Positions 1 to 64,000 of a DNA stretch of 64,000 nt are shown here, one piece after another (positions within the stretch are counted from its first letter, which is position 1; the number at the start of each line of letters is the position of its first letter). Both the position numbers and the translations under genes were made by a program. The DNA comes from Streptomonospora mangrovi (GTDB lineage Bacteria; Actinomycetota; Actinomycetes; Streptosporangiales; Streptosporangiaceae): NCBI RefSeq assembly GCF_027604915.1, contig NZ_JAJAQC010000031.1, forward strand, positions 1 to 64,000, given 5' to 3'. Under the pieces are notes generated by a model, which was not told the DNA's origin, ran no database searches, and saw nothing but the letters and a program-made list of their open reading frames with translations.

Positions 1-310
1 CGGCCACGGCCGCGGCCAGCCGCGCGCCCAGCGGGGCGGCGAGCCCGCGCGCCCCGCGCTCCTTGAACTCCAGCAGCAGGGCGCGGTCCAGGCCGCGGTG
101 GCAGCCGGCGGCCCACACGGGCGGGCAGCCGGCCCGCCGCCGGCAGCGGTGGGCGCGGGCGCCGACGGCGGCGGCGCAGGGCCGGCACAGCCGGGGGCCG
201 GGCCGGGCGCACGCGGCGCAGCGGTCGCCCAGCAGCAGCGCGGCGAGGCCGGCCAGGGCGGTGCGCGGGTCGAGCGGGCGGGGCGGGTGCGGTGCGGTGG
301 TCTGGTCCAT
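1..310 (-). CDS. ComF family protein / amidophosphoribosyltransferase-like, N-terminal part (cut by window edge)
   Basis: Reading the minus strand from ATG at 310 gives MDQTTAPHPPRPLDPRTALAG, then a zinc-ribbon-like pattern with two close cysteine pairs (GDRCAACA and RLCRPC). After this comes ALLLEFKERGARGLAAPLG, the conserved ComF segment that precedes the phosphoribosyltransferase fold. The PRPP-binding part lies beyond the window edge. In actinobacteria this gene usually follows lpqB, as here, with a gap of about 100 bp. ComF proteins are linked to DNA uptake in naturally competent bacteria; in actinobacteria the role is unknown. Family call from visible motifs, function not assigned. Confidence 0.82.
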   Translation of the reverse strand, partial: MDQTTAPHPPRPLDPRTALAGLAALLLGDRCAACARPGPRLCRPCAAAVGARAHRCRRRAGCPPVWAAGCHRGLDRALLLEFKERGARGLAAPLGARLAAAVA

Positions 311-409
311 GGCCCCAGGTTGGCCGCGCGGACAGGTGCGCCGCCACACCGATCGCGCGGCTGTGGAAAACCGGGCGGCCGGCGCGGTGCGGACGCGCCG
401 CGCGCCCGC

Positions 410-2323
410 TCAGCCCGGGTAGACCGGGTTGGTGCCGTCGATGACCCGCTGCCAGGTGATCCGGTCGTTGGTCATCCAGATGTGGTCGTCCTCCACGCTG
501 GACAGCAGCGGCAGCCCCGGCGCGGCGGTCACCGCCACCATGTCGGTGCCCGGCGGAGCCCCCGCGCTGGTGGTCTCGGTGCTGCCGTCCAGCGACACCA
601 GGTACCCCTGGTCGGCGCCCCGGCCGTCGCGCCCCAGCACCACCAGTTGGTCGCCGCCGCGCCAGGAGACGTCGGAGACCTCGTCCAGCTCGGTGGCCAG
701 CGGCAGCGCGCCGCCCAGGGTGACGCCGCCGCGCGAGTGGACCACCCGGCCCACCGCCAGCTCGGGGGCGCCGCCCCGGCCGTCCTCGCTGATCACCGCC
801 GCCCGCGTGCCGTCGCGCGACATCCGCAGCCGGGTCACCGCCACGTCGGCCAGCTCGGGCGCGCTGACCTCGACGGGGTCGGTGCCGCCGCGCAGCATCC
901 ACAGCCGCGTGCCCGCGTCGTTCGAGCCGCCGCTGGGCGAGGGCGAGGCCGGCGGGTCGCCCGGCTCGGTGTCCTCCTCGACGGCCTGCTCGTCGTCCTC
1001 CTCGTCGGCGTCCGAGCCCCGCGAGACGTCCTCGGCGACCCACAGGTTGCCGTAGCCGTCCCAGGACAGCGCGGTGTAGTCGCCGCCGGACAGCACCGTG
1101 GCGTACTCGCTGTCCTGGCCGGTGCCGGCGACCACGACCGCGTCGTCCTCGGCGCTGATCCCGGCCACCTGGTCCTCGTCCAGCGACACCGCGTGCCGCT
1201 CCAGCGGGACGTCGCCGGACCCGGCGGCGCCCGCCACCCGCGACTCCTGCGGCAGGCTGTCCAGGGCGTCGCTCTCCAGCGCCCACATCTGGCCGTCGCG
1301 CACGAAGTAGGCGCGCAGGTTGCCGGTGACCCCGGAGGGGTTGACCGACTCCCAGTCGCCGCCGCCGGTGAGCAGGTTCTCGCCCTCCTCGCCGGGGATC
1401 TCGATCTCCTCGCCGCCCACGCGCAGGATCAGCTCCTCGACCTCGGGCAACTGGCGCAGCGTCCACACCAGTTGGGCGCCCATGCCGAAGCGCTCCTCGG
1501 CACCGCCCGCCGGGGTGTCGATCTCGACGGTGACCGTGCCGGAGTCGTAGGCGACGTCGGCGTCGGCGTCCTCGGGGAAGGCCGACTCCACCGCCGGGCG
1601 CAGCCAGCTCGTGGGGCCGTCGACCAGCATCTTCACCAGGCGCGGGGCCGAGCGGTCGCTGCTGACCGGCAGGAACACCGGGTCGGGCACCAGGGTGCTG
1701 CGGTCGCGGTTGAAGAAGTACAGGTTGAGCGGCCGGTAGGCGAGGTCGACGTCGCTGCGGCTGAGGATGAGCTGGTCGGGCGGGTTGGAGATGCGCCACT
1801 CGCCGTCGTCGTTGCGCACCAGGTCGAAGGTGACGTCGATCAGCTCGCCGTCGGCGGGCAGGTACTGGCCGCCGCTGTCGATGGTGGCCATGCGGGTGCT
1901 GAGCAGCCGCACCCGGGCGGTGTCGCCGCCGCCGTCGGTGAGCCGGTCGATGGTCAGCTCGTCGGCGTCCTCGTAGACCAGCACCGGCCCGCTGGGGTTC
2001 CACTCGCCGCTGGGGCGGGCCGCCAGGTACTCGCGGGCGGCCCCGTGGTTCTCCTCGAAGCTGCCCATGCCCTTGAGGAAGCCCCGGACCAGGCCCTCGG
2101 GGGTGATCCCGGGCTGGGGGCCGGGCGGCAACTGGCGGACGTAGCGGCCGTCGGAGGCGGTGGCGCCGGTGTCGCCGCCGGCGCCCTCGACCACCGGCCC
2201 GCCGCTGGGCACGGTCGCGCAGCCCGACAGCGCGGCCAGCGCCAGCGCGGCCGCGAGACCCGCGCGCACGCGCGGGCGGGCGGACCGGGTGGCGGGTGCG
2301 GGGTCGTGCCGGTCGGATCTCAT
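410..2323 (-). CDS. lpqB: Lipoprotein LpqB with beta-propeller and GerMN domain
   Basis: The 637-aa protein begins MRSDRHDPAP and has a positively charged leader, a hydrophobic stretch and a lipobox LSGC with the lipidated cysteine at residue 35, so it should be anchored on the outer face of the membrane. The middle part (roughly 60-350) fits the LpqB N-terminal and GerMN regions; the C-terminal half has the repeating Trp/Gly blades of a beta-propeller. In Mycobacterium LpqB binds the extracellular part of MtrB and tunes MtrA phosphorylation. Its ATG overlaps the mtrB stop as ATGA (2320-2323), so translation is probably coupled. Residues about 485-510 form an acidic Asp/Glu-rich loop between blades. 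Identity is secure from order and motifs. Confidence 0.95.
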   Translation of the reverse strand: MRSDRHDPAPATRSARPRVRAGLAAALALAALSGCATVPSGGPVVEGAGGDTGATASDGRYVRQLPPGPQPGITPEGLVRGFLKGMGSFEENHGAAREYLAARPSGEWNPSGPVLVYEDADELTIDRLTDGGGDTARVRLLSTRMATIDSGGQYLPADGELIDVTFDLVRNDDGEWRISNPPDQLILSRSDVDLAYRPLNLYFFNRDRSTLVPDPVFLPVSSDRSAPRLVKMLVDGPTSWLRPAVESAFPEDADADVAYDSGTVTVEIDTPAGGAEERFGMGAQLVWTLRQLPEVEELILRVGGEEIEIPGEEGENLLTGGGDWESVNPSGVTGNLRAYFVRDGQMWALESDALDSLPQESRVAGAAGSGDVPLERHAVSLDEDQVAGISAEDDAVVVAGTGQDSEYATVLSGGDYTALSWDGYGNLWVAEDVSRGSDADEEDDEQAVEEDTEPGDPPASPSPSGGSNDAGTRLWMLRGGTDPVEVSAPELADVAVTRLRMSRDGTRAAVISEDGRGGAPELAVGRVVHSRGGVTLGGALPLATELDEVSDVSWRGGDQLVVLGRDGRGADQGYLVSLDGSTETTSAGAPPGTDMVAVTAAPGLPLLSSVEDDHIWMTNDRITWQRVIDGTNPVYPG

Positions 2324-3915
2324 GCGCCCTCCCCCGCTCCCGCGGCGGTGCCGGCCGTGCGCTCGCCCAGCGGCGCGGAGAACCCGCGGGCGCGGCCGAT
2401 CGCCATCTCGGGCGGCGCCAGCGGCAGCGGCGAGCCGCGCAGCTCGGCGCCGGCCCGGCGCGGCAGCGACAGCCGGAACTGCGAGCCCTTGCCGGGCATG
2501 CCCCACGCCTGGAGCCAGCCGCCGTGCAACTGGGCGTCCTCCTTGGCGATGGACAGGCCCAGCCCGGTGCCGCCGGTGGTGCGCGCCCGCGCGGGGTCGG
2601 CGCGCCAGAAGCGGTCGAAGCACAGGTGCTCCTCGCCCTCCTTGAGGCCCACCCCGAAGTCGCGCACGGCCACGGCCACCGCGTCGCGGTCGCCGGCGGC
2701 GGTGACGATGACGTCGCGGCCCTCGCTGTGCTCGATCGCGTTGACGACGAGGTTGCGCAGGATGCGGTTGATGCGGCGCGGGTCGAACTCGGCCACGCAC
2801 GGCTCGGCCGGCAGCCGCAGCACGACCTTGATGCCGCGCTTCTCGGCGATCTGCTCGGCGTCGCCGACGGCCTTCAGCACCGCGTCGCGGATGTCGACGG
2901 TCTCCAGCGACAGGGTGACGGCGCCGGCGTCGTGCCGGCTGATCTCCAACAGGTCGGTCAGCAACTCCTCGAACCGCTCCAACTGGCTCTGGAGCAGCTC
3001 CACCGAGCGGCCCATGGTGGGGTCGAGCTGGTGGCGGTCCTCATACAGCAGGTCGCCGGCCATGCGGATGGTGGTCAGCGGGGTGCGCAGCTCGTGGGAG
3101 ACGTCGGAGGCGAACTGGCGCTGCACCTGGGACAGCTCCTCCAGCTCGCGGATCTTCTCCTGGAGGTTGCCGGCCATGTCGTTGAAGGAGATCGCCAGCC
3201 GGGCGAGGTCGTCCTCGCCGCGGACCTTCATGCGCTCGGTGAGGTCGCCCGAGGCCAGGCGCTCGGCCGAGCCCGCCGCCGCCCGCACCGGGATCACCAC
3301 CTGGCGGGTCACCACGTAGGCGATCACCGCCAGCAGCAGGATCAGCGCGGTACCGACGAAGAAGACGGTGTTCTGCACCAGGTCGAGCATCTGCTGCTCG
3401 TGGTCCAGCGGGAACAGGTAGTACAGCTCGTAGGAGTTGGACAGCCGCGCCCCCACCGCCAGCCCCGGCTGGCGGGTGTCGCCGCGGATGATCTCGGTGA
3501 AGGTGACGTACTGCTTCTCCAGCTCCAGGCTCTGGCCGACCTCGTCGCGCAGCCGCTGGGGCACGCTGGCCTCGTCGACGGTGGCGTAGCCGCTGAGGCC
3601 GCCGATGTCGGGCAGGATCACCACCTCGTACAGCCCGGTGGCGCCGCTGTGGTTGGCCAGTTCGGCGGTGATCTCGGCGACCTGGCCGTCCTGGTCGGCG
3701 CTCTGGTCTCCGTCCTGCATCATGTTGACGGCGGTGGTCAGCCCGGCCTTGTGGTCGTTGAGGGCGGCCTCGCGCTTGGCGTCGAGCAGCCCGGTGAGCA
3801 CCTGCTGCACCAGGAAGAACCCGAGCACGGCGGTGACCAGCGCCGAGATGAGCAGGGTGGTGGTGACCACCCGAAGTTGCAGCGAGCGCCGCCAGCGGTG
3901 GTGCACGCCGCGCAC
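2320..3915 (-). CDS. mtrB: Two-component sensor histidine kinase MtrB
   Basis: A 531-aa membrane sensor kinase. A transmembrane helix at about 15-40 is followed by an extracellular sensor region to about 180, a second helix at 183-203 and a HAMP linker to about 258. The dimerisation/phosphoacceptor box FASDVSHELRTPL places the histidine at residue 274. The ATP-binding domain shows an N box (LRNLVVNAIEHSEG), DFGVGL and GGTGLGLSIAKE. The first start codon in frame is GTG at 3915. The family normally has a slightly longer N-terminus and the homologous frame continues upstream without ATG/GTG/TTG, so the true start could be a rarer codon. It phosphorylates MtrA; the genes are co-transcribed as mtrA-mtrB-lpqB. 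Confidence 0.95.
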   Translation of the reverse strand: MRGVHHRWRRSLQLRVVTTTLLISALVTAVLGFFLVQQVLTGLLDAKREAALNDHKAGLTTAVNMMQDGDQSADQDGQVAEITAELANHSGATGLYEVVILPDIGGLSGYATVDEASVPQRLRDEVGQSLELEKQYVTFTEIIRGDTRQPGLAVGARLSNSYELYYLFPLDHEQQMLDLVQNTVFFVGTALILLLAVIAYVVTRQVVIPVRAAAGSAERLASGDLTERMKVRGEDDLARLAISFNDMAGNLQEKIRELEELSQVQRQFASDVSHELRTPLTTIRMAGDLLYEDRHQLDPTMGRSVELLQSQLERFEELLTDLLEISRHDAGAVTLSLETVDIRDAVLKAVGDAEQIAEKRGIKVVLRLPAEPCVAEFDPRRINRILRNLVVNAIEHSEGRDVIVTAAGDRDAVAVAVRDFGVGLKEGEEHLCFDRFWRADPARARTTGGTGLGLSIAKEDAQLHGGWLQAWGMPGKGSQFRLSLPRRAGAELRGSPLPLAPPEMAIGRARGFSAPLGERTAGTAAGAGEGA

Positions 3916-4077
3916 CAGCGCCCGCGCGGCCCGCTGGGCGGCGAGGTAGCAGCGGACGGGCAGCCCGGCGAACCGGTGCAGGGGCGAGCGCGCGGCGACC
4001 GCCCCCTCCGGGGGTCCGCCGCGTCGGCACCACCGCCGCCGCTCACCTGCCGCTCACCCGCGCCCTGATGTGTCGGC

Positions 4078-4755
4078 TCAGGCGGTCCCGGCCTTGTAGC
4101 CGACGCCGCGGACGGTCACCACGACCTCGGGGTGCTCGGGGTCCTTCTCGATCTTGGCGCGCAGCCGCTGCACGTGGACGTTGACCAGGCGGGTGTCGGC
4201 GGCGTGGCGGTAGCCCCAGACCTGCTCCAGCAGGACCTCGCGGGTGAAGACCTGGCGCGGCTTGCGGGCCAGGGCCACCAGGAGGTCGAACTCCAGCGGG
4301 GTGAGGCTGATGGGCTCGCCGTCGCGGCGCACGGAGTGGCCGGCGACGTCGATGGTGATGTCGCCGATCTGGAGGACCTCGGGCGCGGGCTCCTCGGTGC
4401 GGCGCAGCCGCACGCGGACCCGGGCCACCAGTTCCTTGGGCTTGAACGGCTTGACGATGTAGTCGTCGGCGCCGGACTCCAGGCCCAGCACGACGTCGAC
4501 GGTGTCGCTCTTGGCCGTGAGCATGACGATGGGCACGCCGGACTCGGCGCGGATCTGGCGGCAGACGTCGATGCCGTCGGCCCCGGGCAGCATCAGGTCC
4601 AGCAGCACGAGGTCGGGCTTGGTCTCGCGGAACGCCTCCAGCGCCTTGTCGCCGTCGTGGACGAACGACGGCTCGAAGCCTTCGCCGCGAAGGACGATGC
4701 CCAACATCTCAGCGAGAGCGAGGTCGTCGTCGACGACCAGTACGCGTCCCTTCAT
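4078..4755 (-). CDS. mtrA: Response regulator MtrA (OmpR/PhoB family)
   Basis: A 225-aa regulator with an N-terminal receiver domain (MKGRVLVVDDDLALAEML, phosphoacceptor Asp53 in LVLLDLMLPG, conserved Lys in DDYIVKPF) and a C-terminal winged helix (SLTPLEFDLLVALARKPRQV and a final RGVGYK). MtrA controls cell division, envelope and replication-linked genes in actinobacteria. I chose ATG at 4755 because the protein then matches family length; an in-frame TTG at 4821 with a purine-rich AGAAAGGAG before it would add 22 unrelated residues. No strong ribosome site precedes 4755. The gap to mtrB is about 160 bp. Confidence 0.95.
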   Translation of the reverse strand: MKGRVLVVDDDLALAEMLGIVLRGEGFEPSFVHDGDKALEAFRETKPDLVLLDLMLPGADGIDVCRQIRAESGVPIVMLTAKSDTVDVVLGLESGADDYIVKPFKPKELVARVRVRLRRTEEPAPEVLQIGDITIDVAGHSVRRDGEPISLTPLEFDLLVALARKPRQVFTREVLLEQVWGYRHAADTRLVNVHVQRLRAKIEKDPEHPEVVVTVRGVGYKAGTA

Positions 4756-5203
4756 AGGTGTATCCGGCGCGTAGCGCCCTGCGGCGCACGGTGTCGCGCC
4801 TTCTCCTTTCTGGACACTCAAGCGGCGGAAACTTCGGACACTTTCGCCGGGTCCCTCGTGGGAGCCGTCCTCCCCGTCAACCTTGCCATCCGCGGGGTCG
4901 ACCGCGCTCTCCCCCGGCCGCCCCGTCTCCCCGGGCGGGCCGCCGCTCGACGGTGGAGGCGCCCACTACCCTGCCGCCCGCGCCGCCGCCGCGTCCAGAG
5001 TGGGTCCGGGCGGGCCGCGGCCGTGGTCGGCGCCGAGTTGGCCAGCAGATAACAGAAAGCATACAAAAAGAATGAACCGGAGCGGCGTTGCGAAAGCGTG
5101 CGGGACCAGGCCGCTCACCGGCACCGCCCGTGGTGTCCCCGATGTGGCATAACGTGGGTGTCAGCCACCCCCGGAGTACGACCGCCTCGGAGGACCGATA
5201 CGG
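4756..5203. promoter_or_regulatory. Divergent intergenic region between mtrA and the membrane-protein operon
   Basis: 448 bp without a convincing gene. It holds the starts for mtrA (leftward) and the 5204 gene (rightward). An unusually A-rich stretch lies at about 5047-5075, and AGTGTCC occurs twice on the minus strand within about 30 bp just upstream of mtrA (about 4810-4845), a possible regulator site; this is weak. A good ribosome site CGGAGG at 5188-5193 serves the gene at 5204. Confidence 0.4.
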
Positions 5204-6715
5204 ATGGATCACGACGACCCCCGCCGGCCCGTCCCAGGTCCCCCTGAGCAGCCCGAGCAGCCCGAGCAGCCCGGCGAACCCGCCGCCGGCCCCGCACCCG
5301 GCGGCCCCGGCGCCGGGGAGCGGCCGGCCCCGGGCTGGGCCGCGCCCGGCGCGCCGACCCCGGCCGCCGGATCGCCGTGGGCCGCACCCGGCCACACCCC
5401 GGGCCACCAGCCGCCACCGTACCCTCCGCCCGGCGGGGACGCTCCGCACTCCGGTGCGCCGGCCGGCGCACCCGGCTGGGCCGCGCCCGGCGGGCCGCCC
5501 CCGGCGGGCGGCGGCCCCTCCGCCCCCGGCCCCCACGCCTACGGCGCACCCGGCCACGCCCCCGCCCACCCCGGGCCGCCCGCCTGGGGCCGCCCGTGGG
5601 CGCCCCGCCCCGGCGTGGTGGCGCTGCGGCCCCTCACCCTGGGCGACCTCTTCAACGGCGCGTTCGGCTACGTGCGCGCCAACCCCCGCACCGCGCTGGG
5701 GCTGGCGCTGATCGTGTCGGCGGCGGCCAACGTCATCACCGCCATCGGCATGGGCGGCTACCTCTCCGACTACGGCCTGCTGGTCGAGGAGTCCCTCCAG
5801 GACCCCTACGCCGCGCCTTCCTCGGACTTCCCGATCGCGCCGTGGACCATCGTCACCATGTACGGCGGCGCCCTGTTCTCCTACGTCGGCCAGATCGTGC
5901 TCACCGGCCTGCTGGCGGCCGTGGTGGGCATGGCGGTGCTGGGCCGGCACGTGTCCATGTCCGAGGCTTACGCCCTGGTCCGGGGCCGCCTGGGCGCGGT
6001 GTTCGGCGTGGCCGGCCTGCTGTTCCTCATCGGCCTGGGCTGGAGCCTGCTGTTCCTGGGCGTCATCGTCGGCGCGGTGGTGCTGGGCATGGGCGTCGAC
6101 CCCGTGGCCGGCGTGCTCACCGGGTTCGTCGGGGTGATCGCCGTGGTCGCGGTGGCCGTGTGGGTGTTCGTGCGCACCTCGCTGGCCATGCCGGTGGCGG
6201 TGCTGGAGCACGTCGGACCGGGGCGGTCGCTGGCCCGCTCCTGGGGGCTGACCCAGCGGAGCTGGTGGCGGGTCTTCGGCATCACGGTCCTCGCCCAGAT
6301 CCTCGTCTCGATGGTGGCCAACCTGCTGGCCACGCCGTTCACGCTGGGCGGCACCGTGGTCGCGCTGCTGGGCGGCGGCGCCGCGTGGGCCACCGTGGTC
6401 GCCGCCATGCTGTCGTTCCTGGGCACCGTGCTGGCGATGACCCTGTCCTCGCCCTTCGTCATCGGCGTCACCACGCTGCTCTACATCGACCTGCGGATGC
6501 GCCGCGAGGGCCTCGACCTCCGGCTCCAGGCCGCCGCGCAGTCGGGGCAGCACACCGGCCCCGAGGTCTACCGCACCGACTACCAGCCCGCCCACGACCA
6601 GCCGGCGGCGCCGGGCGGCCCCTACGGCGGCGCGCCCGCCCCCCACGGCGGGTACCCCTCGGGCGGGTATCCCACGGGCGGGTACCCCTCCGGCGGCTAC
6701 GGGGGTCCCGCTTGA
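5204..6715 (+). CDS. Multi-pass membrane protein with Pro-rich head and Gly/Tyr repeat tail (glycerophosphodiester phosphodiesterase membrane-domain type)
   Basis: 503 aa. Residues 1-140 are proline/glycine/alanine-rich with PEQPEQPEQ repeats and look disordered. From about 145 (LRPLTLGDLFNGAFGYVRANP) a membrane domain follows with about six hydrophobic helices to about 420. This entry motif is typical of actinobacterial proteins annotated with the GdpD-type membrane domain, which need not have phosphodiesterase activity; no catalytic domain is seen. The last 25 residues are GGYPSGGYPTGGYPSGG-type repeats. The stop overlaps the TTG start of the next gene (TTGA), so this is the first gene of the DUF4129-DUF4350-moxR-DUF58 operon. 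Biochemical role unknown. Confidence 0.75.
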   Translation: MDHDDPRRPVPGPPEQPEQPEQPGEPAAGPAPGGPGAGERPAPGWAAPGAPTPAAGSPWAAPGHTPGHQPPPYPPPGGDAPHSGAPAGAPGWAAPGGPPPAGGGPSAPGPHAYGAPGHAPAHPGPPAWGRPWAPRPGVVALRPLTLGDLFNGAFGYVRANPRTALGLALIVSAAANVITAIGMGGYLSDYGLLVEESLQDPYAAPSSDFPIAPWTIVTMYGGALFSYVGQIVLTGLLAAVVGMAVLGRHVSMSEAYALVRGRLGAVFGVAGLLFLIGLGWSLLFLGVIVGAVVLGMGVDPVAGVLTGFVGVIAVVAVAVWVFVRTSLAMPVAVLEHVGPGRSLARSWGLTQRSWWRVFGITVLAQILVSMVANLLATPFTLGGTVVALLGGGAAWATVVAAMLSFLGTVLAMTLSSPFVIGVTTLLYIDLRMRREGLDLRLQAAAQSGQHTGPEVYRTDYQPAHDQPAAPGGPYGGAPAPHGGYPSGGYPTGGYPSGGYGGPA

Positions 6716-7371
6716 CCGGCGCCGCGCCGGTCCTCGCGGCGGCCGCCGCGGTCGACCGCGAGGAGGGCGCGCGCCTGGCCCGCGAGGAACTCGCCAAGCC
6801 CGCCTACCGCGAGGCCGAACCCAGCCTGCTGGAGCTGGTCCTCCAGTGGATCGACGACTGGATCGCCGACATCCTCGACATCGGCATGGACGTCCCCGGC
6901 GGCTGGTGGGTGCTCGCGCCGCTGCTGGCGCTCCTCGCCGTGCTGCTCGTGGGCCTGGTCGTGTACCTGCGCCCGTCCCTGCGGCGGCGCCGCGCCGGCG
7001 CCGCCGTCGACACCGGCGCCCCGCTGACCGCCGCCGACCACCGGGCCGCCGCCGAACGCCACGCCGCCGCCGGCGACTACGCCGCCGCCATCCGCGAACG
7101 GCTGCGCGCCATCAGCCGCGACCTGGAGGACCGGGCCGTGATCACCCCGCGCCCCGGCCGCACGGCCACCGAACTCGCGGCCGAGACCGCCGTGGAGCTG
7201 CCCCACCTGCGCGACCGCCTCTACGCCGCCGCCACCACGTTCAACGACTCCGCCTACGGCCAGCGCACCGCCACCGCCGAGGGCTACCGCCTGCTCAGCG
7301 ACCTCGACGACCGCCTGCGCGAGGGCCGCCCCGCCGCCACCGCCGCCGCGACCGAGGGCGGTGCCGCGTGA
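6712..7371 (+). CDS. DUF4129 domain membrane protein
   Basis: 219 aa starting at TTG 6712, which overlaps the previous stop by 4 bases (TTGA). It has an N-terminal amphipathic region, one strong membrane helix near residues 65-85 (WWVLAPLLALLAVLLVGLVVYL), and a C-terminal helical cytoplasmic domain with HAAAGDYAAAIRERLRAI and PRPGRTATELA, the hallmarks of DUF4129. In actinobacteria this family lies with DUF4350, MoxR and DUF58 genes, as here; the module may act in envelope assembly or protein maturation, but no activity is proven. Its TGA overlaps the GTG of the next gene. Confidence 0.82.
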   Translation: MTGAAPVLAAAAAVDREEGARLAREELAKPAYREAEPSLLELVLQWIDDWIADILDIGMDVPGGWWVLAPLLALLAVLLVGLVVYLRPSLRRRRAGAAVDTGAPLTAADHRAAAERHAAAGDYAAAIRERLRAISRDLEDRAVITPRPGRTATELAAETAVELPHLRDRLYAAATTFNDSAYGQRTATAEGYRLLSDLDDRLREGRPAATAAATEGGAA

Positions 7372-8573
7372 GCGCCCCCGCCTCCCCCGCGACCCTGGCC
7401 CCGCCCACCCCGCCCGGCGAGAGCGGCGCGCCCGTCTCGGCGGGCGCCGCCGACCTGTGGCGCCGCGCGCGCGGGCCGCTGGCCTTCCTCGGCGGCCTGG
7501 TCGTGCTGGCCCTGCTGCTGTCGCTGGGCGCCCAGGGCAACCGCACGGGCCCGCTCGAACCCGAGGACCCCGCGCCCGAGGGCGCCCGCGCGCTGGTCCA
7601 GATCCTCGACTCCCACGCCGGCGGCGACGTCACCGTGGCCCGCAGCGCCGCCGACGCCGTCGAGGCCGCCGGCCCCGACACCGTCCTGGTCGTGGTGGGC
7701 TCCCACCGGCTGCCCGCCGACCAGCTCGCCGACCTCGCCCAGACCCCCGGCGACCGCGTCCTGGTGCGGCCCACCACCCTGGCGCTGGAGGCCCTGGCGC
7801 CGGGCGTGCGCGTGACCGGGCGCGTCGACGGCCGCGTGCTCGCGCCCGAGTGCCGCCTGCCGGCGGCCCGCGCCGCCGGCACCGCCGACCTGGGCGGCGA
7901 ACTGTACGCCGCCGACGGCGCCCGCGCCTGCTACCCCGACCCCCAGGGCGAGGGCCACGGGCTGGTACAGGTCGCCACCGACCACGGCACCGCCACCGTG
8001 CTGGGCACGCCCGAGCCGCTGACCAACGCCCGCCTGGACCGCGAGGGCAACGCCGCGCTGCTGCTGTCGCTGGTGGGCGGGCGCGACGTGGTGTGGCTGC
8101 GGCCCGAGCCCGTCGCCGAGGGCGGGCAGGCCGACATCTGGTCCCTCACCGCGCCGTCGCTGCGCTACAGCCTGATCCCGCTGACCGCCGCCCTGCTGCT
8201 GCTCGCCTTCTGGCAGGGCCGCCGCCTGGGTCCGCTGGTGGTCGAGCGGCTGCCGGTGGTGGTCCGGGCGTCGGAGACCGCCGAGGGCCGCGCCGGGCTG
8301 TACGCCGCGCGGCGGGCGCGCGACCGGGCGGGCGCCGCGCTGCGCTCGGGCACCCTGCGCCGCCTGCGCCCGGCCCTGGGGCTGGCCGCCGACAGCGCAC
8401 CCGAGGCCGTGGTCACCGCCGTGGCGGCCCGCAGCGGCGACGACCCCGCCGGGTTGCGCGTCCTGCTCTACGGCGCCGCCCCCGGCGGCGCGGCCGACCC
8501 CTACACCGCCGACGACCACGGCCTGGTGCGGCTGGGCGACGACCTGGACCGGTTGGAGGGCCGTCTGCGGTGA
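7368..8573 (+). CDS. DUF4350 domain membrane protein
   Basis: 401 aa from GTG 7368 (GTGA overlap with the previous stop). A membrane helix at about 38-58 is followed by an extracytoplasmic region that resembles the DUF4350 fold (alternating strands: TVLVVVGSHRLP, DRVLVRPTT, GHGLVQVATDHGTATVLGTPEPLTN). A second membrane helix is near residues 265-280 (SLIPLTAALLLLAFWQG). The C-terminal part (about 290-401) is helical and probably cytoplasmic. The conserved gene order places it between DUF4129 and MoxR. Function unknown. Confidence 0.8.
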   Translation: MSAPASPATLAPPTPPGESGAPVSAGAADLWRRARGPLAFLGGLVVLALLLSLGAQGNRTGPLEPEDPAPEGARALVQILDSHAGGDVTVARSAADAVEAAGPDTVLVVVGSHRLPADQLADLAQTPGDRVLVRPTTLALEALAPGVRVTGRVDGRVLAPECRLPAARAAGTADLGGELYAADGARACYPDPQGEGHGLVQVATDHGTATVLGTPEPLTNARLDREGNAALLLSLVGGRDVVWLRPEPVAEGGQADIWSLTAPSLRYSLIPLTAALLLLAFWQGRRLGPLVVERLPVVVRASETAEGRAGLYAARRARDRAGAALRSGTLRRLRPALGLAADSAPEAVVTAVAARSGDDPAGLRVLLYGAAPGGAADPYTADDHGLVRLGDDLDRLEGRLR

Positions 8574-8688
8574 GCCCCGCACCCGCGCCCGTCCGCCGCC
8601 GCGGCCCCGCCCCGCCGCCGCGCCCCCCTGCCGCCGCGCCGCCGCGCGCACTGCCCAAGCCGACTTCGCTGATCGAGGGAGACCACCA

Positions 8689-9684
<996 letters not shown>

Positions 9685-10068
9685 GCCGCCGGACGGGCCG
9701 CCGGCGCGTCCGCAGGGCGCGCCCGCCCCGCCCGAGGGGGCCGGCGGTCCGCCGGTCGGTCGGCGGTTGTCCACAGCCTCCGCAACGCGGTGGCGGGGGC
9801 GCGGCCGGCCCGGGTTGGATGGACATGCGCGCGGAAGCGGCGCCGGCCGGCGGGCCGCCCGCGGGGCCGGTGGCCGGTTCCGGCCGACGGCGCCGGTGTG
9901 CGGGGCGGTGGGACGGCGCGGCGGAGGGCGGTGCGCGCGGTGAGAGCGTGCGGAGCGGTGCGCCGTTCCGGGCGCGACGGACCGCCGGACCGCCGGGCTG
10001 GCGGTGGGGAACGAACAGACGGTTGGGGATCCGGCCTTCGGGCCGGGGTGAGGTGAAGGGAGGCCGCC
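9685..10068. other. Intergenic region between moxR and DUF58 gene
   Basis: 384 bp with no credible gene. A single DnaA-box-like TTGTCCACA is at 9767-9775. Just before the DUF58 start is a short hairpin with a UUCG tetraloop (CCGGCC-TTCG-GGCCGG, 10031-10046) that would lie in the mRNA leader, followed by a strong AAGGGAGG ribosome site. The gap may mark a separate promoter for the DUF58 gene. Confidence 0.5.
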
Positions 10069-11370
10069 ATGGCGGTCACGGGCCGCGCGGTACTGGCCGG
10101 GTTCGCCGCCGTGCTGGTGGTGCTCGTCGCGGGCTCCCTGGGCCTGTGGGTGGCCTGGGCCGCGCTGGGGCTGCTGGCCGCGGCGCTGCTGCTGGACCTC
10201 CTGCTGGCGGCCAGCCCGCGCGCGGTGCGCTTCGAGCGCTCCGGCGACACCTCGGTGCGCCTGGGCGAGACCGCGCACGTCGCGCTGGTGCTGGCCAACC
10301 CGGGCCGGCGCCGGCTGCGCGCCCGGGTGCGCGACGCCTGGGCGCCCAGCGCCGGCGCCCAACCCCGCAGCACCACCGTGTCGGTTCCGGCGCGGGGGCG
10401 GCTGCGGCTGTCCACGGCGCTGACCCCGCGCCGCCGGGGCGACCAGTTCGCCGCCGGGGTCACCGTGCGCAGCGTCGGTCCGCTGGGCCTGGCGGCGCGG
10501 CAGTGCACCCACACCGTGCCGTGGACCGTGCGGGCGCTGCCGCCGTTCCACAGCCGCCGCCACCTGCCCGGCAAGCTGTCGCGGCTGCGCGAGCTGGACG
10601 GCCAGCACCTGGCGCTGGTGCGCGGCCAGGGCAGCGAGTTCGACTCCCTGCGCGAGTACGTGCCCGGCGACGACGTCCGCTCCATCGACTGGCGGGCCAC
10701 CGCCCGGCGCGACGGCGTGGTGGTGCGCACCTGGCGGCCCGAACGCGACCGCCGCATCCTCATCGTGCTCGACACCGGCCGCACCTCGGCCGGGCGGGTG
10801 GGCGACGTCCCCCGGCTCGACCACGCCATGGACGCCGCGCTGCTGCTGGCGGCCCTGGCCGGGCGCGCCGGCGACCGGGTGGACCTGCTGGCCTACGACC
10901 GCCGGGTGCGCGCCCAGGTGCGCAGCCACGGCAGAGGCAGCCGGCTGCCGCAGCTCGTGCAGGCCATGGCGCCCCTCGAACCCGAACTCGTGGAGTCCGA
11001 CCCCGCCGGGCTGGTGGCCACCATCCTGGGCGGGCACAGCCGCACCCGGCAACTGGTGGTGCTGCTGACCGACCTCAACGCCGCCGCGCTCGAAGAGGGC
11101 CTGCTGCCGAGGCTGCCCGCGCTCACCGCGCGCCACCTGCTGATGGTGGCGGCCGTGGGCGACCCCCGCGTCACCGAGATGGCGGCCGAACGCGGCACCG
11201 CGCGCGGCATCTACTCCGCCGCAGCGGCGGAGCGCACCCTGGGCGAACGCCACCGGGTCACCGCCGAACTCCGCCGCCACGGCGTGGAGGTCGTCGACGC
11301 CGACCCCGACCACATCGCCCCCGCGCTCGCCGACGCCTACATCGCCCTCAAGGCGCAGGGCAGACTGTAG
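10069..11370 (+). CDS. DUF58 domain protein (VWA-like partner of MoxR)
   Basis: 433 aa. Two adjacent hydrophobic helices occupy residues 1-45. The conserved DUF58 signature GSEFDSLREYVPGDDVRSID with WRATAR follows at about 186-210, and a VWA-like fold with RRILIVLDTGR and DLLAYDRRV comes after it. The ATG at 10069 has a strong AAGGGAGG site. DUF58 proteins lie beside moxR genes in most bacteria and are thought to be substrates or adaptors of the ATPase at the membrane. The exact target in this organism is unknown. Confidence 0.9.
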   Translation: MAVTGRAVLAGFAAVLVVLVAGSLGLWVAWAALGLLAAALLLDLLLAASPRAVRFERSGDTSVRLGETAHVALVLANPGRRRLRARVRDAWAPSAGAQPRSTTVSVPARGRLRLSTALTPRRRGDQFAAGVTVRSVGPLGLAARQCTHTVPWTVRALPPFHSRRHLPGKLSRLRELDGQHLALVRGQGSEFDSLREYVPGDDVRSIDWRATARRDGVVVRTWRPERDRRILIVLDTGRTSAGRVGDVPRLDHAMDAALLLAALAGRAGDRVDLLAYDRRVRAQVRSHGRGSRLPQLVQAMAPLEPELVESDPAGLVATILGGHSRTRQLVVLLTDLNAAALEEGLLPRLPALTARHLLMVAAVGDPRVTEMAAERGTARGIYSAAAAERTLGERHRVTAELRRHGVEVVDADPDHIAPALADAYIALKAQGRL

Positions 11371-11483
11371 GGCGGCTCAGGCGAGCGGGGCGCGACGAGA
11401 AGAAGCGGGCGAGGGCGGGCGGGTAAGCCGTCCAAAGTCCGGGATCCAGACGCCGGTCGTCGGGAGCGGAGCTGAGCGGCGCC

Positions 11484-12479
11484 CTAGCCGGCCACGGGGG
11501 CCGTCTGCGGGCGGGCGTCGATGTCGCCGGTCTCGCCCTCGGCGTGGGCGGCGCGGCCCAGCACGAACACGTAGGCCAGGAACAGCACCTCGGCGACCAC
11601 CCCGATGGAGATCCGCAGCCAGGTGATGTGCACCCAGCCGGTGACCAGCCCCTCGATCAGACCCGACACGAACAGCACCACCACCAGCCCCAGCGCCACG
11701 GCGATCGCGGGCCGGGCCTCCTCGGCGAGCGCCTGGAGCCGGGGGCGGGCGCCGGGCGCGATCACCGTCCAGCCCAGCTTGATGCCCACCCCGGCGGCCA
11801 CGAACACGGCGGTCATCTCCAGCAGGCCGTGCGGGAGGATCAGGCCGAGGAAGACGTCGCCCTTGCCGTGGGCGAACATCAGCCCGCCGGCCACCCCGAT
11901 GTTGACGGAGTTGAGCAGCAGGACGTAGACGGCGGGCAGGCACAGGAACACGCCGAAGATGAGCGCCTGGGCGGCCACCCAGGCGTTGTTGGTCCACACC
12001 TGGGCGGCGAACGACGCGCCGGGGTGCTCCACGTAGTAGTTGGCGAAGTCGTTCTCGACGTAGGCCCGGATCTGCTCGGGCGGGCCGATGGCGCTCGTCA
12101 CCTCGGGGTTGACGGCGATCCACACCGCCACGCCGACCGACACCGCGACCGCGCTCAGTGAGGTGGTGATCCACCACCAGCGCAGCCGGTACAGGATGGC
12201 GGGGAAGGTGCGCACGAAGAAGCGGACGACGTCGCGCCAGGCGGGCTCGTGGGCGCCGGTGACCGCTGAGCGCGCCCGCGCGACCAGGCCCGAGAGCCAG
12301 CCGACCAGGACGGGGTCCTGCCCCGAGGAGCGCACCACCGACAGGTGGGTGGAGACCCGCTGGTACAGCTCGACCAGTTCGTCCACCTCGGCCCCGGACA
12401 GCCTGCGGCGCCGGCGCACGAGGTGGTCGAGCCGCTCCCAGGAGGGGCGGTGGGCGGCGGCGAAGACGTCGAGATCCAC
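11484..12479 (-). CDS. Stage II sporulation protein M-like membrane protein (DUF95/SpoIIM)
   Basis: 331 aa starting at GTG 12479 (MDLDVFAAAHRPSWERLDHL). The N-terminal 100 residues are cytoplasmic and charged. Several hydrophobic helices follow, with the family motif NNAWVAAQALIFGVFLCLP and GLILPHGLLEMTAVFVAAGVG. The start codon lies 7 nt after a -10-like TAGAGT on the minus strand (12487-12492), suggesting a leaderless mRNA. It is divergent from the RDD gene, the usual arrangement in actinobacteria, next to the MoxR/DUF58 module. A sporulation role cannot be assumed; the family occurs in non-sporulating species. Confidence 0.87.
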   Translation of the reverse strand: MDLDVFAAAHRPSWERLDHLVRRRRRLSGAEVDELVELYQRVSTHLSVVRSSGQDPVLVGWLSGLVARARSAVTGAHEPAWRDVVRFFVRTFPAILYRLRWWWITTSLSAVAVSVGVAVWIAVNPEVTSAIGPPEQIRAYVENDFANYYVEHPGASFAAQVWTNNAWVAAQALIFGVFLCLPAVYVLLLNSVNIGVAGGLMFAHGKGDVFLGLILPHGLLEMTAVFVAAGVGIKLGWTVIAPGARPRLQALAEEARPAIAVALGLVVVLFVSGLIEGLVTGWVHITWLRISIGVVAEVLFLAYVFVLGRAAHAEGETGDIDARPQTAPVAG

Positions 12480-12698
12480 GATGTGGACTCTACCGGCTCG
12501 CCCGTCCCGGCGGCCGGGGGCGGCCGCGCGCGTGTGGTGCCGGCGGTCGGGTCCGTCCCCGGCGCCTGACAGACTGGGAGGGACAGGAACGTGCGGCGCG
12601 GTCGCGGCCGCCCCCGCCGATCGGCCGGGCGGCGCGGCCGGCCGCGAGGCCCGGCCGGCACCCCGGTCGGCCCGCCACGACGCGGAAGGCAACGAACG

Positions 12699-13721
12699 GT
12701 GGCATACCCGGGCGCCCCACACCCCGGCGACCAGTCGCCTCTGGTCACCGGCGACGCCGTTGTGCTGGACCTTCGGCCGGCCGGCTTCGCCACGCGCATG
12801 GTCGCGCTGATCATCGACATGGTGGTGCAGGTCGTCGCGCTCGTCGGCGCGGTGCTGCTGGTGGTGGCCATCGGCACCGGCGTCGACCCGGCGGCCACGG
12901 CCGCCGTCAACGTGGCGCTGACCGTGCTGATCATGGTCGGCTACCCCACCGCCGTGGAGACCCTGACGCGCGGGCTGTCGCTGGGCAAGGTCGCCCTGGG
13001 GCTGCGCGTGGTGGGCGTCGACGGCTCGCCCGAGCGCTTCCGCCAGGCGCTGGCCCGCGCGCTGGCCGCCGCCGTGGAGATCTGGCTGATGCCGGTGGTG
13101 GCGCTGACCTGCTCGCTGGTCAACCGCGACGGCCGCCGCGTGGGCGACTTCATCGCCGGGACCCTGGTCGTCCACGAGCGCGCCGCGCGCCGCCCCGACG
13201 GCGCGCTGCCCATGCCGCCGCACCTGGAGGAGTGGGCGCGCAACGCGGAGCTGTCGCGGCTGTCGCCGGAGACCGCGAGCACGGCGCGGCAGTACCTGCT
13301 GCGGTTCGAGGAGCTGACCGAGGAGTCCCGCCGCGAGATGGGCAACCGCATCGCCGACCTGGTCGCCGCGTCGGTCAGCCCGCCCCCGCCGCCCTACACC
13401 ACGCCCCCCGACTACCTCGCCGCCGTCCTGGCCGAACGCCGCCGCCGCGAGGAGGCCAAGCTGGCCGAACGCCGCGCGGCCGCCGGGCCGGGGGGCGCGG
13501 GGACCGGGGCTCTGGGGTCGTGGTCGGCCCCGGCACGGCCGACCGCGCCGGGTGCGGGCGGCACGGGCGGCGCCAACGGCTTCGGCGGCCTGCCCACTGG
13601 GCCGTCCGGGCAGACATCCGGCCAGGCGGCACCCTGGGCAGGCGGCCCCGGCCATCCGAGCGCGGGCCCGGGCGAAAGCCAGGGCCGCGAAGGCCACGGA
13701 AGCGACAGGACCACCGGCTGA
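12699..13721 (+). CDS. RDD family membrane protein
   Basis: 340 aa from GTG 12699 (MAYPGAPHPGDQ), with GGAAGG about 11 nt upstream. The RDD core is at about 25-165: LRPAGFATRMVALIIDMVV, a second helix, TRGLSLGKVALGLRVVG, and DGRRVGDFIAGTLVV. Three or four membrane helices are visible. The C-terminal 170 residues are a charged helix followed by a disordered Gly/Ala/Pro tail. Function unknown; some RDD proteins act as Na+/H+ antiporters. It is convergent with the adenosylhomocysteinase-like gene, with only 7 bp between stops. Confidence 0.87.
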   Translation: MAYPGAPHPGDQSPLVTGDAVVLDLRPAGFATRMVALIIDMVVQVVALVGAVLLVVAIGTGVDPAATAAVNVALTVLIMVGYPTAVETLTRGLSLGKVALGLRVVGVDGSPERFRQALARALAAAVEIWLMPVVALTCSLVNRDGRRVGDFIAGTLVVHERAARRPDGALPMPPHLEEWARNAELSRLSPETASTARQYLLRFEELTEESRREMGNRIADLVAASVSPPPPPYTTPPDYLAAVLAERRRREEAKLAERRAAAGPGGAGTGALGSWSAPARPTAPGAGGTGGANGFGGLPTGPSGQTSGQAAPWAGGPGHPSAGPGESQGREGHGSDRTTG

Positions 13722-13728
13722 GGCGACG

Positions 13729-14991
13729 TCAGGCGCGCCAGGAGTTGAGGTAGTCCTCCTGGCCCGCCGTCAGGGTGTCGATCCGCACGCCCAGCGCCGC
13801 CAGTTCCAGGCGGGCCACCTCGGTGTCGATGCGGCGCGGGACCTCCAGCACCCCCGGTTCCAGCTCCTCGTGGTTCTCCGCGAGCCAGGCCACCGTCAGC
13901 GCCTGCACGGAGAACGACATGTCCATCACCGCCGCCGGGTGGCCCTCGGCCGCGCCGAGGTTGACCAGGCGGCCCTCGGCCAGCAGGACGATGCGGCGGC
14001 CGTCGCCCAGGACGTACTCGTCGGCCTGCGGGCGCACCTCGCGGCGCACCTCCACGGCCATCGCCTCCAGCGCCGGGAGGTCGATCTCGACGTCGAAGTG
14101 GCCGGAGTTGGCCAGCACCGCGCCGTCCTTGAGGCTCGCCAGGTGCTCGGCGCGGACCACGTCGCGGTTGCCGGTCACCGTCACCAGCACGTCGCCGATG
14201 GGCGCGGCCTCCTCCATCGGCAGCACGGTGTAGCCCTGCATCACCGCGTCGAGCGCCTTGACCGGGTCGACCTCGGTGACCACGACGCGGGCGCCCATCC
14301 CGCGCGCCCGCTCGGCCAGGCCCCGCCCGCAGTAGCCGAACCCGGCCACCACCATGGTGCGCCCGGCCAGCATGGCGTTGGTGGCGCGCATGATGCCGTC
14401 GAGGGTGGACTGCCCGGTGCCGTACCGGTTGTCGAACATCCGCTTGGTGGCGGTGTCGTTGACGGCCACCATCGGCAGCCGCAGCGCGCCCTCCGCGCTC
14501 ATCCGGTGCAGCCGGATGACCCCGGTGGTGGTCTGCTCGCAGCCCGCCACCGCCTCCTCCAGCAGCTCGGGCCGCTCCAGGTGGGCGAGGTTGACCAGGT
14601 CGCAGCCGTCGTCCAGGAGCAGGTGGGGGCGCCGCTCCAGCACCGTCGCGAGGTTGCGGTCGTAGGCGGCGGGGTCCATGCCCGCGCGCGCGAACACCGA
14701 GATCCCGTACTCGGCCACCAGCGCGGCGGCGGTGTCGTCCTGCGTGGACAGCGGGTTGGAGGCGGCCAGCGCGATCTCCGCGCCGCCCGCCTTCAGCGCC
14801 CGCAGCAGGTTGGCGGTCTCGGCCGTCACGTGCATGCACGCCGCGATGCGCCGCCCCGCGAGCGGCAGCTCGGCGGCGAAGCGGTCGCGCACCCGCCGCA
14901 GGGCGGGCATGGCGCGTTCGGCCCATTCGACGCGGCGGACCCCGGCCTGCGCCAGGCCGAGGTCCGCGACGTCATGCTCTGGTAGTGCCAT
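13729..14991 (-). CDS. Adenosylhomocysteinase-like protein, short archaeal/Thermotoga-type form
   Basis: 420 aa. It has the family signatures HVTAETANLLRALKAGGAE, TTTGVIRLHRM, NDTATKRMFDNRYGTGQS and the NAD-binding GFGYCGRGLAERARGMGA. It is about 60 residues shorter than the neighbouring copy, lacks the large insert in the substrate domain, and ends YLNSWRA instead of the K-x-x-H-Y-R-Y tail. That tail closes over NAD in the canonical enzyme. Short forms are typical of archaea and Thermotoga, and some hydrolyse S-inosylhomocysteine or prefer NADH. It lies head-to-tail behind the canonical gene. It should act in S-adenosylhomocysteine or related thioether-nucleoside breakdown; which substrate is not decidable from sequence. 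Confidence 0.85.
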   Translation of the reverse strand: MALPEHDVADLGLAQAGVRRVEWAERAMPALRRVRDRFAAELPLAGRRIAACMHVTAETANLLRALKAGGAEIALAASNPLSTQDDTAAALVAEYGISVFARAGMDPAAYDRNLATVLERRPHLLLDDGCDLVNLAHLERPELLEEAVAGCEQTTTGVIRLHRMSAEGALRLPMVAVNDTATKRMFDNRYGTGQSTLDGIMRATNAMLAGRTMVVAGFGYCGRGLAERARGMGARVVVTEVDPVKALDAVMQGYTVLPMEEAAPIGDVLVTVTGNRDVVRAEHLASLKDGAVLANSGHFDVEIDLPALEAMAVEVRREVRPQADEYVLGDGRRIVLLAEGRLVNLGAAEGHPAAVMDMSFSVQALTVAWLAENHEELEPGVLEVPRRIDTEVARLELAALGVRIDTLTAGQEDYLNSWRA

Positions 14992-15037
14992 CCGGCGGGT
15001 TTCCGGTCCTTCCGGTTCGTCCGGTCTGCGCGCCGGC

Positions 15038-16474
<1,437 letters not shown>

Positions 16475-16554
16475 GCGTCTTTTCTCCTCCTGGGTGGATG
16501 CGCACCGAGTCTAAGCGGCTACACCCCCCTCCGGCACGGCCGAGCGGCCCAAAT

Positions 16555-16570
16555 TGACACGCGATTGTCA
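16555..16570. promoter_or_regulatory. Inverted repeat TGACA-N6-TGTCA between ahcY and merR-type gene
   Basis: TGACA (16555-16559) and TGTCA (16566-16570) form a perfect 5-bp dyad with a 6-bp spacer, with AA and TT matching again two bases outside. It lies in the only shared upstream region of ahcY and the divergent MerR-family gene, so it is a candidate operator for that regulator. The regulator-site link is inference. Confidence 0.5.
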
Positions 16571-16614
16571 GATTCACGCGGGAGGTGCGGTCGGGGCCGC
16601 TACAGTGGCTGCCC

Positions 16615-17097
16615 ATGGCGCACACTGACGACCGCGCGGGCACGCCGCGCCCCTACCCGGCCGCCCACCGGCGCCCCGCGCCGGCCGACCCCGGCGGGCT
16701 CGGCCCCGCCGCCGGCCGCGCGGCCCCGGCCCTGCCGATCTCCGCCGCCGCCGAGCGCCTGGGCACCAGCCCGCGCATGCTGCGCTACCGCGAGGCGCTG
16801 GGGCTGGTGCCGCCCACCAAGGAGCAGCCCACGGGCCGGGGCCACCGGCACCGCCGCTTCAGCGAGGACGACCTGGGCGCGGTGGCCGCCGGGCTGGAAC
16901 TGGAGCGCGCCTACGGCATCCCGCCGGCCGCGCTGGCGTTCGCGCTGCGGGTGCTGGCCGAGCCGGCGACCCTGGCGCGGGTGCGGTCCTTCGGCGAGCG
17001 GGTGGGCCGCCTGGCGCCCGCGCCGGCCCGCGCCATGGACTTCGAGAAGCAGAAGGCGCTGCGCCTGCTGCGCAGCCGCGAGCGCGGGGCGCCCTGA
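16615..17097 (+). CDS. MerR family transcriptional regulator
   Basis: 160 aa. The MerR winged helix is at about 40-90 (LPISAAAERLGTSPRMLRYR, EALGLVPPTKEQ, HRRFSEDDLGAV), followed by a helical segment ending KQKALRLLRSRER. There is no long effector-binding domain, so this is one of the short actinobacterial MerR types. ATG 16615 is preferred over GTG 16585 because a -10-like TACAGT (16601-16606) ends 8 nt before it, which suggests a leaderless transcript. It is divergent from ahcY and shares the TGACA-N6-TGTCA dyad. Confidence 0.85.
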   Translation: MAHTDDRAGTPRPYPAAHRRPAPADPGGLGPAAGRAAPALPISAAAERLGTSPRMLRYREALGLVPPTKEQPTGRGHRHRRFSEDDLGAVAAGLELERAYGIPPAALAFALRVLAEPATLARVRSFGERVGRLAPAPARAMDFEKQKALRLLRSRERGAP

Positions 17098-17128
17098 GGC
17101 GCGCCGCCGCCGGCGGTGGCCGCTGCGG

Positions 17129-17160
17129 GCTCCCGCGCCGCCGGGCGGCGGCGCGGGAGC
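17129..17160. terminator. Hairpin terminator between convergent merR-type and acyltransferase genes
   Basis: A perfect 14-bp stem, GCTCCCGCGCCGCC and its complement, with loop GGGC. There is no T-tract, which is common for actinomycete terminators. It sits between two converging genes and could serve both strands. Confidence 0.7.
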
Positions 17161-17164
17161 GCCC

Positions 17165-19255
17165 TCACAGGTCGGTGGCCGCCGCGATGCGCTCCCCCAG
17201 CCCGGGGGCCAGCGTGCGCATGTAGGTGGTGGTGATGTGGCCGGTGTCCCAGTAGACGAGGATGTTGCCGATCACCGCCGGGCAGCGGTCGCCCTGGCAC
17301 ATGTGGTCGGTCATGTCGATGAAGGCGACGTTGTCGGGGACGTGCTCCAGCTTCTCCAGCGGCGACCGCTCGTCCATGGAGAAGCCCCGGTCGGCCACGC
17401 ACGCCTCGGGGCCGTCCTCGGCGACGCACTCGGGGGCGTCGAAGGGCATGCGGGGGGTGTCGCGGACGGCGATGACGTCGATGTCCATGCGGTCCAGCTC
17501 GCGCCAGCGCTCCACGTAGCCGTCGACCACGACCTCGCCGCCGAACCCGGCCTCGCCGTCGATGCTGGTGCTGGTGGCGGTGGTGAACACCGCGTCGGGC
17601 CGCAGGTCGCGCAGCTCCTCCAGCACACCGGCGTTCCACTGGGCGCAGGAGTGGTACTCCTCGCCCCGGTAGACCTGCACGATGTCGGTGAACAGGCACG
17701 AGCCCTTGACGATGTTGACGACCCGCCAGTCGCGGTCCTCGGCGATCTCCATCAGCGCGGGGAACCAGTGCGCGGCGTGGGAGGCGCCCACCAGGGCCAC
17801 GGTGTGCTCGGCGTCGTCGGGGCCGTAGGAGCAGGTGAGGACCTCGGACTTGCCGGTCTCCTGGTTGCAGCCGTCGGCGTAGGTGCGGGGGACGTCGTCG
17901 GCGGCGTCGGCGGGCGCGGGGTAGACCGGCACCGAGGCGTGGTCCTGCTGGGCGGCCGGCGCGGTGAGCGCCTGGGCGCCGGTGTAGGAGCCGGACTCCT
18001 GGACCGCCAACTCCTGCTGGCGCTGCTGCTCGGTGAGGTAGCCCGACCACAGGCCGGTGGCGGTCAGCACGGGCACCAGGAACGCCGCGCCCACCGCCAG
18101 CGACCACCGCCGCGCCGGGCGCACCCGGGTGAACGCGTCGACCCGGGTCTCGGTGATCCACCGGGTGGCCACGGCCAGCAGCATCGACAGCGCCAGGACG
18201 GCGAACCCGCCGGTGAGGCTGGGCAGGGTGCGGTCGGTGACCTGGAGGTAGCAGATGAGCACCGGCCAGTGCCACAGGTAGAGCGCGTAGGCGTGGTCGC
18301 CGACGTAGTGCATGGCGCGCAGGTTGAGCAGGCGGTCCACGGCCAGCGGCGACCCGGTGGTGCCGGCCACGATCACCAGCACCGCGGCCATGGTCGGCCA
18401 CAGCGCGATGTAGCCGGGGAAGAGCGTGGAGACCTGCACCAGCAGGCCGCACAGCACCAGCGCGATCACCCCGGTCCAGCCCAGCAGGACGCGCAGCCAC
18501 ATGGGCGGGCGCAGGTGCGGCAGGGCCAGCGCGAGCAGGCCGCCCAGCGCGAACTCCCACAGCCGGGCGCCCAGGTCGAAGTAGGCCCACGCCTGCTGGG
18601 TGGCGGTGGTGACCACGGAGTAGGCCAGCGACGCGGTGAAGACCAGGCCCAGGCCGATCGCGACCGCACCGCGCGGGCCGGGCCGCTTGGCGCGGGCCGC
18701 GAGCCAGGCGGCGCCGCCGATGAGGAAGGGCCACAGCAGGTAGAACTGGCCCTGGATGGACAGCGACCAGAAGTGCTGGACGGGGCTGGCCACGCCGCTG
18801 CCCGCCAGGTAGTCGACCGAGTTGAGCGCCAGGTGCCAGTTCTCGTAGTACAGGGCGGCGGCGATGGACTCGGCGATGACGTCGCGCCAGCGGTCGGCGG
18901 GCAGGAACAGGTAGGTGGACACCAGGATGCCCGCCAGCACCACCGCCGCGCCGGGCACCAGGCGCTTGACCATGCGGGTCCAGAACGCGGTGAAGCCGAT
19001 CGCGCCCTTGCGCTCCACCGACCGCAGCAGGGAGCCGGTGATGAGGAACCCGGTGAGCAGCAGGAAGACGTCGACGCCGCCGGAGACCCGGCCGAGCCAG
19101 ATGTGGTAGACCGCCACCAGCAGCACCGCGACGGCGCGGAGCCCCTGGATCTCGGGGCGGTAGGTGGACCCCTTGCCCGGCGCGCGCCCGGCGGGGGCGG
19201 CCGGGGAGGCGGGCGGCGGGGGCGCCGCGGGGGCGGAGTCGGGGGTCGACTGCAC
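17165..19255 (-). CDS. Membrane O-acyltransferase with C-terminal SGNH hydrolase domain (OafA/YrhL type)
   Basis: 696 aa from GTG 19255, with GAGGT about 9 nt upstream. The first 30 residues are Pro/Ala-rich. Residues about 32-410 form an acyltransferase-3 domain of about ten helices (YRPEIQGLRAVAVLLVAVYH, VDVFLLLTGFLITGSL). After a linker, the SGNH domain shows the serine block VALVGASHAAHWFPAL and a late Asp-x-x-His (YWDTGHIT). Proteins of this architecture transfer acetyl or other acyl groups from inside to outside and modify peptidoglycan, teichoic acids or extracellular polysaccharides. The substrate is not inferable. Block I has GAS where GDS is more usual. Confidence 0.9.
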   Translation of the reverse strand: MQSTPDSAPAAPPPPASPAAPAGRAPGKGSTYRPEIQGLRAVAVLLVAVYHIWLGRVSGGVDVFLLLTGFLITGSLLRSVERKGAIGFTAFWTRMVKRLVPGAAVVLAGILVSTYLFLPADRWRDVIAESIAAALYYENWHLALNSVDYLAGSGVASPVQHFWSLSIQGQFYLLWPFLIGGAAWLAARAKRPGPRGAVAIGLGLVFTASLAYSVVTTATQQAWAYFDLGARLWEFALGGLLALALPHLRPPMWLRVLLGWTGVIALVLCGLLVQVSTLFPGYIALWPTMAAVLVIVAGTTGSPLAVDRLLNLRAMHYVGDHAYALYLWHWPVLICYLQVTDRTLPSLTGGFAVLALSMLLAVATRWITETRVDAFTRVRPARRWSLAVGAAFLVPVLTATGLWSGYLTEQQRQQELAVQESGSYTGAQALTAPAAQQDHASVPVYPAPADAADDVPRTYADGCNQETGKSEVLTCSYGPDDAEHTVALVGASHAAHWFPALMEIAEDRDWRVVNIVKGSCLFTDIVQVYRGEEYHSCAQWNAGVLEELRDLRPDAVFTTATSTSIDGEAGFGGEVVVDGYVERWRELDRMDIDVIAVRDTPRMPFDAPECVAEDGPEACVADRGFSMDERSPLEKLEHVPDNVAFIDMTDHMCQGDRCPAVIGNILVYWDTGHITTTYMRTLAPGLGERIAAATDL

Positions 19256-19721
19256 GGGAACGACTACCTCACTTACGTTGCACACCGGGGGGTGCGGCCG
19301 GGACGCTGCGGGGGTCGTTCGCTGACCACTGCCGGTGGGTGGGGGTGCGCGAGCCATGGGGTGGCCCGGGGGCCGGGACACGGCGGGCGAGACCCACGGT
19401 CGGGCCGCTTGCGGGCAGGCGGAAACGGCCAATCCGTAGAGCAGCGGATCGGCGCCTGTGCGCAGGGGGGAACCCCTTATTCCAGTCAACCCGGTCGCGC
19501 TGCCCCAGCGCCACCCGGACCGACAGACTGTGCACAGCCGTAGGAACGGCTCGGCGCCACCGTGGGATGATCTCCCAGTCCCGTTACAGCCAAGAGTACG
19601 GGAGTTGAACCAACGACCACATTCTTCCCGGTCCCCGCGCATAGCGCGCATTCAGGGTCCTTCCACCACGGGATCGGACGAGGCGGGTTTTATCCACCCC
19701 TCCGCGGGCTACGGTGACACC
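19256..19721. other. Intergenic region with a tRNA-like fragment
   Basis: 466 bp without a convincing gene. On the minus strand around 19590-19625 the sequence GGTCGTTGGTTCAACTCCCG resembles a tRNA variable/T-arm (TTCAACT for TTCRANY) followed by an acceptor-like segment CTCTTGGCT, but no D-arm, anticodon arm or matching 5' acceptor strand is visible upstream. Next to it is a short hairpin, CGCGCATAGCGCG, at about 19636-19648. At the right end, -10-like TACGGT (19710-19715) precedes the next gene by 6 nt. Confidence 0.4.
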
Positions 19722-21359
19722 GTGGACACCCGACGACGTGGTCGCACCCTGGTTCCCGACGGCTTCCCCGACGCCGTGCGCCGACGGCTGGAGGCCCTCG
19801 ACCGGCTCCGTGAGCTGTGGGCGGAGCGCCGCCGCCACGGGATCAGCTCCGCCGACCCCGCCGCCGTGCGCGACGGGGTCCGCCGCCGCATCGAGGAGCT
19901 GCGCGCGCTGGCGGGCCGCCCGCCCCTGCCGCCCGAGCGGCTGCGCGCCGAGGAGGACGCCCTGGTCGCCCTGGCCGAGGACTCCCGCGCGGGGGTGCGC
20001 CTCAACGCCGACTACTTCGACACCCTCGCCCGCGCGGTCCCCGACTTCTCCCCGCCGCTGCCCGCGCCCGAGCGCGTGGGCGCGCTGCTGGCCGAGGCGG
20101 CGGCCGTGGAGACCCATCCGCTGGTCCGCGCCGCCCACCTCTTCCTGACCTGCGCCGACGCCCTCAACGGCGCGCCGGCGCCCCCGCCGCCCGATGCGGC
20201 CGGCCCCCGCCACGGGCGCGACGCCGCCGCCCCCCTGCCCGCCGGAGCGGTGGGCCACGGGGTCAACGGCGCCGTTCCGCACGGCGCGGGCGGGGCCGCG
20301 AGCAAAGCGGCGGAAACGCCCGGCGGCACCCCGGGCGGGGCGGCGGGCGCCGCCTCGGGGGTGCTCACCCTGCCCGGTGTCGGCGACATCCCGGTCAGCA
20401 CCGCGGCCGCCGCGCCTGCCGCCGACGACCCCGCCGCGCCGCCCGCCGTGCGCTCGCCCGGCCCCGGCGCGGCCGAGGCCCCGCCCGGTCCCCCGGCGCC
20501 CCGCCGGGGCGACGGCCCGCCCGCCCACCTGCGGCCCCTGCCCTGGACCGTGGCGTCGCTGTCGCTGATGCGCTCGGACCTGCCGCCCCCGGCCATCGAC
20601 CGGCGCGCCGCGCCTCCGGCGGCCGCCGCCGCGCCCGGCTCGCCCGCCGAGGGCACCGCCGGCCGTCCGCGCGATCCCCTTGAGCGGCTGGCCGCCATGG
20701 TGCTGCTGCTGGCCGACCTGGAGACCGCCGCGCTGCGCGCCGAACTGAGCCGCCCCGCGCGCCTGCCCGGCGCCCTGCGCCCCGACAGTTCCTGCCTGGG
20801 CCGGGCCGTGCACCGCCGCGTGGTCAACCACCTGCGGCTGCGCTGCGACTCCCTGCGCATGGTGCTGCGCGAACTCGATCCCGCCGCGCGCACCTCGGTG
20901 GGCTCCTCCACCGAGCCTCCGGCCGACCCCACCGCCGGACCCGGCACCGGTCCCGGCGCCGAGAACACCGCCGCCTCCCCCGGAGGCGCCGCCGCCGAGG
21001 CCCCCGGTGTGCCGCCGCTGGCCGAGCGCCGCGCGGCGGCGGCCCGGCGGGCGCTGTTCACGCCGGGACCCAACGAGTGGCGCGCCTCGGTCGACGTCGA
21101 CCTCGCCGACGGCGCGCTGCGGCTCGTGGTGTTCGTGCAGGAGGTGGGCGACCCCGCCTCGGGGGTGCTGGCGGTGACCGCCGACGGCTGGCTCACCAGC
21201 GACGAGGGCGCGGTGGACGTGCTCGACCTCGGCTGCGCCGACTGCGTGACCCTGGTGCCGGCCGACGCCGCCGATGACCGCTGGCCCGAGGTCGAGGCGT
21301 TCACCGACGACGTGCTGGCGCGGGCGGTGGGCCACCTCACCCGGGCGGCCCGCTACTGA
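19722..21359 (+). CDS. Unrecognised large soluble protein with disordered centre
   Basis: 545 aa from GTG 19722, six nt after a -10-like TACGGT, so probably leaderless. Residues 1-150 are charged and helical (PDAVRRRLEALDRLRELWAE and following). Residues about 150-320 are a long Pro/Ala/Gly-rich disordered segment. A second helical block at about 320-395 carries paired arginine-rich helices (RAVHRRVVNHLRLRCDSLRM). After another linker the C-terminal 110 residues look alpha/beta (WRASVDVDLADGALRLVVFV; VLDLGCADCVTLVPADA). No signal peptide or membrane helix is present. It lies between the acyltransferase and the kinase. I do not recognise a family and assign no function. Confidence 0.7.
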   Translation: MDTRRRGRTLVPDGFPDAVRRRLEALDRLRELWAERRRHGISSADPAAVRDGVRRRIEELRALAGRPPLPPERLRAEEDALVALAEDSRAGVRLNADYFDTLARAVPDFSPPLPAPERVGALLAEAAAVETHPLVRAAHLFLTCADALNGAPAPPPPDAAGPRHGRDAAAPLPAGAVGHGVNGAVPHGAGGAASKAAETPGGTPGGAAGAASGVLTLPGVGDIPVSTAAAAPAADDPAAPPAVRSPGPGAAEAPPGPPAPRRGDGPPAHLRPLPWTVASLSLMRSDLPPPAIDRRAAPPAAAAAPGSPAEGTAGRPRDPLERLAAMVLLLADLETAALRAELSRPARLPGALRPDSSCLGRAVHRRVVNHLRLRCDSLRMVLRELDPAARTSVGSSTEPPADPTAGPGTGPGAENTAASPGGAAAEAPGVPPLAERRAAAARRALFTPGPNEWRASVDVDLADGALRLVVFVQEVGDPASGVLAVTADGWLTSDEGAVDVLDLGCADCVTLVPADAADDRWPEVEAFTDDVLARAVGHLTRAARY

Positions 21360-21360
21360 A

Positions 21361-21420
21361 GCACCGGCACCCGGTGCGACCGGTGTGCCCGGCGCCCGGT
21401 GCGCCGCCGCGCGGCGGCGG
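21361..21420. terminator. Probable terminator hairpins between convergent genes
   Basis: Two adjacent inverted repeats: GCACCGG-CAC-CCGGTGC at 21361-21377 and the palindrome CGCCGCCGCGCGGCGGCG at about 21402-21419. They lie between the converging 19722 gene and the kinase gene. No T-tract. Confidence 0.45.
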
Positions 21421-21465
21421 GCCGGGCGCGGCGTCGGGCGGCCGCACCGCGCGGCTCGCCGGGGA

Positions 21466-22770
21466 TCAGGTGCTCAGCGCCGCCAGGAACAGCACGAGCA
21501 CCAGGATGATGATCGCGATGAGCACCGCCGGGACCACCCAGCCGTGCGACAGGATGGGGTCCTCGACCCGCTGGGGCGGCCGGTTCTGCGGCGGAAGCTG
21601 CGGCCGCGGCTGCTGGGTGGGCATGGCCCGCCCGCCGTACATGGTGTTGGGGCCGGTGGGCGGCGGCCCGCCGGGGCCGGGCCGCACCCCGGTGACGTTG
21701 GGGCCGTGCGGCTGCGGCCCGCGCGGCGGCTGGTGGTGGAACCCGGCCTGGGGACCGGAGTTGGGCGCCGGGCCGGGGCCGTACCCGGGGAAGGGGGTCT
21801 GCGGCCCGCTGGGGGTGTGCGCGCCCGGCCCCATGCCGCCCATCGGCCCGTAGCCGCCGACCTGGTTGGCCGGGGGGATCGGGGTCTGCGGCCCGCTCAG
21901 CGGCGGACCGGACTCCGCGATGCGCTCGCCCTCCTTGAGGGCGTCGTCGGTGGAGACCGCGGACTCGTGGCCCAGCAGCCGCATCAGCAGCTCCTGGGCG
22001 GTGGGCCGGCGGGCGGGGTCCTTGTCCAGGCAGGTGCGCACGATCGGCAGCAGGGAGTCGGGCACGCCGTCGAGGTTGGGCGGCGCGCTGACCACCCGGT
22101 GCACCACGGCGGGCACGCTGTCCTGGCCGAAGGGTGCGTTGCCGGTGGAGGCGAAGGCCACCACGCAGCCCCAGGCGAAGATGTCGACCTTGTCGGTGAT
22201 CCCCCGGCCCTCGATCTGCTCGGGCGCCATGTAGGAGGGCGTGCCCACGATCGAGTTGGTGAGGGTGGCGGTGCCGTCGGCGACGCGGGCGATGCCGAAG
22301 TCGATCACCCGGGGGCCGTCGGGGCCCAGCAGCACGTTGCCCGGCTTGAAGTCGCGGTGCACGATCCCGGCCTGGTGGATGGCCACCAGCGCGGTGGCCG
22401 TGGAGACCGCCAGCCGCTGGAGCGCCGCGCCCTTGTGCGGCCCCTTGGTGGCCACCGCCTCCTGGAGCGACTGGCCCGGCACGTACTCCGACACCACGTA
22501 GGGCGGGTCCTTGTCGAGCTGGGCCTCGTGGATTGCGGCGGTGCAGAACGACGCGACCTTCTGCGCCGCGCGCACCTCCTTCTCGAACCGCTTGCGGAGA
22601 TCGTCGTCCTGCGACCACTGGTCGTTGAGGACCTTGATCGCGACCTCTTCACCCTCGGGGTTGCGCCCGAGGTACACGACGCCCTGCCCGCCCTTTCCCA
22701 GGCGGCCGACCACGCTGTAGTCGCCGAAGGACTTCGGGTCGTTCGGCGACAGCGACTCGGGACCGGGCAT
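21466..22770 (-). CDS. Ser/Thr protein kinase with C-terminal membrane anchor
   Basis: 434 aa. The kinase domain at about 17-270 has the glycine loop GRLGKGGQGVVYLG, ATP-binding Lys46 (VAIKVL), catalytic HRDFKPGN with Asp140, DFG at 157-159 and TPSYMAPEQI, so it should be active. Residues about 290-405 are a Pro/Gly-rich linker. The protein ends with one helix (WVVPAVLIAIIILVLVLFLA) and three residues after it, with no extracellular sensor such as PASTA. The ATG has GGAGGAG about 6 nt before it. It is the last gene of a manB-trm112-SIS-kinase operon (31 bp from the SIS gene). Targets unknown. Confidence 0.92.
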   Translation of the reverse strand: MPGPESLSPNDPKSFGDYSVVGRLGKGGQGVVYLGRNPEGEEVAIKVLNDQWSQDDDLRKRFEKEVRAAQKVASFCTAAIHEAQLDKDPPYVVSEYVPGQSLQEAVATKGPHKGAALQRLAVSTATALVAIHQAGIVHRDFKPGNVLLGPDGPRVIDFGIARVADGTATLTNSIVGTPSYMAPEQIEGRGITDKVDIFAWGCVVAFASTGNAPFGQDSVPAVVHRVVSAPPNLDGVPDSLLPIVRTCLDKDPARRPTAQELLMRLLGHESAVSTDDALKEGERIAESGPPLSGPQTPIPPANQVGGYGPMGGMGPGAHTPSGPQTPFPGYGPGPAPNSGPQAGFHHQPPRGPQPHGPNVTGVRPGPGGPPPTGPNTMYGGRAMPTQQPRPQLPPQNRPPQRVEDPILSHGWVVPAVLIAIIILVLVLFLAALST

Positions 22771-22801
22771 CGATCTCCTCCAGGTGCGGTCGTGGCTGGA
22801 G

Positions 22802-23992
22802 TCAGCGCACGACCAGCGTATGGTCTAGCGGGTCTGTGCCATAGGCAACGGCTACATACACAGTGGCGTAATCGGTTAGAGCGATCAAACCGGCTGCGCG
22901 TTCCAGTGGACCGCCCTCGTCCGCTGTGTACTCACTCACCTCGACGCCCTGTTCACGGGCCGTGTCGGCCGCGAGGGCGAGGTCGCGGGCGGCCTCGGGG
23001 ACCTCCTCCGGATCGCGCAGCAGGACCAGCCGGAGGCCGACGGCGCCGTCCTCGACGGGGTCGTCGAAGATCGACCGCGGCCCGGAACCGCCGAACGGGC
23101 CGCCGACCAGGGAGACGTGGTCACCCAGCAACTCCGGCGAACCGCCGCGGACCGCAGGATACCGGGCGACGGCCGCCAGCCTCGACACCCAGTGCTCGGC
23201 GGCGGCCAGGGCGGTGGGTGTTCCCCCGCCGATGACCGGGATGCGCCCGGCGATCTCGACCGCGGCCGACTTGGCGGGGTTGTCCCAGGTCTCCACGGAG
23301 GGGCCGTAGGCCATGGCGGCCCGGTCCAACCGCTCGGCCAGCGCGTCGTAGGCGCCCTCGGGCGGCCCGGCCACCCCCGCCCGCGACACCGCCGTCAGTA
23401 GGGCCGCCACCGCGCCCCACGGCGTCTCCGCAGGTCCGCCGACCTGCGCGAGCGCGATCGAGGGCGCCCGGAACTGCTCGGCGACGGCGGCCGGCGCGCC
23501 GCCGGCGGGGCCGATCGCCAGGAACCGGCAGCCGCGCCGCGCCGCCTCGGCGGCGCAGGCGGCGACGGCGTCGTGTGAGGGGCGGATTTGGCCGATTGTG
23601 GACGCAGGCGCAGGCGCAGGCGCGGGCGGACCCGGCGGTTCCTCCCCCGCCGGCACCGGCGGCGCCGCGCCGGCGGTCGGCGGCTCCACCGCCACCACGA
23701 GGTCGGGGCCGCCCACCCAGCCCGGCAGCCGGTACCCGCGCACCGGCACCACCGGCACCGGGCAGCCCGGCCCCAGCGCCGCCGCGCAGATGTCGCCCAC
23801 CGTGGCGGCCGCTCCGGCGCCCAGCACCACCACGGCGCGCGGGCGGCCGTCGCGGGCCAGGACCTCCAGGTCGGCCTCCGCGGCGGCCGTGCGCGCGGCG
23901 CGCACCCGCGCCGCCGCCGAGGCCAGCCCGCGCAGGGCCTCCTCGCCCGCCCGCGGGTCCTCCAGCCGGGACTCGTCGAACTCCAGGGGCAC
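22802..23992 (-). CDS. SIS-domain protein, phosphoglucose/phosphomannose isomerase-like
   Basis: 396 aa from GTG 23992, chosen because of GGAAGGAAG a few nt upstream; an upstream in-frame start at 24022 is less supported. Two SIS-like sugar-phosphate-binding halves are visible: RAVVVLGAGAAATVGDICAA with PVVPVRGYRLPGWVGGPDLV, and IPVIGGGTPTALAAAEHWVS with ETWDNPAKSAAVE. In actinobacteria this gene lies between the trm112-like gene and manA. It is thought to isomerise hexose 6-phosphates or to be a degenerate relative. Residues 115-140 form a proline-rich insert. With no manA in the window, this protein is a candidate for the phosphomannose isomerase step. Confidence 0.82.
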   Translation of the reverse strand: MPLEFDESRLEDPRAGEEALRGLASAAARVRAARTAAAEADLEVLARDGRPRAVVVLGAGAAATVGDICAAALGPGCPVPVVPVRGYRLPGWVGGPDLVVAVEPPTAGAAPPVPAGEEPPGPPAPAPAPASTIGQIRPSHDAVAACAAEAARRGCRFLAIGPAGGAPAAVAEQFRAPSIALAQVGGPAETPWGAVAALLTAVSRAGVAGPPEGAYDALAERLDRAAMAYGPSVETWDNPAKSAAVEIAGRIPVIGGGTPTALAAAEHWVSRLAAVARYPAVRGGSPELLGDHVSLVGGPFGGSGPRSIFDDPVEDGAVGLRLVLLRDPEEVPEAARDLALAADTAREQGVEVSEYTADEGGPLERAAGLIALTDYATVYVAVAYGTDPLDHTLVVR

Positions 23993-24049
23993 GGCACTTC
24001 CTTCCCGGCCGGCGGCCGGCACCGCCGGCGGCGGCGCGGGCGCCCGGCG

Positions 24050-24226
24050 TCAGTTGATGCGGCGCGCCTCGTCCACGAGCAGCACCGGGATCCCGTCGCG
24101 GATGGGGTAGGCCAGCCCGCTCTCGTCGCAGACCAACTCGCCGGCCTCCTCGTCCAGGCGCAGCGGCGCCTTGCTCTGGGGGCAGGCCAGGATCTCCAGC
24201 AGCCAGTCGTCGATCTTCGCGGTCAT
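24050..24226 (-). CDS. Trm112 family small protein
   Basis: 58 aa: it starts MTAKIDDWLLEILACPQSK and ends IRDGIPVLLVDEARRIN, the Trm112/YcaR pattern. Only two cysteines (15 and 33) remain of the zinc knuckle. ATG 24226 is preceded by GAGGAG at good distance. In bacteria these proteins are of unknown role; eukaryotic Trm112 activates methyltransferases. It sits 33 bp after manB and 57 bp before the SIS gene, the standard actinobacterial order. Confidence 0.9.
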   Translation of the reverse strand: MTAKIDDWLLEILACPQSKAPLRLDEEAGELVCDESGLAYPIRDGIPVLLVDEARRIN

Positions 24227-24259
24227 TGCGGTGGTCTCCTCGCGGGGTGGTGCGTGCGG

Positions 24260-25621
24260 TCAGGCCCGCACGATGGCCAGGACTTCGTCGCGCAGCCGCT
24301 CCATGGCGGCGGTGTCGGGCGCCTCGACGTTGAGCCGCAGCAGCGGCTCGGTGTTGGAGGCCCGCAGGTTGAACCAGGAGCCGTCGGGCAGCGACACGGT
24401 GAGGCCGTCGAGGTGGTCGGTCGTGACGCCCTCGCGGCCGGCGAACGCCTCCTCGACCGCGGCCGCGCGGCCGGCCTGGTCGGTGACCTCGGAGTTGATC
24501 TCACCGGAGCCGGCGTAGCGGGAGTACTCGGCGGTGACCTCCGACAGCGGCCGGGAGTCGGCGCCCAGCACCCGCAGCACGTGCATGGCCGCGAGCATGC
24601 CGGTGTCGGCGCGCCAGAAGTCGCGGAAGTAGTAGTGGGCGGAGTGCTCGCCGCCGAAGATCGCCCCGGTCTCGGCCATGGTGGCCTTGATGAACGAGTG
24701 GCCCACCCGGGTGCGCACCGGGGTGCCGCCGCGCTCGCGCACGATCTCGGGCACCGCGTTGGAGGTGATCAGGTTGTGGATCACGGTGGCGCCGGGCTCG
24801 CGGGCCAACTCCTGGGCGGCGACCATGGCGGTGATGGCGGAGGGCGGCACGGGCTCGCCCCGCTCGTCCACCACGAAGCAGCGGTCGGCGTCGCCGTCGA
24901 AGGCCAGGCCGATGTCGGCGCCGGTCTCGCGCACCTTGGCCTGGAGGTCGACCAGGTTGGCGTAGTCCAGCGGGTTGGCCGGATGGTTGGGGAACGTGCC
25001 GTCCAGCTCGAAGTACAGCGGCTCGATGCGCAGCGGCAGCGCCTCCAGCCGGTCGCCGCCCAGCACGGCCGGGACGGTGTAGCCGCCCATGCCGTTGCCG
25101 GCGTCGACCACGACGCTCAGCGTGCGCGCGCCGGACAGGTCGACCAGGGAGCGCAGGTAGCGCGCGTACTCGGTGAGCAGGTCGCGCTCGCTGACCGTGC
25201 CGGTGGTGGCGGCGGGCGCCACACCCTCCTCGGCCAGGCGGCGGATGTCGGCCAGGCCGCTGTCGGAGCCGATGGGCGCCGCACCGGCCCGGCACATCTT
25301 GATGCCGTTGTACTGGGCAGGGTTGTGGCTGGCGGTGAACATCGCGCCGGGCATGTCCAGGTGGCCCGAGGCGAAGTAGAGCATGTCGGTGGAGCCCAGC
25401 CCGGCCATCACCACGTCGACGCCCTGTCCGGTGACGCCCTCGGCGAAGGCCGCCGCCAGCTCCGGCGAGGAGGGGCGCATGTCGTAGGCCACGACCACCG
25501 AGGGGGCGTCGGCTACCCGCGCGAACGCCGCCCCGATGGAGCGGGCCGTGTCGGCGTCGAGTGTGTCGGGGACGATGCCCCGGATGTCGTATGCCTTGAA
25601 GATCTGGCCGAGGTCACCCAC
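24260..25621 (-). CDS. manB: Phosphomannomutase/phosphoglucomutase
   Basis: 453 aa from GTG 25621 (GGAG about 8 nt before). It interconverts mannose 6-phosphate and mannose 1-phosphate, the precursor of GDP-mannose for glycolipids, lipoglycans and protein mannosylation. Motifs: catalytic phosphoserine loop TASHNP with Ser98, metal loop DGDADR, sugar loop GGEHSAHYYF and the phosphate-binding RASNTEPLLRLNVEA. First gene of the operon with trm112, the SIS protein and the kinase. Confidence 0.94.
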   Translation of the reverse strand: MGDLGQIFKAYDIRGIVPDTLDADTARSIGAAFARVADAPSVVVAYDMRPSSPELAAAFAEGVTGQGVDVVMAGLGSTDMLYFASGHLDMPGAMFTASHNPAQYNGIKMCRAGAAPIGSDSGLADIRRLAEEGVAPAATTGTVSERDLLTEYARYLRSLVDLSGARTLSVVVDAGNGMGGYTVPAVLGGDRLEALPLRIEPLYFELDGTFPNHPANPLDYANLVDLQAKVRETGADIGLAFDGDADRCFVVDERGEPVPPSAITAMVAAQELAREPGATVIHNLITSNAVPEIVRERGGTPVRTRVGHSFIKATMAETGAIFGGEHSAHYYFRDFWRADTGMLAAMHVLRVLGADSRPLSEVTAEYSRYAGSGEINSEVTDQAGRAAAVEEAFAGREGVTTDHLDGLTVSLPDGSWFNLRASNTEPLLRLNVEAPDTAAMERLRDEVLAIVRA

Positions 25622-25856
25622 ACGCTGCTCCGGATCGGGTCGTGGACAGGGCTCTTCGCGCGCGGCGCGAGCGCCCGTGCCGCGCCGGAGGCCCCACTGG
25701 GGCGGCTGCGGGCGGACGCCGTCCACGCACGGGACAACGCTATCAACCCCCCGGCGCACCACGGCGGACGCGGTGCACGGCACGAAACGGCGCGCCCGGG
25801 GGTGGTGGGGACGGTGCGGGCGGTCACCGGGACGCGGGGCGGGTGGCCGGGGTGGG

Positions 25857-26708
25857 CTACGGGGGCGCCTGAATGTGCTGTCCCGGGACGTTGGTGACAC
25901 GCGCGCCGGGTGCTTGGACAGGTGAGGGCCCGGCGGGCGCGGAGCGGGCCTGAGCGGCGGCGATGGTGGCGGCCACGCCATCGAGGATGAGTTCGAGGCC
26001 GAAGACGAAGTCGTGGTCGACGGGCGGCCCGCCCTCCAGCGGCTCGGGCGGGGCCTCGAAGACGCCGGAGGCGAAGAGCGCCGCCGCGTCGGGGAAGCGG
26101 CCGGGGTCGACCAGCCGGGCGAGCGCGCGCCCGTAGTCCCGCTCCACCTGGGCCTGGTCTCGGCCGGAGGCCCGGCGGCCCTCCTCCATCTGCCGCGCCA
26201 TCGAACCGGCCTGGCGCACGTAGCTGGAGACGACCAGCACGATCCCCACCTTTTGCCCCCAGTCGAGCCCGGTGTCGCGCAGCGTTCGCAGGCCCGCGTC
26301 CAGCCACGCGACGGCGTTGGGACCGCTCGGCGGCCCCTGGACGGGCAGCTCGGCCAGCCAAGGGCGGCGGGCGGCCAACTCGGCGAGGGCGGCGGCCCAC
26401 CGCCGGACGCCCTCGCGCCAGTCCGTCGATCCGCCCGGGACGTCGGGGGGCGGTCCCTGGGCGGCGTCGCCCATAAGCACGAACAGCTCGTCCTTGGACC
26501 CCACATGCCGGTAGAGGGACATCGCCGTGTAGCCCAGTTCCTTGGCGACCCGCGCCAGGGTCACCGCCCCCAGTCCCTCGCGGTCAGCCAGGCGCACGGC
26601 GGCGTCGACGATCCGCTCGACTCCAAGCTCGGCGGGCCGCCCGGTGGGCGCCGCGGTCGGCAGTCGCCAGAGCCGCCCCAGCCCCGGGGGCACGTCCTCC
26701 TCGGCCAT
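25857..26708 (-). CDS. TetR family transcriptional regulator
   Basis: 283 aa. The N-terminal helix-turn-helix is at about 30-75 (ERIVDAAVRLADREGLGAVT, RVAKELGYTAMSLYRHVGSK). The larger ligand-binding domain is of the TetR_C type with a long extension; the last 25 residues are Pro/Ala-rich. ATG 26708 is 6 nt after a -10-like TAGCGT on the minus strand (26715-26720), so the transcript is probably leaderless. It is divergent from the DUF418 membrane protein, its likely target. Ligand unknown. Confidence 0.9.
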   Translation of the reverse strand: MAEEDVPPGLGRLWRLPTAAPTGRPAELGVERIVDAAVRLADREGLGAVTLARVAKELGYTAMSLYRHVGSKDELFVLMGDAAQGPPPDVPGGSTDWREGVRRWAAALAELAARRPWLAELPVQGPPSGPNAVAWLDAGLRTLRDTGLDWGQKVGIVLVVSSYVRQAGSMARQMEEGRRASGRDQAQVERDYGRALARLVDPGRFPDAAALFASGVFEAPPEPLEGGPPVDHDFVFGLELILDGVAATIAAAQARSAPAGPSPVQAPGARVTNVPGQHIQAPP

Positions 26709-26817
26709 GGGTACACGCTACCCCGGTACGGCACCGCGCCGAAGGCGGCCGACCGATTTGCCAATTGTTAGTTTCGCTCATAAATTATGGCCGCTACCCC
26801 ACCGCTGAGGAGGATCT
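26709..26817. promoter_or_regulatory. Divergent promoter/operator region of the TetR gene and DUF418 gene
   Basis: 109 bp with an AT-rich core around 26758-26790, striking in this GC-rich sequence. The core is bounded by GCCA and TGGC (an imperfect dyad), a candidate TetR operator. A strong GAGGAGGA ribosome site precedes the GTG at 26818. Confidence 0.5.
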
Positions 26818-28077
26818 GTGCCGTCCGACGTCCCCACTCCGCCTGCCGCCGCGCGCGACCGCCCGCCACTGGGGCCCGTTCCGCCCTCGCAGCGGGCACT
26901 GGCCCCCGACCTCGCCCGGGGCACCGTTCTGCTGCTCATCGCGCTGGCCAACGGCGCCGGCGCGTTCTTCCTGGCCGCGCCCGGCCTCGAATCCGCCCCC
27001 CAGGGCGCCGAGCGCCTCTACAACGTCGCCATGGTCGCCTTCGTCCACGCCCGCGCCTATCCGATGTTCGCCTTCCTGCTGGGCTACGGCATGGTCCAAC
27101 TCGCCCGCCGCCAGGAAGCGGCGGCCTCCCCCGGCGCCGGGCGCGCGGTCCTGCTGCGCCGCAGCGCATGGCTGCTGGCCTTCGGCGCGCTCCACGGGAT
27201 CCTGCTGTTCTCCGGAGACATCCTCGGCGCCTACGGGATCGTCGGGATCGCGGTCGCGCTCCTGCTGCTCGGCCGCGGGGACCGCTTCCACCGCCTGGCG
27301 CTGTGGCTGTGGGCCGCCTCGATCGTCTCCGTCGCAGTCCTCGCAGCCCGGGCCGCATGGCTGGTCGCCACCGCCTCCGGAACCCCGGCGTCGATGCCCA
27401 TCCGCGAGATGGACGTCGGCTGGCCCTCCATGGAGGCGCCCACCTACGCCGCCTCCGTCCTCGCCCGGCTCACCGAGTGGCCGACGCAGACGCTCTACCT
27501 GCTCGGTGTCGTCTTTGTCGTCTGGCTGGGCGTGTGGGCGGCGCGGCACCGCGTGCTGGAGGAGCCCGCCCGCCACCGCCGCCTCCTCGCCTGGACCGCC
27601 GGGGTCGGCCTGACTGCCGGCGTCGCGGGCGGACTGCCGATGGGCCTGTTCAGCGCCGGGTGGCTGCACGCCGACGCGCCCGCCGCCGGTGCGCTCAAGG
27701 CGCTCTACGAGGCATCGGGCCAACTCGGCGGTATCGGCTACGTCGCCCTCTTCGGACTCATCGCCCTGGCCCTGGAGAACCGGCGCCCCGCGGCCCGGCG
27801 GCCGAAGGCGGTCGGCGCGGTCGTCGACGCGCTCACCGCCCTGGGGCAGCGGTCGCTGAGCGGCTACCTCATCCAGTCGGTCGCGTGGCTGGTCCTGGTG
27901 CCGCCGTTCGCGCTCGGTCTGGGAACGGCTTCCGGCAGCACCGCGTTCACCGCGACCGCGTGCGCGGCGGGCGTGTGGCTGGCGACGGTCGTCGCCGCCG
28001 ACCAACTGCGGCGCCGGTCCCTGCCGGGCCCCGCCGAGGTTCTGCTGCGGCGGCTGGTCTACGGCCGCCGGAACTGA
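26818..28077 (+). CDS. DUF418 family multi-pass membrane protein
   Basis: 419 aa from GTG 26818 with a strong GAGGAGGA site. About ten hydrophobic helices. DUF418-type signatures: PDLARGTVLLLIALAN, HARAYPMFAFLLGYGMVQLA, FGALHGILLFSGDILGAYGI and, near the C-terminus, LTALGQRSLSGYLIQSV. Members are often paired with TetR-type regulators, as here. Transport or acyl transfer has been suggested but not shown. Confidence 0.87.
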   Translation: MPSDVPTPPAAARDRPPLGPVPPSQRALAPDLARGTVLLLIALANGAGAFFLAAPGLESAPQGAERLYNVAMVAFVHARAYPMFAFLLGYGMVQLARRQEAAASPGAGRAVLLRRSAWLLAFGALHGILLFSGDILGAYGIVGIAVALLLLGRGDRFHRLALWLWAASIVSVAVLAARAAWLVATASGTPASMPIREMDVGWPSMEAPTYAASVLARLTEWPTQTLYLLGVVFVVWLGVWAARHRVLEEPARHRRLLAWTAGVGLTAGVAGGLPMGLFSAGWLHADAPAAGALKALYEASGQLGGIGYVALFGLIALALENRRPAARRPKAVGAVVDALTALGQRSLSGYLIQSVAWLVLVPPFALGLGTASGSTAFTATACAAGVWLATVVAADQLRRRSLPGPAEVLLRRLVYGRRN

Positions 28078-28161
28078 GCCCCATGCCCCGCCCATCGCCC
28101 CCGTGGCGAGGGCGGGGCCCGGTTTCACCACCTCATCCCGCGCACGGAACGGAGCAGTGAG

Positions 28162-28779
28162 ATGAACACGCCTTCCCCGCATGGAAGGCCGCCGGTCACA
28201 GTCGTCCCGGCGGCAGAGCTCGGCGAGGGCCACCGGCGGGCGATCACCGAGGTCTTCGTCGGGGGGTTCGCCGCCGACTTCGCCGGACTGTCCTCGGACC
28301 CGCGCCGCCTCGTCGACGCCTTCGAGCACATGCTCGTCCTCGACGTGTTCCACGTGGGACTGGTCGACGGCCGTCCCGCCGGAATCGCCGCGTGCACCGA
28401 CGGTGTCCGCCCCTCGGTGCGCCATCGGGGCGCGCAACTGCGCCGCCACCTGGGCCTGGTGCGCGGCACGATCGGCGACCTCGTGCTCCGGTCGGAGTTC
28501 GGCGGCTCGGTGGCCGGCGCCCGCGAGGGCACCGCCTCGATCGAGTTCGTCGCGACGGCTCCCGCCTACCAGGGCAGAGGCGTCGCGACGGCGATCCTGC
28601 GGCATCTGCTCGAACTGCCCGGGTACACCGAGTTCGTGCTGGAGGACGTCGCCGACACCAACACCGCCGCCCTAGCCCTCTACGCCAAGCTCGGCTTCAC
28701 GGAGTACCGGCGCCGCAAGGTCTCCCACACCCGCTGGAGCGGCATCAACGCCTACGTCTCCCTGCGGCGTGGGCGCTAG
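28162..28779 (+). CDS. GNAT family N-acetyltransferase
   Basis: 205 aa. The acetyl-CoA site is visible as IEFVATAPAYQGRGVATAIL (R/Q-x-x-G-x-G/A type), followed by LEDVADTNTAALALYAKLGF, the usual C-terminal GNAT strand/helix. ATG 28162 follows a GGAG-containing leader. It lies 84 bp after the DUF418 gene and may share its mRNA. Its stop overlaps the end of a transposase remnant on the other strand. Substrate unknown. Confidence 0.88.
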   Translation: MNTPSPHGRPPVTVVPAAELGEGHRRAITEVFVGGFAADFAGLSSDPRRLVDAFEHMLVLDVFHVGLVDGRPAGIAACTDGVRPSVRHRGAQLRRHLGLVRGTIGDLVLRSEFGGSVAGAREGTASIEFVATAPAYQGRGVATAILRHLLELPGYTEFVLEDVADTNTAALALYAKLGFTEYRRRKVSHTRWSGINAYVSLRRGR

Positions 28780-29080
28780 GTGGGGTGCCGGAAAAAGGCG
28801 AGGTCACGCAGCCGGATACGGGTCGAGGCCGTCTGGACGCTGCCTTCTCGGATCACTGCCCGCTTGTCATAGCGGGTGGCCACCACCCGGTTCCGCTTGA
28901 GCGGGTTGACCGCGCGCTCGACGGTGTTGCGCGGGCGGTAGGCCTCCCGAAGGCCGGGGGCCTGCCGCCCGCCGAGGCACGTCGCCGCCGGTCGGCCGGC
29001 CCGCTGGGCGGCGGGCTGGTCGCCGTGGTCTCGCACCGGCGCAGGCACCGGCCCGCCCGCAGGCGCTTCGCAAAACAGGA
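28776..29080 (-). pseudogene. IS5-type transposase C-terminal remnant, frameshifted
   Basis: Reading the minus strand from about 29080, one frame gives LRRCETTAT... then RASAGGRPPAFG (28946-28969). The neighbouring frame continues REAYRPRNTVERAVNPLKR and VVATRYDKRAV down to a TAG at 28776. Together these match the C-terminal third of IS5-family DDE transposases (RRRGI..TIP.P, GGRPPAFD, Y..RNTVER..NRLK, ATRYDKRA). A one-base frame change at about 28946 and the missing N-terminal two thirds show it is dead. No terminal inverted repeats found. Confidence 0.8.
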
Positions 29081-29090
29081 CCTGGCCGAC

Positions 29091-29519
29091 CTAGACGTCG
29101 CGGCGCGGGCGCGGGCGGGCCGACTGGGGGGAAGGGGGTGTCCGCTGGGCGGGGTCGGCTCCGGTCTGGGGGTCGGACTTGACCACGCGCAGGTGGCCCC
29201 GCCGATGGGTCTCGACGCCCTGGCCGACCGGGTTGCCCACGGCGGGCGGGCGGGCGGCCTCGCGCACGGCGTTGGCCAGGGCCTCCAGGTCGTCGCTGCC
29301 GGGGCCGCCGCCGGAGGAGTCGGCGGGCAGGCGCACGACCTCCCAGCCGCGCGGGGCGGTGAGGCGTTCGGCGTGCATGGCGCACAGGTCGTAGCAGTGG
29401 GGCTCGGCGTAGGCCGCGAGCGGGCCGAGGACCGCCGTGGAATCGGCGTAGACATAAGTGAGCGTGAAGACGGCGGGCTGCCGGCACGCGGTGCGCGAGC
29501 AGCGTCGGACAACGCTCAC
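29091..29519 (-). CDS. DUF3499 family protein
   Basis: 142 aa from GTG 29519 (MSVVRRCSRTACRQPAVFTL). The conserved core TYVYADSTAVLGPLAAYAEP and HCYDLCAMHAERLTAPRGWE identifies DUF3499; four cysteines and two histidines (CSRTAC; HCYDLCAMH) look like a zinc site. An in-frame GTG at 29525 is an alternative start. The C-terminal 50 residues are disordered. In actinobacteria it is divergent from the metallopeptidase-like gene, as here. Function unknown. Confidence 0.9.
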   Translation of the reverse strand: MSVVRRCSRTACRQPAVFTLTYVYADSTAVLGPLAAYAEPHCYDLCAMHAERLTAPRGWEVVRLPADSSGGGPGSDDLEALANAVREAARPPAVGNPVGQGVETHRRGHLRVVKSDPQTGADPAQRTPPSPQSARPRPRRDV

Positions 29520-29780
29520 GGGCACCGACTTTATGCCTTTCCCCGGCCCGGCGCCAGCATCGCCCCGCTGTGTCCGCCACCGGGTTGCCCGCTTTGTCCG
29601 CAATGAGGCCACCCCTGTGCCGCCACCACGTCCACCCCGGTGCCCGCCCCAGGTCCGCCGCCCGTTCCCCCCGGCACGTGCCCGCTCCTCCCCCCGCTCC
29701 TCCCCCCGGTCAGCCCCCGGGTCCGCCCGTGCGGGCGGGCCGGGGCTGCATGTCGGCCGCGGATGGCATAGTCTCGGAGC

Positions 29781-30215
29781 GTGCGACGAGTGCACCTTCA
29801 CAGGGCTCAAGCCGACCGAGTACGACGCCGAGACCGCCGCGGGCGCGGCGTGCGCGGCCCGCTGGCGCCGCCGGAACTCCCCATGGCGCGGAGCCGGGCC
29901 CACATCTTCGACGACCTGGTCCTCGACGCCGTCGAGCGTCTGGAGCGGGTGTGGGCGCGGGAACTCGCCAACGTGGAGTTCCTGGTCGAGGACGTCCCCC
30001 GGGTCCCGCGCGGTGTGACCGCCGAGGACGGCATCCCCTTCTCGCGTCTGGAGACCGGCAGAGCGGGACAGGCGAAGATCATCGTCTACCGGCGGCCGGT
30101 CGAGATCCGTACCCGCGAGCCGGAGGAGATGGCCATGCTCGTCTACGACACCGTGGTCGAAGAGGTCGCCAACCTCCTGGGGCTCGAACCCGAGACCGTC
30201 GACCCCGAAACTTGA
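29781..30215 (+). CDS. Metallopeptidase-family-like protein lacking the HExxH motif
   Basis: 144 aa from GTG 29781, which lies 6 nt after a -10-like TAGTCT (29769-29774). The upstream start is kept because RRRDRRGRGVRGPLAPPELP resembles the conserved N-terminal segment of actinobacterial relatives; ATG 29883 would drop it. The core VLDAVERLERVWARELANVE, IIVYRRPVEIRTREPEEM and VVEEVANLLGLEP matches the PF06262-type family, but the position where family peptidases have HExxH reads VVEEV. It is therefore unlikely to be a zinc protease. Confidence 0.8.
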   Translation: MRRVHLHRAQADRVRRRDRRGRGVRGPLAPPELPMARSRAHIFDDLVLDAVERLERVWARELANVEFLVEDVPRVPRGVTAEDGIPFSRLETGRAGQAKIIVYRRPVEIRTREPEEMAMLVYDTVVEEVANLLGLEPETVDPET

Positions 30216-30237
30216 CACAGCCGCCGCCCGCGCGGCG

Positions 30238-30265
30238 CGGCCCGCGTGCCGTGCCGCGCGGGCCG
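30238..30265. terminator. Hairpin between convergent genes
   Basis: A 9-bp stem (CGGCCCGCG pairing with CGCGGGCCG) and a 10-nt loop lie between the stops of the metallopeptidase-like gene and the small gene at 30269. No T-tract. Confidence 0.5.
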
Positions 30266-30268
30266 TCC

Positions 30269-30529
30269 TCAGGAATCCGCGGCGGGGACCACCGACAGCG
30301 ACACCCGCCGCCCGTCCGCCATGCTCGCCTCCCACACCACGCCGCCGCCGGCGCGCAGCCGCTCCTCGGCGAACCACTCCCGCACGGCGGGCACCGACTG
30401 CGAGGCGACGCCCCGCTGGTAGTCGGCGAACCGCGACCGCAGCCAGTGCGCGGCCGCCCGCGCGTCCTCCCACGTCCCCGCGTAGCGTTCGCGGGTGTCG
30501 CCGACCTGCTCGTAGCCATGGAACTGCAC
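30269..30529 (-). CDS. Small conserved-looking protein of unknown function
   Basis: 86 aa from GTG 30529, preceded by a perfect AAGGAG ribosome site at about 7 nt. Sequence begins MQFHGYEQVGDTRERYAG and is mostly helical with an aromatic/charged middle (AHWLRSRFADYQRG, VREWFAEERLR) and a strand-like end (ADGRRVSLSVVP). No signal peptide or membrane helix. I do not recognise the family; the strong ribosome site and balanced composition argue that it is real. Confidence 0.65.
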   Translation of the reverse strand: MQFHGYEQVGDTRERYAGTWEDARAAAHWLRSRFADYQRGVASQSVPAVREWFAEERLRAGGGVVWEASMADGRRVSLSVVPAADS

Positions 30530-30807
30530 GGGGGACTCCTTGCGCCTGCGCGGCCGCCCGCAACGCCCGATGCGCCCGGGTCCGCAGCAGCATGATGGCA
30601 GGCTCTCGGGCCGCCCGCGCCGGACCTCCGGCCTTACCTCCCGCCCTCGCCCGGAGCCTCCTCCGGACCTTCCTCGCCGCCCTCCTCCGGCCTCACCTCC
30701 CGCCCTTCCCCGACCCTCCTCCGGCCCGCCCGCGCCGGCGATCCGGCCACCCGGGCGCCGACCGGGCCACCCGGTCGGCACCGGCTCGGCACAGGCGGGG
30801 AACGGCC

Positions 30808-32280
<1,473 letters not shown>

Positions 32281-32283
32281 GGC

Positions 32284-35200
32284 CTACTCCCCTTCCCGGT
32301 CACGGGTGTCCAGGCCGCCGGGCGGGGTGGCCGCCGGGCCGTCGCCGTGCCCGCCACCGCGCGCGCGGGTGCCGCGCGCTCCCCGGCCGCCCCGGCGGGC
32401 GCCGGGCGCGCGGTGGCCCTGCCCGGCCGCGCGGGTGCCCGTGGAGCGCGCGCGGGCGCCCGCCAGCAAGGGCCGGCGCGGCCGGGGCGCGGGCTGGGCG
32501 CGCTGCTCGCGCAGGTCCTCCTCGGTGCGCACGCCGGGCAGCGCCAGCACGCCCACCGCCACCAGCAGCGCGGCCTGCACGGCCAGCCACGCCTGGCGCA
32601 GCGGGTCGAACTTGGCGATCTCCAGCCGCCCGCCGGAGGCCGGCAGGTCGAACGCCTGGAGCCCGCCCTGACCCGGCCGCGCCGCCAGCTCCTGCCCGTC
32701 GAGGGTGGCGCCCCATCCGGTGCCGGCGGGTTCGGCCAGGACCAGCCGCCGCCCGGCCGGCCCGGCGGGCACCCGGTAGACGGTGCCGGGGTCCTCGCCC
32801 GCCTGGGCGCGCAGCACCACGGGGCCGCCCTCACCCAGGACGCGCACCCGCCCGGTGGGGGCGTCCAGCGACCACAGGCCGAAGCGCTCGCCGAGCTGCA
32901 CGCGGGTGAGGCCGGGAGCGCCGTCGAGGATGTCGACCAGGGTGACGTCGGGGCCCTCGGCGCCGGGCGGGCGCGGCATGAGCACGTAGCCGATGCCCAG
33001 GTCGGCCAGCCGGTCGGCCTCGTCGCCGCCCCGGCCGCCGGCGAGCCCGGCCACCACCTCGTCCAGCACGGCGCGGGTGGGCTCGCTGGTGGGGATCTGC
33101 GCCTCGCCCAGGCGCGGCGCGCGTCCGCGCAGCACGCTGTAGCGCACCGAGCCGTCGTCCTGGGGCGCCACCACCAGGGTGCGGGCGCCGCGGCCGTCGT
33201 CGCTGACCCCGCCCAGCAGACCCGGCACCAGGGGTTCGGCGTGCCCGCTGAGCGGCCCTTGGGCGCCCTGCCACATCCACACCCCGGCGGCCGACAGCGG
33301 CGTGGTGAGGGCCAGCGCGGCGGCGAAGGCGGCGAACGCGCGGCGCGCGCCGCCCAACCGCCACATCAGGCCGAAGGACTGCGCGGCGTTGGCCGCCGAC
33401 AGCAGCATGGCCGTCGCGGCGAACGCCAGCGCCACCCCGGGCCACGCCGGGGCGGCGGGTCCGCCGTACCAGGGCTCCACCGGCACGCGGCTGATGAGGA
33501 TAGCCACCAGGATCCCGAACAGGGCCACGCTCCAGCCCACCGCGATCAGCATGCGGCTGCGCAGGAGCAGCAGCGCCGACAGCGCGGCGGCCAGGAACCC
33601 GGCGGTGACCCACACCGGCGGCATGCCGGGGCCGCCGGGCGAGAGCATCAGCAGGGACACCGCGCCGGGCGCCGGGGCCGACAGCTCGGGCCGGTGCAGC
33701 CCGGCCTCCAGCAGCCACAGCGACGGGTGCAGCAGCAGTTCCAGCGACCACGGCAGCAGCAGGACCAGCGGCACGCCCAGGGCGATGGCGACGCTGACGT
33801 AGAGGCGGCGCCCGACGTGGCCGAAGGCGACGACCACCAGCACACCGGTGACCAGCGCCAGCAGCCACAGCAGCGGCACGAACGCGGTGCCCGCCGCCAG
33901 GAACAGCGCCAGCGCCCAGGCGGTGCGCCGGGACTGGCGGGGCGGCTGGGTGAGCAGCCGGGTCAGCAGGATGCCCAGCACCGGCAGCAGGGCGTGCACC
34001 AGGGCGGTGCCCAGCCGGCCCTGGGCCACGGCGCCGGTGGCCATGGGCAGCAGGGCGTAGGAGCCCGCCATCCACACCTGGGCGGCCGTTGCGGTGAGCA
34101 CCCGGCGGGCCAGCAGGTAGGCGGTGAGCCCGGCCAGCGGCACGCAGCCCAGCAGCAGCACGGTGACGGCCAGCCACGGCTTGCCCAGCAGCAGCGTGGA
34201 CAGCAGCGCCAGCAGGCCCACGTAGGGCGGCGCGGGCGCGCCGGTGCCCGCGCCGATGTCGGGGCGGCCGGTGAGGTAGAGCGCCCACAGGTCCGACGCG
34301 CCGCCCGCCACCGGCGGCAGGGCGCCGCCGGCGAGTTCGGCGCCGAACAACAGGTGCCGCTCGGCCACCAGGGTCACCGCGGTCAGCGCCAGGACCAGCA
34401 GCGGGCCGGGGCGGGTGAGCACGCGGCGCAGCAGGGTGAGGTCGTCGCGCAGCGGGTCGTCCTCCTCGGCCGGCGGCGCGACGACCGCCTGGTGGCGGCC
34501 TGCGGTGTCCAGCCCGGCCGAGCCGGAGAACAGGTCGGCCACGGCGTCGGTGAACTGGCGCAGCGCCACCCCGCGCGCCAGGAACGGCCGGATGGCGCTG
34601 TAGGTGCGGCGGCGGTTGCGCCGCCGGCGGAAGCGGGCGCGGATCAGCCGGCCGGGCATGAGGTAGACCGACGTGATGGCCACGGCCTCGTCGAAGGCGT
34701 TGGCGGGCTGCTTGGCCACGATGTACATCAGCACGCGCAGCAGCGAGGCGAAGGAGTTGCGCACGAACGCCGCGAGCATGCCGCCCACCGGCAGGTTGGC
34801 CAGCAGCACGAAGATGGCGTGGCGGCGGTCCAGGCGGCGCGGGTGGTCGCCGGCGGCGGCGATGCGCCGGCGGCGGCGGGCGGCGGCCTCGGCGTGGTAG
34901 GCCACGGCGTCGGTCACCACCAGCACGCGGTGGCCGGCGCCGCCGGCGCGCCAGCAGAAGTCGATGTCGTCGCGGAAGATCGGCAGCGCGGGGTCGAACC
35001 CGCCCAGTTCGTCCCACACGTCGCGGCGCACCAGCATCCCGGCGCTGGAGACGGCGAGGACCTGGCGGGTGCCGTCGTGCTGGCCGTGGTCGAGTTCGCG
35101 CGGCTCCAGCCCGGTCTCGCGGCGGCCGGCGCCGTCGATGGTGACCCCGCACTCCACCAGCACCCGCCGGTCGAACCAGTCGCGCAGCTTGGGGCCGAGC

Positions 35201-35592
35201 ACGGCGGCGCGCGGGTCGTCGTTGGCGGCCATCAGCAGGCGCTGCAACGCCTCGGGGTCGGGGGTGCAGTCGTCGTGGACCAGCCAGATCCACTCGGTGG
35301 CGTCGGGCGCGGCGCCGGGGAACGCGGCGCGGGCGCGCGGGGAGTCCAGGGCGGCGCGCACGGCGTCGCCGAACCCGGTGGCGCGGTCCAGCGTGGTGAT
35401 GGCGTCGGAGGCGATGTACTCGGCGAGGATGCGGCCGCTGCGGTCGCGGCTGCCGACGTCGACGCCGACGACGCGCTGCACCGGCCGGGTCTGCTCGCGG
35501 ACGGCCTCCAGGGTCTCCGGCAGCCATCGGGCGCCGTCGTGGGTGACGATGACGGCTGTGACGATGTGGCGAGCCGGATCCAGGGGTAGCAC
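32284..35592 (-). CDS. Large membrane glycosyltransferase, GT2 domain plus multi-pass domain
   Basis: 1102 aa from GTG 35592. Residues 1-260 are a GT-A family 2 domain (VTAVIVTHDGARWLPETLEA, the DD pair in WLVHDDCTPD, and IFRDDIDFCWRAGGAGHRV). Then about 15 membrane helices span 270-800, with basic loops ([10 protein letters not shown]). The remaining part is an extracytoplasmic beta-rich domain, a late helix (AWLAVQAALLVAVGVLAL) and an Arg/Gly-rich tail. The layout suggests transfer of a sugar to a lipid or surface polymer. It overlaps functionally with the DUF5719 gene 3 bp downstream. The start is weakly supported: no good ribosome site is present. Confidence 0.87.
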   Translation of the reverse strand: MLPLDPARHIVTAVIVTHDGARWLPETLEAVREQTRPVQRVVGVDVGSRDRSGRILAEYIASDAITTLDRATGFGDAVRAALDSPRARAAFPGAAPDATEWIWLVHDDCTPDPEALQRLLMAANDDPRAAVLGPKLRDWFDRRVLVECGVTIDGAGRRETGLEPRELDHGQHDGTRQVLAVSSAGMLVRRDVWDELGGFDPALPIFRDDIDFCWRAGGAGHRVLVVTDAVAYHAEAAARRRRRIAAAGDHPRRLDRRHAIFVLLANLPVGGMLAAFVRNSFASLLRVLMYIVAKQPANAFDEAVAITSVYLMPGRLIRARFRRRRNRRRTYSAIRPFLARGVALRQFTDAVADLFSGSAGLDTAGRHQAVVAPPAEEDDPLRDDLTLLRRVLTRPGPLLVLALTAVTLVAERHLLFGAELAGGALPPVAGGASDLWALYLTGRPDIGAGTGAPAPPYVGLLALLSTLLLGKPWLAVTVLLLGCVPLAGLTAYLLARRVLTATAAQVWMAGSYALLPMATGAVAQGRLGTALVHALLPVLGILLTRLLTQPPRQSRRTAWALALFLAAGTAFVPLLWLLALVTGVLVVVAFGHVGRRLYVSVAIALGVPLVLLLPWSLELLLHPSLWLLEAGLHRPELSAPAPGAVSLLMLSPGGPGMPPVWVTAGFLAAALSALLLLRSRMLIAVGWSVALFGILVAILISRVPVEPWYGGPAAPAWPGVALAFAATAMLLSAANAAQSFGLMWRLGGARRAFAAFAAALALTTPLSAAGVWMWQGAQGPLSGHAEPLVPGLLGGVSDDGRGARTLVVAPQDDGSVRYSVLRGRAPRLGEAQIPTSEPTRAVLDEVVAGLAGGRGGDEADRLADLGIGYVLMPRPPGAEGPDVTLVDILDGAPGLTRVQLGERFGLWSLDAPTGRVRVLGEGGPVVLRAQAGEDPGTVYRVPAGPAGRRLVLAEPAGTGWGATLDGQELAARPGQGGLQAFDLPASGGRLEIAKFDPLRQAWLAVQAALLVAVGVLALPGVRTEEDLREQRAQPAPRPRRPLLAGARARSTGTRAAGQGHRAPGARRGGRGARGTRARGGGHGDGPAATPPGGLDTRDREGE

Positions 35593-35865
35593 GGCTGGTG
35601 ATCGCTCTCGACAGGGGTGCGGGCGGGGTGGGGACGACCCTGGCGGCGGGGCGGTGGGACGCGGGCGCGGGGTGTCGGCAGAACACCCTACGCCACCCGC
35701 CGGAGCCTTCGTGCTGGTTCGGGGCCGCGCGGCCGGCCCCGGAGTCGGCCCTGGAGTCGGCCCCGCCACCCGGCCGCGCGAGGACGCGGACCGGGCGGAC
35801 CCGGGCGGCCGCCGGCGCGCGCGGGCGCCCGCCCGCCATTACCAGTGGCAGCGTAAAGCGCCGCT
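35593..35865. other. Intergenic region between glycosyltransferase and whiB-type gene
   Basis: About 270 bp of GC-rich sequence with no plausible gene or clear promoter. It should contain the promoter of the glycosyltransferase/DUF5719 pair, but I could not identify -10/-35 elements with confidence. Short direct repeats (GGAGTCGGCCC twice near 35740-35765) are present. Confidence 0.4.
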
Positions 35866-35903
35866 AAAAAAACGCGCGGCCCGGGTTAAAACCCGGGCCG
35901 CGC
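35866..35903 (-). terminator. Rho-independent terminator of the whiB-type gene
   Basis: A 12-bp perfect stem (GCGCGGCCCGGG with its complement, 35874-35885 and 35892-35903), extendable by two A-T pairs, is followed on the minus strand by G and seven Ts (35866-35872). It lies about 20 bp after the whiB stop. One of two classic intrinsic terminators in the window. Confidence 0.92.
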
Positions 35904-35921
35904 TCGACCTTGAGCACGCGG

Positions 35922-36209
35922 TCACAGCATGTCGGCGAGGAAATCGAAATCCTGTCCGGCCGCTTTCTTCAGCCGCCGCCGCTCGCGTTCGGAGAGTCCC
36001 CCCCAGATGCCGAAGCGCTCATCGTGCTCCAGCGCGTATTCCAGACACTCCGCCCGGACCTCGCATGACAGGCAGACCTTCTTCGCCTCGCGGGTCGAGC
36101 CGCCCTTCTCGGGGAAGAACGCCTCGGGGTCGGTCTGCGCGCAGAGTGCGCGCTCCTGCCAGCCCAGATCTTCATCTGCGCCGTGCGCCAGCGGGATGAC
36201 CTCGCTCAT
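35922..36209 (-). CDS. WhiB family iron-sulfur transcription factor (WhiB2/WhmD-like)
   Basis: 95 aa. Cys23, Cys46, Cys49 and Cys55 form the C-x22-C-x2-C-x5-C cluster-binding pattern, followed by the GIWGG turn at 67-71 and a basic helix RERRRLKK. These hold a [4Fe-4S] cluster and contact sigma factor and DNA. ATG 36209 has AGGAGG 5 nt upstream; the in-frame GTG at 36215 lies within that ribosome site and is unlikely. Its place beside fbiA/fbiB and manB/DUF3499 genes is the conserved position of whiB2 (Rv3260c), which controls septation. I infer the same role here. Confidence 0.94.
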   Translation of the reverse strand: MSEVIPLAHGADEDLGWQERALCAQTDPEAFFPEKGGSTREAKKVCLSCEVRAECLEYALEHDERFGIWGGLSERERRRLKKAAGQDFDFLADML

Positions 36210-36280
36210 GCGCACCTCCTATTGCCCCCCTAGATGAACCCTCCCATTCTGACCCCCGGGAGGGTGGAATCACACGGTGA

Positions 36281-36310
36281 ATTACACGCGGGTCGCCTGG
36301 TATACGTCAA
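36281..36310 (-). promoter_or_regulatory. Sigma-HrdB/SigA-type promoter of the whiB-type gene
   Basis: On the minus strand -35 TTGACG (36305-36310), an 18-nt spacer and -10 TGTAAT (36281-36286). Transcription would start near 36273, giving a leader of about 65 nt. In this leader ACCCTCCC (36238-36245) and GGGAGGGT (36258-36265) can form an 8-bp hairpin just before the ribosome site. Confidence 0.7.
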
Positions 36311-36316
36311 GCGCGC

Positions 36317-36399
36317 TGCGTGGTAATCCCCTGAATATCATGTAACAAACCAACACCGGGAGTCCACCCGGCGCGATCGGTTCAGCGGATTACCACGCA
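36317..36399. repeat. 13-bp perfect inverted repeat upstream of the whiB promoter
   Basis: TGCGTGGTAATCC (36317-36329) and GGATTACCACGCA (36387-36399) are exact inverted copies separated by 57 bp. The left arm is 7 bp upstream of the -35 element. Possible paired regulator sites. Confidence 0.75.
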
Positions 36400-36482
36400 A
36401 TTTGCCGCGCGTAAGCCGCGCGACCATTGGGTCGGCGGGGTCGGCCAGGGGGCCGGCGGGGGGTCGCGCCGCAGGTCGCGCC

Positions 36483-38156
36483 TTAGCGGCGGTCGCCGTC
36501 GCGGTACCAGCCGGGCGGCGTGTCGGCGTCCTTGCCCTGCTGCTGGTCGGTGCCGTAGCCGGTGCCCTGGCCGTATCCGGCCCCGTAGTTGGGGTCGACC
36601 TGCTGCAACTGGTCGGTGCTGGTCTTGTCGTCGTGGAAGAAGGAGTCCAGCGGCGTGTCGCGGCGCTGGTCGGCGGGCGGCTGCTGCTCCTGGGGCGGCT
36701 GCGGCTGCTCGCCGGGCTGCTGGTACCAGCCGTACTGGATGGCGTTCTGCGCCGCCTGCTCGCCCTCGCTGCCGGGCTGGGGGGCGTACTGGGGGTCGTA
36801 GGGCGAGCCGTAGCCGCCCTGCTGGCCGCCGGTGCCGTAGCCGCCGCCCTGGTCGCCCGAGCCGTAGGCGGGCTGGCCGCCGCTGGGGTAGCCGCCGCCC
36901 TGGGCGCCGCCGTAGGACTGCTGGCCGCCGGAGCCGTAGCCGGAGGGGTCTCCCGCGCCGTAGGCCGGCTGGCCGCCGGAACCGTAGGGCTGCTGCTCCC
37001 CGGTGCCGTAGGCGGGCTGGGGGTTCTGGGCGTAGGGGTCGTAGCCGCCGGACTGCTGGGGCCAGTCCTGGCCGTAGCCCTGCTGGCGGGCGGCCGGGTC
37101 GGCGGGGTCGGGCTGGCCGGCGGGGGCCTGCTGGTTGCCCCAGTCCTGGCCGTAGGCGCTCTGCTGGCCGCCGGTGCCGTAGCCCTGCTGGTAGGGGTCC
37201 TGGCCGCCGCCGGCGGGCGGGAAGGGGTCCTGGCCGGGCTGCTGGCCCCAGCCCTGCACCATGGTCTGCTGGTTGGGGTCGGCGTAGCCGGGGGACTGCC
37301 AGTCGGCCTGCGGCGGCTGCTGGGTGGCGGCGGGGTCGTAGCCGGCCTGCCGGGAGTCGGCGGAGGGGTAGCCCGGCTGCTGCTGGGCCGCCTCGGTGCC
37401 GTAGGACTGCTGGGCCTGCTCGGCGCCGTAGGACTGCTGGGCGGGGTCGGCGGAGTACTGCGGCTGCGCGGGTTCGGCGTAGGCGGGCTGCGCGCCGCTC
37501 CAGTCGCCCTGCTGCGGCTGCTGGGTCTGCTGCGGCTGCTGCTGGAAGGACTGCTGGCCGCCGGTGGGGAACCCGCCGGTCTGCGGCGCGAAGGACTGCT
37601 GGGCGCCGGTCTGGGGCGCGAACGAAGGCTGGCCGCCGGTGGGAGCGGGGTACCCCGGCTGACCGCCCATGGGGGCGCCCGAGTGCCCAGGAGCCGAGCG
37701 CGGCACGAGCGACTGGTCGTTGAAGACGCGCAGCAGGAACAGCCCGGCGAAGACGATGATGGCGAGCTGGCCGCCGATCGACAGGAACGAGGAGAACCCG
37801 TCGGCGAGCTGGGCGGTCTCGTTGGCCGCCACGAAGCCCATGATGAGCCCGATGACGCCCATGAGCGCGGCGAAGCCGAGCAGGATCAGCCCCACCAGCG
37901 CGATGGGGAAGTTCACCGACGTCCGGTGCGGCGCGGTGACCGCCAGCAGCACGGCGGCCACGATCAGCGCGACGATGACGGGCCCGTGGAACATGGCGGA
38001 GCCGACGTCGGTGAAGTTGCCCGCGACCGTGGTCTCATAGCCCACCCCGCCGTGGCCGAACAGGTAGATGAGGCCGCCGAGCATGTGCGCGATCACGGCG
38101 CCGAGCAGCGCCCATGCCGCGGGCACCCGCAGGCGGTTCAATGCTTCGTTGTTCAA
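36483..38156 (-). CDS. Four-helix membrane protein with long Q/G/Y-rich low-complexity tail
   Basis: 557 aa from TTG 38156, with GGAGGGG about 8 nt before. Residues 1-150 contain four membrane helices (WALLGAVIAHMLGGLIYLFG; FHGPVIVALIVAAVLLAVT; FPIALVGLILLGFAALMGVI; GGQLAIIVFAGLFLLRVF). Residues about 155-557 are a low-complexity domain of repeats such as QQSYGAEQAQQSYGTE, QPAYGSGG and QQGYGTGG, rich in Gln, Gly, Tyr and Pro with almost no hydrophobic aliphatics. The tail is cytoplasmic if the N-terminus is. It resembles phase-separating prion-like sequences. Function unknown; the gene is divergent from fbiA. Confidence 0.78.
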   Translation of the reverse strand: MNNEALNRLRVPAAWALLGAVIAHMLGGLIYLFGHGGVGYETTVAGNFTDVGSAMFHGPVIVALIVAAVLLAVTAPHRTSVNFPIALVGLILLGFAALMGVIGLIMGFVAANETAQLADGFSSFLSIGGQLAIIVFAGLFLLRVFNDQSLVPRSAPGHSGAPMGGQPGYPAPTGGQPSFAPQTGAQQSFAPQTGGFPTGGQQSFQQQPQQTQQPQQGDWSGAQPAYAEPAQPQYSADPAQQSYGAEQAQQSYGTEAAQQQPGYPSADSRQAGYDPAATQQPPQADWQSPGYADPNQQTMVQGWGQQPGQDPFPPAGGGQDPYQQGYGTGGQQSAYGQDWGNQQAPAGQPDPADPAARQQGYGQDWPQQSGGYDPYAQNPQPAYGTGEQQPYGSGGQPAYGAGDPSGYGSGGQQSYGGAQGGGYPSGGQPAYGSGDQGGGYGTGGQQGGYGSPYDPQYAPQPGSEGEQAAQNAIQYGWYQQPGEQPQPPQEQQPPADQRRDTPLDSFFHDDKTSTDQLQQVDPNYGAGYGQGTGYGTDQQQGKDADTPPGWYRDGDRR

Positions 38157-38470
38157 GAGAGGTTCCCCTCCGCTGCTTCGCCGTCGCGTCGGTGGAAGCT
38201 TGGCATATCAACCGGTTGTCAATGGAATCGGCCGGGGAGGCGGCGCATTCGCGCGGTAGGGCGCGGTGCGGCCATCGGCGCGGTCGCGTGTGAGGGACGC
38301 CACCGCGTCGGCGGACGGCCGGGAGCCGCTCGCGGCGGCCGATGGCAGCGCGGCGCGCCCCGCCTCAGCGCGTCACCGTGGCGCACCCGCGGGGCCGGCC
38401 GGGATGCCGCTCTCCCCAAGCCGGGAAGAGCATGGCACATACACCACCTCAGCCTGCCAGACTTGAGCCC
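38157..38470. promoter_or_regulatory. Divergent region upstream of the low-complexity protein and fbiA
   Basis: 314 bp. A perfect 10-bp palindrome CAACCGGTTG at 38209-38218 overlaps a TTGACA hexamer on the minus strand (38216-38221 as its complement), so it could be an operator on the leftward promoter. On the right, -10-like CAGACT (38458-38463) ends 7 nt before the fbiA ATG. No gene seen in between. Confidence 0.5.
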
Positions 38471-39445
38471 ATGCGGATAGTCGTACCGGCTGGCGGTATC
38501 GGGGGCGCGCGCTTCCTGCGCGGCCTCAAGGCGGCGCTCGGAACCGGAGCCGACCTCACAGGAGACGACCCCACCATCACCGTCATCGGCAACACCGGTG
38601 ACGACATCACCCTGTTCGGGCTGCGGATCTGTCCGGATCTGGACACCGTGATGTACACCCTGGGCGGCGGCATCAACGAGTCCCAGGGCTGGGGCCGGGC
38701 CGAGGAGTCCTTCGCGGTCAAGGAGGAGCTGGCGGCCTACGGCATGCAGCCCACCTGGTTCGGCCTGGGCGACCGCGACGTCGCCACCCACATCGTGCGC
38801 ACCCAGATGATGGCGGCGGGCTACCCCCTCTCCGCCGTCACCGAGGCGCTGTGCGACCGCTGGCGGCCGGGGGTGCGGCTGCTGCCCATGACCGACGACC
38901 GGGTCGAGACCCACGTGGTGGTCGCCGACGCCGACGGCGGCCGGCGCGCCATCCACTTCCAGGAGTGGTGGATCCGCCACCGCGCCGCGCTTCCGGCGCT
39001 GGAGATCGTGAGCGTGGGCGCCGAGGACGCCGCGCCCGCGCCCGGGGTCGTCGAGGCCGTCGAGGCGGCCGATGTCGTGCTGCTGCCGCCCTCCAACCCG
39101 GTGGTCAGCATCGGGTCGATCCTGGGCGTCCCGGGGGTGCGCGCCGCCCTGGAGCGCGCCACCGTGGTGGGGGTCTCCCCGATCATCGGCGGCGCGCCGG
39201 TGCGCGGCATGGCCGACGCCTGCCTGACCGCCATCGGGGTCGAGACCAGCGCCGCGGCGGTGGCCGCGCACTTCGGCCCCGAGCTTCTCGACGGCTGGCT
39301 GGTCGACACCGCCGACGCCGGCGCCGCGGTCGAGGGCGTCACCGTGCGCGCCCGCCCCCTGTACATGAGCGACCCCGACTCCACCGCCGCCATCGCCCGA
39401 GCGACGCTGGACCTCGCCCTGGAACTGAAGGGAGGCCGGTCGTGA
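38471..39445 (+). CDS. fbiA: 2-phospho-L-lactate (phosphoenolpyruvyl) transferase, coenzyme F420 biosynthesis
   Basis: 324 aa. It attaches the activated three-carbon phospho acid to the riboflavin-like chromophore Fo, making (dehydro)F420-0. Motifs: [54 protein letters not shown] and [22 protein letters not shown] 38471 is 7 nt after a -10-like hexamer and may be leaderless. The stop overlaps the fbiB GTG (GTGA), so the two are coupled. Confidence 0.95.
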
Positions 39446-40758
39446 GCGAGCCCACCGCGCCCGCCGCCGCGCCCGCGCCCGTCCCCGCCGTCGAGGTCAC
39501 CGGCGTGGCCGGGCTGCCCGAGATCGGCGCGGGCGACGACCTCGCCGCGCTGATCGCCGGCGCGGCCGACCTCCGCGACGGCGACATCCTCGTCGTCACC
39601 TCCAAGATCGTCAGCAAGGCCGAGGGCCGCCTGCGGCGCATGGACCGCGAGGCCGCCGTCGACTCCGAGACCGACCGGGTGGTGGCCCGGCGCGGCTCCC
39701 TGCGGATCGTGCAGGACCGCCGCGGCCTGGTGATGGCGGCCGCCGGGGTGGACTCCTCCAACGTCCCGGCCGGGCACGTGCTGCTGCTGCCCGAGGATCC
39801 CGACTCCTCGGCGCGGCGCCTGCGCGCGGGCCTGCGCGAGCGGCTGGGGGTGCGGGTGGCGGTGCTGGTCAGCGACACCTTCGGCCGGCCCTGGCGCGCG
39901 GGCCAGACCGACGTCGCCATCGGCGCGGCGGGCATCGAGCCGCTGCACGACCTGCGCGGGGTGGCCGACTCCCACGGAAACGTGCTGGAGGTCACCGTGG
40001 CCGCCGTCGCCGACGAGATCGCGGCGGCCGGCGAACTCGTCAAGGGCAAGGTGTCGGGCACCCCCGTGGCGGTGGTGCGGGGCCTGGGCCACCTGGTCAC
40101 CGACTCCGACGGCCCGGGCGCGGCGGCGCTGGTGCGCGGGGCCGACTCCGACCTGTTCCGCTACGGTTCGCGCGACGTCGTGCCGGCGCGGCGCACCGTC
40201 CGCGAGTTCACCGCCGACCCGGTCGACCCCGAGGCGGTGCGCCGGGCGGTGGCGGCGGCGGTCACCGCGCCCGCCCCGCACCACACCACGCCCTGGCGGT
40301 TCGTGCTGGTGGAGTCCGCGGCCGCCCGCACCGAACTGCTCGACGCCATGCTGGCGGCCTGGGTGGCCGACCTGCGCGCCGACGGTTTCGGCGACGACGC
40401 GATCGCGCGCCGCACCCGGCGCGGCGACGTCCTGCGCCGGGCGCCCTACCTGGTGGTGCCGTGCCTGGTGGCCGACGGCGCCCACCCCTACCCCGACCCC
40501 CGGCGGGCCGCCGCCGAGCGGTCGATGTTCCTGGTGGCCATGGGCGCGGGGGTGCAGAACCTGCTGGTGGCGCTGGCCATGGAGGGCCTTGGGTCGGCGT
40601 GGGTGTCCTCCACCATGTTCTGCCCCGACGTGGTGCGGCGGGTGCTGGACCTGCCCGAGGACTGGCAGCCGATGGGGTCGGTGGCGGTGGGCCACGCCGC
40701 CGAGCGGCCCAAGGAGCGGCCGCCGCGCAAGCCGGACACGTTCATCGAGGTGCGGTAG
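39442..40758 (+). CDS. fbiB: Bifunctional F420:gamma-glutamyl ligase / FMN-dependent dehydro-F420 reductase
   Basis: 438 aa from GTG 39442. Residues 1-240 are the CofE ligase domain ([38 protein letters not shown]). Residues about 250-438 are a nitroreductase-type domain ([44 protein letters not shown]). The fusion is typical of actinobacteria: the first domain adds glutamates to F420-0, the second reduces dehydro-F420. The operon ends in a strong terminator 27 bp downstream. Confidence 0.95.
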
Positions 40759-40784
40759 CCCCGGCCGTCCGCCCCGGCCGTCCG

Positions 40785-40837
40785 CCGGTCGCCCACCACC
40801 GCCGCGCGCGCGGCGGTGGTGGGCGACCGGTTTTTTT
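40785..40837 (+). terminator. Rho-independent terminator of fbiAB
   Basis: A 20-bp perfect stem (40785-40804 with 40811-40830), loop CGCGCG, followed by seven Ts (40831-40837) and a second T-run shortly after. The stem is unusually long. Confidence 0.95.
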
Positions 40838-40976
40838 CGGTTTTTTCCGGGTGCCCGGCGGCGGCTCGGGTGCCCGCGACCGGCGTGTTCGTCCGTGCCG
40901 GTTCGTCCGGTTCGGAAATCCCCCCGCAAACCGTCTGTTGCTCGGCGATTCCATCCGGTAACGTGACGGGAAACAC

Positions 40977-40994
40977 GTTGGGAGCGCTCCCAAC
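40977..40994. promoter_or_regulatory. CebR/CelR operator upstream of the LPMO gene
   Basis: The 18-nt perfect palindrome GTTGGGAGCGCTCCCAAC contains TGGGAGCGCTCCCA, the known binding site of the cellobiose-sensing LacI-family repressor CebR (Streptomyces) / CelR (Thermobifida). It lies 37 bp before the LPMO ATG and just downstream of a -10-like TAACGT (40959-40964), so bound repressor would block transcription until cello-oligosaccharides are present. Confidence 0.93.
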
Positions 40995-41030
40995 TCCGGC
41001 TACCCCCAACCGGAAGGCGGAGATCGCACA

Positions 41031-41708
41031 ATGCAATCTCGCGAGCACGCAAAAGCCCCCCGCTTGGCGCTTCGCGCCCTCACCCTTCTGTCCGCGGCCG
41101 CCATGGCGCTGGTCGGCACCGTCCCGCTGGCGGGGTCGGCATCGGCGCACGGCTCGGTGATCAACCCGGCCAGCCGCAACTACGGCTGCTGGGAGCGGTG
41201 GGGCGACGACCACCTCAACCCGGCCATGGCCCAGGAAGACCCCATGTGCTGGCAGGCGTGGCAGGACGACCCCAACGCCATGTGGAACTGGAACGGGCTC
41301 TACAAGAACAACGTGGGCGGGCAGCACCAGCAGCACGTGCCCAACGGCACGCTGTGCAGCGGCGGCAACGCCGAAGGCGGGCGCTACGACTCGCTCGACG
41401 CCGTGGGTGCGTGGAAGACCACGAACATCACGAGCAACTTCACCATCAACCTGTACGACCAGGCGTCCCACGGTGCCGACTACTTCCTGGTCTACGTCAC
41501 CAAGCAGGGCTTCGACCCCACGCGCGAGTCGATGGGCTGGGACGACCTCGACCTGGTCGCCGAGACCGGCCGCTACGCGCCGTCGCAGAACTACCGGATC
41601 GACGTGAGCACGTCGGGCTACAGCGGTCGCCACGTCGTCTACACGGTGTGGAAGGCGTCCCACATGGACCAGACCTACTACATCTGTAGCGACGTGAACT
41701 TCACCTGA
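41031..41708 (+). CDS. Secreted AA10 lytic polysaccharide monooxygenase, single domain
   Basis: 225 aa. A signal peptide ends ASA-HGSV, so His40 becomes the N-terminal residue of the mature enzyme and, with His147 (ASHGADYF), forms the copper histidine brace. The enzyme oxidatively cleaves crystalline polysaccharide chains. Conserved parts: HGSVINPASRNYGCW, CWQAWQ, HVPNGTLCSGGN, YYICSDVNF. The residue aligned with the usual axial Phe of AA10 appears to be Tyr216. No cellulose- or chitin-binding module is attached. The CebR box argues for cellulose as substrate, but AA10 enzymes may also act on chitin and a chitinase is nearby. Ribosome site GGAAGGCGGAG. Confidence 0.95.
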   Translation: MQSREHAKAPRLALRALTLLSAAAMALVGTVPLAGSASAHGSVINPASRNYGCWERWGDDHLNPAMAQEDPMCWQAWQDDPNAMWNWNGLYKNNVGGQHQQHVPNGTLCSGGNAEGGRYDSLDAVGAWKTTNITSNFTINLYDQASHGADYFLVYVTKQGFDPTRESMGWDDLDLVAETGRYAPSQNYRIDVSTSGYSGRHVVYTVWKASHMDQTYYICSDVNFT

Positions 41709-41784
41709 TCCCCGGCCCCCGCGCGCTCCCGCGGCGCCCGCCGGTTCCACCGGCCGCCGCGGCCCCTCGCAGCCGGTCGGCCCG

Positions 41785-41817
41785 CGGCCCCGCCGGACCC
41801 CGTGTCCGGCGGGGCCG
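41785..41817 (+). terminator. Hairpin terminator after the LPMO gene
   Basis: A perfect 14-bp stem (41785-41798 with 41804-41817) and 5-nt loop about 75 bp after the LPMO stop. No T-tract. Confidence 0.65.
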
Positions 41818-41939
41818 CCCCGTGCCGCCGGCCGTCCGGACTGTGCGGGACACGCCCGAAGTGGTATACCGTTCCCCGCACATCGCTCATTCGCCGCCGC
41901 GCCCCTCGCGGCGGCGCGCGCGGACAGGGGGTGGGGCGG

Positions 41940-42698
41940 GTGGTGCGCCAGAGTCTGGGGCTGAAGGCGGATCCCTACGGGCCGTTCCACGGACCGGTGG
42001 CCCACGGCTACGCCTGCGGCGTGCACATCGCCGTGATGAACGGCGCGCCCTGGAACAGCGAGACCGGCTGCACCTGCTGCACGCCCGAGGAGAAGCGCGG
42101 CGACCTCAGCCGGGACTGGGGCATCGAGAACCCCGACGACTGGCGCAACCAGGCCGAGACCCTGCTCGACGACCGGGGCAGCAACCCGGTGGCCGGCACC
42201 CTGCTCGCGCTGCGCCGCCAGGCCGCCCAGTACCTCAACGGCCGCCCGGTCGACCCCGGCACCTGGCGCAACGCCATCGGCGACTGGTGCCGGCACAACG
42301 GCATCGACGCCGGTACCTACCAGCAGTTGGTGGGCCTGGCGGGCATGGTCCTGGACTACGAGAAGCGGTTCGTCGCCGACGGCCTGCTGCCGCCCGGCGG
42401 GTACGTCACCGCCATCCAGGCGTGGGACTTCGGGCGCGGCGCCAACATGGCGCGCTGGGGCGTTCAGTGCGGCTACACCGTGCTCCAGACCGCCCAGTGG
42501 TACGTGGTGCGGGCCAGCGAGCAGGCGCGGCGCCACTACGCCTCGTGGGCCGACTTCTCGGCGGGCTACGTGCTGGGCCGCTGCCTGCACTTCGACAACG
42601 GCGAGTTCGGTCCGCGCTACACCGAGCCGCTGGAGGTGCACCACGTGATGATGACGCACCCGCAGAGCCCGTGGCTGAACATGCCCTTCCACATCTGA
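41940..42698 (+). CDS. DUF1266 family protein
   Basis: 252 aa from GTG 41940 (GTG 41943 is also possible). Residues MVRQSLGLKADPYGPFHGPV open the protein. The DUF1266-like C-terminal half has GGYVTAIQAWDFGRGANMAR, WGVQCGYTVLQTAQWYVVRA and FSAGYVLGRCLHFDNG: a helical domain with the conserved WDxGR and F-x-x-GY-x-x-GR pattern. A Cys-rich stretch TGCTCCTPEEK lies near residue 43. No signal peptide. A palindromic GGTATACC near 41862 may belong to its promoter. Function unknown. Confidence 0.75.
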   Translation: MVRQSLGLKADPYGPFHGPVAHGYACGVHIAVMNGAPWNSETGCTCCTPEEKRGDLSRDWGIENPDDWRNQAETLLDDRGSNPVAGTLLALRRQAAQYLNGRPVDPGTWRNAIGDWCRHNGIDAGTYQQLVGLAGMVLDYEKRFVADGLLPPGGYVTAIQAWDFGRGANMARWGVQCGYTVLQTAQWYVVRASEQARRHYASWADFSAGYVLGRCLHFDNGEFGPRYTEPLEVHHVMMTHPQSPWLNMPFHI

Positions 42699-42985
42699 CC
42701 CGGCGGGCGCGGCGCGGCCGGCCTCTCCGGCCCGCGATCGTCCGCACCCCCGAAGAACCGCAGGTCATCCGGCCCCCGGCGCCCCGCGCCGGGGGCCGCC
42801 GCGTGCGCGCGGGGCGCCCCCGCCGGCGGGCACGCGCCACCGGGTGGCCCGGTCTCGGCCGGCCGCCCGCACGCCCACCGCGGGCCGGCGCGCCGGTCGC
42901 ACACGGTGACACGCGGGTGACCTGCGCGAGTGCGGCGCGTGGCCGCCAGGGAACGCACCGTTTTTGGAAATAAGCCTTTCAGATC

Positions 42986-43015
42986 TTGACGCGCCGCGAA
43001 CACAGCTCTTAGGTT
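42986..43015 (+). promoter_or_regulatory. Promoter of the chitinase gene, within a 433-bp intergenic region
   Basis: -35 TTGACG (42986-42991), 18-nt spacer, -10 TAGGTT (43010-43015). The leader would be about 110 nt. The surrounding intergenic region (42699-43131) is GC-rich on its left and AT-richer from 42955 to 43030, as expected for a promoter. I see no DasR-type palindrome (ACTGGTCTAGACCAGT). Confidence 0.65.
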
Positions 43016-43131
43016 TCTTAACAATTCACTCCGGTCCGGATCCGACCCCCACAGCGAACCCGGCCCCGCGCGCACCCCGGGTCCGCGTCCCTTCCCCGCT
43101 CACGGACGCACGGACACCAAAGGAGCCCCCC

Positions 43132-44142
43132 GTGACCGCTCCCCGCACCCCCCGCCGCCCGCGCCTGGCGGCGGCCCTCACCGCCGCGGCCGCGGCCTGC
43201 GCCCTCGCCCTGACCGGCGCCGGCCCCGCCGCCGCCGACGACCAGGCCGACGCCGCCGCCACCGGCCCCTGGCTCACCGGGTACTGGCACAACTTCGACA
43301 ACGGCTCGACCACCCTGCCCATCAGCGAGGTCCCCGCCGCCTACAACCTGATCGCGGTGGCCTTCGCCGACAACCTCGCCGGCGTGCCCGGCGGGATCAC
43401 CTTCAACCTGGCCTCCGCCGAACTCGGCGGGTACACCGAGCAGCGGTTCAAGGACGACATCGCCGCCGCACAGGCCCAGGGCCGCAAGGTGGTGCTGTCG
43501 GTCGGCGGGCAGAACGGCCACGTCAGCGTCACCAACGCCACCGAGGCCGCCAACTTCGCCGACTCCGCGCACGACCTGATGGTGGAGTACGGGTTCGACG
43601 GGATCGACATCGACCTCGAACACGGCATCAACGCCCAGTACATGGAGGAGGCGCTGCGCTCCCTGCGGTCCCAGGCCGGCGCCGACCTCATCATCACCAT
43701 GGCGCCGCAGACGATCGACTTCCAGGCGCCCAGCTACGCCTACTACCAACTCGCCCAGAACATCGGCGACATCCTGACCATCGTCAACATGCAGTACTAC
43801 AACTCCGGCAGCATGCTGGGCTGCGACGGCCAGGTCTACTCCCAGGGCACGGTGGACTTCCTCACCGCCCAGGCGTGCATCCAGCTCGAAATGGGCCTGC
43901 GCCCCGACCAGGTCGGCCTGGGCCTGCCCGCCACCCCGCAGGCCGCCGGCGGCGGCCACCAGTCCACCGGCAACGTGATCGCCGCGCTGGACTGCCTGGA
44001 GTCGGGCCGCTCCTGCGGCGCGTTCACCCCGGCGCAGCCCTACGGCCCCATCGGCGGCGCCATGACCTGGTCCATCAACTGGGACGCCACCAACGGCTAC
44101 GCCTTCGCCAACGCCATCGGCGCGCGGCTGGGCACCGCCTGA
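43132..44142 (+). CDS. Secreted GH18 chitinase, single catalytic domain
   Basis: 336 aa from GTG 43132 with AAAGGAG upstream. A signal peptide of about 35 residues ends near GPAAADD. The GH18 barrel starts GPWLTGYWHNFDNG, has SVGGQNG in strand 3 and the catalytic DGIDIDLEHG with acid/base Glu163; MQYYN and MTWSINWD mark later strands. It hydrolyses chitin beta-1,4 links. There is no carbohydrate-binding or fibronectin module, unlike many actinobacterial chitinases. Confidence 0.95.
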   Translation: MTAPRTPRRPRLAAALTAAAAACALALTGAGPAAADDQADAAATGPWLTGYWHNFDNGSTTLPISEVPAAYNLIAVAFADNLAGVPGGITFNLASAELGGYTEQRFKDDIAAAQAQGRKVVLSVGGQNGHVSVTNATEAANFADSAHDLMVEYGFDGIDIDLEHGINAQYMEEALRSLRSQAGADLIITMAPQTIDFQAPSYAYYQLAQNIGDILTIVNMQYYNSGSMLGCDGQVYSQGTVDFLTAQACIQLEMGLRPDQVGLGLPATPQAAGGGHQSTGNVIAALDCLESGRSCGAFTPAQPYGPIGGAMTWSINWDATNGYAFANAIGARLGTA

Positions 44143-44260
44143 CCACGGCGCCGGGGCCGGTCCCCGCCGCGCCCCGCCCTGCCCCGCGGGCGCGGCCGCG
44201 GCCCCGGCGCCCCCGTCCGGCCCTGCCCCCGCCGGACGACCGGGCGGCCCCGCGCATCCC

Positions 44261-46972
44261 CTACGCGGGGCCGCCCGCCCGCTCTCCCGCCAGGGCGGGC
44301 GGGCGGCGGGGGCGGGGGGGGGGCCCCCCCCCCCCCCCCCCGCGGCGGCCCCCCCCCCCCCCCGGGCGCCGCCGGGGGGGGGCGGGGGGGGCCACGCCGT
44401 CACCCGCCTCGGCCGCCGCGCGGCGCTCGGCCGGCACCTCGCCGTAGAGGGTGGTGCGCTGGCGCAGCGGCCGGCCGGTGGGCGCCACCAGCGCGCGGAT
44501 GTCGCTGATGGTCTTGTAGGACCCGTTGTCGCTGCCGGCCATGCGGCTGATGGTCTCCTCCATCAGCGTGCCGCCGACGTCGTTGGCCCCGCCGGTGAGC
44601 AACTGCCGGCAGGTGTCGTCGGCCAGCTTCACCCACGAGCACTGGATGTTGTCGATCGCGCCGTGCAGCAGCAGCCGCGCCAACGCGTGCACGGCGCGGT
44701 TCTCGCGCACGGTGGGGCCGGTGCGGGCCAGGCCCGCCAGGTAGATCGGCGCGTTGGTGTGCACGAACGGCAGCGGCACGAACTCGGTGAACCCGGGGCG
44801 GCCGGTGCGCTCCAGCGCCCGCAGTTGCAGGGACCGCAGCAGCTTCAGGTGGGCGACCCAGTGCCGCGGGGTGTCGACGTGGCCGTACATCATCGTGGAG
44901 GTGGTGGGGATCCCCAGCTCGTGCGCCGTGGTGACGACCTCGATCCACGCGGCGGCGGGCAGCTTGCCCTTGGTCAGCACCCAGCGGACGTCGTCGTCGA
45001 GGATCTCGGCGGCGGTGCCGGGCAGGGAGTCCACCCCGGCCTCGCGCGCCCGCTCCAGCCAGGCGCGCACCGGCAGGCCGGTGCGCGCGGCGCCGTTGAC
45101 GACCTCCATCGGGCTGTAGGCGTGCACGTGCATGCCGGGCACGCGCTCCTTGACGGCGCGGGCCAGGTCGAAGTAGGCGGTGCCGGGCAGGTCGGGGTGG
45201 ATGCCGCCCTGCATGCACACCTCGGTCGCGCCGGCCTGCCACGCCTCCTCAGCGCGGTCGGCCACCTGCTCCAGCGACAGGGTGAACGCGTCGGCGTCGG
45301 TGCGGCGCTGGGCGAAGGCGCAGAAGCGGCACCCGGTGTAGCAGACGTTGGTGAAGTTGATGTTGCGGGTGACCACGAAGGTGACGTCGTCGCCGACCGC
45401 ATCGCGCCGCAGACCGTCGGCGAGCGCGGTCAGCTCCTCCAGTTCGGGGCCGTCGGCGTGCAGCAGCGCCAGCGCCTCCTCGTCGCCGAGCCCGGCGGGG
45501 TCGGCCTCGGCGCGGCGCAGGGCGGCGCGCACCTGGGGGTCGAAGCGGCGCGGCGCGCCCGCGCCCGGCGCGGGCTCCGCCAGGCGCGCGCGGACCTCGT
45601 CCCAGTCGCCGTAGACGGCGTCGAAGTCGCCGCGCCGGTCGCCGGTGCGGCCCTGGGTGTCGACGGCGGTGTGCAGGTCGGTGCGCCCGGCGGCGCGGAG
45701 CTGGGGTTCGGGCTCCTGCCAGGGCCGGCCGCGCACCTCGGCGTCCTCGCGGGCCAGGCCGGTGGCGGGGTCGGCGAGCGCGTCGACGTGGGCGCGCACG
45801 CGCGGGTCCAGCCACGGCTCGCCCTGAAGCACGTACTCGGGGTAGACCGTGAGGCGTTCGCGCAGGGTGAACCCGGCGGCGGCGGTGTGCTCGGCCAGGG
45901 CGTCGATCTGCGGCCAGGGGCGCTCGGGGTTGACGTGGTCGGGGGTCAGCGGCGAGACCCCGCCCCAGTCGTCGATGCCGGCGCGCAGCATGAGGGCGTA
46001 CTGGTCGCCGATGAGGTTGGGCGGCGCCTGCACGCGCGCCTTGGGGCCCAGGACCAGGCGGGTGACGGCGATGGTGGCCGCGAGGTCGGCGAGTTCGGCG
46101 TCGGGGCGGTGCATCATCGCGGTGTCGGGTTTGGCCCGGAAGTTCTGCACGATGACCTCCTGGACCGCGCCGTACTCGCGGGCGGCGCGGCGGATGGCGA
46201 AGACGGAGTCGACGCGCTCGGCGAGGGTCTCGCCGATCCCGATGAGGATGCCGGTGGTGAAGGGGACCGAGCACCGCCCGGCGTCGTCGAGGACGCGCAG
46301 CCGCACGGCCGGGTCCTTGTCGGGGCTGCAGTAGTGGGGGCCGCCGCGCTCGGTGAACAGCCGCTCGGAGGTGGTCTCCAGCATCATGCCCATGGACGGC
46401 GCGACGGGCTTGAGGCGCTGGAAGTCGGCCCAGCCCAGGACGCCGGGGTTGAGGTGGGGCAGCAGGCCGGTCTCCTCCAGCACCAGGACCGCCATGGCGC
46501 GCACGTAGGAGAGGGTGTCCTCGTAGCCGCGCTCGTCGAGCCACCGCGCGGCCTGCTGCCAGCGGTCCTCGGGGCGGTCGCCGAGGGTGAACAGCGCCTC
46601 CTTGCAGCCCAGGGCGGCGCCGCGGCGGGCGATGTCGAGCACCTCGTCGGGCGAGAGGTAGGGCGCGGGCAGGCGGCCGGGGGTGGTGGCGAAGGTGCAG
46701 TAGTGGCAGCGGTCGCGGCACAGCCGGGTGAGCGGGATGAACACCTTGCGGCTGTAGGTGACGGTCCCGGGGCGGCCGGCGGCGGCCAGGCCGGCGTCGC
46801 GGACGCGGCCGGCGTGGTCGAGCAGGGCGTCGAGGTCGTCGCCGCGCGCGTGCAGCAGGACCTCCGCCTCGGCGGGGTCCAGGGGCTTGCCGTCGCGGGC
46901 GCGGGCCAGGGCGCGGCGCATGGCCGAGGGAGCGGGGGCGGGTGCGCTGGTCTCGGATCCGGCAGAAGTCAT
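44261..46972 (-). CDS. fbiC: F420 chromophore (Fo) synthase, CofG-CofH fusion
   Basis: 903 aa as read from ATG 46972. It makes 8-hydroxy-5-deazaflavin (Fo) from tyrosine and a flavin precursor, using two radical-SAM centres. The CofG half has Cys85, Cys89, Cys92 ([12 protein letters not shown]); the CofH half has Cys544, Cys548, Cys551 ([12 protein letters not shown]) and [11 protein letters not shown]. The ATG is 7 nt after a -10-like TATCGT (minus strand, 46980-46985), so probably leaderless. Up to about [17 protein letters not shown] the C-terminus is normal; the last 45 residues are Gly/Arg/Pro translated from a homopolymer tract and are not credible, so the true stop is probably obscured. 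Confidence 0.93.
44307..44392. other. Anomalous poly-C/poly-G tract
   Basis: Runs of up to about 19 consecutive C, then 15 C, then G runs of 8-10, in about 86 bp. Nothing like it occurs elsewhere in the window. It lies within the translated 3' end of fbiC, 165 bp after the chitinase stop. It looks like a base-calling or assembly artefact over a GC-rich hairpin, possibly the terminator between the converging genes. Confidence 0.75.
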
Positions 46973-47044
46973 ACCGGCGACGATACGGCGGAGGCCCTGG
47001 GCCGCACGGCGCGCCCCGCCGTGGTGCGGCGGGGCGCGGGCGGG

Positions 47045-47118
47045 GCGTGCGTCACGTGGCGGGGGGTGCGTCACGTGGAGGGTGCGTCATGTGGAGGGGC
47101 GTGCGTCACGTGGCGGGG
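47045..47118. repeat. Four direct repeats with CACGTG core upstream of fbiC
   Basis: GTGCGTCACGTGG occurs at 47047-47059, 47067-47079, 47083-47095 (with CATGTG) and 47101-47113. The first and last are part of an identical 20-mer at 47045-47064 and 47099-47118. They start about 75 bp before the fbiC start on the minus strand, and the last overlaps the stop of the gene at 47106. Confidence 0.8.
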
Positions 47119-48305
47119 CTGAGGCCGCGCCGCTTGGCGGCCGCGCGGTCGGCCAGGAAGTCCGCCCAGCGCCGGGTGATGGTGTCGAGGTCGTAGGCGG
47201 CGGCCGCGCGGCGCGCCTCGGCGCCCATGCGGCGGCGCAGCGCGGGGTCGCGGGCCAGCCGCAGCAGCGCGTCGGCGAGTGCGCCGGGGTCCTGCGGCGG
47301 CACGAGCAGGCCGGTGCGGCCGTGGTCGATGATCTCGCGGGGGCCGTGCGGGCAGTCGAAGCTGACGACGGGCAGGCCCACGGAGAACGCCTCGATGATG
47401 GTCATGCCGAAGCCCTCGGAGCGGGAGCTGACGGCGAGCACGGAGGCGGTGGCGAGTTCGGCGGTGAGGTCGCGGGTGCGGCCCATGAGCGCGACGCGGT
47501 CGGCCAGGCCGTGGGCGGCGATGAGCGCGCGCAGCGCTTCGTCGTTCTTGGCGGTGCCGTAGACGCGCAGCCGCCAGTCGGGTTCCTGGCGGGCGAACCG
47601 GGCGAACGCGTCGAGGAGGAGGGGGTACTGCTTGACGGGGTCGGCGCGGCCGGCGGCGGCGACCACGGGCGCCTCCAGCGCGGCGGGCGGGCGGGGGCCG
47701 GGCGGCAGCGGGTTGGGCATGACGGCCAGCCAGTCGGGCGGGGGCGAGCGCAGCAGGCGGTGGTAGCGGGCGCGGTCGGCCTCGGTGAGGACGGTGAGGC
47801 CGTCGAGGCGGCGGTAGCGGCGGGCGATGGCGAACCGGATGTCGGGGGCGTGCCGGTCGAGGTGGACGTGCTCCTGGCCGATGCGCAGCAGCCGGGGCGG
47901 CGCCCACCGGGCCAGGAGGAGGTTGAGGCCGGGCCGGGTGCCGATGGCGGCGTCGGCGTCGGTGCCGCGCAGGTAGGCGGCGAGGGCGTGCATGCGGCGC
48001 GCGTCGAAGACGCGATGGTTGCGGACCTCGGTGAGCGGGACGGTGCCGCCGTGGCGCCGGTGCCGCCACCGGTCCAGCCCCCGGGGCTCGGGCGGTCCCG
48101 CGTCGGGCGGCTCGCCGGGGCCGGGGCTGAGGGCGCGCAGGGCCACCCCGTCGGGGAGGGTGAAGAACGGCCGCTCGCGGTGCCGGGCGAGGCTGACGAT
48201 CTCGACGTCGTGCCCGGCGGCGGTCAGCCCCTCGGAGAGGGTGAAGACGGTACGGATGGTGCCGCCCATGCCGTAGGCGTTGGCGATCAGGAACGCGATC
48301 TTCAC
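47106..48305 (-). CDS. Glycosyltransferase family 4 (GT-B fold)
   Basis: 399 aa from GTG 48305, with GAGGAGG about 10 nt upstream. N-terminal half: MKIAFLIANAYGMGGTIRTV, then AAGHDVEIVSL. C-terminal nucleotide-sugar half: VVAAAGRADPVKQYPLLLDA, RLRVYGTAKNDEALRALI and the E-x7-E motif in SRSEGFGMTIIEAFSVGLPV. It probably transfers a hexose to a surface glycan or secondary metabolite. It stands alone, without sugar-synthesis neighbours, and its stop lies in the CACGTG repeat array. Confidence 0.9.
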   Translation of the reverse strand: MKIAFLIANAYGMGGTIRTVFTLSEGLTAAGHDVEIVSLARHRERPFFTLPDGVALRALSPGPGEPPDAGPPEPRGLDRWRHRRHGGTVPLTEVRNHRVFDARRMHALAAYLRGTDADAAIGTRPGLNLLLARWAPPRLLRIGQEHVHLDRHAPDIRFAIARRYRRLDGLTVLTEADRARYHRLLRSPPPDWLAVMPNPLPPGPRPPAALEAPVVAAAGRADPVKQYPLLLDAFARFARQEPDWRLRVYGTAKNDEALRALIAAHGLADRVALMGRTRDLTAELATASVLAVSSRSEGFGMTIIEAFSVGLPVVSFDCPHGPREIIDHGRTGLLVPPQDPGALADALLRLARDPALRRRMGAEARRAAAAYDLDTITRRWADFLADRAAAKRRGLSPAT

Positions 48306-50032
48306 GGGGCCTGGGCCTCCTCGGCTGCGAGTTCGGCGGATCGGGGGATCGAGGGATCGAGGGATCGGCTGCGAGTGGGGAGGGGGCCGCGAGCGGGACG
48401 GCGCGGATGGCGGTCGTGCGGGGTGGGGCGGGTGCGGTGGCGGTGCGGGTGGTGGTGTGGGTGGCGGTGTGGGTGGTGGCGGTGGTGCGATTGGGGACCG
48501 GGATGTCTCTGTTACTCAAGGGCTACGGTGAGTGAACCCGGCACCAACAAAGCAGAAACCGACGGCCAAGACAAGGCCGGAGACCCAACCCGCACGCGAG
48601 GCGGAACGCAATGCCCGGTTCACCCAAAAAGCCCAGGTCATAGCGATGGAGCGGGAGGCGACCACCGACCAACGGGTCGGGCGATCAGGGAGGTGACGAG
48701 GCACCGAGGCCGAGCGGGGACCGGACGCGCTGTCACCGATCAGCAGGCGGATGGTCGGGGCGGCGACGAAGCACCGAGGCCAAGCGGGAGTCCGGCCGGG
48801 CGCCATCGGTCAGCATGGCGGATGGTCAAGGTCGCAACGGGGCAGCGAAGACGGGCGCGGGTCCAGGTACGCGACCACCGACCCTCAGGGCGGAGGGCGA
48901 GGGTGGCGAGAGGGCGCCGAGGCCGAGTGGAAGTCCGGGCGCGCGGCCACCGATCAGCAGGGCGAATGGCGGGGTGGCGACGAAGCACCGAGGCCAAGTG
49001 GGAGTCCGGGCGGGCGGTTACCGGCGCTCAAAGCGGATGGTCAAGGTCGCGACGGCGCGCCGAGGCGAGATGGGGGTCCGGGCGGGCGGTTCGACGGAGG
49101 GGCGGGTGAACGGAACCCGCATCTCGTCGGCGCGCGGCGCGGAACTTTCTTTCGGTTTGTCCCCTTTTGCTCTTACACATCGCTGCCACAGTGAGGCCAG
49201 ACAAGCCCCCAGGAGGCTCGAGCATCCGAATGGTGAGACACCCGGGGCGCTCGTGGCGCTCTTTTGTCTTCTATGCCCGATTTCAAGGGCGACGGAAGTG
49301 CTCTTTCCTTCGACGCGGCGACGCGTAGCCGCATCTCGTGGTGAGAGAGGCCGTATTCGTCTCACCATGTGAGATCTCAGGCCGCTGGTGACCGACTCGT
49401 CCGGTTTGGGAGCGAGGCGGTCTCGGCCAAGCGCGCACCAGTGGCCAGACGAGCGGCGACAAGCCCCCCGAGCCCCGCGCCCAACCGCCGTGCTCGCCCG
49501 AGGCGCCCCCACCAAGCCGAGCCGGACCCGCCCACCCGGGCCATCCGCCACCCTCCGTGCCCCCGTCGCCCACCCCAACCGGCCGCACCGAAGACCGATG
49601 GCCGCGTACCCGGACCCGCCCCTGCCTTTGCTGCCCTCGTCGCGGCCTCGACCATCCGCCCCGCCGCGCGGAGACCGCTTGCCCGAGCGCCCGCCGCCTT
49701 CGGCGCCCCGTTGCCTTCATCAGCCACCCGCGCGCGACCCGGCGACCGCCCGCCCCCACCACCCGCCGTCGTCGCCGCCCCGTCGCCCACCTCGGGCATC
49801 CGCCCCGCGACCCGGCGACCGCGCACCCCAACCCTCCGCCGCCGTCGCCGCCTCGTCGGATACGCCAAGCGCTGGAGCGCGAGCCGATGTCCGCCTGCCC
49901 GGGCCATGCGCCGCCCTCGGTGACCGTCGCGCGCCTCGACCACTGACGGGCGGTCCGATGACCGCCTACCCGGGTCTCCGGCTGCCGCTGCCGACGCCGA
50001 CGCCCTCGCTGTCGCCTTGGCAGTCGTCGCCG
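48306..50032. other. 1.7-kb gene-poor region
   Basis: No convincing gene on either strand. Left part to 48520: GC-rich spacer with GGTGGCGGTGNGGGTGG-like simple repeats (48430-48490). 48530-48690: a purine-rich, less GC-rich stretch. 48688-49100: about 70-bp degenerate tandem repeats. 49130-49390: lower-GC segment with T-runs, a direct repeat CCGCATCTCGT (49117-49127 and 49329-49339) and an inverted repeat ATGGTGAGAC/GTCTCACCAT (49230-49239 and 49359-49368). 49440-49960: further degenerate repeats with about 73-bp spacing, C-rich on this strand. Confidence 0.6.
48688..49100. repeat. Degenerate tandem repeats, about 70-bp period
   Basis: Five to six imperfect units. The core GC(A/G)CCGAGGCC recurs at 48701, 48771, 48914, 48986 and 49057, with a weaker unit near 48842; spacing is 70-73 bp. 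Associated blocks recur in order: GGCGACGAAG, then core, then GGGAGTCCGGGCG, then ACCGATCAGCAGGGCG, then GGATGGTC. Confidence 0.78.
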
Positions 50033-50740
50033 CTAGGCGCGCTTGCGGGCGCGGATCAGGACGATGCTGCCGCGCGTGTTGGGCTGGCGGGCGTCGTCCA
50101 GGGCGATCAGCGGCACCAGCGGGGCGGCGGCGTTGAAGCCCACTCGGCCGCCGTGGGCCGACAGGGACAGGTAGGTGCGTTCGGCCAGCGCGCTGCGGAA
50201 CTGGTAGCTGTGGCCGAGCACGTCCAGGCCGCAGTCGTCGAGGAGTTCGGCCAGCACCGTGTGGGTGTAGGTGCGCTGCACGTGGTAGCGCCGACTGTGC
50301 GCGGCGAACAGGTGGGGCCAGCGGTCGCGGCGGGACAGGCAGTCGGCCGACATCACCAGTTCGCCGCCGGGCTTGAGCACGCGTGCCATCTCGCGCAGCG
50401 CGGCCGGGCCGTCGTCGAAGTGCTCGATGGCGCAGATGGACAGCACCTTGTCCACCGCGCCGTCGCGCACCGGAAGACGCAGGGCGTCGGCCTCCAGCAG
50501 GGCGGGGGCGTGCCGCAGGCGCGCGCCGCGCACCATCTTGTGGCGGGCGAGGTCGACGCAGATGGCGTTGGCGCCGCGTCGGCGCGCCTGGCCCGCCCAG
50601 TAGCCGTCGCCGCCCGCGACGTCGAGCACGGTCTGGCCGCGCAGGTCGGTGCCCAGCCAGCGCAGCAGCGTGCCCGCCTCGCGGTAGCGGCAGACATGGA
50701 CCTGGTGACCGGCGAAGGCGACGACGTCAGGCATTCCCAC
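50033..50740 (-). CDS. Class I SAM-dependent methyltransferase
   Basis: 235 aa from GTG 50740, 7 nt after a -10-like TAGGCT (minus strand 50748-50753); ATG 50734 is a near-equal alternative. Motif I is TVLDVAGGDGYWAGQARRRG; ICVDLARHKM, LPVRDGAVDKVLSICAIEHF and MARVLKPGGELVMSADCLS follow, the Methyltransf_11 pattern. The C-terminal 90 residues include a Tyr-rich segment (RRYHVQRTYTHTVLAELL) that may bind the substrate. Substrate unknown. It opens the accessory region next to the repeat segment. Confidence 0.88.
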   Translation of the reverse strand: MGMPDVVAFAGHQVHVCRYREAGTLLRWLGTDLRGQTVLDVAGGDGYWAGQARRRGANAICVDLARHKMVRGARLRHAPALLEADALRLPVRDGAVDKVLSICAIEHFDDGPAALREMARVLKPGGELVMSADCLSRRDRWPHLFAAHSRRYHVQRTYTHTVLAELLDDCGLDVLGHSYQFRSALAERTYLSLSAHGGRVGFNAAAPLVPLIALDDARQPNTRGSIVLIRARKRA

Positions 50741-51002
50741 GCGGCACAGCCTACGGCCTACGGGATGGCGGCGGCGCCGGGCACGGAGTGCCGGAGGACT
50801 GGCGTGAGGCGCCGGGATCAAGGTGCCGAAGGTGCCGGGTGACCGGGCACCGGCTGTCCGGGCGTCATGCGGCCGGAGCGGTGCCCCACGTTCCCGGGCG
50901 CCGCGATGCCGGAGGGGCGCTCCGCATTCCACGGCGGCGCCATGCGCCGCAGTCCCATGCCCCGGACTCGGGGCACTGCGGAGCGGGAACGCTGCCCGGA
51001 CC

Positions 51003-51755
51003 TCACGGCGCCGACGGGCCGGAGCGGTGGGGCGGGTCGGGGCGGTGCTGGGCGGGCTCGGTGGGGTGCGGGGTGGCCCCCGGGCGCGCGGGGGTGGCCC
51101 CGCCCGGGCGTGGGAATACGGAGGCGCCGCGCCGGCCCGGGGGGACGTCCCTGCGGACGGCCTCGATCCCGGGTGCGCTGCGGCCGGGCGGCCTGGCCTC
51201 GGGCGGGTCCCAGGGCTCCTCGGGGAGCCCGAGGTAGTCGGCGCCGGCGCCCAGCAGCGTGCAGAAATTGCGGTGTCCGGCGCCACGCATCCGGTGGTCG
51301 GCCGGCCGGTCCAGAAACGAGTAGCCGCTGCTGGGATCGGCGATGCTCTCGAACGCCGCCTGAACGGCGCCGTGGAAATCCTCGGCGTCGCGCGGCCGCC
51401 ACCAGTATTCGCCGTCCTCCTTGGCGAAAAAGGACCGGCAGTCGACGCCCACGCCGTTTTCCTGCCATTCGACCATGGTGCCCGCGTTGTCGTATGCGGC
51501 CTGCCGGTGTTCGCCCCACTGGTCGCGCGGGACGCCCGCCGCCTTCATGATCCGCTCGGCCTCGATCTGGAAGGACTCCAGGTCCCAGCGTCGGCGGCCA
51601 GGGTCGCGCACGGCCGCGCGGCGGGCCTCGCCGCCGGGCGGCACGACCAGGGCGTCGGGCGCGCCGGGGCGGTAGAGCACGCGGAATTCCGCCGGGCCTT
51701 CGCCGCCCGCGACAAAGAACGGAACGAAGGGGATATCTCCCTGCCCCTGTCCCAT
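51003..51755 (-). CDS. Unrecognised soluble protein
   Basis: About 250 aa from ATG 51755 (MGQGQGDIPFVPFFVAGGEG); in-frame starts at 51767 and TTG 51857 would lengthen it. Residues 1-55 look strand-rich (FRVLYRPGAPDALVVPPGG). The middle is aromatic and charged (WDLESFQIEAERIMKAAGVP, CRSFFAKEDGEYWWRPRDAE, SGYSFLDRPADHRMRGAGHR). The last 65 residues are Pro/Arg-rich and disordered. No signal peptide or membrane helix. The balanced composition of the middle part supports a real protein; I know no family for it. Confidence 0.6.
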   Translation of the reverse strand: MGQGQGDIPFVPFFVAGGEGPAEFRVLYRPGAPDALVVPPGGEARRAAVRDPGRRRWDLESFQIEAERIMKAAGVPRDQWGEHRQAAYDNAGTMVEWQENGVGVDCRSFFAKEDGEYWWRPRDAEDFHGAVQAAFESIADPSSGYSFLDRPADHRMRGAGHRNFCTLLGAGADYLGLPEEPWDPPEARPPGRSAPGIEAVRRDVPPGRRGASVFPRPGGATPARPGATPHPTEPAQHRPDPPHRSGPSAP

Positions 51756-52032
51756 AGCGGGCCCCATTTCGTCATCGCCGCCGCACCGGACCGTCAACGG
51801 GGTGCGGTGTCCGCACAGGCGAACGCCGGTCCGCGACCGGTCGAACACTTTCTGCAATTCACAATGAGATCCGACAAATCAAGCACTTATATCACGCGTC
51901 GAAGATCCGGGGGTAGGGGCTCGGCGGGCATCAGCGGTCTGTCAGGGGCGCGGCAGCGGGCGGCGTTAACGTCAGCGTCATCCGCCGTCCAGCGCGCCAC
52001 GGGCGCCGCGGCGGGAGGTGAAGGAGTGGCCG

Positions 52033-52977
52033 ATGCCGAGTGCGACAGGCGCCGCGGTGCCGCCCCGCGACGCGCAGGTGGCGGGCGCCCCCGAACTGGC
52101 CGTGCGCCACCGCGAGCACGCCGGCGCGCGCGGCGCGCCGGTCGTCCTGGTGCACGGGCTGGGCGGCACCCTGGAGGAGTGGGAGCCGGTGGCCGCGCTG
52201 CTCGCCGACCACCACCCCGTCTACTCCGTGGACCTGCGCGGGCACGGCCGCTCGGGGGGCGCAGCGCACGCCGAGTACACCGTTGAGGGCTGCGCGGCCG
52301 ACATCGGGCGCGTCGTGGACCACTTCGGCCTGCGCCGCCCGGTGGTGGTCGGCCACGAACTGGGCGGGGTCGCCGCGCTGGCCTGCGCCGAGCGCCGCGC
52401 CGACCTGGCGGCGGTGGTCAACCTCGGCGGTTTCGGCCGGCCCGATCCCGGGGTCCTGGCCGAGCGCCTGGGCATGGCGCCCGGCGAGGCCGCCGTGCAC
52501 GCCGCCGCCGTGCACCGCTTCACCGTGGAGCAGACCGCCGAACTGTTCGCGCCGGTGCCGGCGGCCACCTTCGAGCGCGCTCTGGCCGCCTGCCGCGGCG
52601 ACCCCCTCGGGCTGCCCGGTGCCGTGCTCGTCGCGTCGGCCCGGCGCGCCGCCGCGACCGCCGACCAGCTCGTCTACACCCGCCCCGGGTCGCGGGCGGT
52701 GCGGGCGCTGCTGGCCGGGCTCGCCGAGCGCGACCCCCTCGCTCTGGCCGAACGCGTGGCCGCACCCGCGCTCACCCTGGTCGCCGCCGACCCGCCGCCC
52801 CCGATGCCCGGCGCGCCCGCCCGCTTCGCCGACGTCGTCGCCGCGCACACCGCCCACGCCCTGGCGCGGTCGCGCCCCGGTTCGCGGGTGGCCGCGGTCG
52901 CGGGCACGCACCTCCCGCACCTGGGCCGGCCCGACACGGTCGCGGAACTCCTCCGGGAGTTCCTGGCCGAGCACTGA
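52033..52977 (+). CDS. Alpha/beta-hydrolase fold protein with Glu at the nucleophile position
   Basis: 314 aa from ATG 52033, with AAGGAG 6 nt upstream. The fold is clear: APVVLVHGLGGTLEEWEPVA (oxyanion HG), HPVYSVDLRGHGRSG, RPVVVGHELGGVAALACAE and a late histidine (AVAGTHLPHLGRPDTV). At the nucleophile elbow, normally G-H-S-x-G-G, the sequence is GHELGG with Glu109 in place of Ser. Either the protein is catalytically dead or it uses other chemistry. No signal peptide. It is not close to an obvious pathway; the flippase-like gene 160 bp downstream has its own promoter. Confidence 0.85.
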   Translation: MPSATGAAVPPRDAQVAGAPELAVRHREHAGARGAPVVLVHGLGGTLEEWEPVAALLADHHPVYSVDLRGHGRSGGAAHAEYTVEGCAADIGRVVDHFGLRRPVVVGHELGGVAALACAERRADLAAVVNLGGFGRPDPGVLAERLGMAPGEAAVHAAAVHRFTVEQTAELFAPVPAATFERALAACRGDPLGLPGAVLVASARRAAATADQLVYTRPGSRAVRALLAGLAERDPLALAERVAAPALTLVAADPPPPMPGAPARFADVVAAHTAHALARSRPGSRVAAVAGTHLPHLGRPDTVAELLREFLAEH

Positions 52978-53140
52978 GGAGGCCGCGACGGTCTTCTTTC
53001 GAGAGGGCCGTGGGGAACGCCGCTGGCAGTCCTGTCGGAAGCGCCTCCGGCAGCCCGCCGGCAACGCGGGACACCGCCCCGCGCGCGTTCGGGCGCGCGC
53101 GGGACCGCCGGTGCGCGGGACCGCCGACTACGCTGACGAC

Positions 53141-54091
53141 GTGCTGAGCCGCCTCCGCGCCAACCGATGGGTGCGCCTGTCCGTCGTCGCGCTCGTCCTC
53201 GCCTTCGCCGGCGCCGCCCTCTACAGCCGCTGGGACGAGGCGCGCGACGCGCTGAGCGCGCTGTCGCCCTGGGTCCTGGCGGCCTCGGCGCTGGCGGCCA
53301 TGGCCGGGCTGGGCGCGCAGATGATGGCCTGGCGGGCGATCCTGGCCGGCCTGGGCTCGCGGCTGCCCGTGGCGGCGGCGGCGCGCGTGATGTTCCTCGG
53401 CCAGCTCGGCAAGTACCTGCCCGGGTCGGTGTGGGCGTTCGTCGCCCAGGTGGAGCTGGCGCGCGACCACCGCGTGGAGCGGCCGCGCGGCCTGAGCGCG
53501 ACGCTGCTGGCGGTGGCGGTGACGCTGACCGTGAACCTCGCCGTGGCCGCCGCGACCCTGCCGTTCGTCTCCGAGGCCGCGGCGCGCCGCTGGTGGTGGG
53601 TGCTGGTGTGCGCGCCCCTGCTGCTGGCCGCCCTGCACCCCCGGGTGGTCACGGCGGCCGTCCGCGCGGCGACGCGGCTGGTGCCGCGCGCGCGGCGGCC
53701 GGCCGGCGCCGCGCCGGACCGGATCGGCGGGCGGGCGATGGCGGCGGCGGTGGCGTGGTCGCTGGCCGCGTGGGTACCGCTGGCCGTGCACGTGTGGGCG
53801 CTGACGGCCGCCGCCGGCGCGGGCGGCGACCCCCGCGCCCTGCCGGCCGCCGCCGGGGCCTACGCGCTGGCGTGGACGCTGGGCGTCCTGGTGGTGTTCG
53901 CGCCCGCCGGCCTGGGGGTGCGGGAGGTGGTGCTGGTGGTGGGCCTGGCCCCGGTACTCGACCCGGGGTCGGCGCTGGTGGTGGCCGCGCTGTCGCGGTT
54001 GATCATGACCGTGGCCGACCTGGCGTGCGCGGGGCTGGCCATGCTCGCGACCCGCTCCCCGGTGGCACCCGGCCGACCGGAAGCCTCCTGA
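53141..54091 (+). CDS. Lysylphosphatidylglycerol synthase transmembrane-region / flippase-like protein (UPF0104 type)
   Basis: 316 aa from GTG 53141, six nt after a -10-like TACGCT (53129-53134), probably leaderless. It has about eight membrane helices. Signatures: ARVMFLGQLGKYLPGSVWAF and, near the end, VVFAPAGLGVREVVLVVGLA with SRLIMTVADL, as in AglD/MprF-like integral membrane domains. There is no MprF lysyl-transferase domain, so it probably works with glycosyltransferases or as a lipid flippase. Substrate unknown. Confidence 0.85.
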   Translation: MLSRLRANRWVRLSVVALVLAFAGAALYSRWDEARDALSALSPWVLAASALAAMAGLGAQMMAWRAILAGLGSRLPVAAAARVMFLGQLGKYLPGSVWAFVAQVELARDHRVERPRGLSATLLAVAVTLTVNLAVAAATLPFVSEAAARRWWWVLVCAPLLLAALHPRVVTAAVRAATRLVPRARRPAGAAPDRIGGRAMAAAVAWSLAAWVPLAVHVWALTAAAGAGGDPRALPAAAGAYALAWTLGVLVVFAPAGLGVREVVLVVGLAPVLDPGSALVVAALSRLIMTVADLACAGLAMLATRSPVAPGRPEAS

Positions 54092-54190
54092 GCGGCGCGC
54101 CTCGCGGGTGCGGGCCGCCCCGGCGGGCCTCATCGGGCGCCGCCCGGCCGTACCGGACGCAAGCCGCCCTTTTCCGGCCACCGGTCACCG

Positions 54191-54478
54191 GCCCGGCGCC
54201 CGGGAAGTGCCATGGAGGGCGCACGGCAGCCACCCGGACAGGCGGGGTCAGGGGGCACCGCCCCTCCACATCCCCGCGAAGCTTGGCGAGCCCGGCCGAC
54301 CGGTGACCGGTCATGCGCGAACACGGTTCACCGGCCCGGTCATCGGCCCAGTGTTCTCCCCGCGCCTGGGTGCTGCCACGGCGGGCGCAGGGCGGACCGT
54401 CCGGACAGGCGGGGATCAGGGAACACCGCCGCTCCACGTGCTTGGAGTTTGGCGAGGGCGGCCGACCGGTGGGCGGCC
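54191..54478. repeat. Diverged direct repeat of about 120 bp: second copy of the 3' end of the first TPR-like gene
   Basis: 54191-54310 and 54357-54478 share long matches in the same order (TGCCA(T/C)GG, GGGCGCA, CCGGACAGGCGGGG, CACCGCC, CTCCAC, TTGGCGAG, GGCCGACCGGTG). The right copy encodes the C-terminal part of the 54340 gene (HRSAALAKL...RPPWQHPGAG); the left copy, outside the gene, still reads HRSAGLAKL...RPPWHFPGAG on the minus strand. Offset about 166 bp. Confidence 0.82.
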
Positions 54479-56061
54479 GGCGCGGCGCCTCTGAGGGCGG
54501 TCGGCCCGACCGCGTCGTTCTTCCTCGCGAGGACCTCGGCGCCGCGTGTGCGCAGATCCTGCAACCGCTGGGCGCTGGTGACGGTGCGGGTGGACAGCGG
54601 GAGAGGGTCGGCGCCGGCTGTGCCGGCCGGGGCGGCTGTGCCCGCCGTCCCGGTGGCGGCGGCCCTGCCTCCCGCATCCGCCCCGCCGGCCGCGCGTCGG
54701 GCCGCCGCTTCCGCGCGTACGGCGAACAACTGGTGCCCCTCGGCGGCGCGCAGCAGGGCCGCGGCCTCCCGCAGGCCGACGCCGGGGGCCTCGGCGCGGC
54801 GGGCGCTCATGTCCGCCAGCGCCTCGGCGGCGTCGCGGACCCGGGGGTCGTGTGCGCCGAAGTGCCGGGCCAGCTCCCGGGGCAGCCGGTGGAACATCAC
54901 CTCGGCGTCGGCCCAGTTCCGGCGCTGCTCGCCCGCCTCCTCCCCCGGCTCGGTCTCGGGGCCGTCGGCCAGTGCCCGCAGCAGCAGGTAGGAGTCTGCC
55001 GCGCGCCGGGCGGGGTTGTCGGCCTCCACCTCCTGGCTGATCCCCCACGCCTCGCGCAGCAGGTCGCGGCGCTCCCGCGCCTCGCCGCGGCGCGCCTCGC
55101 CGTCGCGCACCGCCTCGCCGAGCCGGGTGGGGCCCTCCTCCCACAGGGCCAGGTCCGCCAGCCACTGGGCGTGCGCCTGCGCGGTGTCGCGCAGGGCCAG
55201 GTACGTCTCGGCGGTCTCCGAACTGCGTTCACCCACCGCATCGCCCCGCTCCAGATACCGCACCGTGCCGCGCAGCCTGTCGGCGAGGTCGATCAGGTCG
55301 TCCTCGGCGGTGAAGGCGCCCGCGGCCAGCCGCCGCCGCGCCAGTTCGGCGTAGGTGTGGGCCACGGGCCGCATCCCGGGTCCGGCCAGGTCGAGGTCGA
55401 CGCCGTCCAGGAGGTCGGCGGCGCTCCGCATCGCGGTGTACTCGACGGCTGCCCGCTGGGGCGAGTCCGGCAGGCTCTCCGCCCACTCCGTCTGCCGGTG
55501 CAGCAGCTCGGTGCGCAGCTCGCGGAGCCGCTGCCCCGTGCCGGGGCGCAGCCGTTCGATGGCCTCGGCGTTGCGCAGGTGGGCGACGGCGTCGGCCGGC
55601 GGGGCCGTGCGCGCGGCCTCCTCGAAGTGGGTCTGGAGGCGTTTGAGGTCGGCGTGGACGGTGTCGGCGAGCATGCGGCGCTCGGCGTCGGGCAGGGGTA
55701 CCGGACCTTCGGTCAGGTGGGTGTACGCCCGGGACAGCCCGTGGTGGGCGAGGTGCGGGTCGCCCATCGCCATCGAGCTGCGCCCGGCGATGAGGGCCGC
55801 CTCGACGGCGTAGGCCGCCAGCCGGCTGTCGTCATAGGCCGACGTGGCGAACTCGGCGCCGGCGGCCCACTGGCGCGCGTTGGCGTAGTCGCCCCGCGCG
55901 TACAGCTCGGCCGCCTGCTGCACCCGCCGGTGCAGGTCGTCTTCGAGGGCGGCCCGGTGCGCCTCCGTCGCGGGGTAGCGCTGACCCGGCTGCCGCCCGC
56001 CCTCGACGTGGTTGACCGGGTCTCTGTTCCCCTGCTTCGGCCCGGCCGCGTCCTCCGCCAT
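54340..56061 (-). CDS. Tandem helical-repeat protein, paralog 1 (last in transcription order)
   Basis: 573 aa from ATG 56061 with GGGGAGGGG upstream. All-helical with TPR-like pairs: RRVQQAAELYARGDYANARQ, AALIAGRSSMAMGDPHLAHH and GLSRAYTHL. The family C-terminal block is RRDLLREAWGISQEVEADNP, AADSYLLLRALADG, then WADAEVMFHRLPRELARHFG and AHDPRVRDAAEALADMSARR. Residues after about 490 are a Gly/Ala linker and a terminal motif HRSAALAKLQARG...RPPW that is duplicated just outside the gene. No signal peptide, membrane helix or catalytic motif seen. It lies 275 bp after paralog 2. Function unknown. Confidence 0.8.
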   Translation of the reverse strand: MAEDAAGPKQGNRDPVNHVEGGRQPGQRYPATEAHRAALEDDLHRRVQQAAELYARGDYANARQWAAGAEFATSAYDDSRLAAYAVEAALIAGRSSMAMGDPHLAHHGLSRAYTHLTEGPVPLPDAERRMLADTVHADLKRLQTHFEEAARTAPPADAVAHLRNAEAIERLRPGTGQRLRELRTELLHRQTEWAESLPDSPQRAAVEYTAMRSAADLLDGVDLDLAGPGMRPVAHTYAELARRRLAAGAFTAEDDLIDLADRLRGTVRYLERGDAVGERSSETAETYLALRDTAQAHAQWLADLALWEEGPTRLGEAVRDGEARRGEARERRDLLREAWGISQEVEADNPARRAADSYLLLRALADGPETEPGEEAGEQRRNWADAEVMFHRLPRELARHFGAHDPRVRDAAEALADMSARRAEAPGVGLREAAALLRAAEGHQLFAVRAEAAARRAAGGADAGGRAAATGTAGTAAPAGTAGADPLPLSTRTVTSAQRLQDLRTRGAEVLARKNDAVGPTALRGAAPAAHRSAALAKLQARGAAVFPDPRLSGRSALRPPWQHPGAGRTLGR

Positions 56062-56336
56062 GTGCTGCCCCTCCCCCGAACTCGCGTGGTGCGCTCCCCC
56101 GCGCACGGCGCTCCATCGCCAAGCGCCGTCCTGTCCGACCGGCGGCGGCACTCGGCGGTTCCCCTGGTCAGCGCCGTATGGGCGTGATCGTCACCACCGG
56201 CGCCCGGGAGCCGGGGCGGCGGAGGGCTGCTGGAGCGGGGCCACAGGCGCGCAGCGCGACGGCGCGCGGCACCGGCGCGGAAATGTTCAAGGCACCGGGG
56301 CGGCAGATCACCCGGGCGCCGAGGCGGCGGAGCCGC

Positions 56337-58181
56337 TCAGGCGTGACCTCGGCCGCGCAGGCGGGCGGCTCGGGCCGCCGACGCGGGGGTGGTGCGGGCG
56401 GCGGACGCCGTGGTGGTGCCCATCCGGCCCAGCCGGTCTTTCGCGGGGAGGAAGCTGTCGGCCGTCACGCCGCTCCGGGGAGCGCCCAGTCCCCGCGACC
56501 GAGCGCTCCAGCCGCGCGCCGCGCCTTCGCGCTCCCGGCTCGCGGCCACCGCCCGGCGCACGCCCGGGGGCGTGTACCGCCCCTTCTCCAGGCGGTCGGC
56601 CCGGGCGCGCAGCTCGGCGAGTTCGGCGCTCCGCTGCTCGGCGGCCCGGTCCGCCGGCCGGTCGGGCGGCACGGCGAGCTGGGCGGCGGGATCGAGCGGT
56701 CCGTCCGCCGGGCGGGCGGAAGGCCGTCCGGCGCCGGGCGCGGCGGCGCGCGGGGCGGTGCCGACCTGGGCGTGGTAGCGCTCGGCGTTGGCGATCAGCT
56801 CCCGCGCCGCGCCGGCGGCGTCCTTGGCCGTCGCGGCGGTGGCGGCCTGCTCACCCTCGGCGAGGTGGCCGCGGGCGCGCTCGGCCGCGATGGCGTACAG
56901 CACCTCGGCCGTCTGACCGGGCCGCCGGTCGCCGGGCGGCAGGACCTCGCGTAGCGCCTGGGGCAGGTCCGCGAACTCGCGCTCCGCCGCCGACCAATCG
57001 GCGCGGGTGCCGCTCTCGGCGAGCGCCATCAGGTAGGCGAAGGAGTCGGTGAGCAGCCGTGTCGAGTTGGCGGGCTCGTAGGCACGGCTCAACTCCCACA
57101 CCTGCCGCAGGTGGTCGCGTCGGCTGCGCATGCCGTTCAGGTGCGCGCGGTCGCCGTCGGGGGAAGCGGTCTCCGTCTCCTCGGCCTGGCGCTCCTTGGA
57201 CGGCTCGGCCTCCTGCCCGCCGGCGGCACGCAGGGCCGCTTCAGCGCCGGCGGCGCGCGCCGTGTGCACCTCGCGCAGCGTGAGCCCCACCTCCCGGGCG
57301 TACTCCCTGTCGCTCGCGTCCTTGCTTGCCGCGAGCGCGCCGTGCGCGTCGCCCAACTCCTCTGTCAGCTCGGTGAGCAGGACACCGGGAAGCTCCCTCC
57401 CCGTCTCCCGCACCGCCTCCAGCCACATCCGCACGGCCCGCGTGTGCGAGATCCGGCGCGAGTGCTCCTCGTGGAGGAACCGGAGGTCGTCGAAGTCCGT
57501 GGTGAGGTCCTTGACCGTCACCGCGAGATCGTGGCGGGCGTGCGGGTCGGCGAAACCCTCTGCCCGGTCGAGCAGCGCTTTGGCCAGGTAGAGCCGCCCT
57601 GCGGGACCCGTGGAGGCGCGCCGCTCGGCCTCCGTGATGGCGCCCAGCAGCTTCCGCGAGATCATTCGGAACTGGTGCGCCGTGCCGGCGTCGCGGGTGT
57701 GGGCCGCGGCGGTGTAGAGCTGCTCGTGCACATCCTGCACGTCTTGGAGGACCTGCGGGACGAGGGAGTCCCGCCGATCCTGCGGCCAGACGTGCGCGTT
57801 GTCCCGCAGCATCATGTAGCCGACCCGCAGGTACTGGGCTGCGTCGTCCATGCGTACGGCGGCACCGCCGAAATTGCCCTTCTTCAGCAGGTTCCCGCCC
57901 AGGCCGACCAGCGCGTGGCCGGCCGCCAGCCTGGCGGAGGTCCGCACCCCCTGGAACGGGGGGTCATCACGACCCGCCGTGGCGTCCAGCACCGCCTCGG
58001 CCCATGCCAGCGCCGCCTCCGGCAATCCGTCCCGCAGCAGCCCTTCGGCGCGGACCAGGGCCGTGGTGGCCTCCACGAGCCGGGTGTCGCCGCTCCACGA
58101 ATCGCCGCTCTCGCGGGCGCGTACGGCGAACGCGTACGCGTTCGTGACCTCGGCGCGTTCTTGGTCCTCGTCCGCCGCCAT
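56337..58181 (-). CDS. Tandem helical-repeat protein, paralog 2
   Basis: 614 aa from ATG 58181 (MAADEDQERAEVTNAYAFAV), ribosome site GGAAGGCGGG. The N-terminal helical pairs include TALVRAEGLLRDGLPEAALA, ARLAAGHALVGLGGNLLKKG and AAQYLRVGYMMLRDNAHVWP. The family C-terminal block is RRDHLRQVWELSRAYEPANS, LTDSFAYLMALAESG, WSAAEREFADLPQALREVLP and QTAEVLYAIAAERARGHLAE. A shared-type tail RAAEQRSAELAELRARADRL is followed by a basic Arg/Ala-rich end. Soluble; no enzyme motif. It starts 87 bp after paralog 3 and is likely in the same mRNA. Confidence 0.82.
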   Translation of the reverse strand: MAADEDQERAEVTNAYAFAVRARESGDSWSGDTRLVEATTALVRAEGLLRDGLPEAALAWAEAVLDATAGRDDPPFQGVRTSARLAAGHALVGLGGNLLKKGNFGGAAVRMDDAAQYLRVGYMMLRDNAHVWPQDRRDSLVPQVLQDVQDVHEQLYTAAAHTRDAGTAHQFRMISRKLLGAITEAERRASTGPAGRLYLAKALLDRAEGFADPHARHDLAVTVKDLTTDFDDLRFLHEEHSRRISHTRAVRMWLEAVRETGRELPGVLLTELTEELGDAHGALAASKDASDREYAREVGLTLREVHTARAAGAEAALRAAGGQEAEPSKERQAEETETASPDGDRAHLNGMRSRRDHLRQVWELSRAYEPANSTRLLTDSFAYLMALAESGTRADWSAAEREFADLPQALREVLPPGDRRPGQTAEVLYAIAAERARGHLAEGEQAATAATAKDAAGAARELIANAERYHAQVGTAPRAAAPGAGRPSARPADGPLDPAAQLAVPPDRPADRAAEQRSAELAELRARADRLEKGRYTPPGVRRAVAASREREGAARGWSARSRGLGAPRSGVTADSFLPAKDRLGRMGTTTASAARTTPASAARAARLRGRGHA

Positions 58182-58268
58182 GGGCCCGCCTTCCGCCGAT
58201 CGCTGGTGGGGCGGCAACAGCATAGGCCGGTCGCGGTGCCCACCGCGCGGCGGGCGCCCGCGACCGCC

Positions 58269-59999
58269 TCACCTGGGGCGGATCCGCGCCGCGCGCGCGA
58301 CGGAGGCGGGGTCGGCCGGCGCGGGGCGGCGGGCGGCGGCACCCGTGGCGGCCTTCCGCCGAGCCCCGGCGGACTTGCCGGAAGCGCTGCGCCCGGCGGC
58401 GGCCGCGACCGCCGGACCCAGCCCACCGCCGTGATTGGCGCGCATGGCGACGTCGGCGATCTCCGCGCGCAGGTCGGCCAGTTCACCGGTGCGCCGCTCG
58501 GTGTCGTTCGCGGGGAGGCGGGGCGGGGGCGGGGTGGCGATGTCGTCCCACGCCAGCGCGCGGCCGGGGGGCACGGCCGGGGGCCGCCCGCGCGACCCGC
58601 TCCGCCCCCCGGCGGGCACGGCCCGCTCGACCTTCGCGAGGAGGACGTGGTGTCGCTCGGCGCGCTCGACGGCCCACTTCGCCTCCTGGAAGTCCGCACC
58701 CGCGTCGGCGCCCGGCGCGGCCGCGCCGCGCTTGGCGGCGTGCCCGGGCAGCAGCGCCCGGGCGTGCTGGGTCGCCATGGCGTACAGCAGTCCGGCGGCC
58801 ACCCGCGCGCGGGGGTCCCCGGCCTCCAGCAGGTCACGCGGCAGTTCGGCGAGTTCGGTCAGGATCTCCCGGCGCTCCTGGTGGTCGGCGCTGCCGCCCT
58901 CGGAGACCGCCACCAGGTAGTCGTAGGCGTCGCCGAGGCGCCGCGACGGGTCGGTCTCGTGCTCGCGGCTGATCCGCCAGACGCGTTCGAGGGCGCCGCG
59001 ACGCTCCGCGAGCTGGTGGGTCGCGTTCTCACCTTCCCTGAGTCGGCCCTGCGCCTCGTTCCCCACGAACCGGGCGTACGCCGCCAGGGCGGCCCGCAGG
59101 AGCAGGTGGATCTCCCGCCGGGCGGCCTCGCCGCCCGGCGTCTGAAGGTCGGGATCGTCGCCGTGGGAGCGGCGGTCGAGGCCGTCGATCCGCTTGGTGA
59201 GGAGGGTGATGTCGTCGACCACGTCCGTGCGGTCCGGCGCCTCCTCGGCGGCCTCGGCCCACTCCAGGTTCCGCCGGTGCGCCTCGGCGCTGAGCGCCTG
59301 GAGCATCGCCCGGTCGCCCGGTTCCACGACGTCGTCGGTCCGTGCGGCGGTGAGCAACCAGGCGCCGTCGATGAGTTGGTGGCGGCCCTCCAGGCTGTCC
59401 ACCTCCCGCGCCTGCCGCAGCAGCCGATCGGCGAGGACCAGCCGCCACCGGGGTCCGTCCTTCGCCCGCTCCTCGAAGGAGACCGCGGCGTTCAGCACCA
59501 ATTTCGCGTTCGCCCGGTAGTCGGCGGCGCCCTCGCCGCCGACGCGGGGCGCCATGTCGTGGCAGTACCCGTGCAGGTCGAGGATGCCGGCGGCGGCCTC
59601 CCCGATGAGCCCGTCGCGGACCGCCTCGTTGGGCCAGGGCACGGCGGGGTCGCGCAGCAGGGTGTAGGCGCCGGCCAGGTCGTCGGCAGCCGGACCGACC
59701 AGGCCGAGGCCGGTGGCGCTGAGCCCCCGGACGAGCAGGGCGGTGGCGTGCTGGTGGGGGAACAGGTCGCCGCCCAGGTCCTTGACCGCGTCGGCCACGC
59801 CGGTGGCCCAGGCGCCGGCGGCGGCGGGCCTGCCGTCGAGGAGGAGCCGCCGGGCGTGCAGGACGCGCCTGTTCAGCTCATCGCCCAGCGCCTCCCAGTC
59901 GGCCCTGGTCCGCGCGGTCGCCGCCCGCCGCACGACGTCACCGTGGAACCTCGCGGCGTTCTCGATCTCGCCCCGGTCCCGGTCGCCTTCCGCCGCCAT
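58269..59999 (-). CDS. Tandem helical-repeat protein, paralog 3
   Basis: 576 aa from ATG 59999, ribosome site GGAGGT at 6 nt. TPR-like region: LNRRVLHARRLLLDGRPAAA, ALLVRGLSATGLGLVGPAAD and DLAGAYTLLRDPAVPWPNEA. C-terminal block: RRGALERVWRISREHETDPS, LGDAYDYLVAVSEGG, then ILTELAELPRDLLEAGDPRA and GLLYAMATQHARALLPG. Then comes TGELADLRAEIADVAMR, as in paralog 2, and an Arg/Ala basic tail. It begins 50 bp after paralog 4. Soluble; no known family recognised. Confidence 0.82.
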   Translation of the reverse strand: MAAEGDRDRGEIENAARFHGDVVRRAATARTRADWEALGDELNRRVLHARRLLLDGRPAAAGAWATGVADAVKDLGGDLFPHQHATALLVRGLSATGLGLVGPAADDLAGAYTLLRDPAVPWPNEAVRDGLIGEAAAGILDLHGYCHDMAPRVGGEGAADYRANAKLVLNAAVSFEERAKDGPRWRLVLADRLLRQAREVDSLEGRHQLIDGAWLLTAARTDDVVEPGDRAMLQALSAEAHRRNLEWAEAAEEAPDRTDVVDDITLLTKRIDGLDRRSHGDDPDLQTPGGEAARREIHLLLRAALAAYARFVGNEAQGRLREGENATHQLAERRGALERVWRISREHETDPSRRLGDAYDYLVAVSEGGSADHQERREILTELAELPRDLLEAGDPRARVAAGLLYAMATQHARALLPGHAAKRGAAAPGADAGADFQEAKWAVERAERHHVLLAKVERAVPAGGRSGSRGRPPAVPPGRALAWDDIATPPPPRLPANDTERRTGELADLRAEIADVAMRANHGGGLGPAVAAAAGRSASGKSAGARRKAATGAAARRPAPADPASVARAARIRPR

Positions 60000-60049
60000 G
60001 CCCCGACCTCCGCTGCACTGGACGAACCAGCATCATACGGTCATCGGTG

Positions 60050-61858
60050 TCATTTCACCCGGGGTGCCGCCACCCTGCTCGGGTGCGGGACGCGGCTGAC
60101 CTCCGTGGCGGAGCCCGGCCGCGCGGCGTCGCCCGGCGCGGTGCCCACGCGCAGCCGCTCCGGGCGCCCCTTGTGCGCCCTCGCGTCGTGGGCGGCGCGC
60201 GCCGCCCGGACTCCCGCGAGGAGCTGGGCGCGCCCGGCCCGCTCGTCCACCTTGAGCGCCGTGAGCGCCCGCCGCAGGGTCTCCTCCATCTCGGTGAGGC
60301 GCAACCGGTCCTCTGAAGGCTCTTTCCCCTCTTTCTCCTGCGGCCCGGTGGTGCGGCCCCCCTCGTCCCTCTCCTCCCCCTGCGGTCCCGTGGTGCGGGG
60401 CTCCTCCCAGGGCCGGTCCCCCGTGATCCCCATCAGCTCGCGCTGGCGCCGGATCGCCTGGCGGGCCGCGTCCCGCGCCGCGCGCGGCTCACCGGCGTCC
60501 AGGTGCGCGCGGGAGCGGGCGTGGGCCATCGAGGCCAGCAGCTCGGTGGCCGCGGCGACCCGGGGGTCATTGGCGCCGAACATGCCCTCGAGGCGCCGGG
60601 GCAGGTCGCCGAAGTGCTCCTCGGCCGTGGCCCAGCCCTCCGGTCCGGCCCACGCCAGGGCCCTGAGGTAGTCGTAGGAGTCCGCCAAGAGGGGCTTGCC
60701 GAGGGATCCCGCCGCGCGGCTGGCCTCCCACGCGGTTCGGCACCACTCCCGGTGGGCCGCGAGCGCGGCGTCCCGCTCGGCGCGGAGCAACCCTGTGTCG
60801 GTGGCGGCCTGACCCGCCCCCGTGGCGCCTCGGCCGTTGGCTGCGGAACCGGCCGGCGCGGCGGCCTCCCCGCTCCGCCCGGCCGCCGCGGCGAGGGCCG
60901 CGGTGCGGTCGTCGGCCTGGGCCCGGTACCCGTCGGCCAGGTGCCGCGCCACGTCGCGCAGGGCCCGGCGGACGTCGACCACGGCCGTGGTGCCCGCTTC
61001 GCCCGGCGCCCGGCTGACCAGGTCGTCGGCCTTGCGCAACTGGTCGGCCAGGGCCGCCAGTTCGACGCGGCTGTCGGTCTCCCCCGCGCCCAGCCACGCC
61101 CGGATCCCGGCGGCATAGGACCACAGCGCCTCGCCCAGGTGGGGGGCGCCGGGCGTCAGGTCCGGGTCGGCGAGCAGCCGCGCAGCGGTCATGCGCGCCG
61201 CGTGGTAGGCCGTCTTCCGGGGGCCGGTGTCCTCCGCATCCGCCAGCGCCCGCCCCTGGAGGTGCAGCAGCCGGGTGCGCCAGCCACGCGCGCGCCGGGG
61301 GTGGGCGGTCTGCGGCAGCAGCGCGTCGACGCGCAGCGCGCGCGTCATGTCGCGCGCGGCCGGCCCGGACCGCTGCCCGGAGGTGTCGGAGCGCTCCACG
61401 AGCCGGTCCCGCAGCGCGGTCAGCTCCGTGCGCACCCGCTCGGCGAGGAGGCGGCGCTCGGCCTCGGCGGGGAGGCGCCCGGGCGCGTGCACCAGGCGGT
61501 GCGCCGCCGTCAGGTGCCGGTAGGCGTCGTCGAGCCGGCCCAGGCGCAGGGCGCTGCCGCCGGCCGTGAACGCGGCCTCCAGTTCGAGGTGGACCGGGCG
61601 GCTCGGCTCCGCGAGCGCCTTCAGGCCGGCGGCCGCGCTGTCGGCCCACTGGTAGGCGTCGGCGAACCGGCCGTCCCGGTACAGGGCCGCGGCGTGCCCC
61701 AGGCGCCGGTCCAGGTCCGCATCGGCGGCCCGGGCCAGTTCGGCGCCGGAGGGCCCGTGGGAGCGCCGCAGCTCGGCGAAGACCGCGAACGCCTCCTGCG
61801 GCCCGTCGGGTCCCCGGGGCACCGCCACCCGCCCCTGCCGCCCGTCCGCCCCGTCCAT
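60050..61858 (-). CDS. Tandem helical-repeat protein, paralog 4 (first in transcription order)
   Basis: 602 aa from ATG 61858, ribosome site GGGAGG. TPR-like pairs: DRRLGHAAALYRDGRFADAY, LEAAFTAGGSALRLGRLDDA and YRHLTAAHRLVHAPGRL. C-terminal block: HREWCRTAWEASRAAGSLGK, LADSYDYLRALAWAG, then WATAEEHFGDLPRRLEGMFG and NDPRVAAATELLASMAHARS. An acidic repeat (TTGPQGEERDEGG, TTGPQEKEGKE) and a helical, basic end follow. It is closest to paralog 1. The hexapeptide acyltransferase gene lies 101 bp upstream on the same strand and may drive it. Confidence 0.82.
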   Translation of the reverse strand: MDGADGRQGRVAVPRGPDGPQEAFAVFAELRRSHGPSGAELARAADADLDRRLGHAAALYRDGRFADAYQWADSAAAGLKALAEPSRPVHLELEAAFTAGGSALRLGRLDDAYRHLTAAHRLVHAPGRLPAEAERRLLAERVRTELTALRDRLVERSDTSGQRSGPAARDMTRALRVDALLPQTAHPRRARGWRTRLLHLQGRALADAEDTGPRKTAYHAARMTAARLLADPDLTPGAPHLGEALWSYAAGIRAWLGAGETDSRVELAALADQLRKADDLVSRAPGEAGTTAVVDVRRALRDVARHLADGYRAQADDRTAALAAAAGRSGEAAAPAGSAANGRGATGAGQAATDTGLLRAERDAALAAHREWCRTAWEASRAAGSLGKPLLADSYDYLRALAWAGPEGWATAEEHFGDLPRRLEGMFGANDPRVAAATELLASMAHARSRAHLDAGEPRAARDAARQAIRRQRELMGITGDRPWEEPRTTGPQGEERDEGGRTTGPQEKEGKEPSEDRLRLTEMEETLRRALTALKVDERAGRAQLLAGVRAARAAHDARAHKGRPERLRVGTAPGDAARPGSATEVSRVPHPSRVAAPRVK

Positions 61859-61959
61859 GGCCGCCTCCCGTGGTCGCCGGTTCCGCGGCCACCGAGCGTA
61901 CTCCCGCGCGGCGCGCCCCGCCCGGCCCTGACCACCGCGAACGCCTAACGGGACGCGGA

Positions 61960-62652
61960 TCACACCTCCGGCGGGGCCACGCTGCCGCCGTCGAGGGTGC
62001 GGGAGGGGTGGGCGGCCTCGCCGCCGCGCAGCGGCGGCACCCAGCCGGCCTCGGGGTCGTAGCGGCGCACGATCCGCCCCGGCACCCCCGCGATCACGCT
62101 GTAGTCGGGGTAGTCGCCGGGGCGCACCACCGAACTGGCGGCGACCACGCAGTTGCGGCCCAGGCGGGCGCCCGGCAGCACCACGGCGTTGGCGCCGATC
62201 CAGGTGCCCGACCCGATGCGGACGGGGTCGTCGGCGGGCCACTGGCGGCCCACGGGCACGTCGGTGTCGGCGTAGACGTGGTTCTGGTCGGTGATGTAGA
62301 CGTAGGGCCCGGTGAAGACGTCGTCGCCCAGTTCGATCGAGCGGTGGGCCACCACGTGGGAGCCGCGCCCGATCGTGCAGCCGTCGCCGATCCGGATCAG
62401 CGGGTGCGGCCCCAGGTCCAGGCCGGGCACCATGCCGGCCGTCAGCGTGATGTCGGCGCCCAGCAGGGTGTGGGCGCCCAGTTCGATCCAGGGCTCGCCG
62501 AAGACGGTGGCGGGCGGGAACGCGATCGAGGTGCCCGGCCCGTAGGCGGCGAAGCGGCGCGCCGCGCGCGAGCCCGCGCGGACGTCGGCGTTGCGCCGCG
62601 CCCAGGACCACAGTGCGCGCAGCGTCCAGGAGAGGAGTCGTGACACCCGCAT
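61960..62652 (-). CDS. Left-handed beta-helix (hexapeptide) acyltransferase, WbbJ type
   Basis: About 230 aa from ATG 62652; in-frame GTG 62658 is an alternative. Hexapeptide repeats run through IRIGDGCTIGRGSHVVAHRS, IELGDDVFTGPYVYITDQNH, VRIGSGTWIGANAVVLPGAR and LGRNCVVAASSVV, ending VIAGVPGRIVRRYD, the standard pattern. The His in DQNHVY is a likely catalytic base. It uses acyl-CoA to acylate sugars or other small hydroxyl compounds. Just upstream of the start is a dyad, ACTGGCCGGTAGT (about 62663-62675). Substrate unknown. Confidence 0.9.
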   Translation of the reverse strand: MRVSRLLSWTLRALWSWARRNADVRAGSRAARRFAAYGPGTSIAFPPATVFGEPWIELGAHTLLGADITLTAGMVPGLDLGPHPLIRIGDGCTIGRGSHVVAHRSIELGDDVFTGPYVYITDQNHVYADTDVPVGRQWPADDPVRIGSGTWIGANAVVLPGARLGRNCVVAASSVVRPGDYPDYSVIAGVPGRIVRRYDPEAGWVPPLRGGEAAHPSRTLDGGSVAPPEV

Positions 62653-62748
62653 CCCCACATCTACTGGCCGGTAGTAACGGGATGCAGCGTATTATCCCCG
62701 CCCCCGCCGGGCGGGCGGGCGCCCGGGTGGCCGCCCGCCCGGCCGGCG

Positions 62749-64000
62749 CTACAGCGACAGGTGCGCCAGCACGTCCTGGCGGGTCAGCAGCCCTGCGGGC
62801 TTGCCGTCCATCAGCACCACGACCGCGCCCGACTGCTGGAGGAGTTCCACGCAGCGGCTGACCGGCTCGCCGGAACCCACCACGGGCAGCGGGGCGCCCA
62901 TGTGCTGCTCCACCGGCTCCTCCAGGCGGGCGCGCCCGTTGAACAGGGCGTCGAGCACGTCGCGCTCGGCGACCGCGCCCACCACCTCGGCCGCCATGAC
63001 CGGCGGCTCCTCCTTCATGACCGGCAACTGCGAGACGCCGAACTCGCGCATGATCGACACCGCCGTGCCCACCGACTCGTGCGGGTGGATGTGCACGAAC
63101 TCCGGCAGGTCGCGGCCCTTGGCGGCGAGCACGTCGCCGGCGGTGGCCTCCTCGGTCTCCTCGGCCAGGAACCCGAAGTCGGCCATCCACTCGTCGTTGA
63201 AGATCTTGCCGAGGTAGCCGCGCCCGCCGTCGGGCAGCAGCACCACGATGACGTCCTCGGGGGAGGCGGTGGCCGCCACCCGCAGGGCCGCGACCACGGC
63301 CAGTCCGCAGGAGCCGCCCACCAGCAGCGTCTCGTCGCGGGCCAGGCGCCGGGTCATCAGGAAGGACTCCTTGTCGCTGACCGCGATGACCTCGTCGCAC
63401 ACGGCGGGGTCGTAGGTCTGCGGCCAGATGTCCTCGCCCACGCCCTCGACCAGGTAGGGGCGGCCGGTGCCGCCGGAGTAGACCGAGCCCTCCGGGTCGG
63501 CGCCGATGACCTTGACCCGGCCCTCGGAGACCTCCTTGAGGTAGCGCCCGGCGCCGGTGATGGTGCCGCCCGTGCCGATCCCGGCCACGAAGTGGGTGAT
63601 GCGCCCCTCGGTCTGCTCCCAGATCTCCGGCCCGGTGGAGCGGTAGTGCGACTCCGGGTTGCCCGGGTTGCTGTACTGGTCGGGCTTCCAGGCGCCGGGG
63701 ATGGTCTGGGCCAGGCGGTCGGAGACCGAGTAGTAGGAGTCGGGGTGGTCGGGCGCCACGGTCGTGGGGCAGACCACGACCTCGGCGCCGTAGGCGCGCA
63801 GCACGGCGAGCTTGTCCGAGCCGACCTTGTCGGGGCACACGAACACGCAGCGGTAGCCCTTCTCGGCGGCGACGATCGCCAGGCCCACACCGGTGTTGCC
63901 CGAGGTGGGCTCCACGATGGTGCCGCCGGGCCGCAGCTTGCCGCTCTTCTCGGCCTCCTCGACCATGCGCAGGGCGATCCGGTCCTTGACCGAACCGCCG
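62749..64000 (-). CDS. cbs: Cystathionine beta-synthase, 5' end cut by window edge
   Basis: At least 417 aa; the frame is open to the window edge, where it reads GGSVKDRIALRMVEEAE, with the PLP-binding lysine in SVKDR. The PLP fold continues with EPTSGNTGVGLAIVAAEKG (SGNTG) and GIGTGGTITGAGRYLKE (GTGGT). The C-terminal 110 residues are a pair of CBS domains (VGTAVSIMREFGVSQLPVM; VSRCVELLQQSGAVVVLMDG). It condenses serine (or acetylserine) with homocysteine to cystathionine in reverse transsulfuration, thus consuming homocysteine made by the adenosylhomocysteinases; Rv1077 of M. tuberculosis is a relative. The two CBS domains separate it from plain cysteine synthase. Confidence 0.93.
   Translation of the reverse strand, partial: GGSVKDRIALRMVEEAEKSGKLRPGGTIVEPTSGNTGVGLAIVAAEKGYRCVFVCPDKVGSDKLAVLRAYGAEVVVCPTTVAPDHPDSYYSVSDRLAQTIPGAWKPDQYSNPGNPESHYRSTGPEIWEQTEGRITHFVAGIGTGGTITGAGRYLKEVSEGRVKVIGADPEGSVYSGGTGRPYLVEGVGEDIWPQTYDPAVCDEVIAVSDKESFLMTRRLARDETLLVGGSCGLAVVAALRVAATASPEDVIVVLLPDGGRGYLGKIFNDEWMADFGFLAEETEEATAGDVLAAKGRDLPEFVHIHPHESVGTAVSIMREFGVSQLPVMKEEPPVMAAEVVGAVAERDVLDALFNGRARLEEPVEQHMGAPLPVVGSGEPVSRCVELLQQSGAVVVLMDGKPAGLLTRQDVLAHLSL

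Follow-up and report, generated by a model that had tools for sequence, protein, structure and literature searches.

On the evidence of their sequences, four consecutive minus-strand genes in the 64,000-nucleotide stretch of Streptomonospora mangrovi DNA analysed here (the window) are coding and paralogous. We think it somewhat probable that this array is an accessory cassette whose four genes, duplicated long ago, encode very divergent TPR-like α-solenoid proteins acting as scaffolds. The array is patchily distributed and changes faster than its flanks. Its products would represent an unnamed, narrowly distributed TPR-like protein family, missed by the profile libraries tried.

An ORF check of the window reproduced the coordinates, strand, lengths and gaps given for the array in an earlier, sequence-only reading. 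The features discussed below are as follows.

53111..54091, plus strand: left-flank gene, presumably membrane-protein-like, convergent with the array
54192..54319, minus strand: decayed duplicate of the gene 1 3′ end (copies 54358-54484), just outside gene 1
54340..56061, minus strand: gene 1, 573 aa, last in transcription order, subfamily A
54682..55089, minus strand: C-terminal block of gene 1, from the homologue alignment, read as degenerate TPR_10/TPR_12-type repeats
56337..58181, minus strand: gene 2, 614 aa, subfamily B
58269..59999, minus strand: gene 3, 576 aa, subfamily B
60050..61858, minus strand: gene 4, 602 aa, first in transcription order, subfamily A, from the ORF and a Shine-Dalgarno-like stretch
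60419..60787, minus strand: C-terminal block of gene 4, from the homologue alignment and a sub-threshold Pfam TPR_10 match at residues 442-477
61960..62658, minus strand: right-flank gene, presumably acyltransferase-like, present in all six species of the genus

The gaps between genes 1-2, 2-3 and 3-4 are 275, 87 and 50 bp, and a purine-rich Shine-Dalgarno-like stretch precedes each of the four chosen starts. Scanning the array region returned no sigma-70 promoter site and one terminator site, counts that are at chance expectation.

The proposal that the four genes are paralogs proved robust. In none of the six pairs did any of 200 shuffles, with residues permuted within 20-residue blocks, reach the real in-frame score (z 5.4-19.2), and BLASTP E-values between paralogs went down to 4e-23 (genes 1 and 4). 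Raw alignment scores were higher in some non-reported frames than in frame, which we attribute to composition: once scores were compared with 60 such shuffles per frame, the reported frame gave the top z in all six pairs. This comparison, together with third-position GC (0.91-0.95 in the reported frames of genes 1-4 versus 0.83 in the antisense one), also led us to drop a long antisense ORF of 1186 aa as a true gene. Clustering separates two subfamilies, A (genes 1 and 4) and B (genes 2 and 3). The homologue from Nocardiopsis trehalosi clusters with genes 1 and 4, and the single homologues in other lineages are closest to gene 1 among the four. Similarity to the N. trehalosi protein is weakly significant for gene 2 (z 3.8; 1 of 60 shuffles) and not significant for gene 3 (z 1.4; 5 of 60 shuffles as high).

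The C-terminal block had initially been regarded as a family of its own. That view is less supported now that the W..E..F..LP..xDPR..A..LA pattern of the block has been found to align in register, albeit weakly, with a TPR_10/TPR_12-type repeat. In hhalign, the block matched a TPR_12/TPR_10 protein (G836) with E 0.0021 and probability 13%, compared with 0.64 and 0.1% for an unrelated control protein; the N-terminal helix pairs matched another TPR protein in register with E 9.1e-4 and probability 23%, compared with E 0.83 for the control, both TPR targets having been picked because searches had returned them. The repeats of G836, of the kinesin light chain type, appear to follow the same helix-pair plan as the array proteins, with a similar G-x-D-(H/D)-P turn and then A..LA. 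Unlike accepted proteins of this type, genes 1-4 have no TPR model above the Pfam gathering score, the best being TPR_10 in gene 4 (15.4 bits versus a cut-off of 27.5, E 0.02). A repeat model built from one TPR protein gave a best family match of 4.7 bits and also missed a true-TPR positive control; at most 4 of 100 shuffles scored as high in 4 of 11 proteins, and 17-100 in the other seven.

Other profile searches were largely silent. A Pfam scan of seven family members gave nothing better than E 0.02, and for the five proteins searched (the four of the array plus the N. trehalosi homologue) neither NCBIfam nor PADLOC returned a match at E<=1, nor did PDB chain sequences at the same limit. PHROGs yielded unnamed families only (best E 0.0028, gene 1). 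The impression that no enzymatic motif is visible thus stands, as no enzymatic or known domain was found at threshold in the profile libraries tried; an NTPase domain ahead of the repeats, a feature of STAND / NB-ARC TPR proteins, likewise had no family match in Pfam or NCBIfam. Family-profile matches beyond the family fell partly on TPR proteins, namely G126 (E 1.7e-5), G816 (2.6e-4) and G836 (2.4e-4). G126 and G836 were rejected as members, being TPR proteins by Pfam, and G816, near-identical to G836 by eye, was not accepted. Neither was G302, which matched the linker part of the profile only; G131, G295 and G001 (at 95657), whose loci hold other genes and no family-like protein, were treated as noise.

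The all-helical plan suggested earlier is also what AlphaFold2 predicted for the two proteins modeled, with 19 helical elements in gene 1 (mean pLDDT 70.9) and 24 in gene 3 (73.7), at pTM 0.55-0.59 from input alignments of 4 and 5 rows. Both models may represent TPR-like helical solenoids. LGN, Ctr9 and APPBP2, which we take to be TPR proteins, recur among the 50 Foldseek PDB matches listed per model, where TM by query length is 0.08-0.31 and rmsd mostly >10; for gene 3, the best three among the matches listed are designed proteins. The LGN/Pins TPR domain (PDB 5a7d, 3sf4, 4wnd), recurring among the matches listed for both models, forms an all-helical superhelix like the one that the models suggest, although TM is 0.18-0.47 by either length, identity is about 10-15% and LGN/Pins is eukaryotic. 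Gene 1 also gave weak matches (TM 0.16-0.22) to Rap-type TPR regulators (PDB 4gyo), presumably bacterial TPR solenoids and, we assume, from a different phylum than the array host. Since the weak in-register TPR alignments are joined by helical-solenoid models for two of the four proteins, a very divergent TPR-like family is more likely than a new C-terminal motif.

The motifs originally described for the C-terminal block are looser than written. R-x3-L-x3-W-x-x-S is intact in three of the four proteins, while in gene 4 its first two positions are taken by H and C; the W-A-x-x-E-x-x-F part is absent from gene 3, and DPR is replaced by DRR in gene 2. Only D and R are invariant over 10 homologous rows.

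At the genomic level, the array lies between two convergent genes kept across the genus. One of five congeners (G003) carries all four genes in unchanged order, with identities of 52-83% (lowest for gene 3) compared with 78-97% for the flanking genes, and in the other four the site is empty or differently filled. Two further homologues were found among 341 genomes of the family, in N. trehalosi and G015, each single-copy. Absence from the remaining genomes is less firm than these counts imply, because the large searches scored 3-13 of the initial candidates in each genome, and a query with the N. trehalosi protein failed to recover the genome that the window comes from. The idea of four kept copies holds for the second species, where order is preserved, but not for the two other lineages. 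The suggestion of a "system" is unproven, as no recurrent neighbour was seen at the homologue loci. Repeats bordering the array were considered and rejected, since its edges (54086-54400 and 61831-61975) share two 10-mers and no 11-base word, direct or inverted. The six related species, two with and four without the block at one site, provide a clean natural comparison; if the proteins are functional, their role is testable in these species through presence/absence and deletion.

How might such proteins work? As scaffolds, they would be adaptors rather than enzymes, and because no partner gene was seen travelling with the array homologues, they may act on host components encoded elsewhere. The superhelix groove would hold a peptide or protein partner, as in TPR proteins, the four copies differing in bound target, and the helix after the linker may allow association between copies. 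A single transcript starting upstream of gene 4 probably covers genes 4 to 1.

The strongest, though still unlikely, alternative is that the family is in decay: its duplicated genes for solenoid proteins would be weakly constrained, have little function today and be drifting to loss. NG86 dN/dS of the array against G003, although below 1, is 0.42-0.88, above the 0.09-0.38 of six flanking genes, whereas YN00 gives 0.17-0.29 in three of six array pieces. Three frame-breaking deletions lie in genes 2 and 4 of G003, and the G015 homologue is split over two frames; these breaks fit decay as well as function and so count against the scaffold reading, although they may be sequencing errors. The degraded duplicate beside gene 1 also points to decay (local alignment score 100 versus a maximum of 41 over 1000 block shuffles; its 31-nt core was also picked up by a repeat search). 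On the other hand, none of the four frames is interrupted in the window, in-frame similarity far exceeds that of other frames, and the remaining indels are multiples of three or compensating. Were decay correct, the array would exemplify how fast solenoid paralogues drift beyond recognition.

Patchy presence, rapid change and the other cargo that the site holds in two sister species would also suit a defence or conflict module for kin or phage recognition, in which four diverged sensors read different invader proteins via the solenoid groove. We judge this improbable: PADLOC matched none of the five proteins, no effector, nuclease or NTPase family was matched in Pfam or NCBIfam, gene 1 had no match in phage and plasmid records nor gene 4 in plasmid records, and by eye no defence gene was recognised next to the homologues in N. 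trehalosi and G015. A more elaborate form of the scaffold reading is slightly less probable still: a four-part recognition cassette of co-transcribed solenoids joined via the C-terminal repeat and the next helix, their grooves diverged for four targets, which a few actinobacteria of the N. trehalosi family would carry as an insertable, accessory block. An obligate hetero-tetramer with the C-terminal block as common assembly interface is very improbable, for although each gene has a G003 orthologue in the same order and the block is among the better-conserved stretches of genes 1 and 4, N. trehalosi has a single homologue and the gene 3 block is no better conserved than the remainder of that gene.

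The C-terminal tails, described at first as all different, are broadly so. A by-eye impression of a common basic motif was dropped, as four of the six tail pairs are non-significant; genes 2 and 4 are weakly alike (z 2.6; 7 of 500 shuffles as high) and genes 2 and 3 clearly so (z 5.9; 0 of 500).

We file the array at 54340-61858 as a divergent TPR-like family without a name, carried in a four-gene accessory block. The four minus-strand genes of the sequence-only reading were confirmed in their coordinates, lengths and intergenic gaps (275, 87 and 50 bp):

54340-56061, minus strand, gene 1, 573 aa
56337-58181, minus strand, gene 2, 614 aa
58269-59999, minus strand, gene 3, 576 aa
60050-61858, minus strand, gene 4, 602 aa, first in order of transcription
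54192-54319, decayed duplicate of the gene 1 3' end (copy of 54358-54484), a short way downstream of the gene 1 stop

A purine-rich, Shine-Dalgarno-like stretch lies upstream of the chosen start in all four genes, and GC at the third position is 0.91-0.95 in the reported frames. The duplicate may stem from a duplication of the tail, or it may be what is left of a fifth copy. Genes 1-4 are paralogues, as had been proposed subject to comparison with shuffled sequences: in all six gene pairs the local alignment score exceeded those of all 200 shuffles, which kept composition within 20-residue blocks (z of 5.4, 12.7, 15.9, 19.2, 14.7 and 8.4). Some other frames gave raw scores above that of the reported frame because of composition; once they were shuffled likewise, the reported frame had the top z in 6/6 pairs.

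Database comparisons gave these proteins no name. NCBIfam and PADLOC returned no match at E 1 for any of five proteins, the array-family proteins matched nothing among PDB sequences, and PHROGs yielded unnamed families only (best E 0.0028, gene 1). The Pfam matches (TPR_10, TPR_2, ANAPC3, Clathrin_H_link and similar) were all below threshold. The proposed all-helical plan was upheld for the two proteins modelled: the AlphaFold2 models of gene 1 (pLDDT 70.9, pTM 0.55, 4-row alignment) and gene 3 (pLDDT 73.7, pTM 0.59, 5-row alignment) share a predicted series of helices as far as residue 460 or so, followed by a disordered linker, a single helix some 25 residues long and a tail modelled mostly at low confidence. 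TPR proteins recur at low TM among the 50 structure matches listed per model. Designed helical repeats are also found there and rank first to third for gene 3. For the gene 3 model, viral structure matches were weaker, with none at E 0.001.

That the C-terminal block is a family of its own, as the sequence-only reading implied in knowing no family with it, is less well supported, for it aligns weakly with a TPR repeat. Gene 1 N-W-A-D-A-E-V-M-F...F-G-A-H-D-P-R-V...A-E-A-L-A falls over D-W-S-G-A-H...L-G-N-D-D-P-R-T...A-H-A-L-A (E 0.0021, probability 13%; control E 0.64, probability 0.1%), and a TPR protein from another genome, G126, matches the helix pairs of the N-terminus (E 9.1e-4, probability 23%; control 0.83); the probabilities are low, and the values are flattered, the targets having been picked from matches that the searches returned. 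As a query, the block matched genomes G816 and G836 of the class sample; the G836 protein, the one given a domain scan, has seven TPR_10 and six TPR_12 stretches. When one TPR protein served as the source of a repeat model, that model placed 4/11 family proteins weakly above shuffles and missed a true TPR protein. With moderate confidence, we read the block as a degenerate TPR repeat pair, not a new motif.

The family is sparsely distributed. Within the source genome the array genes are its only members (76/76 candidates scored), and 3/41 relatives matched: the source genome, the congener G003 and G015. The full-length profile matched 6/341 family genomes, of which four were accepted (these three and G163, identified through an identical record as Nocardiopsis trehalosi NBRC 14201); the C-terminal block profile matched five (four accepted), and the N. 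trehalosi protein matched five (three accepted) and missed the source genome. Matches came from the source genome only in the phylum sample (n=396), from 4/394 genomes (two accepted) in the class sample and from 4/121 (all accepted) in the order sample; these samples overlap, and the family, phylum, class and order searches scored 3-13 candidates per genome. No match was found for gene 1 in the phage or plasmid records searched, or for gene 4 in the plasmid records; viral contigs scanned with gene 1 gave no relative, nor did genome contigs scanned with the gene 4 alignment, a scan from which records near the window were possibly excluded. The single G015 homologue (locus L017, 10735-12008) is split across two reading frames. 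It seems to be without the N-terminal helices.

The N. trehalosi homologue is a single gene of 506 aa among unrelated genes, with what the sequences suggest are ATP synthase genes several kb away. Its in-frame z was 14.7 against gene 1, 3.8 against gene 2, 1.4 against gene 3 and 8.9 against gene 4, so that gene 3 alone gives no pairwise sign of this kinship. A tree of nine rows, with partial G003 rows for genes 2 and 4 and with G015 excluded, has two groups, genes 2 and 3, and genes 1 and 4 with the N. trehalosi protein, which stands beside gene 1 (81/85) on a long branch. Each array gene is joined to its G003 orthologue before any other row, so the duplications are older than the split of the two species.

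The array occupies its site in 2/6 species of the genus. The acyltransferase-like flank gene is present in 6/6, and the flanks keep the same order in the congeners G001, G002, G004 and G005, where tblastn found no array genes between them. In G002 and G005 the convergent flank genes are about 0.2 kb apart; the other two carry frames named from reading the sequence by eye:

L044 (G004) 14429-15151, exonuclease-like small frame
L045 (G001) 13926-15329, methyltransferase-like frame

With the site empty in one pair of species and differently filled in the other, it looks like a variable slot in which the array is one cargo; the two frames, each in a different sister species, suggest that insertions may recur there.

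Array genes or pieces (n=6) are 52-83% identical to their G003 counterparts, with NG86 dN/dS of 0.42-0.88, against 78-97% and 0.09-0.38 for six flanking genes, NG86 being biased at GC3 this high. YN00 gave 0.17-0.29 in the 3/6 array pieces that returned values and 0.04-0.20 in four flanks. By these ratios the array genes are under constraint, though a weak one. Most indels relative to G003 have lengths divisible by three. Those that do not comprise alignment gaps that compensate one another in genes 1 and 3, an end effect in gene 2, and three frame-breaking G003 deletions (locus L014) of 1, 1 and 2 bases, two in the gene 2 orthologue and one in that of gene 4. These deletions may be real decay or sequencing errors; the G003 genome is in two contigs.

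The groove of a TPR superhelix is known to hold peptide or protein ligands. Given that no enzyme was found, no linked partner was seen and four diverged copies are present, the array products would most likely be adaptors, each with a different ligand, and the copies might associate via the helix after the linker. Patchiness, fast change and the variable slot also fit a defence module, and they fit genes in decay. An obligate complex is opposed by the N. trehalosi homologue, which is single. A narrow search of open-licence literature, covering titles and abstract openings, returned nothing about these genes. Elsewhere in the window, a small plus-strand frame at 6886-7371 has a repeat-like stretch and lies near a MoxR-like gene, both names given by eye only.
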